Assembly (NCBI GenBank): GCA_963965975.1
Contig: OZ014421.1
Location: 5,445,001 to 5,509,000, forward strand
DNA length: 64,000 nucleotides
Direction: 5' to 3'
From: Xestospongia bergquistia
Lineage: Eukaryota; Porifera; Demospongiae; Haplosclerida; Petrosiidae
This document shows, in pieces, positions 1-64,000 of this stretch (its first letter is position 1; each line of letters begins with the position of its first letter). The position numbers were made by a program, and so were the translations under genes. A model generated the notes under the pieces. The model was not told the DNA's origin. It saw only the letters and a list, made by a program, of their open reading frames with translations, and searched no databases.

Positions 1-300
1 TGGTTCTGGGATACACATCAGTTCAGTTGGGTTTGAATATCTTAGAGGTGCTTTGGATCTCACAACTTCATAAGACAAGTTGCTGAAAATAAGATCAGTC
101 TTTGGTGTGAAGAGCTCCATCGCTAAGTCCCATTTTCATGCTGCTTATGCAGCCTTTTTTGACAGACTATCGTCACATTGGACATATTTCTTTCAGATTA
201 CAAATTTGTTGGCAACTTTTCTGAACAACTCCGGATCAAAACCTCCATTCAAGGAGAAAGAGGAAGTATATCAGGGATAACACAGCTCCCCTTTATAACA
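1..300 (+). pseudogene. Reverse-transcriptase relic (left flank)
   Basis: Frame-broken sequence matching the right-flank relic at 14,510-15,290. Recognisable pieces are a glycine-rich segment that includes a phenylalanine-glutamate-tyrosine-leucine run, and further on HAAYAAF followed by SSHWTYFFQI. These are characteristic of the region after the YADD box in a reverse-transcriptase family common in invertebrate genomes. Stops and indels show it is dead. The catalytic part would lie left of the window. Confidence 0.65.
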
Positions 301-605
301 AAGTAGGCCCTATCCTTCAGAAGACTATGGATCTTTGTAATGAAAAAGGTGTGTCCATCTGGCTCTCTGTTTTACCAATCTAATTTCATGAATTCACACT
401 AGCTACATAAGACAGCATTGTATCTTTGCTATGGCTGGTCCATTAAGAATTCTTCTTCACGTTGTAATTGTGGCCAACTCTTTATAACTGATCAATTGCT
501 ATCTTGTCCATTGGGGGGTTTCCCTCTATAAGACACAATGAAATATGCAACATTAATGCCTCCTTTGTGTGCCACAACATGTCAATAGAGCCAAGTCTGC
601 AACAA
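300..605. other. No gene seen; insertion relative to the mirror copy
   Basis: About 270 bp here (roughly 270-540) has no counterpart in the right arm, where the sequence runs straight from the AAACCTCCATTCAAGGAGAA landmark to the one near 14,500. No coding signal was seen. Confidence 0.5.
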
Positions 606-606
606 A

Positions 607-637
<31 letters not shown>

Positions 638-720
638 GTTATTATTATTGTTACTGTTGCTGTTGTTGTTATTATTATTATCATTATTATTTTAATGGCT
701 ATTACTATTACTATTATTAT
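606..720. repeat. ATT-rich microsatellite
   Basis: Imperfect trinucleotide repeat of ATT with GTT and ACT variants. It causes spurious poly-Leu and poly-Ile reading frames on both strands. Its mirror counterpart is near 14,330-14,450. Confidence 0.9.
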
Positions 721-769
721 TTTTGTTTTTGCTTTTGTCTTTAAAATCAAATTCCTATGAGTGTAAATA

Positions 770-1920
770 GCCAATGTAGTAGATGATGAGGTTTTGACAC
801 AAGATATGTTCGATCAGTACAATAGTAACCAATTAACATGACAAAAATTACATCACCTAATCGTTATGATTAGAAATGTGATAAAACATAATGGCCAAAC
901 ATAAAGGTTTAAGATATCTATAGCAGATCTTAAACAATTAATTTCTATTAGTCAAAGTCATCTATGAAGTTTTGGCACAAGATATCTTCATATAGTGACA
1001 TTAGCAACCAATTCATTTGAGAGAAATGACATCATCATAATCTGCATTACAGTGGCCTTAAATCCTAATCTTTAAACATAAAGCTTTGAGATGGTTACCA
1101 CATCACTAAAACCATAATTTCTATGAACAAAAATGGCCAATAGAGTAAATACTGAAGCTTTGACACAGGATTAATTTGAAAAGTCAATTTTAATTACCAA
1201 TTCACCTTAGAGAAACAACACCTCAATAATCATAATTACAAGAGCCTTAAGCCCTAATGCCAAACTTAAAGTCTTACAATCTCTATCGCAATCCTTAAAC
1301 CCTAGTTTATATGAGTGAAAATGACCAATAGAGTAGATACTGAAGTTTTGTGACAAAATATCTTTCAAAGTGACATTGTTAACAAATTCATATGAGAAGA
1401 ATGACATGACCTTAATTGTATGATTGCAATGCCTTAAACCCTAATCACCATGCAGAAAACCTTAAGATGTCTATGGCAGTCCTTAAAGTCTAATTTTTAT
1501 GAGTCAACCCTAATATGCTAACATCAAGCCTTAAGATTACTATTGCAAACTTTAATTGATCCCTCCTTTATATGAGTAAAATAGCGAATGAAGTATATAC
1601 TGAAGTTTGGTACAATATATATATATATATGAGAAAAAAGACATCATCCTAATTGATATGATTAGAGTAGATTTAAACCCTAATTGCCAAAGATTAAGCT
1701 TAAGGTGGCTATGACATCCCTTATACCTTAATTATTTTGCATGAAAATGGAGTAAATATTGAAGTTTAGGCACAAGATATCTTTGGAAAGTGATGTTAGT
1801 AACCAATTCACTTGAGAAATATGACATCATCCTAACTGGCATGATTACAATGCCTAATCGTCAAACATAAAGCCTTTAACAAGTCTATGGCAGTCTTTAA
1901 CTCAAACTATACAATACTTT
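770..1920. repeat. Diverged tandem repeat of about 185 bp (left arm)
   Basis: About six units share the order: an AAxACTGAAGTTTTG-type start, a CACAAGATATCTTT-like block, a GTGACATTAGTAACCAATTC-like block, an ATGACATCATCCTAAT-like block, a CTTAAACCCTAAT-like block and a TCTATGGCAGTCCTTAAA-like block. Unit starts lie near 775, 955, 1,135, 1,325, 1,590 and 1,745. The units differ by many substitutions and indels, so the array is old. The array is mirrored at 12,655-13,800. It sits between the transposon-derived core and the outer relics, where subterminal repeats of a large element would lie. Confidence 0.75.
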
Positions 1921-1925
1921 CATAA

Positions 1926-2335
1926 AAAGGTGAGCTTGATCAACTATTGAACAGACTTCAAACTCTTGGTGTGACAGATGCCATGAAGTCTCACCCAATT
2001 AGTACTGATCCTTTATGCCCTACTGAATTGACTCCAGGTATTGATTGAATAGAAGAGTCAACAGTACGTGTAATCTGTGGTAATGTGTTTATTCTTCTAT
2101 TCCTAATTAGGACTATCAAGTCACTGTTTCAAAACTGAGTTGGCTACTCTGAGAATTCAAGTCATAGAAAGGAGAAAGAAATGTCAACGTATGTACATTT
2201 GGTGACTATTTAAGGACTTCAGTAATCCAGCAACCTTGTATCCAACAGCTTCTACATGTACTATTCACTTTCTCACTCACTCTACCGACACAATACTACA
2301 ATGACTATAATCAATTTAAACTCAAGGTGGGTTAT
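1926..2335 (+). pseudogene. HECT-domain tail relic (left arm)
   Basis: Reads in broken frames as the C-terminal part of the transposon-linked HECT protein. ELDQLLN.LQTLGV, then LCPTELTPGID, then YSENSSHRKEKEM match, in order, segments at 8,553-8,795 and about 8,460-8,540 (-) in the spacer. Internal stops and missing parts, including the catalytic-cysteine exon, make it non-functional. It runs straight into the integrase relic. Confidence 0.75.
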
Positions 2336-2341
2336 CTGTGT

Positions 2342-2990
2342 GTGCTTGATAAAGATGGATAGTTGGATTGAAAGCATAGACAAATTTGAGAAGGAATAGA
2401 GATGATTAAGAGAATCTATCCCTCGAGTTCTAAGGCACTAAGAAGGCTCTTATAAGGGAGCTGACCATTAGGAAGCATGCGTATACCTAGAATTGCTGGT
2501 TACTAATTGCTGGGACTTCACTCCTGTGACTGGAGTAGTCCACCAACTGATTGTTCAATTAACTACTGATTCAGTGATATAACTAATCAAAATTTGGATG
2601 ACCTAGTTAACGAGATTGTAACACGCTTACCTGCTAGTAATATGCAATCAATACAGACCCTGCTTAAAGGAAATGGTGGGATATTGCTAAAAGAAAATGG
2701 TCTATTCATTGCGTTGACTCCTTGGGACTTGAAACTAGGCTACATAAAACTCTGATTGTCGGCAATATAATGTTGGCACATTGATGGATATTATAAAAGT
2801 ATAAGGTGGCGGTGAGTAATACATTGCAGTATAGATGGACATGGCCACACAACCAAACGCCACATCAGCTATGGATTCTCAGAACGCCTCAAGCTAGGAT
2901 GGAAACACCAACTAGCAGGGTAGTACTAGGAGTTACTGGAATTACTGAAATATGTATATTTTGTAATTAGTGCCATGTTATACAATACGT
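2342..2990 (+). pseudogene. Internally deleted DDE integrase relic (left arm)
   Basis: Homologous to the intact gene at 5,770-6,999 from its first codons (GATGGATAGTTGGATTGA) to its end, but with several stops and small deletions. A deletion of roughly 415 bp matches intact bases about 6,475-6,893. That removes the second catalytic aspartate and the glutamate, so this copy cannot encode an active enzyme. It looks like a non-autonomous derivative. The mirror copy is at about 11,584-12,233. Confidence 0.85.
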
Positions 2991-3359
2991 GGGTTAGTCC
3001 ATGTAATGTACAAAGCATAATATTAACTATTACTCATCATGACATCAGTTACAACAAGTACATGTGACCTTGATTACTGTACATGATGTAAAGATGTCAT
3101 TTATTAATGCATTAACTTTATTGAGGTTGGGTATTAAATTTTCACAGATAATGTTGGGAACAGTTTGTATATCTTTTATTAAACATTTACCATATCCAGA
3201 ACTTCTTGTATTAACAATAAGATTAAAAATGTATTTTGAAATCACCAATTAATAACAGAGTAAATGACAAATAATGAAAAGAACTAATATGAAAATTTTG
3301 AGATGATATAAGAGACCGATAGTGAACTTCATATTATTATATAAAATTATAAAAACGAC

Positions 3360-3360
<1 letters not shown>

Positions 3361-3428
<68 letters not shown>

Positions 3429-3429
3429 G
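3361..3429. repeat. (TAA)n microsatellite (left arm)
   Basis: About 23 perfect copies of the AAT/TAA trinucleotide, about 220 bp before the HECT start codon copy. The mirror copy at 11,145-11,213 has the same length, which is striking for a fast-mutating microsatellite. Confidence 0.95.
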
Positions 3430-3648
3430 AGCTAGTCACAGTTCAGTGACCAATCAGATTTTGCTATGTCAATCTTTGTTGTACCGCCAAAAAAGTATCT
3501 AGAAAGTAGAAACGAACGTCTTGCTACTGTTTGCTAAGTCTTTATAGTGGTACGAAGATAAGTTTGAAGTTTGAGAGAGGTTGTCTGTAAGTATCAACTG
3601 TCAAGTGTTTACGTTTTACCAACTTATTTAACTAGGGTAGTTTCAAAC

Positions 3649-4936
3649 ATGGCAGGTTTTTTTTCACAGGATCTTGTTGAAAAGGCTCAAGAGGCAATAA
3701 GAATTATGGAGTCATTTACCTTGCCTACTCCATCATTAGCATCTCAAGGCCCTACTACTAGCTCTGGTGAGACTGAACTATGTATGTATACTATACATGC
3801 ATACCGCGTATGTCTAGTCACTTGCATTGACAAAGACAAAAGCATGATCAGCTGGCATACCAGAAAAATATCAACTAATGTAAACTTTTGCCCCTATGTA
3901 GTTATTGCTATCATAGTATAAGGAACACCTGCATGCAGGTATATAGGTTGATAAATGACCTTTCATGTATGCCTACCTATGTATGTATAGGTAATGCAGG
4001 GGATACGGTGATTCAACAAACATGTGATATTGCACTGAGCAATCTCCAAAGGGCCAGGGAAGCCCTCACTGCTAGAGTTCGAGAATTGAGAAATGAAAGT
4101 TCTTTTAGCAGAGAATTTACCCGAGCATCACCTTTCTTAGGACAGAAGAGAAGCTCTGTGAACCAACTGGACAAGCGACCATGTAAACGTGCAGCAAGGA
4201 CATGGACACAAAAATTTGTTTGTTTAAACTACTGATGCAGAGAAAGATGCTTTGTTGGGAGCTGGGCTTGGGGAAAAGAAGATTGTTGTTGAAAATGTTG
4301 ACTGCTCAGGGGAAGAGTTTTGTGAGCTATTGCATGCAGCATTTCCAAAATTAAAAGATTCTGGTGGCTTCATATTTGCAAAGTGCAAATGTAATTCACG
4401 GTTTTTAGAACGACTCTCATCAATGTGTTTAACCTCACCAAGAGCTTTACAAGAAGAAATTGGTAACTCTAGAACATACATTATTCCATTGGAGAGAGAT
4501 TTAGACTTGACACCCTGCCGTCTTCCACCTGGGGTAAGGCTTGCTGATTATTAATCTCAACATATTTATTTATCATACATGTACATATAGCCTGTGGTGA
4601 AGTGCCTATCATGTGCTAAAGACATTCCTGTTACAGTATTTTGTCATCATTTGTCATCATGTATAAAGTCAAGGTGAGATGTCTACTATGCTTATGGTTT
4701 GAGTTGATTATATGTCATGTAGGAGAGGGCTAGAGGAGGATATGCAACAATCAAGTGATGAGGATTTTGACCCACCCCCACCAACCTTTGTTCATCTTCC
4801 ACATCCTTCCATGTCATCAAGTAATGTTGAGCTTCTTGATGAAGAGTCTGATCTGGAAATTGAAGAGACAGAAGATGCAATTGTCACACATACACTTGAG
4901 CTAAGCATTAATGAATTTGATGAAGTTGGCAGGTAA
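3649..4936 (+). pseudogene. 5'-half copy of HECT E3-ligase gene, truncated at the palindrome edge
   Basis: Identical on the opposite strand to the first exons of the HECT gene at 9,638-10,925. The first exon starts MAGFFSQDLVEKAQEAIR. Later exons carry the segment ending in RTYIIPLERDLDLTP, a CxxC...HH...C stretch, and an acidic exon ending NEFDEVGR before a GT donor at 4,934. The mirror identity stops at 4,958, and no HECT catalytic exons follow before the integrase start at 5,770. It could still be transcribed, giving a protein without the catalytic lobe. Confidence 0.8.
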
Positions 4937-4958
4937 TGCTGCAAATAGTTAGAGCTTA

Positions 4959-5769
4959 TACTTTCCATACTTTCTCTCTCTCTCTCCAGAGATGGAGAGA
5001 ATCTACTAGAGAGACAAGCAAACAAAATTGGATACTTACAAGAACATAATGCTTAGGATGAAGAATAATGAAAACACAAGAAAGAACAATGTAATAAAAA
5101 ATTGATAATGAATGGACTATTTTAGTTATTTCTGCATTCCTGCCTTACTAATTTAATGGCCAACTATAATATATATATACGTATATATATATATTATATT
5201 ACATATAGTTAATCAGTGTGTTATTTTATAATTATGTAATTGACATTTGTTACGTCACTAATCAACTACACTGATGAAATGTAATTGAATTATATGAAAC
5301 CTCTATCCTCTAACATCTACATCATAAAGTCTATTCACTTCTCATGTGACAAAGGCAAATGTTAAAGACAGTTGTATCTCTGTCAGTCTTGTCTGAATAT
5401 TATACATTAATATTAACATTAATATTAATATTATTATTATTGAACATATATAGGCAGTCAATATCTTTATTGGTGGAAGAGCATTGTCTTTAGTTGAAAA
5501 TCCAGATTATATCATCGCATCACTGGCAGTAATAATAGTAATTATGTTGTAATTGTCTCGATATGAAAAGAAAAAGAAAGCATTCAAGTGCAGAGGTTGT
5601 CTTAAAACAGAATGACCAAACTATAAAGAAAACGTTACTACATCTAACCGTACACTTCTCTTTTAGCTGAATATTCTAAAGATAAAAAAGAGCTTCTCAA
5701 GCGACGCCTTTAATTATAATAAAATCTAACAGTCAATTAAGAGTTCATATCCGTGTGTGCTTCATAAAG
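4959..5769. other. Unique spacer upstream of the integrase; no gene seen
   Basis: AT-rich sequence without a convincing exon. It contains a short CT tract near 4,975, an alternating-TA palindrome at about 5,165-5,215 and a small ATTAATATT repeat near 5,405-5,440. It should hold the integrase promoter, but no clear TATA box or initiator stands out. Confidence 0.5.
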
Positions 5770-7714
5770 ATGGATGGTTGGATTGAGAGCATTGACAAAC
5801 TTGAAGAAAGAGTAGAGATGATCAAAAACATCTATCCCTCGAGTTCTATAGAAGCTAAGGAGGCTCTTATTGAGGGAGCTGACCGTTTATTGGAAGCATG
5901 TGTACAGCTAGAACTGCTGGTTCCTAATCGCCAGGACTTGACTCCCGTCACTCGAGTAGTCCAACAACTGATTGTGCAATTAAATACTGACCATGAAATG
6001 GCAGTGATTACTTCAGTTGTGAGAGATCGTGGCCGACCACCTTTAGACATATGCGAGGATCAAGTTAGATTCTTGGTTGAAAATGGATTTAAAGAAACTG
6101 AGATTGCACCACTGATCGGTTGCTCTACACATACAATTCAAAGAAGACTAAAAGAGTTTGGAATTGAATTCAATCAATTCAGTGAAATAACTAATCAAGA
6201 TTTGGATGACCTAGTTAAAGAGATTATAACACGCTTACCTGCTTGTAGTATACGATCAATACAGACCCTGCTTAAAGTTAATGGTGTGATATTGCAAAGA
6301 GAAAGAGTAAGAGAGTCAATTCATCGTGTTGACCCCTTGGGACTTGAAACTAGACTATGTAGTACTCGTTATCATCAGCAATATAACGTTGCAAACCCAA
6401 ATGCATTGTGGCACATTGATGGATATCATAAACTTATAAGGTGGAGATTAGTAATACATGGAGGTATAGATGGATATAGCCGAGTTCCTGTTTACTTAAA
6501 AGTAGCCTCTAATAACAAAGCTGTGACTGTTTTTAATGCATTTCTGCAAGCTGTTGAGTTATTTGGACAACCATCTTGTGTACGTTCGGACCGTGGAGGA
6601 GAAAATTTTCTAGTTGGACGTTTCATGCTTGAGCATTCTGAGAGAGGTCCAGAGAGAGGAAGTTACATTTGTGGTAGAAGTGTCCACAACCAAAGAATAG
6701 AACGTTTATGGAGAGATCTTTTTCAAGGCTGCATTCGTTTCTATTACTTCCTGTTCTATTCACTGGAAGAAGTGGGTCTATTAGATCCAGCTAGTGAAGT
6801 TGATATATGTGCCCTTCACTTTGTTTATCTACCAATTATACAATCTCAAGTAGACATGTTTCGTGAAGCATGGTGTAATCAACCTCTCAGTACAGTACAC
6901 AACCAAACACCACATCAGCTATGGATTCTCAGAATGGCTCAAGCTAGGATGGAAACACCAACTAGCAGGGCAGTACTAGGAGTTACTGGAATTACTGAAG
7001 TATGTATATTTTGTAATCAGTGTCATGTTATACAATACGTGGTTTAGTCCATGTAATGTACAAAGCATAATATTAACTATTACTCATCGTGGCATCAAGT
7101 ACATGTCTCCTTGATATAATCATTAGTTATAGCTTTCTGTAGCCCAAAAGTCACAAAAATGACTGAGGACCTAAAATCCTCTGGAAAAGCATTCCTTCAG
7201 TCCCTGCCTAAAGTTTTATTGTTGTGGTTGGACACTTTTCTAGTTGTGATCAATTTTCCCCTCCCTTCTGTCAAGACAAATTCTAGAGTAAACGCTGCTT
7301 TGTGTATTAGTTTGTACATAGACTACCAAATGTCCACAATTTGTCCTCATTTTCTCCATTTGACTACACCCAGCAAAGGATTATAAATCTTATAACATTA
7401 TACCAGGTGTAAAGTTAGATTAGCATACTGTGTTGAGGACTATTTAGAAAGAAATGAAAATATTAGTTATCAGGTTCTTTTATTTGCAGGACTGTGATTA
7501 TGGGATTGACTGGAGTGGACCAGTGAGTAGTGATGATGATAGTAATACTGTAATTGTTCCTGATCTTCCATCTAATTTCTTAACTGAACATCAAAGAATC
7601 TCGTTAACAAAAGAACTTCAACAGTATCCAGACACAAAATTTGGTGTAGAACACTACATCTTAGCGAAAGGCTTCATCTCAAGTTGCCACTCTCCACCAC
7701 AAACAGTTACATAA
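5770..7714 (+). CDS. DDE integrase-core transposase of a DNA transposon
   Basis: Two exons, 5,770-6,999 and 7,490-7,714, join in phase 0 and give about 484 residues. An N-terminal helical region is followed by a helix-turn-helix (ETEIAPLIGCSTHTIQRRL) and then an rve-type catalytic core. Numbering from the GTG 15 bp upstream of the chosen ATG, the catalytic residues are D222 (WHID), D279 (RSDRGGEN) and E316 (NQRIERLWRD), a DD36E arrangement. The HGGIDGYSRV segment is typical of a widespread metazoan integrase family often found with HECT genes. The second exon supplies the conserved acidic tail (YGIDWSGPV). The ATG at 5,770 was chosen because the upstream in-frame codon is GTG. Superfamily is uncertain (IS3EU-like is possible). 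The frame is open throughout, so it may be recently active. Confidence 0.87.
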
Positions 7715-7951
7715 ACATTTTCCCTTTTTCAAAAAAATAATTATGATTCCCTTCCAAAAATATAAACAGATTGAGTGTGAAATAAACTATTGATTGACAA
7801 AATGGTTTTCACCAAAAATTCATCAAGTGTATATATTGCAGAGACTACACTGTCCCAAAAACATAAAATGAATACAATGAACGTAAGATAGATTGAACAT
7901 AAGATAAACTAGTTTTTATCAAGAGCATAAATGTATTGAACATAACATTAA
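7715..7951. other. Convergent 3' region between integrase and HECT
   Basis: The stop codons of the two transposon genes face each other across 237 AT-rich bases. No further gene is visible. Confidence 0.6.
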
Positions 7952-10925
7952 TCAAACTACACCAAACCCACCATGACAAGCAAAGGCCTGATCCATTTTG
8001 AGTTTAAATTGATTATAGTCAATGTAATATCGTGTAGGTAGAGTGAGTGAGAAAGTACATGTAGAGGCTGTTGGATAGACTGCATCGTCGATGAATGACA
8101 GAGTTGGATCTATATCAAACTCGAGTGGAGGTACAGCTGATGAACCAGTAAAAAAACTCAGAATGTCCTTTAAGGAAACTTCATTACTTCCACCTGTAAG
8201 GAATGTGAAAGTATATTGAAAGTATATAAACAGCGTATGCAAACTTTACAACTAATCTTAGTGAATGTATACATAAAGTGACTAATGAAATGATATCAAA
8301 GAAACCACTAAGACAATGGAGGCTGAAACTAACTCAATCATGTCATTACTTAATGAGCTATAAACCACAAGGCCAACCCCATCACCAGAAAGTATTGACA
8401 TTATTGGTAAATGAATATTTTTTTTTAATAAATAGGATGCTTACTTTTGCAGTCACCAAAAAGTATGTACGTTGCCATCTCTTTCTCCTTTCTATGACTT
8501 GAATTCTCAGAGTAGTGAACTCGGTTTTGAAACAGTGACTTGATACTCACTATTAGAAATAAAAGAGCAAACACATGTCATCTGGCACACCAAGAGTTTG
8601 AAGTCCATTCAATAGTTGATCAAGCTCGGCTTTTGATCGAAGTATTGTATAGTACATTGTGATTCTATGCACTAAGGTAGAACGATCTTCAAGTGTCAAT
8701 GTTGTGGGACTCTTATTGAACCCACAGTAGGACAGTACTTCTATTGCATCCATTGATAGGACTTGGATCTGCTCATTGCTGACAGCATCTATCATCTAAG
8801 ACAACAATTAACAAGTCCATAAATAAGAGAGATTGGAAAAGTGTCCCTAACTGCTTAAGTAGGAAAGTTATAAACAAATTATAAAGTTGTATTGTGGAAA
8901 TAATACTGTGATTCTTTTAACATATAAAATAAAGAAACTACACAACAAAATTAGGCTAGTTCAGTAAATCTCAGCTAAATACACTCTTAAATTAGAAGTA
9001 CCTATAACATAGTCATCATGACTTATTTACCTTGCTTACTAATAGCTTGATGTCATAATTAGGTATAATAGTATAGTCAATAGTGATTTCGTTAAGCTCC
9101 TTGCCACAAAGGTAATCGTATAAACCCCTTTACAGATATAAGGATAGCCTGATCCTCCTTGACTAAGAGATTCAGACATCAAAGAGCCAATTTTGTAAAA
9201 AACATTTGTCTACAATGGAGTTGAGAGAAAGTCATTAGCAGCAACAGACTTTATACGTTTAAAACTGTCAACATCATTCAAATGATTTCATGCATTATAT
9301 ACCTGAAGACCAAAAATATCATGTCGAACTACTTTTAAAAGGTGCCAAAGTTCTCTTCCCAGTCCTCCACCATCTTCACCCTGTTCTCCTTTGAAGACAA
9401 CCTATTGAAGAAAGTCTAGTTTATGTGAAAATACAACTTGTACATACTTTGATAAGTTTAGTGGGAGAAAAGTCGCAATTGTTCACAATTTTAAAACCGT
9501 CTGCAAGTACACATTCTCTGTCAACTTCCAATAAAAATTCATCATATTGCTCCACTTTTCTGGACAACCTTTGTATGATGTCTTCCATTGAATAACTACA
9601 GAGACGAGAGGTTTAAAAGCTCTAACTATATGCTGCATTACCTGCCAACTTCATCAAATTCATTAATGCTTAGCTCAAGTGTATGTGTGACAATTGCATC
9701 TTCTGTCTCTTCAATTTCCAGATCAGACTCTTCATCAAGAAGCTCAACATTACTTGATGACATGGAAGGATGTGGAAGATGAACAAAGGTTGGTGGGGGT
9801 GGGTCAAAATCCTCATCACTTGATTGTTGCATATCCTCCTCTAGCCCTCTCCTACATGACATATAATCAACTCAAACCATAAGCATAGTAGACATCTCAC
9901 CTTGACTTTATACATGATGACAAATGATGACAAAATACTGTAACAGGAATGTCTTTAGCACATGATAGGCACTTCACCACAGGCTATATGTACATGTATG
10001 ATAAATAAATATGTTGAGATTAATAATCAGCAAGCCTTACCCCAGGTGGAAGACGGCAGGGTGTCAAGTCTAAATCTCTCTCCAATGGAATAATGTATGT
10101 TCTAGAGTTACCAATTTCTTCTTGTAAAGCTCTTGGTGAGGTTAAACACATTGATGAGAGTCGTTCTAAAAACCGTGAATTACATTTGCACTTTGCAAAT
10201 ATGAAGCCACCAGAATCTTTTAATTTTGGAAATGCTGCATGCAATAGCTCACAAAACTCTTCCCCTGAGCAGTCAACATTTTCAACAACAATCTTCTTTT
10301 CCCCAAGCCCAGCTCCCAACAAAGCATCTTTCTCTGCATCAGTAGTTTAAACAAACAAATTTTTGTGTCCATGTCCTTGCTGCACGTTTACATGGTCGCT
10401 TGTCCAGTTGGTTCACAGAGCTTCTCTTCTGTCCTAAGAAAGGTGATGCTCGGGTAAATTCTCTGCTAAAAGAACTTTCATTTCTCAATTCTCGAACTCT
10501 AGCAGTGAGGGCTTCCCTGGCCCTTTGGAGATTGCTCAGTGCAATATCACATGTTTGTTGAATCACCGTATCCCCTGCATTACCTATACATACATAGGTA
10601 GGCATACATGAAAGGTCATTTATCAACCTATATACCTGCATGCAGGTGTTCCTTATACTATGATAGCAATAACTACATAGGGGCAAAAGTTTACATTAGT
10701 TGATATTTTTCTGGTATGCCAGCTGATCATGCTTTTGTCTTTGTCAATGCAAGTGACTAGACATACGCGGTATGCATGTATAGTATACATACATAGTTCA
10801 GTCTCACCAGAGCTAGTAGTAGGGCCTTGAGATGCTAATGATGGAGTAGGCAAGGTAAATGACTCCATAATTCTTATTGCCTCTTGAGCCTTTTCAACAA
10901 GATCCTGTGAAAAAAAACCTGCCAT
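7952..10925 (-). CDS. HECT-domain E3 ubiquitin ligase linked to the transposon (probably frameshifted)
   Basis: Multi-exon gene read from ATG 10,925 to TGA 7,952. Exon 1 is about 10,808-10,925. The following exons carry a coiled region, the RTYIIPLERDLDLTP segment, a Cys/His-rich patch (VKCLSCAKDIPV) and an acidic exon (9,638-9,855). The HECT lobe then follows: VVFKGEQGEDGGGLGRELW near 9,400, GSLMSESLSQGGSGYPYIC near 9,150, ELDQLLNGLQTLGVPDDM (8,553-8,795), NSSHRKEKE near 8,470, and a C-lobe (7,952-8,200) with the catalytic-cysteine motif ASTCTFSL and a HGGFG ending. It resembles the G2E3-type HECT proteins carried by animal transposons. Near 9,121 the frame of PYICKGVY and that of YDYLCGKEL do not join, which suggests a frameshift. 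The exons upstream of 9,616 are duplicated in the left arm. Confidence 0.75.
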
Positions 10926-11144
10926 GTTTGAAACTACCCTAGTTAAATAAGTTGGTAAAACGTAAACACTTGACAGTTGATACTTACAGACAACCTCTCT
11001 CAAACTTCAAACTTATCTTCGTACCACTATAAAGACTTAGCAAACAGTAGCAAGACGTTCGTTTCTACTTTCTAGATACTTTTTTGGCGGTACAACAAAG
11101 ATTGACATAGCAAAATCTGATTGGTCACTGAACTGTGACTAGCT

Positions 11145-11145
11145 C

Positions 11146-11213
<68 letters not shown>
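11145..11213. repeat. (TTA)n microsatellite (right arm)
   Basis: Perfect mirror of the left-arm tract at 3,361-3,429, with the same length. Confidence 0.95.
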
Positions 11214-11214
<1 letters not shown>

Positions 11215-11583
11215 GTCGTTTTTATAATTTTATATAATAATATGAAGTTCACTATCGGTCTCTTATATCATCTCAAAATTTTCATATTAGTTCTTTTCAT
11301 TATTTGTCATTTACTCTGTTATTAATTGGTGATTTCAAAATACATTTTTAATCTTATTGTTAATACAAGAAGTTCTGGATATGGTAAATGTTTAATAAAA
11401 GATATACAAACTGTTCCCAACATTATCTGTGAAAATTTAATACCCAACCTCAATAAAGTTAATGCATTAATAAATGACATCTTTACATCATGTACAGTAA
11501 TCAAGGTCACATGTACTTGTTGTAACTGATGTCATGATGAGTAATAGTTAATATTATGCTTTGTACATTACATGGACTAACCC

Positions 11584-12233
11584 ACGTATTGTATAACATG
11601 GCACTAATTACAAAATATACATATTTCAGTAATTCCAGTAACTCCTAGTACTACCCTGCTAGTTGGTGTTTCCATCCTAGCTTGAGGCGTTCTGAGAATC
11701 CATAGCTGATGTGGCGTTTGGTTGTGTGGCCATGTCCATCTATACTGCAATGTATTACTCACCGCCACCTTATACTTTTATAATATCCATCAATGTGCCA
11801 ACATTATATTGCCGACAATCAGAGTTTTATGTAGCCTAGTTTCAAGTCCCAAGGAGTCAACGCAATGAATAGACCATTTTCTTTTAGCAATATCCCACCA
11901 TTTCCTTTAAGCAGGGTCTGTATTGATTGCATATTACTAGCAGGTAAGCGTGTTACAATCTCGTTAACTAGGTCATCCAAATTTTGATTAGTTATATCAC
12001 TGAATCAGTAGTTAATTGAACAATCAGTTGGTGGACTACTCCAGTCACAGGAGTGAAGTCCCAGCAATTAGTAACCAGCAATTCTAGGTATACGCATGCT
12101 TCCTAATGGTCAGCTCCCTTATAAGAGCCTTCTTAGTGCCTTAGAACTCGAGGGATAGATTCTCTTAATCATCTCTATTCCTTCTCAAATTTGTCTATGC
12201 TTTCAATCCAACTATCCATCTTTATCAAGCACA
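11584..12233 (-). pseudogene. Internally deleted DDE integrase relic (right arm)
   Basis: Mirror copy of the relic at 2,342-2,990, with the same stops and the same catalytic-core deletion. Shared lesions show that the mutations predate the inverted duplication, or that the arms have been homogenised since. Confidence 0.85.
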
Positions 12234-12239
12234 CACAGA

Positions 12240-12650
12240 TAACCCACCTTGAGTTTAAATTGATTATAGTCATTGTAGTATTGTGTCGGTAGAGTGAGTG
12301 AGAAAGTGAATAGTACATGTAGAAGCTGTTGGATACAAGGTTGCTGGATTACTGAAGTCCTTAAATAGTCACCAAATGTACATACGTTGACATTTCTTTC
12401 TCCTTTCTATGACTTGAATTCTCAGAGTAGCCAACTCAGTTTTGAAACAGTGACTTGATAGTCCTAATTAGGAATAGAAGAATAAACACATTACCACAGA
12501 TTACACGTACTGTTGACTCTTCTATTCAATCAATACCTGGAGTCAATTCAGTAGGGCATAAAGGATCAGTACTAATTGGGTGAGACTTCATGGCATCTGT
12601 CACACCAAGAGTTTGAAGTCTGTTCAATAGTTGATCAAGCTCACCTTTTT
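12240..12650 (-). pseudogene. HECT-domain tail relic (right arm)
   Basis: Mirror of 1,926-2,335. It shows the same broken HECT C-terminal segments read on the minus strand, next to the integrase relic. Confidence 0.75.
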
Positions 12651-12654
12651 ATGA

Positions 12655-13800
12655 AAGTATTGTATAGTTTGAGTTAAAGACTGCCATAGACTTGTTAAAG
12701 GCTTTATGTTTGACGATTAGGCATTGTAATCATGCCAGTTAGGATGATGTCATATTTCTCAAGTGAATTGGTTACTAACATCACTTTCCAAAGATATCTT
12801 GTGCCTAAACTTCAATATTTACTCCATTTTCATGCAAAATAATTAAGGTATAAGGGATGTCATAGCCACCTTAAGCTTAATCTTTGGCAATTAGGGTTTA
12901 AATCTACTCTAATCATATCAATTAGGATGATGTCTTTTTTCTCATATATATATATATATTGTACCAAACTTCAGTATATACTTCATTCGCTATTTTACTC
13001 ATATAAAGGAGGGATCAATTAAAGTTTGCAATAGTAATCTTAAGGCTTGATGTTAGCATATTAGGGTTGACTCATAAAAATTAGACTTTAAGGACTGCCA
13101 TAGACATCTTAAGGTTTTCTGCATGGTGATTAGGGTTTAAGGCATTGCAATCATACAATTAAGGTCATGTCATTCTTCTCATATGAATTTGTTAACAATG
13201 TCACTTTGAAAGATATTTTGTCACAAAACTTCAGTATCTACTCTATTGGTCATTTTCACTCATATAAACTAGGGTTTAAGGATTGCGATAGAGATTGTAA
13301 GACTTTAAGTTTGGCATTAGGGCTTAAGGCTCTTGTAATTATGATTATTGAGGTGTTGTTTCTCTAAGGTGAATTGGTAATTAAAATTGACTTTTCAAAT
13401 TAATCCTGTGTCAAAGCTTCAGTATTTACTCTATTGGCCATTTTTGTTCATAGAAATTATGGTTTAAGTGATGCGGTAACCATCTCAAAGCTTTATGTTT
13501 AAAGATTAGGATTTAAGGCCACTGTAATGCAGATTATGATGATGTCATTTCTCTCAAATGAATTGGTTGCTAATGTCACTATATGAAGATATCTTGTGCC
13601 AAAACTTCATAGATGACTTTGACTAATAGAAATTAATTGTTTAAGATCTGCTATAGATATCTTAAACCTTTATGTTTGGCCATTATGTTTTATCACATTT
13701 CTAATCATAACGATTAGGTAATGTAATTTTTGTCATGTTAATTTTATTACTATTGTACTGATCAAACATATCTTGTGTAAAACCTTATCATCTACTATAT
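12655..13800. repeat. Diverged tandem repeat of about 185 bp (right arm)
   Basis: Mirror copy of the array at 770-1,920. The part inside 13,716 is essentially identical to the left arm. Beyond it, single-base differences and indels appear. Confidence 0.75.
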
Positions 13801-14330
13801 TAGCTATTTACACTCATAGAAATTTGATTTTAAAGACTGCTGCACAGATGTTAACACTTTTGACACAAATTATCTATGGAAATAATAGGCAGACTTTGTA
13901 AAATATAACAACTTCTGAAGAACAACTTTTTTACTTTCAATAGTTGATAATTTAAGGAAATAACATATTATTATAACTATGACTGGTGTGCCTGTTTGAT
14001 GTATTTGGTGTGCATAGTACTGACCCTTTAATTACTTCTGAAATGACTGGTAGTTCTACTAAGCAAACACCATTAATTAGTGATAATATATATAATTACC
14101 AATCAATAACAGAGAAAAAAAAATTTCATACATAACCAACAAGAATCAGTGAAAAGAACTAATTGAACATTCTGTGGACAATATAGAAACCAATAGTGAA
14201 CTTCAAATTATTATAAAATTTAGAAATGACTTATAACAATAACAATACTACTACTACTACTACTACTAAACTAATAGTAATACTATTACTAATACTTAAT
14301 AATGATAATGGTAATAATAGTAAATAAATG
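13801..14330. other. Extra sequence in the right flank; no gene seen
   Basis: About 480 bp here have no partner in the left flank. Part of it (14,050-14,230) resembles the arm sequence around 3,240-3,360: an ACCAATxAATAACAGAG block, AAAAGAACTAAT, and a GAACTTCAxATTATTAT block. It looks like a diverged piece of the same element rather than new DNA. Confidence 0.5.
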
Positions 14331-14452
14331 TTAACAAAAATAATAATAGTAATAGTAATAGCCATTAAAATAATAATGATAATAATAATAACAATAACAA
14401 CAACAGTAACAACAACAACAACAACAACAATAATAATAATAATAATATTTGT
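14233..14452. repeat. Trinucleotide-rich tract (ACT, AAT and AAC variants)
   Basis: Compound imperfect microsatellite corresponding to 606-720 in the left flank. It yields low-complexity Ile, Thr and Val frames that are not genes. Confidence 0.85.
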
Positions 14453-14509
14453 TGCAGACTTGGCTCTATTGACATGTTGTGGCACACAAAGGAGGCATAA
14501 ATGTTGCAT

Positions 14510-15290
14510 ATACGTCCTCTTTTCTCCTTGAATGGAGGTTTTGATCCAGAGTTGTTCCCAGCGACAGTCCATTAGGTTTGGAGATGTTGATTGCTTGTTA
14601 ATGAGTTTAATGAGGGGTCCACAAATTGAAGAATTGTACTGATGCAAAAGTAGCTGGTTTCTGTAATCCCAGACTTCACAGGTGAGTTGGTAAGGCCATA
14701 AGGTCCCGTTCCAGTTCCCCAGGTGGGTTTCTGTCAGATAGGGAGGGAATAAATTTTAATCGCAGCGTCTCTTCCAAAGGTTGGAGGATCTCTTATAGAA
14801 AAGTTGCCAACAAATCTGTAATCTGAAAGAAGTAAGTCCAATGTGACATTACTGTGTGAGTGAAGGCTGCATAAGCAGCATGAGGTTGGGACTTAGTGAT
14901 GAAGTTCAGGGTGTTAAGCTCCTCACACCAAAGACTAATCTTATTTTAAACAATTTGTCTTATGAAGTTGTGAGATCCAATAGCACCTCCAAGATATTCA
15001 AACCCATCTGAACTAATCTGTATCTCAGAACCAGCAGAGACCCTCCTTGCCTCATAGTTGAAGTTAGGTTTTAGAAGTAATTGAGTCTTCCAATTATTGG
15101 AGAGTAACCATAGTGTTGGGCTAGCGTATTTGGCTGATCCCATCACAAATTCAAATTCTGAAGACTACCACCAGCAGCTGAATCATCAGCATACTAGACC
15201 TGATCAACTGACATGTTTTTCCTGAGGTGATCAATCAATAGTAATGTGCTTATCCCATACATGGCCATAGCCAGGGGGTCCTCTCTTGAG
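14510..15290 (-). pseudogene. Reverse-transcriptase relic (right flank)
   Basis: On the minus strand, short frames read in order: a GDP-box-like REDPLAMAMYGIS, the catalytic YADDSAAGG, then EYLGGAIGSHNFIRQ, HAAYAAFTH, SHWTYFFQITDLLATF, and QYNSSICGPLIKLINKQ near 14,600. This matches an RT family frequent in invertebrate genomes. A stop codon just before YADD, missing sense bases and frame changes show it is a pseudogene. Whether it was a LINE-like or another class of retroelement cannot be settled here. Confidence 0.75.
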
Positions 15291-15299
15291 ATGGTATAT

Positions 15300-15321
15300 T
15301 GCCATAGAATGTGGAGGAGAG

Positions 15322-15352
<31 letters not shown>

Positions 15353-15590
15353 TAATAACAATAATAATCATCATCTCATAAATATCACAAATGAAAACAA
15401 AACTAAATAGTATATTGAGAACATCACCTTAGCAAGTACCTTCATATAATAAGAAGAGAATCATTCTGTTCATCACAACGCCCAATTGTGACGCCTACTT
15501 TATCCCCACCTTAATACTGAAATGGAAGGAATTTCCAGTATTATCGAGTATCGATACTTACAAAGATTGCTAATTGTACCTGTAGAATAG
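15300..15590. other. (ATA)n tract and non-coding sequence
   Basis: An ATA/ACA trinucleotide tract lies at about 15,318-15,372. The rest shows no coding or RNA signal. Confidence 0.6.
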
Positions 15591-15770
15591 TGAGTTCGCG
15601 AATTGCAATAATCGTGAATTCACAGTAAAGTCGTGAATTGTGAAATGAGAAAATCGTGAATTTCCGGTAAAATCGTGAAATTTGAATATGCAATAACCGT
15701 GAATTACTAGTAAAATCGTGAATTTTGAGTGTGCAATAATCGTGAATTTGGCGCCTATTTTTGTCGTAGT
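15590..15770. repeat. Degenerate cluster of a TCGTGAATT motif
   Basis: The motif TCGTGAATT, with variants such as CCGTGAATT and TCGTGAAAT, recurs about eight times in 180 bp at spacings near 15-30 bp. CAATAA or GTAAA links sit between copies. The minus-strand frame across it is a by-product of the repetition. No terminal inverted repeats or target-site duplications were recognised. Confidence 0.7.
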
Positions 15771-16449
15771 TCGTATTCCATAAAAGGAGTGTGGTCCTAT
15801 CTTTTGTTGGTGGACATTTCATAATGTATGGATTGTAGTATCTGATCGTGAAGCTATCAAGGTAATGATCATAATCTTATGCTCAATATTAAAATACAAG
15901 CATACGGTATTAAGGTGTCATAATTTCTACCATTGACACTAAAGGTGATAAAAGGTGTGAAAACTGTCACATTAACTCTTAACCCTAACTGTAGGTTCAC
16001 CAAAATACGTAAAGAATTTAAAAGATCTTACATGTAATGCAGTATATATATATAACTTTAAAAAATTAGTGTAAGAATTGCTAGGACTAGATTCTAGAAG
16101 ATAGATGTTGCTTTAAGATATATATGAAAGACATGAAAATGGACAAAACAACTATCATGGCTCACTTCACAACTATTCAAACATTAAAGTGAAATTTCAT
16201 TCCACATAGCATCCCTCATGGCAAAAAACTACAAAGATTTGCTTTTTGGGTTCGAGTTCCAGGCTTTCTGGATAACTCAATATTTAATTGCTAATTATAT
16301 TAATGACAATAATTATGGTAACCAAAACATGATTAAAATGACACAATGCTTTTTTAAGTTTATAAAGATACACCTTTGCACTGCACCAATAGATCTTTAT
16401 CATTTATAAAACTACACTATTTCAAATTGATATTTTTTTGTTATAAAAG
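15771..16449. other. Region where P450 N-terminal exons were expected; none found
   Basis: No exon encoding a membrane anchor or the first 90 or so P450 residues could be recognised. A 63-codon frame at 16,218 has no P450-like features. Confidence 0.5.
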
Positions 16450-18272
16450 GTGGTCTCCACAATTAAATGTGTTAAGCCATTGATCACTAGTTTTAGTCGT
16501 GTTTGGAATCGAGAGAGGTACAAAATATATTTAATATTAATATAATTTAACATATATTATATATAATATTTACAGATTTCTTGGTAAAAGTGTATTTACA
16601 GTTTCTGCATATAATGAGTGGAAGAATCGAAGACATACTTTTGATCCATCATTTGGAAGAAGGTATATATTTAGAATTACAAACAAAACAATCAATAGAA
16701 TGTTCCTAGTTATCTTCAAAGTCTTGTACCTCGTTTTAATGAAGTGACTCAACAAGTACTCATTGATCATCTTAAAGTTTATGCTGATGGTCAGACTGCA
16801 GTTGATATGAAGGAACAGTTTGCTACTACCACTTCACGAGTCATTAGCTGGGTATAACTAAAGCACTTTTATTGTGAATAATGTTTGTAATAGGTTGCTT
16901 TTGGTACTGACTTTTCTAAAGATCCTTATGTACAATCTCTCATTGGAGATAAAGGTCTACTTTATCCTCTTAGAAATACCTTAGAAGGAGTTGAACGTCA
17001 TCTACGAAACCCTTTACTACCAGTAAATAAAATTCAGTATTTCAATGATTGACATTTATTTCCTTTAGTACTTGAAACCATTTTTAACCTCTAAATATAC
17101 TACCACAGCACGTCAGTTACGTGATATTGGTAGACATTGTATAGAAGAGAGAATTAAAGCTATTGAGAATAAACAAGAAGTGCCTCAAGATATTTTGACT
17201 AATATTCTCAACCTCACATGTAAGCCAATAAAAATATTGCATATAATTCTATACTATAGTTAAACAGTAAAAACTAATGACTTAACAATAGAAGATTTGG
17301 TAGATGACTTTGTTACTTTCTATATTGCTGGTAAGACTGTGGATAGACACATGTGAATTATAGTATATTCGAAATAAAATAGGTCAGGAAACCACATCAA
17401 ATGCACTTTCATTTACCTTAGTAATGTTACTGCAACATCCTGAGATATTAGAAAGGTTTGTATTGTGACTTATTTTAGTGAATGTTGTATGAAAATAATG
17501 TAATATTAAGGGTAGTAGCCGAGATTGATGAGGTGTTAGGTGATAAAGAGACTGTTTCCTATGAAGATTTGGATAAACTGGTCTATACAACAGCTGTGAG
17601 TTCTAATGAAGATTTAACACAATTTGACCCAGTCACTTGCCAATGGATAGGTTTTAGAAGAAACATTAAGGATTTATCCTGCTGGTAATGTGTTAAGAAA
17701 GAATATTGAAGAGATTACATTATGTGATTACAAGATACCGAAGCACACATGGATAATGGCAAGTTTAATCCATACTTTCTTTCTTTAGCTAGTAATGTTT
17801 GTCATTATTTTAGGCTTTTGGATGGGGTACTCACAGAAATCCAGACAATTTTCAAGATCCCTTAAAATTTGATCCAAGTCGTTTTGAACCTGGACAAAAA
17901 CGGTTAGACTTGACAATATAGTGCAAATTGATTTGTTTCTAACAGACCAAGTCCTTATATTTATATTCCATTTGGAATTGGATATCGATCTTGTATAGGA
18001 CGTGTGTTTGCTATGGTATGATAAATGCACAAGCTAACTTTAGATAATGGAATATTGTACAATTGACACTTTGTATATGTGACATGAAGTTTGTGTATAT
18101 CCATTAGATGGAAGCTAAAACAATCCTAGCTCTGCTTCTCCATCATTTCAGTCTGAGTTTACCAGATAACTATCAGTTGAAATGTGAACATCAACTTACC
18201 ACAAGACCAGTTGGACAAGTCCCTTGTACTTTAACCTCAAGAAAAAATCCTACCAGTAATGACTTTATTTAA
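16450..18272 (+). CDS. Cytochrome P450, CYP46-like (5' end not found)
   Basis: Twelve exons (16,450-16,517; 16,576-16,662; 16,710-16,851; 16,894-17,022; 17,069-17,219; 17,268-17,330; 17,383-17,455; 17,511-17,595; 17,651-17,758; 17,814-17,902; 17,946-18,015; 18,108-18,272) join in frame to 409 residues. Helix-I AGQETTSN spans a splice site. The K-helix ExxR is EETLR, and the heme loop is FGIGYRSCIG with its cysteine ligand. Segments such as YADGQTAVDM, PQDILTNIL and DDFVTFYIAG closely resemble CYP46 (cholesterol 24-hydroxylase type), so a membrane-bound sterol or lipid monooxygenase is inferred. Full-length relatives have about 500 residues, so about 90 N-terminal residues including the anchor are missing or in unrecognised exons. 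The first exon listed is the weakest. Intron 9 starts with GC. Confidence 0.88.
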
Positions 18273-18352
18273 AGCAATCAGCTATTACTATAATTATGGT
18301 TCAAATATATATTATAATTATAATAATCATCGATTTGTTGTGGGTGTGGCTA

Positions 18353-18535
18353 CACGTGTCTCTAGCTATAATGAATATAATTAAAATGTGCTTCAGCGCT
18401 AATTGTGTATAATAGGGAAGGAAATTCCTCACCTTACATTCCATGCATAAAACACCTTTTTTTAATAAAGGGCTTTTCTCAACATAGTATAGTTACGTAA
18501 TCATAACACAACAATGACGCGTTGGTTATATAAAC
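18353..18535 (+). promoter_or_regulatory. Candidate promoter elements of the PP2C-like gene
   Basis: A CACGTG E-box lies at 18,353-18,358, a palindromic TTACGTAA bZIP-type site at 18,493-18,500, and a TATA-like TTATATAAA at 18,526-18,534, about 40 bp before the start codon at 18,572. The functions are inferred from motif identity only. Confidence 0.4.
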
Positions 18536-18571
18536 TGTCAAGTGCCTTGAAAATTTCCTTAGTTCAAGATA

Positions 18572-20201
18572 ATGGCTTCTTTCGTCAAACGCATATATCG
18601 AAGAAACAAGTAAGACCTAATGTCAGTGTCTACCTTTCATTTTTGCAACCTATAATCTTTTGTTTAGAAGTAGTGACGTACCACTAGTGAAGAAAGAGTT
18701 AACTTATGGACGCAATCATGATTCCATTCCCCATCTACCATTAGTACAATGGAAAGAAGAAGTTGTGTCTGCATATACAGGTCCTAACTGTGGAATGACC
18801 CAGTTAGATCTTCAATCTGAAAGCTTTTCTAGTTCTTCTGTTGGTGGTGTTGATGATTGGAACACACCTTCGGAGTATGCATATGGTCTCTCTCTCTCAT
18901 TATATGAGGAAGATAGAAAAAGAGAAAAAATAAACCTCATCAACGATATACCCCAACGTCAACCATACATTGTCGGAGACCCAATAGCTGATGTTTTTGC
19001 AGTTGTTGTAAGAGAAAATAATGCCATCCTTGCAGTTGCAGATGGCGTTAGTTGGGGCAAGAAACCACGACTTTCAGCTCGTTGTGCAGTTCAGTCTGCA
19101 GTGACGACTATAACAGAGAACATGCACAAATTAAAATCCAATCCATCGTCGACCATTCTCTCAAAACTACTACTAGAATCAATACATAATGCTCATCACT
19201 CTATTATGCAACATCATGCAACTCTTACTACATTGAGCGTGGCTGTTGTTTGTGAACTAAAACAGTCCAAGAATTCATCTTCAACAGAAGAATGGGGTCT
19301 TTTTGTAGCCAGTGTGGGTGATAGTCCAATCTGTGTCTACTGTCCTCACACTCAGCAAGTCATTGAAGCAACCATAGGGTGTCATCCTGAAGATGGTGAT
19401 CGCAATGTTCATATTTCAGGAGGAGCATTAGGACCTGCTATCGGAAGTTTACCTGACCTCGATAATCTTACTCTCGCCTATATGCCTGTACATCCTGACG
19501 ACATTGTCCTTCTCATGTCAGATGGCATATCAGATAACCTCTCACCTCATTATGTTCAATCTTTCGAAAGCAATGATCCCAGACACAGCCAAAGCAGCAA
19601 TCCAGAAAGTAATAATAGCACTGATGAAAGTCCTAATAGCAGTCAAAAAAATCCTAGTTTAAGACACGAACAGTGTCCAGATCTGACAATATACGACAGT
19701 CCACATTGTACCCCAAAACATAGTAGGAGCCCGGATAGTGGAGTGGAAATTTTAATGGATCTCGATTCTCCAAATAGTAGTCCTTTTAACAGTCAAGACA
19801 GTATTGATGGTGGTAATGGTCCTGTTATTGGTGATACAAGTCATATTAGAACAATGATGCATGTAGAAAACAGAGTATCAAGACCTAAATTTGAAAGACA
19901 AGGATCATCTCTCGAAATAAAAACATGTTGTGAGAATATTCCAGTGATGAGTTCTTTACTGCGTAAACATCACAATCTAATGTTGCATCACATGACTGCT
20001 CAAACAGTAGCGGCATATTTGATGAATTTTGTTGTCGAATTAACTAATTACAAAAGACTTTTCCGTGCAGATTGTATTGAACAAGGTATAGATATTAAAA
20101 GAAAATCAAAAGGAGATCCGGAGTTTGCAGCATTTGTAAAACAAATGCCAGGAAAACTGGATCATGCAACTATTGTCACCTACAAAGTTGGTCGACATTA
20201 A
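18572..20201 (+). CDS. PP2C-like (PPM-fold) phosphatase domain protein
   Basis: Exon 1 (18,572-18,609, start MASFVKRIYRR) and exon 2 (18,668-20,201) join to 523 residues. The PPM fold is marked by ADGVSWG (D138), the VGDSP motif (D231), LMSDGISD (D298) and LDHATIV near residue 511. The metal-binding aspartates of the first three motifs are present. The final DN of classical PP2C reads DH, and the DGxxG loop is altered, as in the divergent PP2D1/CG9801-like group. A Ser/Asn/Pro-rich insertion of about 130 residues (roughly 305-435) interrupts the fold before the last motif. Serine/threonine phosphatase activity is plausible but not certain. The gene follows the P450 on the same strand after 299 bp. 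Confidence 0.82.
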
Positions 20202-23200
20202 AATACATGTATTGTTTATCATTTGTGTATTACTGTTTAATGAAACAGTTGTTACTTTTACAAATTATTTTCCTCTTTTATAATTAAACATCAACTAAAC
20301 CAAATACATTATAACAATAGGTTGTGGTGTATTCTGTTTTTGAAGGATGTCCGGTCATGTTGCAGGATATTCACAAAGATAGTGACCTATTAAAATGAAC
20401 TAATAGTAAACGATGTATGTACAAATGACAAACATAAATACTGAGATGTACTAGAGTGTTTTTGACTACATTCATTGCTATATTTGACTATTTAGTTGTA
20501 AACAAGTGAATGGGTTATTGACCTATAGTACCTATAATGATATCATTCCATTGATGAACCCTGTGATGTAGTGATACGAACCAATGAACCAATAAACCAA
20601 CATGAACTTTTGATATAGTTGTTATCGTTTTGTTAAGAATGACAAATCTCATTGAAACCAAATGACTGATTTCTAATCCAGATTATTAAATATATAATTA
20701 TTAATAACAAATATACTACTGTATATAACTGAATAAAACTACCACTGTGACAATACAGCTCCCACTTAGCGTTATTTTATTGATTATGTTGATAAGTTGT
20801 GAATATTATTATATAGATATTTCAAATGCTTCTAATCATATGATTGCGTCAACATTCAAATGAATCAACTTGAAGAATTTGTGTGTGACAATCGTTATAT
20901 TCAGTTAAGTAATATCCAATGATGTAAACGTGTTAGCAACTAATGAATTAATTTAAAAAGAAGTCATGATTATACTTAAAAGATATCACTAGTTCTTCCT
21001 ATTATGGATGACAATATTAATACATAATACCAATTAATAACTATAAAATATGTTCAATCCACACACGTCATATCCTGAAGAAGGTCTATATATACTTAAT
21101 ATAGAGCAAGAAAGTTTACTTAATAGTATCAGTAATAATAACTATACAGATCATTAAGTTTTAGTCCTAGTACACTTTATCTCCATATAAGGTAATCTTG
21201 ACTATACCACATAGTAACTGTGATAATAACTATTATTATCTAAAGACAGCCCTCTAACTGATTTTGTTATCAATGAATTGATCTTTGTGTCTAGTGCTAA
21301 CAATAGGTAGCTAACGAGGTGTGAATTATTAGTAAATATTATTTATCTGCTTCTTCTTTAGTTGCAGACAATAACAAAATGAAAAGAATTAAAATAGGCA
21401 TTGATAGTTGTAAGAAATGGTCCAAAACAATCAAGTTAACATGCTCAGAATAGAAAAACATGTATTAATAGGAGATGAGAATAAGTAATAACTTTCTTAC
21501 TACTTTATGGTTAATCTGTTGTATATCAAAGTTATGCCTTTTAAAAACTTAACTTAAACAAATGTCCAGAGAACATATCTTTATCAAAGATAAGAGAAAT
21601 AAAACAAAATTTCATGAGAAGACCTAATACAATATATTCCATGTCTGTGTGTATAGCACATGTATAGCATGAGCTCTTATAATCACTTTTGAAGTGTTAT
21701 TATAGTAATAGGTCAACACTTTGATGTTGTGTTTGTCATCCCGTACAAAGTTCCCCTACATAGTAGTATTGGTGGAAAACACCAACACAGGTAGATGTAA
21801 TCATAATGAACTTTGTACTTGCCAAAATCAATATCTCTTTGATGTCAAACCTATATAGTATATATATATATATATAATTATATATATATATGTTTATATA
21901 ATTATATATATATGTTTATCAACAGAAAAGCTTAGAAATGTGTCTACAATTATAATAACTGCCATTTCACTGTGGCCTAAACTGTCATACAGACACAATA
22001 AAGTGATAGAATTTATTACTATTTATAAAAGCAATAAACAATTTCCTTTAAAAGTAAAAGGAAAAGCCAATTCAGCATTACATTACATCATAATGTTTGT
22101 CACAAAGGACTTGATGACATCAATTATTAAGTCAATATTAAGGTAGAATAGTTCATCAAGGAAATGGTAAGCATATCCTTCAATGGTGCTTGTTCTAGTC
22201 CAATACTAATATTTCAAAGTATTATTAAACAAATGTCCTTATTTTATAAAAAGGCTTAATTGTATCATACTAATACACATGTACTTCATAATGTCTATAT
22301 TAGACACTATTAGGAATACAATTAAGGTACTCTGACTTTGCTAACACAGTGTGATTATAGTTACTTCATTGTGTATAATTATAGTACTGAACTTACGCAT
22401 GCATGCTGACAAATGGTTTATATTAAAAATTTGATGTATAGACATGAAGTCTATGGGAATACTCCAATCTCATTGATAAGAAGGATACTATGGTTATGAA
22501 AACTATAGTGTTGCTTTTAAAGAGAGATTATATGAGAACTAGACCATATTAGGGTTCACTAGAGATGAGATCAGCTAAAGTTATATAGGCTCACTAATAC
22601 CCACTCTGACCATGTGACATTCTATAGTACATCAGTAATAAGTCATGTGAATTATGTCTTACGTCATGTGACTTATATGATCAAAAACAACATGGAGCTG
22701 TGAACAACTGATTTAATGATATTATTTAAAATTATCTACTGATACCTTTATTTAACCCTAAATATAGTAACAGACAATTCATGTTGCTATTTATAGTAAC
22801 AACATACAAAAGCAATCTTCTCAGTTGATTTTTGTCAGTGTTAATAATTGAAAAGATATATATGCATACACAATCTATGACAACAAAGCCTTTAAAATAC
22901 ACACATGTACAACGAAACTAATAGTTCCTGTCCTATAAGTGTCAGAAATAGTTTAATGTAAAAACCAGTACACTTAGATACCAATGTTAAAGTCTCAGTT
23001 CTTAATATTAACTTCATCACAAAGTACCATTTACGACAAAAGAGGTCATAACCATTGAAGTCTATTCATACCTTACTTGATCTCAAACTGTTTGCTCTGA
23101 TAAAGACAATGAAATCACGATCATTTCAGTAACACCTGTCATAATTACTGTTTTGTTACTCAATATCTAAATAATCTAATGGACACTATGTACAAAAAAT

Positions 23201-23540
23201 AATAGTATTAAAAAATTACCTTGCTCTCAACAACTGTAGGCGTGGACCTTTCAGATTAGGTGTGGCTCTCATGGTAAGCAACTAGCTATTCATTATTTTC
23301 TAGAACTTTCGGTTATTCAGTTACGTCAGGGATTAGTTGGATTGAAGCCTTCCATGCAGAAACATATATTGAAACTAAATATGACAGGAGTAAAATTATA
23401 AACAATATCATGAGTTGTAATGGCATAATTATATATATAATATATATATAAATATTCTAAATACATAGTCTTGTTTTGATCAAACAGTATAATATGATAC
23501 AGAAAAATACTAATAGATATTAGATATACATATATTACAA
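20202..23540. other. 3.3-kb intergenic region; no gene seen
   Basis: AT-rich sequence between two convergent genes. An alternating AT tract lies at about 21,858-21,915. No exon chain, RNA gene or transposon end was recognised, and frames such as 21,940-22,146 lack coding character. The 3' UTRs of the flanking genes must lie here. Confidence 0.5.
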
Positions 23541-24629
23541 CTAAAATAACCAAACTTCATTTCTAGAAGTATCGCACACAAACACATCGCCTGTTTCATC
23601 TACAGCTATACCACGTGGTCGCTTTAATTTTTCTCCTCCAGGTGTTTGAGAACAAAAAGTACTAATGAATTTACCAGAGCTTGAATCAAACATGGCAACT
23701 TCAGGAGCAAAACTATAGCTCACATAGACAATATTGTTGGTATCATTGACAGCTACTTTAATTGGATACAATAACCTATCATGTTTAAATTCAGCTACAC
23801 ATCTGCCATAACAACTCATCTTTTGTACGCGATTGTTGTCTCGATCACAGACATATATCATCCCTTCTTTGTCAATTGCCATTCCTAAAGGGTATTCAAA
23901 TTTGCCAAGAGAAGAACCTCTTTGTCCAAATTTATGAGACAAATAGAATTCTGGTGTCAAAACTTGAATCTGATGGTTGAAGGAATCGCTAACATAAATA
24001 CGACCACCTGCATCTAAACATGCATCATATGGTAAATTGAACTGAATATCGCCATCTTTTTCTGTTCCAACTGCAATAAGAGGTAATCCTGTTATTGAAA
24101 ACAGTTGTATGCGATTGTTTTTGCTGTCCACTACAATAATTTTGTTTTCTTTAGTAACTGCTATACCAGTAGGCTCATGTAACTCACCAATTGATTCACC
24201 ATGGAGTTCACTGTTCCTAGTAGGTACACCAGACAGACGATTGTAAATGATACTCTCCTTTGTTAGTTGACGCCTTCCAAATGTCTTCATTATGAAACTC
24301 TCTTTTGTGACCAATGATACTGAGTTACCTCGCCATTCGGATACTGCTAAAAGACCATTCTTGGTGATGGCTATAGCTGATGGACCATCCAAGCCTTTGA
24401 TCCTTTTGTTTGATAATACTCTAGGAGTTGTTGATGATGCTACATCACTCTGCAATGATTTCATATGAAGGTCCTTTGGACTCAATTCATCATCACGAAT
24501 TGAATCATAACTATTGCTAAGTGCCTTTACTTTAATACCAAGAAAAGCATCAACATAATCTCGACTAGTTCTGATGGGTACTTCAAAGTCATCACTAGCA
24601 ACACATCCTCTGCTGCTTCTCTTGGCCAT
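23541..24629 (-). CDS. NHL-repeat beta-propeller protein
   Basis: Single-exon frame of 362 residues from ATG 24,629 (MAKRSSRGC). Six NHL-type repeats fill residues about 100-362. Each has the pattern P.gIAv...g.i.V.D..nnrIq.f, for example EPTGIAVTKENKIIVVDS, YPLGMAIDKEGMIYVCD and RPRGIAVDETGDVFVCD. No RING or B-box lies upstream, so this is an NHL-only protein rather than a TRIM-NHL, probably a protein or RNA interaction scaffold. The frame stays open to 24,800, but that extension is low-quality sequence, and the upstream GCAG near 24,650 could be a splice acceptor. It sits about 213 bp downstream of TMEM203 on the same strand. Confidence 0.82.
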   Translation of the reverse strand: MAKRSSRGCVASDDFEVPIRTSRDYVDAFLGIKVKALSNSYDSIRDDELSPKDLHMKSLQSDVASSTTPRVLSNKRIKGLDGPSAIAITKNGLLAVSEWRGNSVSLVTKESFIMKTFGRRQLTKESIIYNRLSGVPTRNSELHGESIGELHEPTGIAVTKENKIIVVDSKNNRIQLFSITGLPLIAVGTEKDGDIQFNLPYDACLDAGGRIYVSDSFNHQIQVLTPEFYLSHKFGQRGSSLGKFEYPLGMAIDKEGMIYVCDRDNNRVQKMSCYGRCVAEFKHDRLLYPIKVAVNDTNNIVYVSYSFAPEVAMFDSSSGKFISTFCSQTPGGEKLKRPRGIAVDETGDVFVCDTSRNEVWLF

Positions 24630-24842
24630 ATCCTTGCTCTTGAGCCCCACCCTGCAGTTTGCATTCAAGTAAAAATATTCATTGAAATTTGAATACGTTA
24701 AATTATATTCAAACTGGCATAACTCCACAGTGCATGATCTATACTTTATACGTATATTAATATTACAATATAATATTATCATTATTGATATTACAAACAC
24801 AAATAAACAGATGATGATAAGTATACTTTAAAATGAAATGTT

Positions 24843-25280
24843 TTATTCCTGATCACTTTTGACAGATCTAGTAACAGGAACTAAACGAAACACAAGAAAA
24901 CAAAAAATCAACAAGTATGGTAGAATTAAATATTCTTCCTGAGAAGAACCATCTAATACATTAGCTGTCTCTATCTCTGCATACACCAGCAATGTAATTC
25001 GGATTAATAACATCACAAAGTGAAATATAGAGAAAAAAATGTTCTGATTCTCCCTTACTACAAAGTTAATGATTCTGGTGTATTGAATGGCGTTGTAATA
25101 GGCGTCTAGAGCTAATGCTGTGTACAGAGGGATGAACACGACATGCCATGTTCCCGTCAGAACTTGTTCCACTCGTAAAGTCAATAACAACACGAAAAAG
25201 AGCAGACCCACACTGTGTAAGAATGCTTCAAATGGGCCCACACCGAGCCAAACCACCATCTCTCTCATAGATAGCAACAT
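24843..25280 (-). CDS. Transmembrane protein 203 (TMEM203)
   Basis: Intronless, 145 residues, close to the usual length of about 136. The start MLLSMREMVVWLGVGPFE matches the TMEM203 N-terminus, and four hydrophobic segments follow (about 20-38, 45-62, 78-98, 115-132). In vertebrates TMEM203 is an ER/lysosomal membrane protein linked to calcium handling and STING signalling. That role is known from the family, not shown here. An AATAAA overlaps the stop codon, which implies a very short 3' UTR. The ATG lies only 73 bp below the POP7 stop. Confidence 0.92.
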   Translation of the reverse strand: MLLSMREMVVWLGVGPFEAFLHSVGLLFFVLLLTLRVEQVLTGTWHVVFIPLYTALALDAYYNAIQYTRIINFVVRENQNIFFSIFHFVMLLIRITLLVYAEIETANVLDGSSQEEYLILPYLLIFCFLVFRLVPVTRSVKSDQE

Positions 25281-25353
25281 AATGGGCCCCTGCTGAATTC
25301 AACAAGTTTACCGCACCCACCATTGCCACGCCCACAAAAATTTGGAAATTATA

Positions 25354-26776
25354 TTATGCGTGTATCTTCCATGTTTTAATACATAATAAAGAAACATTTC
25401 TTCCTCTTGTTTCTGGTTCTGGCAATGTAATCTACATAATTATAATATAATAATAATTACAATAATACATATTGTCAAGTATTATAAAGCATAACAACTA
25501 ATGGCCAGGCTGTATTATAGATACAATGGTATATAATAAATAAACCATCCCTCACTAAAACATTATTAAACTTTCAGTTTCAGAATACCAAACAAAACTA
25601 AATTAGAATATATTGAAATGTCATTAAGACTGCAAAACGAATACAACTAACCTCTAAAAAGTCTAACTGATCAATATCTACTGAAGAGGTAGAGATTGAA
25701 GTCTACAACAAATAACTTTAAAGTACTGTAACAATCTTTTTACAAATACCTCAATTTTGGAGCCTAATTTCTCACGCAATTGAAGTGCTAAATTAATTGC
25801 TCTGTTAATAGCAGAGCCCACACCATAGATATGGACCTCAAGACCACTGTAACAAAATGAAAAAGGGTTACTCCTATTGTTGTAGGTTACTTTTTGCTGT
25901 ATGTTAAATACATTGATATTAATACTATAACTGGTCTACAATGTCAGTCATGTTATATTTACCCTTCATCTAATAATCTTTCACATGTTGTTAATTGCTG
26001 TGTGAAATCACTGGAGCTAGTAACATATATATCATTAAGTCGTTGAGGTAATTTGATAGATCGACCGGCTCTACTTTGTTGACGGGATTCTACAACATGT
26101 AAACATAAATACATGACATCATGACATGAATTGTGATTATTAATGATCTATTTAAATGAAATACAATTGAGATAAGTTGACTATTTAATAATACAATATA
26201 TTCTTGTAAATGATAGGAAGTCATCCTTTGCTACACGTAGTTATGATCTCATGTTGCTTGACATTTCTGGGAAGGGAAACACGTCTAGAGACTCTGTTAA
26301 TAAAGCTGTCTTGTGAAATGGGTATGACTGAGAGCAAAGACAGTACGTAGATTTTCAAATGTCACACATGTATGACAACTAGTATGTCTGTTTGGTTTTT
26401 ATGAAAGCTACTTGTATTGATATTCTCATGTCTTCTATTGCCATTTCAAGAATGCAAGATGACATTATTGCAATCATGACAATAAGCACTTTGATTGGCC
26501 TGCACAGATTCATGCTGGAGCAATTTTTATAGGAACAGAATCTCCTGATGCTTCCCTCCCAAGAATAATTGGGAGACATTAGACTATACTATAGTTAATG
26601 TTTCAGGTTTAGGAGGTGAGGATCAGGAAGTCCATGCTTTGTGAACATTGTGCTGATATTTGTATTGAGCAAAAGAAACATTATTCAATAAATCCATCCA
26701 AATTTAACTAAGTTCTAATTTTACTTGTTCTGTTCGGTTGTTGTCTTCGTTTTACACCATCTGCCCTGGAAGACAT
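25354..26776 (-). CDS. Ribonuclease P/MRP protein subunit POP7 (Rpp20)
   Basis: Five exons (26,725-26,776; 25,963-26,089; 25,750-25,846; 25,652-25,702; 25,354-25,431) join to 134 residues. The Alba-like core is clear: LPQRLNDIYVTSSSDF, then CERLLDEG, then EVHIYGVGSAINRAINLALQ, the family signature. The C-terminus (PETRGRNVSLLCIK) aligns with the PLTRIRNNSAIHI strand of other POP7 proteins. In RNase P and MRP, Rpp20 pairs with Rpp25 on the RNA in the nucleolus. Exon 1 (MSSRADGVKRR) was chosen because it has a good donor and the right phase. Confidence 0.9.
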
Positions 26777-26994
26777 CTGCTCAATAAATAAGGGGTGGGG
26801 CTTAGCCCCTCCTACAATCAATTAAGTTAAGTACTAAAATTAATAATTGTTTATTAAGAATTTAGTAATTTTGTGAAAAACACAAAACCAACAATACTTC
26901 ATAATTATAATTATATCAATTATTTTAGAATAATGCAAGGATAAATAATAATAAGAACAATAATAATAATTACTGCATGAAAAGGAGTCCACTC

Positions 26995-27585
26995 CTACTG
27001 AGTCTGACATTGTACTGTTCGAGCACCTCCCATATGGCCATCACTCTCATCCTAATAAACAAAGAGAGAGTATAATATTAACAAGTTGGCAATATAAGCA
27101 TTTAACAATCAGCTGTTTTTATTCAAATAATCAAGAGTTGTGATATAATGTACTGTATTATTGTCTAATGTTTTATTGTATTAGACACTTGAACTATTAC
27201 TCACTGAATATCTTCTTTTCTGTCTTTCTGCCTCTGGATCAATGTCCTCAAGATGTGCCTATTGTATATAATGATATAATCAAATTACAAGTGATATGGA
27301 TTACAAAATGTAACATATTTTGTGTACTATATGTAAGATTTATTTCACATTTTTAATTTAGGTAATCTGTGATTTTCTGTTCAGAGAAAAGATTAAAAAA
27401 TTGCAAAAATTGTACAGTAAGACATTTAGATATGAAGTGATACTGACTTGTTCACAATCATCTGGTATAATTACATCATCTTGTTCAGGAAGTAGTTTCT
27501 TCAGAGTTTCAAAATCATTTCTTGATGACAAAAAGTTATTCGGAGGAAAGACGACCTGGAGAGAGATAACAGAGATATATTCATT

Positions 27586-27628
<43 letters not shown>

Positions 27629-30600
27629 AAATATTATAACATAAGCTTACATTAAATTTTATGACAAGTCGTCCTTTATCAAATGGGTTCCTATATTGAG
27701 GCATACCTTCATTGAGTATCACCTTTACATCACCTACAATTATCATACATAATTATGACTTCATACACAGAAGAGTAATACTGACCATGTTTGATGACTT
27801 CTCCAGGTAAAGTCTGAACTACAAGCTTTCTATCATCCAATGTTGTGATGATCTTCTTACAACCCGTCAGTGCTTCAGCTAAATTGACATCCTAGCAAAG
27901 AAGGGGGGAGGAAAGAAGAGTAATAAACCTGCACATGCATCTTACTAGTGTCATAAAGAGATCGGTGTCCTTCCGTTTAAAAAGATGATGCTCACTCTCT
28001 TCCAAGAATATAAGAACATCTCCAGTCTCATAACCAGGTTGCTAGAAGAGATAACAAGAATGTCAACAAATAATAAAGAAGATAGAAAGAAAGTGCACTG
28101 TGAAGTAATACATACCTGAGTTGATTCTCCTCTAAATGTGACTTTGTCTCCATCTTTCATACCTTTATCAACATGTACCTGATGACAGAATATATAATAA
28201 TAAACTAAATCTCTTTATCATTGCCCTTCGCTTTGTCCATCCATCTATCATCATGCATCCATCTATCTATCCATCCATCCATCCATTCATCTATCCATTT
28301 TATCCATCGCTAGCCACACCTCTAATATCTTCTTATCACTGACTACTTTATGTCCATAGCACTCTTTACATTTGTCCTTATCTATATAACAAATTATCCA
28401 GTTACATTATTAACACACACTATATAACAAATTATTCAGTTACATTATTAACGCACTATATATATCAAATTATTCAGTTACATTATTAACACACATTATA
28501 TAACAAATTATTCAGTTACATTATTAACGCACTATATATATCAAATTATTCAGTTACATTATTAACACACATTATATAACAAATTATTCAGTTACATTAT
28601 TAACGCACTATATATATCAAATTATCCAGTTACATTATTAACACACACTATATAATAAATTATTCAGTTACATTATTAACACACACTATATTATCCTACC
28701 ATTGATAATCTCCCCTTTTCCTCCACACACGTTACATGGCAACATTTGTCGTGCCACAAATCCAGGAGCAAGTTGTTGCATAGCAACCTATAGGAATTAA
28801 TAACAACTATATATTATGATTATATTTATTGTCTTACTCTAGTTCCTTGTCCATCACACACAGTACACGTTCTGACAGCACCCTTTATGTAATGATATAA
28901 TATTGTCAATTATTTGTCATTAGACATTTTAATTATTATTGTATTAATGTAGGAGCACACCTCTTTGCCTCCTTTTCCTTGGCAAGCAGAACAAATAACA
29001 TTTCTTTGGATAGCCAGTTTTCTTTTGCTTCCATTGTACATCTCATCAAGTGATACCTATGGAACAATGTCATGTGAGTGGAGAAACAGATTGATAAGTG
29101 AGAACTTGAAGGATAGGCAAATTAGATCAATAAATGATCAAACAATGGACAAAATCCTGTTTGTAGAATGATACATACTCTAAGTTGATACATCATGTCT
29201 TTAGTTCTCTTCTCTCGTGAGCGTTTATCTCTTCCCATACCAAACACAATATCAAATATATCCATTGCTAGAATCAAAAATGAGAGTCAATTTCACACAA
29301 ACTGTATTATATAAATTAAATTGAATTTGAATTACCTGAGTGTCCACCTCCGCCACCTTCTTTGAGAGCTTCTTCACCTCCTTTATCGTAAAGTTCTCTT
29401 GTCTTCTCATTAGATAATACTTCATATGCTTGAGCTATTGACTTGAACTAGAAAGATAAAAAACATTTTCATAATGAACATCAGTACTTACCACAGTGAC
29501 CTAGGATAGCTACCATTAATAAACTCTAGACTAGTGAACATCAGTACTTACCACAGTGACCTAGGATAGCTACCATTAGTAAGCTCTAGACTAGTGAACA
29601 TCAGTACTTACCACAGTGACCTAGGATAGCTACCATTAGTAAACTCTAGACTAGTGAACATCAGTACTTACCACAGTGACCTAGGATAGCTACCATTAGT
29701 GAACTCTAGACTAGTGAACATCAGTACTTACCACAGTGACCTAGGATAGCTCCATTAGTGAACTCTAGACTAGTGAACATCAGTACTTACCACAGTGACC
29801 TAGGATAGCTACCATTAGTGAACTCTAGACTAGTGAACATCAGTACTTACCACAGTGACCTAGGATAGCTCCATTAGTGAACTCTAGACTAGTGAACATC
29901 AGTACTTACCACAGTGACCTAGGATAGCTACCATTAGTGAACTCTAGACTAGTGAACATCAGTACTTACCACAGTGACCTAGGATAGCTACCATTAGTGA
30001 ACTCTAGACTAGTGAACATCAGTACTTACCACAGTGACCTAGGATAGCTCCATTAGTGAACTCTAGACTAGTGAACATCAGTACTTACCACAGTGACCTA
30101 GGATAGCTCCATTAGTGAACTTTAGACTAGTGAACATCAGTACTTACCACAGTGACCTAGGATAGCTACCATTAGTGAACTCTAGACTAGTGAACATCAG
30201 TACTTACCACAGTGACCTAGGGTAGCTACCATTAGTAAGCTCTAGACTAGTGAACATCAGTACTTACCACAGTGACCTAGGATAGCTACCATTAGTAAGC
30301 TCTAGACTAGTGAACATCAGTACTTACTACAGTGACCTAGGATAGCTACCATTAATAAGATAATTCCCAATTACCAATAAATTAAGCTTTATACTAGTTA
30401 TTTAAGTAACAAGGTGTCAATACAACAAAATTGTTGTTACCTTCTCTTCATTTTCTGATCCTGGATTTTTATCAGGATGATACTTAAGAGCCATCTTACG
30501 ATAAGCCTTCTTCAATTCTGCCTCAGTGGCATCAGGTTGAACACCCAATAAATCTGAGGAACGCAATATAAAAGACAAAATTCATCACTTTATTTTTAAT

Positions 30601-31077
30601 ATCAGCTATATCTTTTGTTTGTTTGAGGAAGTAAGTCATTTGTGGTCAGAATAGTACAAGTGCCATCAATTTTTAACCCTCACATTGAGTAGACTTCTAC
30701 TCTGATGTAATAGTAATGATATTATGTACATTTGTGTATAACTAATGTATCTATTATAAATTACAAAGATTTAGTCTAAGGAGAAATGTTATTAAAGTAG
30801 TCCTTTGACAAAACAAGGGTTTTCTATTATTATATAATCCTAATTGCATAGTTCTTAATGTAAAACGACACCTCTAACTATAAACGAATGAACTGTAAGT
30901 GACAATAAGAACAGTTACACTTTTTTGTGAAAATACTTATCAATAATATATTGTTACAGGAACCAACTCAATATGAATAATTTAATAGTCAATAATTCCT
31001 CCCCTCAGGTTAGTGAATAGAAGATTGTCCTCTTCAAACTTACCATAAAACTTGGTATCTTTCACTGTTTTGCTCAT
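26995..31077 (-). CDS. Type I Hsp40 co-chaperone (DnaJA family)
   Basis: About 15 small exons from ATG 31,077 ([11 protein letters not shown]) to TAG 26,995. The J domain is encoded at 31,044-31,077, 30,441-30,553 and 29,337-29,447, with the HPD motif in [11 protein letters not shown], followed by a Gly-rich stretch (EGGGGGHSG). Four zinc-binding repeats follow: [24 protein letters not shown] and CKECYGHK. The substrate-binding domain then includes [15 protein letters not shown] and [17 protein letters not shown]. The C-terminus is CQTQ, a farnesylation-type CaaX box as in animal DNAJA1/2/4. It stimulates Hsp70 ATPase in the cytosol (family knowledge). Two introns contain minisatellites. It shares a divergent promoter with SNAPIN. 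Confidence 0.93.
27588..27627. repeat. (CA)n microsatellite in a DnaJA intron
   Basis: About 19 CA dinucleotides within the intron between exons near 27,646 and 27,557. Confidence 0.95.
28378..28697. repeat. 40-bp tandem repeat in a DnaJA intron
   Basis: About eight copies of a unit containing TTACATTATTAACACAC followed by TATATAACAAATTATTCAG, with GCACTATATATATC variants alternating with ACACATTATATAAC. It lies between the exons encoding the third and fourth zinc repeats. Confidence 0.9.
29475..30357. repeat. 60-bp minisatellite, 15 copies, in DnaJA intron 2
   Basis: Fifteen nearly identical units of 59-60 bp begin with TGAACATCAGTACTTACCAC and continue with a block containing GACCTAGGATAGCT, then CCATTAGTGAACTCTAGACTAG. 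Variation is limited to AC presence in the ACCATT block and a few substitutions. In the sense of the gene (minus strand) every unit contains the splice-donor consensus GTAAGTA, except the last, which reads GTAGTAAGTA. Confidence 0.97.
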
Positions 31078-31190
31078 TTTCTTCGTAGAACTTTAGAAAG
31101 TGAAATAAAAAAGAGGAGAATCCACTGGAAGCTTCCACCACCTGGGTTTTAGATGACGTCATATAGTATTGGCTCCGCCCACTATTCATC
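31078..31190. promoter_or_regulatory. Divergent DnaJA/SNAPIN promoter with perfect CRE
   Basis: Only 113 bp separate the two start codons. A full palindromic cAMP-response/ATF site, TGACGTCA, lies at 31,154-31,161, about 77 bp from the DnaJA start and 30 bp from the SNAPIN start. A GCTCCGCCCAC GC/CACCC-type box follows at about 31,172-31,182. CREB/ATF control of both genes is an inference. Confidence 0.6.
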
Positions 31191-32220
31191 ATGGCTTCCA
31201 GTGTTGAGATTGAATCTCCTGTTACTGATACTCTTCCGACGGAGTCCCAACCTCCCGCAACTTCTGGTGAGGAAGAACAACGACAGGAGAATGTCTTGGC
31301 TGCGGGTATACTTGGTGCTCTTAAACCTGCTGTACAACAAATTGATGAAAAGGTTGAACAAGTCAGGTGAATGAAGGGGGAGGGGCTAGATATATACCAG
31401 ATGGTTCTAACGATGCTCCATTTTGTATTCTTATTTTATCAAGCTAATGTTTTAATAAATTTGTTATTTCTACATGTAGGAACAGCCAATCTGAATTGAG
31501 AGAACAGATTGATAAATTGGCCGAAGGTACAATCTATTTCAGAGTGTCTAGTATCACTAATATCGTTTGCTCATTGGTTGTTGATTTTGTTGCAGAGACA
31601 AAGCACTAATAGTTAAATCAATTACTCATTATGAATATATCATTATTAATTACAATATTTATCATTTTATAGAGCTACGACAGTTATCTGAGAAGCAAAA
31701 AGTTCCCATTGACTTAGATACTTATATTAAGAAATTAGCTATCTCTAGGAGAAGAATTCTATTAGTCAATGACATACTTCAGAATGTACAGGTACAAGAA
31801 AGTATAGATACTTCACAACTACATTGGATACTATCTTGTATAGCACTATACTTAGTAGACAAAGAGAAGGAGGGAAGTATGTGTAGTTGTTTATATAGTA
31901 ATTGGTAAACGACAAGAAGTTATAGATTAATGACTCTCTATAATTCCCAAGTGAATTATTAAAATGAAGTGACAACTGTTTGTGTTAAGTAAATAAGACA
32001 TGTCCCTTCATGTTGAGTGAAAGGAGTCGTGTTCAAATTATTAATTAATAGATTACTTCCTCATCTTAGAGATGTTAAGGATACTCATTTCCTCATTAAA
32101 CAATGCCATTAAATAACTGAGTTGTATTTCAATTTCCTATAGGAAAGGATGGAAAAGCTTCAACGTAATATCACTAAAGAAACAGTTCGGCAGAGAGCAG
32201 CCATTGAAGCTTGTCAATGA
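31191..32220 (+). CDS. SNARE-associated protein Snapin (BLOC-1 subunit)
   Basis: Four exons (31,191-31,366; 31,480-31,526; 31,673-31,791; 32,143-32,220) give 139 residues, against about 136 in mammals. Diagnostic segments are LKPAVQQIDEKVEQVR, SELREQIDKLAE, KVPIDLDTYIKKL and RRRILLVNDILQNVQERM, matching the coiled-coil of Snapin. The protein belongs to BLOC-1/BORC, which act on lysosome-related organelle biogenesis and lysosome positioning, and it binds SNAP-25-type SNAREs (family knowledge). Confidence 0.93.
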
Positions 32221-32555
32221 AAATATTTTAAGTTGATTGATACTATATATAGTGTGTGTGTGGTGTGTGTTTTATACTGTGTGAATTCAATGTTTCATCT
32301 ATTCACTAATAATGACATTAGACAAACAATTAAAATTTGTTGAGTTTTAAAAGAGCGATGCTTCAGACATCCATACTAATGATAGCTCCATATGGTAGTG
32401 TCATTAGCAACAAGTTTTTAAAGTTATCACACAAGTATACAAAGTGGGTTAATTTGAACTAGCTACAATAACAGATGGCTGGAAGTTTGCTTACAAGAGA
32501 GTCTGTCTACATTTTTCCTATTTAAATCATATGGTATAATGTCACTCCATTTATT
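32221..32555. other. Intergenic; no distinct feature
   Basis: AT-rich, with a GTGTGTGTGGTGTGTG run near 32,253. It probably contains the SNAPIN 3' UTR and the FEX promoter. No clear core element was seen. Confidence 0.5.
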
Positions 32556-33665
32556 ATGGCATTCAGTACAAGTAGTAGTGAGTCTTCTGTGACAATACAT
32601 CCTGTTGAACAACCACTCAAATATGGATCAGTGCCAGCTGAAAATCAAGATGATGATGGCTTGGAAAAACAGCAAGATACCCAGAGACCTAGAGCATATC
32701 AAACCCTTGAACATTTTATCACCATCATTGGACTTTATTTGGCCACATATGTTGGAGTTCTGTTACGTATCTATCTCTCTTATTTCTCCTTGTGGGATGG
32801 AGTGCAACATTTCCCTTCTATGTGGGCTCAGGTTTTGGGAACAACATTTATTGGTGCCCTAATAGCATATAAAGATAAGTTGCAAGAAAAACACAAGATC
32901 TTATACACATCATTGTCAACTGGGTTGTGTGGATCACTTACTACCTTCTCTTCTTGGAATGCTGAGGCTTCCAAAGTCCTCCTGCAGTTGAATGAAACGA
33001 CATTACAACCACTACATTCAGCACAGCATGCTTCTCGTGCCGTGGGTTTCTTCAGTGTTCTTTTGTTAGGAGTAGGTATGCCAGTAGCGGCTTTGTTGTT
33101 AGGTAAGAACAGTGCTGAATTATTGTCATTTTCAAATAATGGCAGCATGAAGTGTTGCTCTGTAATATATTGTTGTCTAAACAAGACCTGGTTATTGTTA
33201 CTTTTCTCCATAGCTGGCTATACATTTGTGACTTTGAATATAATTTTGATATGCCTTTTCACTAACAGCTACCAAATAATGTTTTCATTGATCTTTGGAG
33301 GTTTGGGTACATATATACGATGGCGTCTTAGTTTTCTTGATAAACATTCCGGCAAATTCAAATTTATTAAAGATTTTCCACTTGGTACCTTTTTAGCTAA
33401 TTCTGTAGGTTCCATGATATTAGCTGGTACTTTAGTGTCAATTGCTTACACTTCTATTGAAACTCCTGATAATGTTATAATGAGTGCTCTATTATTTGGG
33501 ATTGCTATTGGCTTTTGTGGTAGTTTGACAACAGTGTCAACATTTGTATCTCAGCTGTGTGCTCTACCTTTCAGATCTGCTATGATATACACAGTAGTGT
33601 CCTTAATTGTGGCTCAACTCATCTTTACTACTGTCTTAGGAACATATTCATGGACACAATATTGA
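32556..33665 (+). CDS. Two-domain fluoride export channel (FEX/CrcB family)
   Basis: Intronless, 369 residues. Two CrcB-like domains (about 50-180 and 210-365) each have about four membrane helices. The Phe-box/TM-break motif occurs twice, as GLCGSLTTFSSW and GFCGSLTTVSTF. The pore asparagine motif GTxxxN is intact in domain 2 (GTFLAN, N282) but reads GTTFIG in domain 1 (Asn replaced by G100). Family members lower cytosolic fluoride by passive export across the plasma membrane. Eukaryotic FEX proteins are fused dimers in which one pore is often degenerate. The N-terminal 45 residues are hydrophilic and probably cytosolic. Confidence 0.92.
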   Translation: MAFSTSSSESSVTIHPVEQPLKYGSVPAENQDDDGLEKQQDTQRPRAYQTLEHFITIIGLYLATYVGVLLRIYLSYFSLWDGVQHFPSMWAQVLGTTFIGALIAYKDKLQEKHKILYTSLSTGLCGSLTTFSSWNAEASKVLLQLNETTLQPLHSAQHASRAVGFFSVLLLGVGMPVAALLLGKNSAELLSFSNNGSMKCCSVIYCCLNKTWLLLLFSIAGYTFVTLNIILICLFTNSYQIMFSLIFGGLGTYIRWRLSFLDKHSGKFKFIKDFPLGTFLANSVGSMILAGTLVSIAYTSIETPDNVIMSALLFGIAIGFCGSLTTVSTFVSQLCALPFRSAMIYTVVSLIVAQLIFTTVLGTYSWTQY

Positions 33666-33888
33666 GCCATAAACTAGTACTGTTATTATTTATTATATTA
33701 ATTATAAATTTATTATAATAGTAAAAAATTTGCAAAATATAATCATATACAGTGTTTGACAATATTTGTTTCATTATATTTCTATTTGTGAAATTGTATT
33801 ATTGCATTATATATTTTAAACAATAACAATTGTTTCTATGTTGTTTAATAAGTAAACCAAACAAGTTTTACTAATTGATTGTAATTAA

Positions 33889-35879
33889 TTATATTTCATT
33901 CAAACATCTATTTATTTGAGCCAGAACATCATGCATTGCTGGTCTCCTTCTCGGATCTTGTTCAATACAAGACAATGTCAATCGATACATAGGTAATGAC
34001 GTGGATGCTACCATTTGCAACATGCCTGGAAATGCATCGCGAAGTGGAAATTGTCCAGCAAGAACTTCACAAAGCAGTATACCATAGCTATATACATCAA
34101 TACTTGGCAGTTGAGGAACATTTGTTGAGCTTGCTATAGAACTACGTGGTACCTCTGGAGCAGCATAAACCTCAGCTCCTGGAGCAGCAGTTGTTGCTAG
34201 CCTAGCCATATTAGCAGAACCAAAGTCAGACAATTTGCCCTTCCATTCACCACCTCCTATTACTTCTAGCAAGACATTAGCGCTACTAACATCTCTATGA
34301 ATTATAGGCTCTCTATGCAAATGAAGATAATTCAAGGCAGCAGCGACATCTCTCATAATCCTTAATTTGCTAACTAGTCGGTTTAGCTGACCTTCTTGAT
34401 ATGCCTTACGAAGACTAGTATCAAGAAGCTCTATCACAATGATTGGACTTCCTGTAGCTTGATCAATAACTGCGGCTATAAATAAAACAAGATTGGGATG
34501 ACGGACTTTGGCCATAAGACTGATCTCTCTTCTAACAAGTGATACATAATGAGGAGATAATATCTCTTGATATAGCTGCTTTACTGCTACCTTGTGCCCC
34601 CGGAATGTACCCTCACGGACTTCTCCCCATCCACCTCTACCTATAACACGATCACCAATGTCCAATTCGTGGTGATTAACTTCCCAGAAACTAATGTCAT
34701 GATCAGGATCTGGAGTGGTAACTACTGGACTTCTTCTGGATTGTAATAACTGTGCACGTAATATTGCAACTTGTTCCTCAAGATCACTGCAGTGTTCTTG
34801 ATATCGATTCTTCTCCTCTTCTAGTCTTAATATTTCTTGTTGTTGTTGTGTTTGTAGTAATTGTAACCTAGCATTTTCTTCTTCAAGACAATTTAGACGT
34901 TGCTGAATTAGGGATGTAACAGACTCAGGTCCACGATCAACTAGTCGTTCCTCAGAACGACTTTTAGAGAGAGTTCGTCTTCTTGTACCTTGTTCATTAT
35001 GTGTTTTGACAGGTGTTAGGTTTGGTAATGTTGTAGAGTCCTCGACTGGTATTATTGGAAGACTATAAGGTTCTGCTGGAATTGTATGTGGAAGTGGTGG
35101 TAAGGGCCGTCGTCGCTCAATACCATCTTTTTCAAGTGACATATTAGATACTGTAAAAATATAATAGTGACTTAATATATAGTTATACAATAATGTTGTG
35201 TTGTGAACTTGTAATATATTCTGGTCCATTAAACTTACCAATCTTATTATTAGCTTTGACGGCTGTTATATTTCCGTTAAGCTCCACAATTCCCCACAAA
35301 GACTGATGACTTGGCAAATTATTCCAAATTAATTCTTTGTCCATTCCATTTTTAAAGAGGTGAACATAACCAGATTGAGTAATCATTAAGCCAATAGTGT
35401 CATTCTCTTTAAGTCTCATATCTCTGTACTGTCTGTGTGAGTCAATTTTCTTAGTGGTTTTTGATAATGAGGCTATCTCAACACACCAGAACTGACTTGA
35501 GTTATAGCCTTGTTGTAGATCATGTAATGATATAGCATTGTTGAGATCTGTAATCTCATTAGGATTCTGTGTTGTGATACCAATTACCTAAAATAAAAGA
35601 TAATTGTAATTGATTTATCAGTAAACTAATGAGAGCAATCTCTAGTACACACTCTTGTATCATTGGTCTCACCATTTGTGAGGTTAGAAGGATTTTCTTG
35701 TTCTTCTGTTGACACTTTATAATTTTAACCTGAAAGAGACAGTTCATTTCCAAGGTCCTTCTTGTAAACACCACAGCATGGTTTCGAGAGTCTGTTACCC
35801 TTTCAACAAGAGAACCTCCATCTTTTAAACGAATGTTGTGTCCATGGATTGGAAAAAAATGACTCTCTCCTTGACCCAT
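33889..35879 (-). CDS. NHR domain-coiled coil-protein kinase (TKL-like)
   Basis: Three exons (35,673-35,879; 35,239-35,587; 33,889-35,150) join in frame to 605 residues. Residues about 5-185 form a Neuralized homology repeat: FFPIHGHNIRLKDGG, AVVFTRRTLE, VIGITTQNPNEI, TIGLMITQSGYVHLFKNG and SLWGIVELNGNI. A Pro/Arg-rich linker and a Gln/Glu-rich coiled coil follow (about 270-330). The kinase domain (about 350-600) has all core motifs: GRGGWGEV, VAVKQL, IHRDVSSANVLL, DFG and YAAPE. It should therefore be catalytically competent and phosphorylate Ser/Thr or Tyr. NHR domains usually bind proteins or lipids in ubiquitin signalling. The combination with a kinase suggests a scaffolded receptor-proximal kinase (inference). 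It converges with FEX, 223 bp stop to stop. Confidence 0.87.
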
Positions 35880-37609
35880 ATTTCAAAGAGATAGCTCAAG
35901 GCTATCTTATCACTTGGAATTCATAGTAGTGACTCCCATACAATTAGTGGTTACTACACAAATTAGTTGTTTTTATAAGATCAGCAATGATGAGAAGTGT
36001 CACATACTTTGTTAACATTATTTACTTTACTGATGGGTGTGACCTAAGGCCATTGAGGGATTCACTGTTATTATATGATCAAATGATTATAACACTTTAA
36101 TTATATAAAGAGAATGCATTTTGGTGTGCACAGCCATTTTATTGGGCAATTTGGTAGATCTTCCTATATAATCTGAGGTAATTGGGTGTGTCCTGACTTG
36201 AACAAGCAGAGCTTACTTATTTTCAAATTTATTACAGTAGATCAATTTGAGTTCAAAGAATATATTTATTGCAGTCTTCTTTACTTAATAAGTGGACTAC
36301 CTACATATAATGAGAAAAAGAACTATCAGACCCCGCCCACCATAGGAACCATGTATGAATATGAGCATGTCCTTGAAGTGGAGAATGTAAATGTGCTTGA
36401 CATGAAAGTACTTGTGACATTATAAATCAGTAGTGTCATAAGATTTGTGTACATCACATCAACATCATGTTCATCCAGGTACCTAGAGTGTGTTTCAATT
36501 AATCTTAATAAAATAAAGTAATGTAATAAGTCTCATAAATAACAATGAATGACAAGATGATGTAAATTGAATGTGAAGCTCTGTATTTTTAACCCTTGTG
36601 TTATGCTAGGGACTATGAGAACTCATGAAGTAATAGAACATACATCACTAGTTAGAGGACATTTAGAGCTGATCCTATTCTCATGGTTGACTTCTACTCA
36701 AATAGCAAGTAGACTCTTTCTAGGTCAATAATGTGCTTGTGAAATTATTTACATGTTTGTGTATCCATTTTTCCAATTATTCTTTTTCATCATATTTTTG
36801 CTCTGCATCATAAATATGTATATTTTCCAATTCATATATCCCATTCATCTATTTATACATCTATGCATCCATTAATATATCCAATTTAATGGAACTGAAC
36901 TTAAATACATCATACATTGTAAGTAGAATACTGCCATATTTCAGCAATGCAGTGTCTGGAACTCAAGTGGTCTGTATGCCTGCATGGATTTTATTGATAA
37001 TGTATGCATTGTATCTATAATACACAAAATGTGCTGGAATTTGTGGTATACATTGTACCACAGTAATAATGTATGTGTATATTAAAACTTATGATTAATT
37101 TACACAAATCACCAATAATACATATGAAATGATTTTTAATAAGGAACCACTTCTGATAAAATATTTGTGAAAATGCAGTTGCTATATATGCACAGATATT
37201 CATTATATACAAAACTGTTTTAGAGGTGTTTATAAGTGGTCTTTTTTCACAAACCGGGTCATAAATACTTTGACAGAAGTGATGCCTTATTGCAAATCAG
37301 GTCACATATAATATATTGATCTAATGTATGATATATGTATTATACTTATAACAATCTGATGTATACATTGTAAAAATTAATAGATCATGAAATGTATAAT
37401 TTATGACAGTATGCACATAATTACATTATATGTAATTGCTCATACTATTATAACAAACTTACACAATATATGTATTTTAAGCTGACTTATTTATCTAAAC
37501 TTGATTGATTGATTTAACTAATACATAGTTATATAGGTTGTGTATGAAAAAGTAACAAAACATTGTTTTAATTATTGTTAATACAGATATTGACTGTTTA
37601 TAAAGTTAT

Positions 37610-37755
37610 TAACTGTTTATGTACATACATGTAGTTATTGACAGTTTATGGAGTTATTAACTTTTGGAGTTATTAACTGTTTATGAAGTTATTAACTTCT
37701 GGAGTTATTAACTGTTTATGAAGTTATTAACTTCTGGAGTTATTAACTGTTTGTG
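37610..37755. repeat. GTTATTAAC-based short tandem repeat
   Basis: Seven or so copies of TTATTAACT alternating with GTTTATGAAG and TCTGGAG segments, period about 18-36 bp. Confidence 0.8.
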
Positions 37756-37858
37756 TAGTTACATAAGCAGTAATATATTAGCAATCAAACAGTATTATAC
37801 TTACTTTTTTGATCATCATACGTTTGTTACATGCAACATATATAACCATAAATATACA

Positions 37859-38016
<158 letters not shown>

Positions 38017-38241
38017 TGAAGTATCTAAGTCTGTTGAAGAGTGCTCGATGTCGTTTAGACAGAGCGGGTTACAGTGATATACATTATATCATTCACTATA
38101 ATGTTATAATATATACATTATACAATATTAGTTTTATTATGACAGTAAACCATAATAATGTAGCTATGATCTGTTACTATTTATACTAACACTAACAGAC
38201 ACCAACAAAGAGGGTGTGGTGATTACATAGTGGTGACTAGG

Positions 38242-39431
38242 ATGTCTTGGGTCATTATCTTATTTTCTTTTTATAACTTTTGTTATGCTATAGAACGTAA
38301 GTTGTAGAATATAATTGTTATGATCAACTTATCATTATGCAAGACTTCATTTTTACTGTAGATATACCTTTTGATTATCTGGTCACTCCACCAACTACTT
38401 ATGAAGGTGGTATATTTACTAGTGACTGTGACCTAGGAGACCATAGGAATCTCACAAGATGTCCATCTAATGTCAGACTAACTAATAATGTCACTAATGA
38501 AGGAATGACATTTGATGTTGATAACTTTATGGGATGGAATGGTAAATTTAATTTAGAATTTAATTTTGGATCACAATTACTTACCTTCACTCAAGTGAAT
38601 ATTTACTTCTATAACAATCCCAGTGCTGGATATGGATTACCTGCCATTAGTACCAGTGTGTCGTTTGGTGGTACTCTAGTAGATGATGTTATGATAGAAT
38701 ATTCATTTACTGATAACTCAGAGTTTTCTCAAACTGATGATCAAGTTCTAGTTATACCATTGATTATAACAACAAGTCCTGGCACTTTAAGTGGATACCG
38801 ATTCTTTCGTCTCAATTTTGATTTCACTTCATATCAAATTACCCAAACCTTTCTAAGTGAATTTACTTTCTTCTCTGGTACAAGTAAGTAATACATCATT
38901 ATACTAAATGACAAATATAATACTTTAGATAGACTAACATGAAGATAGACTAACATGTGGTAAGGAAGTGACTTTGTTTTTAATTACCTTCCTATAGCTA
39001 CCACAACTATAGATATCACTACTACAATGGCTTCAACTGCTACAATGACTTCAACTGCTACAATGACTTCAACTGCTACAATAACTTCAACTGCTATAAT
39101 GACTTCAACTGCTACAATAACTTCAACTGGTACTGTTACTATTCCAACAGTGTCTGGAAACAGTATAACTGTGATATCTATTATAGTTTCCATTTCAATA
39201 ATGTTATTTGTTCTAAATATAGTCACAGTTATATGTGTGTTAGTATACTGTGTTATTGTGAAAAAATCCAAATCACCTAATAACCAAATAATAGTAGAGT
39301 TGTCAAAGACAGAATTTACTGTCACTGATAATTCAGCTTATGGTATAATGTCTGATCAAAAGGATCCTATATATGAGGAGTTGGATGATTTACCTCCTCA
39401 CGATGATGATGATGATTCCTCATATATTTAA
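38242..39431 (+). CDS. Single-pass receptor-like protein with mucin stalk and ITAM-like tail
   Basis: Three exons (38,242-38,296; 38,362-38,883; 38,998-39,431) join to 336 residues. A signal peptide (MSWVIILFSFYNFCYA) is followed by an ectodomain of about 175 residues with Phe/Asn-rich beta-strand character, several N-glycosylation sequons and two cysteines (CDLGDHRNLTRC). Next is a Thr/Ser stalk of repeated TSTATMT/TSTATIT units, one membrane helix (about 247-275), and a tail with tyrosines in AYGIM, PIYEELDDLPP and the C-terminal SSYI. I do not recognise the ectodomain family; it may be sponge-specific. Surface adhesion or recognition with tyrosine-phosphorylation signalling is inferred from layout alone. 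Confidence 0.78.
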
Positions 39432-40026
39432 TATTACTAGTTATTTTACTTATTAATTTTAATAATTAAAGTATGCTTTTCATTGTTTTTCATTTTCAGT
39501 TGTTAATGGACCAGATATGGAACTTGTTGTATTTTGTTTATGTTATTTGAATGTATTTTCTTAGTAATATAAAATACCACATCATATAACAGTGTACAAA
39601 CATTCTTTATGTGGATCATGTCAAAAGAAAGAGAGAGCAGTGCTATTGTCTGTTTAAGAAGTATAAAATGAACTACATTTTCACTTCAACATTTTAACTC
39701 TCAGAGTGTAAAACATTCTTGACATGACATGTAACATTGCTAATAAGTAATGGCCTAAGATTGTGTAAATCACATCAATTCATCAAGTTCATCATCTAGA
39801 TAATATTTTATAGGAGCTAGTATGGTTCTAATTAATGTAATATAATTAATAAAGACTTGTTAAATGAAGTAATAATTTTCATAAATAATAGAGTGTGACC
39901 AGAAGACATAAATTGAATATAATTAATGATAATATCAGGATATTTTGTATTGAACATTGAATATATATATTATACAAATTATTAATGAGAGTTTCCTTTG
40001 ATGATGACACACACAAACTGTTGTGC
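39432..40026. other. Convergent 3' region; no gene seen
   Basis: Lies between the stop codons of the receptor-like gene and EHBP1. An AATAAA occurs at about 39,847 on the plus strand. The rest is AT-rich. Confidence 0.5.
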
Positions 40027-48038
<8,012 letters not shown>

Positions 48039-48424
48039 AACTTAGTCACTAAAAAACGAGACATTTAATAAGTGAGTTTTCGTAATACACTTAATCCTTA
48101 CTTCAAAATGATGTAATACAACATTTCTCAGCAATTGGGTTGTTGAAGTCCCATAGCATAAATTTAATCAAGAGGTGTGGTTCAATGTGGGCGAGGTTGG
48201 GTTATCACGTGGTAATCACATGTACTGATCACGGGGCCGGTACTAGCCCAACCTCTCTGCAGTACTCTTGCCTCTTTCACTCTTTATCACTGTCAACCGA
48301 CCTCCGGCATTATTAACACTCTTTGTGACGCAGACCTTCACCTCAAATAGGGTTTAAGTACTATTTGCAGTATATTTGTATTGTAGTGTATTGAATTGTC
48401 AACAACAAAGTAGAGTTATACGAG
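48039..48424. promoter_or_regulatory. Divergent EHBP1/RAB14 promoter region
   Basis: 386 bp between two divergent start codons, more GC-rich than its surroundings. A CACGTG E-box sits at 48,206-48,211 in the context ATCACGTGGT, resembling USF/TFEB-type sites. No TATA box is obvious. Confidence 0.45.
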
Positions 48425-51712
<3,288 letters not shown>

Positions 51713-52460
51713 TTCAAACTTGTTGTAGTTTCATTTTTTTCCTTTTATTGCTATCATCTTCATTTGTGTGCTGACTTCTGAAGTTGTCATCTCTCTATTC
51801 CTTTATTTAAGTCATTTAGTTATATTGACAATTCTTATTGGACTTTAATTGGTTTCTTGTGTAATTGCATGTTAATTATTGCATACCATATATAACGAAT
51901 AGTTCACCATTTGGTGTTTTATTTACTTTATATTTCTTTCTCTCATTGTTTGTATTGTTTTTTGAGATTGCTCATTTATATGTGTGTCATACTAGGAGAT
52001 TAATTTTGTGCAGAACATTATCCATGAAAGTCAATTTATAATAAAATGATATATGAACATTTAATTACATATGCAATGGAGGTTTAATGAAATGGAGAAA
52101 TGAGATAACGCATTGAACAATGCCATTGTTGAGTCCCAGCAGAAAATGCCATTTTTAACTTAACTCTAGATCTAGCTACATGTATTAATGTTGTATTGAA
52201 GTATGGATCTAGTCACTGATATGATCAATGAACCAGTTTGATGAGCATCAATCAAGTGACCATCTATAACATATATTATTATAATGAAATGGCAAGTCTG
52301 TTCAGCTGCTAATTTAGCAATGTGAGAACTCTGTTAGCAATACACTTGATTGCTGAGGTTTCTCTTAATATCATGTTCAGTGTCATACTAGCTTCCTGGT
52401 ATAGTAGATTTAGTGTTTTTACAGTTACAAATTAAAGATTATACCTACTATAAGTTAACA
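51713..52460. other. Intergenic; no gene seen
   Basis: Contains the RAB14 3' UTR. An AATAAAATGATATATG block near 52,040 may carry its polyadenylation signal. No other feature. Confidence 0.5.
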
Positions 52461-53349
52461 ATGGCAACTAAATCAAGAAGGACTAGTGAGGAATCTATTC
52501 CAATCAAGTTGTTCAATAATACAAAACAGACAAAAATGATGCTGTTTTTTGAGCGTGAACAGTCATTTCCGATGACCATGTGGTCTATAGACATTCCTTG
52601 GAAAGTGATCCTAATTGAACCAAAAAAGACAGCTGTTATAGAATATACTCATGATGTTGCAGTTGGAGTATTTTACTTAGAAGAGGGAGAATTTCAAATG
52701 GTTGGTCCACATCCAGCTAAACCAGGTTCCTCATGGACTTTTCAATACTCCAACCCCTATGAATCCGATCAGCCAACTTTGGAAGAAGACTGTAAGCAAA
52801 GATATGATCTATTTTGTAAATAATCAAACAATTTATCAGATCCGAACAATAATCACATCATATAGATTCCTTTTGAGGGCTTTGTCTTTGATCAATTATC
52901 TTATGAATATTATTATCCCATAGCATCCTCTAGGCAGGTTTATTTCTAATACTTATATCCTATGTGATTCTCTGTCTTTTGTAGTGAATGCTACTGCTAA
53001 TCCATCTGATGTGTTTATGATCTTCTATTTGCCGTCGCAATTTGTAATTGGGCACTATGTAAATATTGGACTCTTTAAAGATGGACGACCCATAGTCTCA
53101 AAAATGAAATTACGTGTCGGTGATTATGTAACATTAAAGCCAACCACAGAACTCTTTCTCTGTTGTGTTGAGGGGCCTACTTTAGATATGTTTGATTTAC
53201 AAGAGTTCTGTAAACAAATATGGGACAGTGAAGTTATTACTGAGTTTTCTTCTACAACTAACATAAACCTTCAAGATTTTCCAAATGGCGTGGACGTTAC
53301 TATAACAGAAAATGAACTTGCTGGACAAATAACAATTAGTGCTACATAA
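52461..53349 (+). CDS. Protein of unknown function, 231 residues
   Basis: Two exons (52,461-52,791 and 52,985-53,349) join in frame (LEED|LNATANP). I do not recognise the family. It lacks a signal peptide and membrane segments. It has an N-terminal basic Ser-rich start (MATKSRRTSEESIPIK) and then a beta-rich module of about 80 residues (MTMWSIDIPWKVILIEP, VAVGVFYLEEGEFQMVG). A second module of similar character follows after the splice site (VIGHYVNIGLFKDGRP, MKLRVGDYVTLKP), so it may be a tandem beta-sandwich. The intron between the modules is 193 bp. It is convergent with the sulfatase gene, with stops 125 bp apart. Confidence 0.72.
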
Positions 53350-53474
53350 TTTTATAATATTTATAACTAGAATTATTATTATTATTATATTATATAATTG
53401 TGAGGATAGCTTTGTAGTGATAATGCATTTTTAAATAAAAGCAGCAAATAAACAATGTCATTTTTTTTATTTTT

Positions 53475-55045
53475 TTAATCAAGCCATGGAGTCCACACTC
53501 CTCCAAAGTTATCTGGATTAGATTTTGGATCAAATGGAGGGAACATTTGAACAATGTGGGTTGAATTATAGAACTCAATTCTATCTGTTAACCTTTTGAC
53601 AACGTCAGGATAACTTTGTGCCAGGTCATTTCTCTCATTAGGATCAGCAGTTACGTTGAACAGCCATGTCAAAGTAGGTGTTGGTGGACCTTCCTCAATT
53701 GTTCCATCTAAATGTACCCATCCATCAGGGCACTTGTCTCCTACCACAGCAGGAGCAAAACTACAATTAGGTTGTCCCAGTATCAATTTCCAGTCTCCAT
53801 CTCGTATTGCAGCTTGTCCTATAAAGTACTGCTGATGAGGATGAAGAAACATCGGTGGGTCAAGTTGAAGAAGGATCTCCTTTCGTGGAGAGGGACTGTT
53901 GTTGTTGATAGCATCCCACATGTTTATGCCATCCAAACCTTCTTGTTGTGCATCCATGGAAATGCCAGCAATACCTTGAACAATTGTTGGATACCAGTCA
54001 GTTATATGCATAAGTTGAGACCAGTCAAAGTTTTTCTGTCGTAGGCCAGAACCCCAAACAAATGATATTCCTCGAACACCTCCTTCAAAGACAGTAGCTT
54101 TGTTTCCTCTCAAAGGCCAATTACTACTACCCCAAGCAGTCTGACCACCATTGTCAGTGGTAAACACAATATATGTGTTCTCAAGAAGACCTTTATCTTG
54201 TAGCAACACAGTTATATTTGCAATACCTTCATCAAGTGCCTGCATCATCCCACAGAAAGTTTTACGGTTAGCATAAGGTATAGATAAACACTTCTCCAAA
54301 TATTGATCAGGTACCTCCAAGGGAGTATGTACTGATTGATAAGCTCCGTAAATAAAGAAAGGATTATTATTATTAATATCATGTTTTAAAATTGCTTCTT
54401 CGATTGCTTTTGTAAAAAGAAAGGTACTGTATGTTCCATTTTCAGTTGTAACCGGATCAGTGTTATTTCGGAAGTCAACAGCTGGTTTTATACCAGGATA
54501 CTTAGCTCCAACTGTATGTTTATAGTAATCTTCATCAGCATCATAATATCCATAGAATGTATCGAATCCACGATATGTTGGAGTATATTCCCACTTGTGC
54601 ATTCCAAGATCCCATTTACCTGTAATAACAAGAATATTATATTTTATTAATCATGATTATAGCAGTTAGGCTACATACCTACAGCATGAGTAGAATAGCC
54701 TCCTTTTTTAAGACGTTGTGCAATGGTTGTTTCATTGAGTCCAAGACCATAAGGATGACCGTTTGTTATTACCCCATGAGCAAGTCCTAAATGATATGGA
54801 TACTTTCCTGCCATCAAAGCTGATCGTGAGGGAGAGCAAAGAGGCTGTACATAGTACTGTTTTAAACGGATGCCTTCTTCTGCGAGTTTGTCAATAGTAG
54901 GAGTTGGATATTCACCACCTTGATAACTTGTATCATTCCAGCCCAGGTCATCAATCACAAAGAGGATTATATTAGGTTTGTTGGCTATACACAAGGAGTT
55001 CTCTACCAATATCAATAAAGATACAATAGACACATAAGATAACAT
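53475..55045 (-). CDS. Arylsulfatase (ARSB/I/J-like) with altered active-site His
   Basis: Two exons (54,679-55,045 and 53,475-54,619, intron 59 bp) give 503 residues. A signal peptide (MLSYVSIVSLLILVENSLC) suggests secretion or lysosomal targeting. Sulfatase landmarks: the metal-binding pair in IDDLGWND (D32, D33), the formylglycine cysteine C70 in CSPSRSALMAGKYP, YQSVHTPLEVP, TTDNGGQ and LRGNKATVFEGGVRG. The C-terminus GGVWTPWLD matches the arylsulfatase B group, which removes 4-sulfate from N-acetylgalactosamine in chondroitin/dermatan sulfate. The second signature reads GKWDLG, not GKWHLG, so the usual active-site histidine is D126. Activity is therefore uncertain. Next to chondroitin-synthase-like genes. 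Confidence 0.92.
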
Positions 55046-55164
55046 GTTTGCTTAGATCCACCCTCGTTTATAAGGTTACCTCGTGTAATAGAATTCATAG
55101 CCCAATTAATATATTTACGTGATAGAAAGTCATGAATCAAGGATACAAATTATAAAAATAGTAA

Positions 55165-58100
55165 TTAAAGCATTAACTCAGGATTGTTCTCCTGTAAAAG
55201 ATAAATATATTGCGCTAACTCTCTCCTATCACCAAGTATCTCTGATCTTGATGACAGACATTGTGCATAGTTTGAATCCGTCATTGTCTTCGGAGAACAT
55301 TTTCTTGGATGCCAACGATGAATTAGACCAACATCAGGAGCTCGCAGGATCTCAATCCTACTCCGAAGAGCTTTTTCAAAAAAGTCAACATCTTCTCCAC
55401 CCCAACCCATCATCTTAGTGTTGAGACCACCAATTCTGTTATAGTCTGATTTATATATACAGAGCATACCAAATGCATAGTTACCCCAATGGCCTTTCTG
55501 ACGTATTAACTTTTTTTGTTTTTTCTTTCCAAGACCAGAAAATTTTGGATTGTACATTTTGAATACTTCAGGATAGTATATGAGGTGTTGGTGAATTGTA
55601 TTGCGACGACAACGATTAAAGAAAGATTTATCAACTTGCATGTCAACATCGCAAAGAAAAGCTAAATCAGTGTCCTTCAGAGTTGACATACCTTGATGAA
55701 GAGCTCGAGCACGTGAAAAGTTGCCATGGCCCTGAACAATAGTAATATCAGCTTTAGAATGTCTTTTCGCAATAGCCTCGCTTTTCTCTTGAATAGCTTT
55801 GATTTCATCATTTCCAAACACTACCAATACTAAATGCACTAATTCTTTGGCTCGTAAGAGTTTCACATACATCTCCAAAAATCCAAAGCACCTTTCTGTT
55901 ACGCCCGATATAGGTACAACAATATGGACCTTTTCTGAGACATCTGATTTTGAAGGTTTGACTCTGAAAGCTGTCTGCAGAGGCCGTAGTAAACGCACTC
56001 GTTCTGTTACTGAATGACCAGGTTGATTCAAGTTAGTATAATGGGCGTCTATAATATACTCATTTCCCACTAGAGGGTCATGTTTCACGTAACCATTCTG
56101 CAGAGATCGAAATTTCATTTTCGACGGATAATATTTATTGTTCACTTCTACTGTAGCATCTTGTGCAGCTTTTTTTAATTCTCTAGAATAGTATTTGTAC
56201 AAGCCAACTTGTTTTAATGGTTCTATAGTATCATCAATATAGATGTCATGAACATCAAAGTACTTCCATGTTTGAGCCTGATAGTGATTCATTGGCCGGA
56301 ATCGAGATGGCAATTTGGTGTTTGTCAGCTTAGAATTCTTGTCGCGTTCGTCTGTTGGCAAACTTTTATCTGGTCTAATAAAATCGCAACTAAGTTGAAC
56401 CATTTCGAAATCAATGGCGCTCTCAGGAAGTTCTTGGCAAGATTCTGAAATGCTTTTTCTCAGAATGTCCAGTTTCTCTTGTGCTTTTCTCAATTCGGTT
56501 GAAACAAAGTGAAAATAGAGTGTGTACATATGTTCTAAAGATGTAATGGGATAAATGGTGAAGAATGTTGAGAATAGAGACTCCATGTGAGTAAGACTTT
56601 CTAGAGAATTTGACGACTTGTTTTCATCTTTATAGAAATACTAAAGAAAGAACGAAAATAACTTACTCTTTTGTTGTCTAATATAATAACCAAGGATTGG
56701 GAACATGGTGTTTTAAAGTTAAACTCTTAAAAGTAGTCATTTGTATCAGCTAATGGACTGAATGTAACAGACAATAGGTGATTAGTTTGACTAATGTTCA
56801 CTAAATAAGAACATGACAAAGTTGTTGGACTAATAAATCTAGTTAAGACTGGCGTTATTATCACTAATACATCCGGGTTAGCCACTGAAAGAGCAGATTT
56901 GGGGCTGAGACTTGAGCTAATGCTAATACAGTTGAGAATGGAAATCTGGGACTTAGGCTAAGAATAAGACTGAAATTACTATAGCAGATACTAAGAGGTT
57001 AAAAATAGAACTGGGAGACTAGACTACAGATGCAAATAAATAATTGTGATCATTTCCACTCACCTCAGCCACTTTAGATGAACAATGACAACCAGATGTT
57101 GTCTCAATACACTTTCCAAGTCCCTTGTCCCACGAGTACAACTGAGCCCATTTCTCACACTCTTCATATTTTGAGATCAAATTCACTAGAGCAAGTTGAC
57201 TTATTAACACTCCAGCATCTCCAGAACAGTATGTCATTGTCTCAGACAATGTCTTAGTAGGAGAGCCAGTATATACAACATGTGATGATATGCTCTGTAG
57301 GAGATCAGAGAAAGCATAGTAGTTAACATAGACCTTTTCAGATGCCAGTAAGAACCATTTTGATTCATTCAGACGATAATTGTAAATGTATTTCAGTATC
57401 TGTAATAGTTCTCCTGTCATGGGGTGGTCATTTTGTAAACCATCATATAATTTGGTAACTGTTACTTCAGGAGGCACAGTTAAAGCTACAGTGTTCTCGT
57501 TGACAAATATTTCCAAATGGGAGACAGTTCTGCCCCAAGTGCGAGCAGCTGTACTTAATGTTACTGGTGTACTATCTTCAGATGGAAGAAGTGCCACGTA
57601 TAAAGAGGTGTCCTTTTCTAAATCAAATGAACTCGATATAACTTTCTCTTTTTTTGCCTTCTGTTTTTCAGAAGATGTCGATGAGATGATAGTTGGGATC
57701 TGTTTATGATTACCTTTAACCTATAAGAAGGTAGATGATAATAACATCATACAATAAAGGATTCCATTGCACATCAAACTTTTGTTACAGTACTGTTTAA
57801 TATAGCCAGCTCTAATTATTCTCTAATAATCAACAAAACATCCTTTTTTAAAATAAACATCAGGTGCAAATGTGACACACACAAATGTGCTTAAGAAGTG
57901 TCCCAAAGACAATATAATAATTATTGACAAATCACATTCTATATTTATGATATATTTATAAGCAGTTTATGATAGTCAAGTTATGTCATAGTTAATTGTT
58001 ACTAATAACATAATATAATGGAAGAAAATACCATTACAAAACACGACCAGTTACAATGCTTACTACAGAGGCTTTTTTCCAAAACTGCAAACAATCATAT

Positions 58101-59105
58101 AAAGTGAAAGTAAAAGTGAAGGTGACTTGGTGATAAGTGGTAATTGATCATCCTAAAACCAACAGTTTGATAATGTGTTGGTAACTAGGATTTCCTCCTT
58201 GAGCAGACAAAGCTACAGTCGTCTATTATATCAAGTAAAAATAATTGTCTCTTTCCACCTCTGAAATAAAGATACCCTCAATGTAATATCTTTTTAATTG
58301 TAGTAGGCATGTCTACTGTATAAAGTCACCATGTTTTAATTATGTAGCTTGTTAATCAATATCACTGAGCATTATCTTGGTATATTTTTAGCAGCTATGT
58401 TTACAGTATAACTCTGTCATGTTATAATTAGTTAAATACATTAATTAAGGTTATTGCTAATGAGTCAATTGGTCACATTAGGCATAACGAGGGGCAAGTT
58501 TAAACAAGTCTCTAAATAGACAAATTAAGTTATATATCATCCAGGTGGTACTTTTAACACAGCATATATTACCAGACTAACACCTGTTACTGCTCAAAGA
58601 GATATATTCACTAGGAATTCCCTCTGTAGGAAGTGTGACATACAGACCAAGCCTCCTCACTAGTTCTTGCAATAACTGACTAACATACAGTTAATTTGTA
58701 ACTTTGACTAACTGACATACCATTATTTTCCTTACAAAGTTAAAAGGTCTTAACAAGTCAAGATGAGCACTTCAAGGTCTAATAGTATAGCAATACCAAA
58801 AATACATTGGAAAGTCCTTAAAAACAACTAAACAACTATGTACCACTCTGTTGCTAGGGAACAGATCTATAAACACAGTAAGTACACAACCACGACATGG
58901 GACATGAGTAAATACCATAAGTACTAATATTTGGACTTACAAGAATCACGTCTTGTTGAACATCCCGTTTCTCTGTCTTGTAACAGTGTGCGCAATCTGA
59001 ACTGATCACGGTCAACGTTACAGCAGAGCCTAAGAATGCACCAAGCATACATCCAATTAGCAAAATGAAGAAACGATTACGTTGATGTCTTCCTATACAA
59101 GCCAT
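55165..59105 (-). CDS. Chondroitin synthase/polymerising-factor-like glycosyltransferase 1
   Basis: Three exons (58,941-59,105; 57,064-57,720; 55,165-56,640) give 765 residues, the usual size for CHSY/CHPF. An N-terminal type II anchor (RFFILLIGCMLGAFLGSAVTL) places it in the Golgi. An N-terminal GT31-like domain follows (residues about 95-280). Where CHSY proteins have the DDD metal site in WFMRADDDVY, this reads WFLLASEKVY, so that site is lost. The C-terminal GalNAc-transferase-like GT7 domain keeps LCDVDM (residues about 605-607), GHWGNYAFGMLCIY, GWGGEDVDFF and LIHRWHP. One active domain or a co-polymerase role is inferred. It is divergent from the CARD/death-domain gene. Confidence 0.88.
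56641..58940. other. Two introns of glycosyltransferase 1
   Basis: The intron at 56,641-57,063 (423 bp) and the one at 57,721-58,940 (1,220 bp) flank the GT31-like exon. No repeats or nested genes were seen in either. Confidence 0.6.
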
Positions 59106-59214
59106 GACAAGAGACGAGCAGATCAAAACAAACTACTCAAATTTTGTACATGGCCACAATCTCTTCTAATTTATAAAGGGTGGGACTAGACCTAGCCACG
59201 CCCAGAATATAAAA
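59106..59214. promoter_or_regulatory. Divergent promoter, glycosyltransferase 1 / CARD-death gene
   Basis: 109 bp between start codons. A CCACGCCC box lies at about 59,196-59,203. The arrangement mirrors the DnaJA/SNAPIN promoter in size. Confidence 0.5.
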
Positions 59215-60132
59215 ATGGCGTCTTCTGGGCAGCAAACTAGAAACCGAGCCAGAAGTCAAAGTGTTGGACTGAATGCACTAAGACAGGAACGACCAAAGCT
59301 ATCGGAAAGTATACAGAACCCAGAAAGTTTTGCAAGAAAACTTCGCTCGAAAAAATTGCTAGAAGATTCGGCTTGGAAAGATATTCTCGATGACACGTGT
59401 GAATATAGTCAACAACTCAACATAATATTTGAGTCTGTAGAGAAATGCTGGTTCAATGTTGCTAATGCATTTGACAAGTTCATCGAAGCTCTTGTGGAAA
59501 CACCTCCTAATGGAACATTTGTATCCCTGTTAGAACAAGCTTATGGTAATTTGACTGTGTGTGTCTCTATCCAAATATCTAGGACTCTAATTTTCAATTC
59601 AGCCAATCAAAGTGGAGATAGTTATACATGTATAATAAAAAGCTACCTTTTTATTGTTAGTATGCCTTGTAACTGCATGCAGTTGATTGTAGATAATATG
59701 CTGATATTTAGTGGCTGGTTCTCAAACTCAGACTATGGATAAAACTTAACTACCCAGTGTTCATTTTCCTGTTTCTCTTTATCCTATCTGTCTGTCTTCT
59801 CTCTCTCTTTCTCTACAGGATCCTATGATGACCATATAGAAGACAATTTGTCTATTTTAACTGATCCTCCTACTCTAGATGCTTTAGTTACCATGACAGA
59901 AAAGTGTCCAGAGTGGCACATTTTGGGTATGAAACTTGACATTGATACTCGCAAACTAAGAGAAATCAAGAGAGCTCATGAACATGATAATGATGCAGCC
60001 AGAAAGGAGATGTTTAGTCACTGGTTGAAGAACCAGCAAGGAGATTCCTCCTGGCAGACTATCATTGCTTCTCTTGATGGTCTCGGATTGAATACAATAT
60101 CTGATGAAATAAAAGGACCCTATGAAAGTTAG
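59215..60132 (+). CDS. CARD-like plus death-domain adaptor protein
   Basis: Two exons (59,215-59,545; 59,819-60,132) give 214 residues. Residues about 30-110 look like a CARD (ESFARKLRSKKLLEDSAWKD, then AFDKFIEALVETP, a helical pattern with the spacing of CARDs). Residues about 125-208 are a clear death domain, with WHILGMKLDID, LREIKRAHEHD, MFSHWLKNQQG and SSWQTIIASLDGLGL, including the conserved tryptophans. The order CARD then death domain and the size resemble CRADD/RAIDD, which bridges caspase-2 to PIDD in animals. Whether it is an orthologue or a parallel combination cannot be decided here. The exon boundary falls between the two domains. Confidence 0.78.
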
Positions 60133-60720
60133 TCACATCAAATTACATTTAATAAAATAACAATTGGAAGCAGAAGTGATTCATATTATCATTATGTCCT
60201 CTCATAACAAGATGATATATGCACTGAAGTATCTTGTCATGAGAAAACTCTCTTCATAAACTAACAATACTATAATTGAACTGGCTGTTTAAATAAGATT
60301 TGAAATTAATTACTGATTCACACTCAGCTAGAAATCACTTTGTATGATAAACAATGCGTTATTCCTTATAAATGGATTGGATTAATGATACAAATCTTTT
60401 TCTTTATATAGGGGGTTTAGAGAGTAGAGTTGATACATAGTTCTTTTTATGAGTGGAATTGATATGTAATTCTTTTTATGATGTAAACTCAATGTTTTAT
60501 GTGTTCATATTGCATGATTAAATTATCATCATCATATCCTATTCTTAAAAATATTTTTTATTAAGGTGAACAATTGAAAACTATAGTAACTTGTAATAGT
60601 GCTAATATCGCGTGCACACAGACAGACAGACATGCACATTATGAAGAGAGGAATCAACAACAAGAAAATAGATATTTCAGGTACAATAATTATATATTAT
60701 TAATAATTAATCTATAGCCC
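60133..60720. other. Convergent 3' region; no gene seen
   Basis: Between the stops of the adaptor gene and glycosyltransferase 2. A short CAGACAGACAGACATG run lies near 60,620. No coding signal. Confidence 0.5.
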
Positions 60721-63292
60721 CTAGAGTAAATCAGGATGTTTTTCTGTGAAATTAAAAATAAATCTAGCTAGCTCTCTACGGTCACCAAGTGCTTCCAGTT
60801 TAGAACTGATGCAAGAACTTTGCATACTTTTTCTAACTGTCTTTGGTGAACACTCTCTAGGATGCCAATTGTGGACAAGACCTATATCTGGGGCTCTAAA
60901 TACTGTCAAACCCTTCCGCAAAACACGATTATAGAAATCTCCATCTTCTCCTCCCCAGCCTCTCAATCTAATATTAAGACCGCCTACATGAATGTAGTCT
61001 GACTTGTAAATACAGACCATACCGTAACCATAATTAGCCCAGTGACCTTTTCGACGGGTTATTGACACATAATACTCTTCCTTATCGACAAACTTAGGAT
61101 TATAAAGTTTGATGATAATTGGAAAGTATACAGTTTCCCCACGAACTGTGTTCAAACGACAACGATTTAGAAAGTCAGGATCAATCAACATGTCCACATC
61201 GCAAAAGAAAACTAAGTCTGAATGTTTTAAAGTGGCTATGCCTTGATGCAAAGCTTTGGAACGAGAGAAACGACCTCTCCCTCTCACCATCGAAATATCA
61301 GCAGTTGGATGTTGCTGTTTGATGTCGTTAATTTTTTTTGATAATGTATCATAATCACTTTTTTTATAAACCACAAGAACTAGATGTGTTGAGTGTTCAG
61401 GTTCCACAAATGATTTGATATAGAGATCAAGAAAATATTGACATTTTTCTTTTACATTTGATATAGGTACAATAATATGTACTTTTTCACTTAAGATGCT
61501 CTTTGATGGCTGCAATATCATCCCTGTAGCCAAAGGCTGGAACAAATGAATGCGTTCATTCACTGATTGAACAGAATCGTTAAACAAGCCATCTACAATG
61601 TATTCATTGCCACGAAGAATGTCCAGCTTGATGTAACCACTTGTCATGTGCTGGAGTTTTAAGTGTGGTGAATGATAACGTTCCTGCACTATAGTCTCTG
61701 CTGATTGTACTATATCATTGATTCTCAAAGCCATCTGTTTATCCTCATCATAAGAAATACTGGGAATGGTTGCATCGTCACTATATATGAAGCGACCATC
61801 AAAAAATTTCCATCTTAGTGGACGATATTTGAGTCGTTTCTTCTTCTTCTTTTCTTTTAATGCTAGCGGGAATGGTATTATAGTTGAGCTATCAGAGTCT
61901 TTAGCAATGGCTTCACAATCTCTTTTAACTACCTGGTGTTCAAAAGCGTAGTCAGCCAAGGTTTCACAAGAGCGTAGTATAGTTTGTCTCAAGTAATCTT
62001 CTCTCACTTTGAAGCGTTTCATTTCAAGAGAAGTATAAAAATAGTGTAAAGTATTCATGTGATCTTCGTTAGCAACAGGAAACACAGTGAATATATTAGA
62101 AAAGGGAGAGTCTGACTGCCATAAATTATCAGGTGACAGTGACTGCATTTCTCGATCCTCTTTGAAATACTATTAAAAAAAAGAACAATAAATATACTAT
62201 AAATATACTATAATATACAATAAATATACTATAATATACAATAAATATACTATAATATAAAATAAATATACTATAAATATACTACAAATATACATTAACA
62301 TAATTATATTGTGCATGTAATTTTAACAATACATAGTTTTGTCCTGTACTAAAATAAACATAGTGTCCAATGAAATCACTTGCTTAAAGCATAACTTGGC
62401 ATCTGAAACTATATTTACTCTGGATAATAAACAATAAATTTGTCAGGAACTGTTTCCTATATCAAAATGTTAGCACCATTCTATCAAAATGTTAGCACCA
62501 TTCAAGTTATTAGAAAATAGACACTTTCTGAGGAGAGATACTTTCTGAGGTAACCAAATTACATACCTTAACAGTACTGACACAATTAATTGTTTAAGTA
62601 ACATAATATACACATTGCTGGTGCAGATCACTTACCACGTCAGTAGAAATGTTAGTACACATTTTGTTCAATATTTTTTTCACACATCGACCTAATGTCT
62701 TGTCCCAGGAGTAGGTACTGTGCCACTTTTCACATCGACGTAACTTTGGTACCAACTTCAATAATGTGACCTGACTTAATAAAATACCTCCATCTCCCAA
62801 ACAATAAGTAATTCGGCCATATTTAATAGGATGACCAGTATAGATTATACTATTTTCTGATATATTACTTACAAGATCGAGAAAGTTGTATTTATTGACA
62901 TAAAGATTGTCAGAAGAAATAAGAAAATATCTGAATTGGTAGGCGTAGTGCTTGTACAAATAACGGAGTACTTGATAAATACTTTCAGTAGTTGGATAGT
63001 CATATTTAGTAGTATTGATCTTTAGTTCTCTTACAAATGTAGTATCTTCAAAAAACTCAGATTGTGTGATGGTAAGAGGGAGAAAGATGGCCATGTTAGT
63101 TACTATTTCTCCCCAAGTATTATAAACAGAGGCAATATTGTCAATATTGCTAAAATTAGATGGCAAAACAGCTGAAAATAGTAACGTTCTTTGTAAAACA
63201 TCATCTTCAATTAAGCCACCAATTTTAAGAGGATTAGTTGTTTTGATTTTCTTTTTTTGAATTCTATGTAAAGGCAGTCTATTCACATTTAG
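60721..63292 (-). CDS. Chondroitin synthase-like glycosyltransferase 2 (5' exon not found)
   Basis: Two exons were found, 62,636-63,292 and 60,721-62,169 (702 residues). The first is 657 bp, exactly as long as the matching exon of glycosyltransferase 1. Both splice phases agree, and both last exons begin with a TATTTC codon pair, so the genes are tandem duplicates. The GT31-like DDD site is lost here too (YFLISSDNLYV). The C-terminal domain keeps FFCDVDMLID, GHWANYGYGMVCIY and LVHNWHP, but the second acidic motif reads GWGGEDGDFY in place of EDVD. A membrane-anchor exon must lie above 63,292, but none was recognised in the window. Golgi glycosaminoglycan-chain synthesis is inferred. Confidence 0.85.
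62188..62292. repeat. AATATACTAT short tandem repeat in glycosyltransferase 2 intron
   Basis: About ten copies of AATATACTATA-type units at 10-20 bp spacing, directly upstream (in gene sense) of the last exon's acceptor. Confidence 0.85.
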
Positions 63293-64000
63293 CTGTAATA
63301 AAAATTTTAAAAAAACAATCATTAAAAACACATGTATTTTCTTTTAATGTAAATTTTTTATTTGATTACTGAACTGCCAGTAGTATTGCCTAGTACAACG
63401 TTTTCTTAAAACTACTGTGCATCATGTGATGACCAGCTGCTATATGCCAATTAGCCATTATGTTTACATTAGATAATGCTCGTGTACTCACCCAACCTAG
63501 AAAGATGACTATACTATTAAAACTAATTATAACAGTAATTGTTAGATCAAATTTATGCTGCCATACTTACAATTGTTGTATTCAAAATTTTAATAAATAA
63601 TTAAATTTTAACTTGTTAAAACCCATTTTACACCAATTGTTGGGTATAGTCAAAATACCTAATGATTAACACAAACATTAATTGGATAATGTTTTTCCCA
63701 AATTTGGAGACAGGTGGTCTTAGTGATTCTAACTATTAATGAAGTAGATATAGGGAATTACCGTTTAAACTTTCATTTTCATTGTGCAGAAATACTACAG
63801 CTGCAAATTATCAAGATAACTAACTATAACTAGATTGTGAAAATGAAACTCTTTTAAAATGGCCTCACAATGAGGATGCAAGGTCAGTCATACTCAATTG
63901 CTTGATAAAGATGACTACAAAGAGAATTACACTTAATCACGTCACAAATAATACAAAGTACCATATATAACATGATGACACACACACACACACACATAAT
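63293..64000. other. Right edge of window; no gene seen
   Basis: Upstream side of glycosyltransferase 2. No signal-anchor exon could be identified. A (CA)n run is at 63,979-63,997. Confidence 0.5.

Follow-up and report, generated by a model that had tools for sequence, protein, structure and literature searches.

IS3EU is a superfamily of DDE transposons for which two publications describe TAYGG..CCRTA ends with a 6-bp target duplication (PMC12730594), and TA..TA ends, a duplication usually of 6 bp and absence of the HHCC domain (PMC10045372). In fungi, IS3EU elements carry alpha-kinase and TET accessory genes, and in the TET-bearing families the transposase and the alpha-kinase gene are oppositely oriented (PMC12730594). 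Styx of Zymoseptoria, with four coding sequences, likewise combines an IS3EU-type transposase with accessory coding sequences, and the ancestor proposed for it coded for two proteins; “ubiquitin” does not appear in the main text of that report (PMC10853768). Rolling-circle Helitrons with VTD or OTU deubiquitinase domains are eukaryotic DNA transposons bearing a ubiquitin-system enzyme (PMC9741609). The sponge element described here shares with IS3EU/GingerRoot a DDE transposase without HHCC, TAYGG..CCRTA ends and a 6-bp duplication, but its accessory gene encodes a HECT E3 ligase, and its near-perfect inverted arms, of at least 4 kb, hold coding exons. It differs from the fungal Styx in its host, and from the Helitrons, where the domain has the opposite enzymatic activity and lies inside the Helitron ORF, in having a separate, convergent gene.

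The window analyzed is a stretch of 64,000 nt from Xestospongia bergquistia (contig OZ014421.1, positions 5,445,001 to 5,509,000, forward strand), and the copy of the element within it is called C11 below. The original prediction had placed a mobile unit at 5770 to 10925, which proved to be no more than the central part of a larger element, 16,529 bp long and running from −746 to 15782 in window coordinates, with its left end outside the window at C11:5444254 and its window part (1 to 15782) set by termini and lengths. The element starts with TATGG and finishes with CCATA; the tip of the right terminal repeat (15658 to 15782) reads TATGGAATACGAACTACGAC... on the minus strand and is followed by the target-site duplication AAAGGA (15783 to 15788), the left copy of which lies just beyond the window at −752 to −747. 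Mobility itself, for which terminal repeats and target-site duplications had been proposed as a check, was supported, since the termini could be defined and the 6-bp duplication was perfect (AAAGGA, ATGCTC, GCTCTA, and TGTATG) in four of the five long copies for which both ends could be placed, including C11, C9, and C4a. An exact duplication was missing in the remaining one (C8:4084041-4116504) and in all of the short end pairs scored (0/8). TATGG...CCATA was found at both ends in long copies of C11, C9, C4, C10, and C8, and in two copies the terminal inverted repeats could be aligned over more than 90 bp at all four ends. Across the unit, C11 and C9 are collinear (93.5 to 97.5% identity by segment), and outside it they differ. 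These ends and duplication, terminal inverted repeats longer than 30 bp, a DDE integrase core, and the lack of HHCC match the published description of the IS3EU superfamily, to which the element probably belongs. The term “under-described” is fair for the integrase-HECT pair but not for the element, since its ends and duplication are those of a named superfamily with other accessory genes already published.

The transposase gene has two exons on the plus strand, separated by a GT..AG intron (7000 to 7489). Exon 1 (5770 to 6999), delimited by a profile match and the spliced frame, encodes the DDE core (PF24764, rva_4; E value, 1.8e-76), and exon 2 (7490 to 7714) encodes a DYGIDWSGP... tail similar to one joined in frame in a database protein (P0102). 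Together they encode 484 amino acids without internal stops, and the triad D217, D274, and E311, the last two separated by 36 residues, confirmed the complete DD36E transposase that had been proposed. The three residues are invariant across 30 aligned database relatives, and by eye no conserved H-H-C-C was found upstream of the core among the invariant or near-invariant columns. With Foldseek, the structure model matched IstA, retroviral integrases, and TnsB (E values from 1.3e-6). At the helix-turn-helix attributed to this protein the model has helices, and some relatives carry precomputed HTH domains of Pfam (PF13384, PF13542, and PF13518), but there was no Pfam HTH match on the window protein at an E value of 0.001.

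Facing the transposase, the HECT gene occupies 7952 to 10925 on the minus strand in about ten exon pieces. The stop-to-stop distance measured from 7714 to 7952 is 237 bp, as originally reported for this convergent pair. The exon peptides read together matched the HECT domain (PF00632; E value, 1.5e-8; 35.1 bits against a cut-off of 23.9), and the last piece (7955 to 8194, minus strand), kept in the window copy, carries the catalytic-cysteine motif. In the alignment of the piece YPTASTCTFSLTLPTRY with LPTAHTCFNQLCLPTY of AREL1, we take the STC stretch to be that of the catalytic Cys, and the motif is retained in copies C10a, C10b, C9, C4a, and C12. A HECT gene with its catalytic cysteine is thus present, as had been claimed, but the window copy has a broken reading frame in exon 2 (10056 to 10584, minus strand), encoding a predicted ubiquitin-like beta-grasp N-domain and broken identically in the left arm (see below), and further differences inside the HECT exons. 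Exon 2 is unbroken in three sibling copies. The siblings C9, C4a, and C4b have a gap of 5 nt rather than 3 nt between two pieces of one HECT exon, C9 has an additional frame break in the last HECT exon, and the matched HECT exon pieces of another copy are free of stops. A zinc-finger-like exon (9903 to 9983, minus strand; C-x2-C...H...C, UBZ-like by eye) gave only a weak match to Sgf11, under the cut-off, and the last Cys of its motif is absent in C10a and C10b. The protein has sequence matches to the solved proteins AREL1 and HUWE1, with which it shares PF00632, but it differs from them in its beta-grasp-like N-domain and zinc-finger-like motif, and in being transposon encoded and broken in the window copy.

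The co-occurrence of both genes in further genomic copies, another check suggested at the outset, was scored in well-preserved family copies (single hits covering ≥300 of 410 residues at ≥77% identity) and in diverged ones. Among the matches listed, a convergent HECT lies beside the transposase in 11 of the 13 family copies and in 6 of the 10 diverged copies, whose transposases are 41 to 51% identical. The six (44 to 51%) are C12:4048233, C3:5906894, C5:3011196, C11:4142717, C8:2954547, and C10:3521287; C3:5906894 and C5:3011196 show equal spacing and may be duplicates. Integrase copies consistently devoid of HECT, which the original prediction had named as contrary evidence, were thus not found, despite 2/13 family and 4/10 diverged copies without a detectable convergent HECT by tblastn or by Pfam on the convergent strand. 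As a Pfam control, HECT was recovered in the diverged copy L073 (PF00632, 35.6 bits) and missed in L074, though visible there by tblastn, so decayed HECT genes may escape detection. Three loci with hits in pieces (C10:3629696, C10:3851078, and C8:4094332), each with a convergent HECT, stand outside the 13. The 10 diverged copies exclude two relic hits in the C9 arms, short N-terminal array fragments, and C10:3873576 (pieces 36 to 62% identical, no HECT found within 5 kb), and shorter or intermediate fragments without HECT (e.g., C8:4202910, C8:4484867, and C8:2939892) are in neither class.

Genome-wide, there are at least 70 integrase clusters, and in at least 40 of them a convergent HECT-C lies no more than 5 kb away; 15 had none within that distance among the matches listed, two of which (C8:2954547 and C10:3521287) gained a HECT on direct inspection. 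The clusters were built from 89 of 127 matches, the rest being further fragments of loci already included, and the other inputs were 26 of 35 matches and a selection from the listed part of 159, all counts being lower bounds. Many degenerate clusters on C5, C6, C7, C11, and C15, roughly 115 to 250 kb apart, appear to stem from the amplification of a single decayed copy through large duplications, and for this reason the 70 clusters were not taken as independent evidence. Chance neighborhood was rejected: from ca. 80 HECT 3' clusters in 146 Mb, ca. 0.0004 convergent HECTs within 1.5 kb would be expected per copy, the copies not being independent of each other.

Between subfamilies, dN/dS was 0.40 to 0.48 for HECT (C11, C9, and C4a, each against C10a, bootstrap intervals <1) and 0.32 to 0.34 for the transposase, values that show, at the level of codon comparison, purifying selection on both genes. 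The pairwise HECT interval was wholly below 1 in 23 of 36 comparisons, or in 14 of 21 without C10c and C10d, whose values are unreliable because each holds two adjacent HECT copies with possibly mixed codons. Some HECT-domain pairs gave values near or above 1, including pairs of the closest copies, between which changes are very few. For the HECT 5' codons of the siblings C11, C9, C4a, and C4b, dN/dS was 0.21 to 0.50, with intervals not all below 1.

The element also contains two inverted arms, at 737 to 4960 (plus strand) and, as its mirror, at 9614 to 13837 (minus strand), 99.6% identical overall and 100% identical from 831 to 4960, an exact inverted identity of 4,130 bp. They hold a HECT 3' relic (1906 to 2325, plus strand; mirror at 12249 to 12668, minus strand) and a transposase relic (2333 to 3074, plus strand; mirror at 11500 to 12241, minus strand). 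These relics, present as described in the original prediction, had been taken as proof that both genes travel together; since the arms are inverted repeats within one element, where the relics occur twice, relics alone do not prove this, but the other genomic copies do show co-travel. The HECT 5' half occurs a second time in the left arm (3649 to 4960, plus strand), where it points toward the transposase and may continue into a hypothetical alternative last exon (4990 to 5056, plus strand), suggested by the sequence and the siblings, with a strong splice acceptor ending at 4989, a TAG stop, and AATAAA at 5093 to 5098. The same succession of HECT 5' exons, strong acceptor, stop, and AATAAA is found in the left arms of C11, C9, C4a, and C4b. 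The arms of the C9 copy span 5,096 bp at 98.2% identity, HECT 5' halves lie on both sides in two C4 copies and one C10 copy, and the two halves of C10b are 99.97% identical over 3,071 bp. In C10b and C8, both arms contain a full HECT and the alternative-last-exon layout is absent. The palindromic arms have seemingly been homogenized within copies.

Beyond this genome, three contigs (3.4 to 4.2 kb) assigned to a Cycloclasticus MAG from a Poecilosclerida sponge, probably host DNA, carry relatives of the transposase (43 to 53% identical); no HECT was found by tblastn on any of the three or by Pfam on one strand of two of them. There were no relatives in IMG/VR. A protein search with the HECT itself scored no match, probably because the predictions in that database are unspliced and its length filter removes single exons. 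A search with the single-exon HECT N-domain matched 20 proteins, retrieved without genomic context. Similar genes combining this N-domain with HECT occur commonly in annotations of fish, where they are called G2E3-like. Among the open-licence papers searched, none was seen to describe a HECT in IS3EU or another DDE transposon, and in one of the listings no paper contained both IS3EU and HECT; Repbase or Dfam may already record the pairing.

We interpret the locus as a 16.5-kb IS3EU cut-and-paste-type transposon carrying a long-kept HECT accessory gene (probability of ca. 0.75). The RNase H-fold transposase would bind the TATGG...CCATA ends and move the unit, leaving the 6-bp duplication, while the gene facing it would supply an E3 whose HECT domain, with its catalytic Cys, is accompanied by the predicted beta-grasp N-domain, the zinc-finger-like motif, and an acidic linker, both genes forming an accessory module kept by the lineage. 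Subfamilies and diverged families alike keep the orientation and a similar spacing, which, together with purifying selection on both genes between subfamilies, indicates that the pair is maintained rather than fortuitous, and the pairing looks old. Regarding the role of the HECT, the likeliest, tentatively, is that of a helper that would act on host nuclear proteins, with a factor of silencing, surveillance, or repair as its ubiquitination target; self-regulation of the transposase comes next. Degradation of host repressors and regulation of the transposase had also been suggested originally as possible roles. Since the window copy combines a decayed E3 with an intact transposase, this subfamily has recently moved either without needing its own E3 or with one made by another copy, and the perfect duplications of C11, C9, and C4a, despite their damaged or altered HECT, imply that not every jump requires a functional HECT in cis. 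The same damage, in the window copy and its three closest siblings, and the HECT-domain dN/dS near or above 1 among the closest copies, would also be expected of a passenger captured once, hitchhiking between the ends and decaying with no part in transposition. We consider this unlikely, even as the best placed of the alternatives, given that the convergent pair recurs where transposases are only 44 to 51% identical, that C12 keeps the STC motif, and that the C11 and C10a subfamilies, compared over the HECT as a whole, have a dN/dS well under 1.

A further reading, also unlikely, is that the E3 has become a core, long-maintained gene of one IS3EU lineage and that the arms, by duplicating its 5' half, let a single element make not only the transposase and the full E3 but also, as a third product, an N-domain protein without HECT that could serve as decoy or regulator. 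We also regard as unlikely that the E3 mainly targets its own transposase for copy-number control, with the duplicated HECT 5' half giving a competing HECT-less product. The left-arm layout shared by C11, C9, C4a, and C4b and the dN/dS of their 5' codons are in line with such control, but the C9 tail ends after two codons, C10b and C8 lack the layout, and the four copies sharing it are nearly identical, making their common arrangement weak evidence. Finally, if the true locus held just one integrase-HECT pair between short ends, a collapsed or duplicated assembly could produce exact inverted identity of the extent seen in the window; this is highly improbable, as similar layouts with their own sequence exist elsewhere (the C9 arms, the two C4 and one C10 copies, and C10b) and both ends and duplications lie outside the arms.

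Helitron deubiquitinases are a known case of eukaryotic transposons carrying ubiquitin-system enzymes (PMC9741609), and a conserved, separate E3 beside a DDE transposase would mean that such elements add ubiquitin too. With several nearly identical copies and stop-free HECT pieces in another copy, the family is testable, and its homogenized-looking palindromic arms raise another question that long reads could address. A transposon-encoded E3 would give a direct handle on the host factors that restrain transposition.

In the assembly searched (146 Mb in 21 contigs, with the window at C11:5445001-5509000), the forward strand of the window carries a two-exon gene of integrase type (5770-6999 and 7490-7714) that, once spliced, encodes a transposase of 484 amino acids with no internal stops, matching PF24764 in Pfam (E-value, 1.8e-76). 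Its D217, D274, and E311 are all present, with a D-to-E spacing of 36 residues, and this catalytic triad is invariant across 30 aligned relatives. The AlphaFold2 model (mean pLDDT 76.6, pTM 0.49) predicts a core whose strands and helices follow the RNase H-fold order, and its top Foldseek matches were IstA, retroviral integrases, and TnsB (E-values from 1.3e-6). Converging on this gene, with 237 bp from stop to stop, is a HECT E3 ligase gene on the reverse strand (7952-10925), in about ten exon pieces. The spliced genes mark the DNA as eukaryotic, and EGF/teneurin-type and ANF-receptor domains in loci from elsewhere in the assembly suggest an animal source.

The window copy (C11) and the copy on contig C9 are collinear, with 93.5 to 97.5% identity by segment, and similarity breaks off on both sides at TATGGAATACGAACTACGAC... 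(left end of C9, ...ACGACGAC). The C11 unit spans window positions -746 to 15782 (16,529 bp) and is flanked on both sides by AAAGGA. Perfect 6-bp duplications were found in four of the five long copies with pairable ends, the others being ATGCTC (C9), GCTCTA (C4:1409263-1426402), and TGTATG (C10:3368828-3401931), while comparison of the flanks of C8:4084041-4116504 gave no matching pair. We also fetched 10 short end pairs and scored 8 (L048 to L055, leaving L056 and L057 unscored), 153 to 376 bp apart as measured by matches; none of the eight had an exact 6-bp duplication, one right end being misplaced by its match. These short elements have TATGG...CCATA-type ends, two pairs share an identical left flank, and they are probably miniature derivatives.

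The ends, the duplication, and the absent HHCC domain agree with IS3EU as described in PMC12730594 and PMC10045372. In published accounts, TET-bearing IS3EU families have the TET gene between oppositely oriented transposase and alpha-kinase genes (PMC12730594), Styx is a probable descendant of a two-protein IS3EU element (PMC10853768), Kolobok carries accessory enzymes (PMC9587614, with neither "ubiquitin" nor "HECT" in its main text), and Helitrons encode deubiquitinases (PMC9741609). The superfamily is thus already known and its accessory genes are known in kind; a HECT E3 among them was not found in the open-licence literature searched. Three contigs (L078, L079, and L080) filed under the MAG of a bacterium, a Cycloclasticus symbiont of a Poecilosclerida sponge, bear this integrase and, since it is eukaryotic, are probably host contamination.

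The original prediction held that the two genes travel together. Counting as family copies single matches of at least 300 of 410 residues at ≥77% identity, and taking all counts as lower bounds, a convergent HECT 3' match lay 637 to 1,081 bp downstream in 11 of 13 family copies among the matches listed. The two copies without one were C11:4109646 and C10:3761430; in C10:3761430, HECT 5' sequence lies on the integrase's own strand. Among diverged copies (transposase identity, 41 to 51%), 6 of 10 had a convergent HECT among the matches listed (C3:5906894, C5:3011196, C12:4048233, C11:4142717, C10:3521287, and C8:2954547, the last confirmed by Pfam as well), and HECT was not detected within 5 kb of C9:7320557, C1:17496940, C2:8585144, or C10:1480937. 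Among the matches listed, an integrase was absent from the 5 kb around 13 of the 80 HECT 3' clusters. Degenerate integrase and/or HECT fragments with similar lesions recur every ~115 to 250 kb on C5, C6, C7, C11 (3.2 to 3.7 Mb), C14, and C15, a pattern resembling amplification of a single decayed element within very long, perhaps centromere-like, repeat units. Separately, the start of C1 seems to hold head-to-tail repeats of a ~3.9-kb unit (3922 to about 19554, with identical pattern matches at 3922, 7823, 11724, 15625, and 19524), possibly subtelomeric.

Selection was estimated by the Nei-Gojobori method on nine copies, excluding stop codons and unaligned codons; pairs share history. Against C10a, HECT dN/dS was 0.43 (0.32 to 0.55) for C11, 0.40 (0.28 to 0.59) for C9, and 0.48 (0.33 to 0.74) for C4a, with transposase values of 0.32, 0.33, and 0.34, respectively. 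The interval lay entirely below 1 in 26 of 36 pairs for the transposase and 23 of 36 for HECT (14 of 21 once C10c and C10d, with HECT rows that may combine two HECT copies, are dropped). Comparisons between close copies gave no information or values near 1, and for the HECT domain, the C11 group against C10c reached 1.09 to 1.44.

The window copy has inverted arms (737-4960 and 9614-13837) that are 99.6% identical (100% over 831-4960), and an identical lesion in both breaks the HECT exon 2 frame. The C9 arms share 98.2% identity over 5,096 bp and the two halves of C10b 99.97% over 3,071 bp, whereas C11 and C9 diverge by 2.5 to 6.5% by segment. Because identity within a copy exceeds that between C11 and C9, the arms seem to be homogenised within each copy, though an assembly error could also produce near-identical arms. 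The HECT 5' half falls within the arms and is therefore present a second time in the left arm (3649-4960), directed at the transposase; the arms also hold an older, tandemly arranged relic of a HECT-transposase pair (1906-3074). In C10b and C8, matches run HECT> <INT INT> <HECT (INT, transposase) around a central spacer homologous to window 4970-5402. Just past the left arm, a strong splice acceptor (ending at 4989) in C11, C9, C4a, and C4b would hypothetically allow the HECT 5' half to end in a short alternative exon, which in C9 meets a stop after two codons. Window 786-1900 (mirrored at 12674-13832) contains a block of ~150 to 550 bp with several repeats at 66 to 72% identity, which may be an old tandem repeat or serve as subterminal binding sites.

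The element is a mobile unit with a target-site duplication, an unbroken transposase frame, and a linked, constrained HECT gene. The transposase would provide catalysis, and the HECT ligase would act on a substrate in the nucleus; as its role we tentatively prefer that of a helper against a host factor (a probability of about 0.35, given the best explanation). In one subfamily of near-identical copies HECT has decayed, which argues that the ligase is not required in cis for every jump; in such copies, it may be supplied by another copy or may be dispensable.
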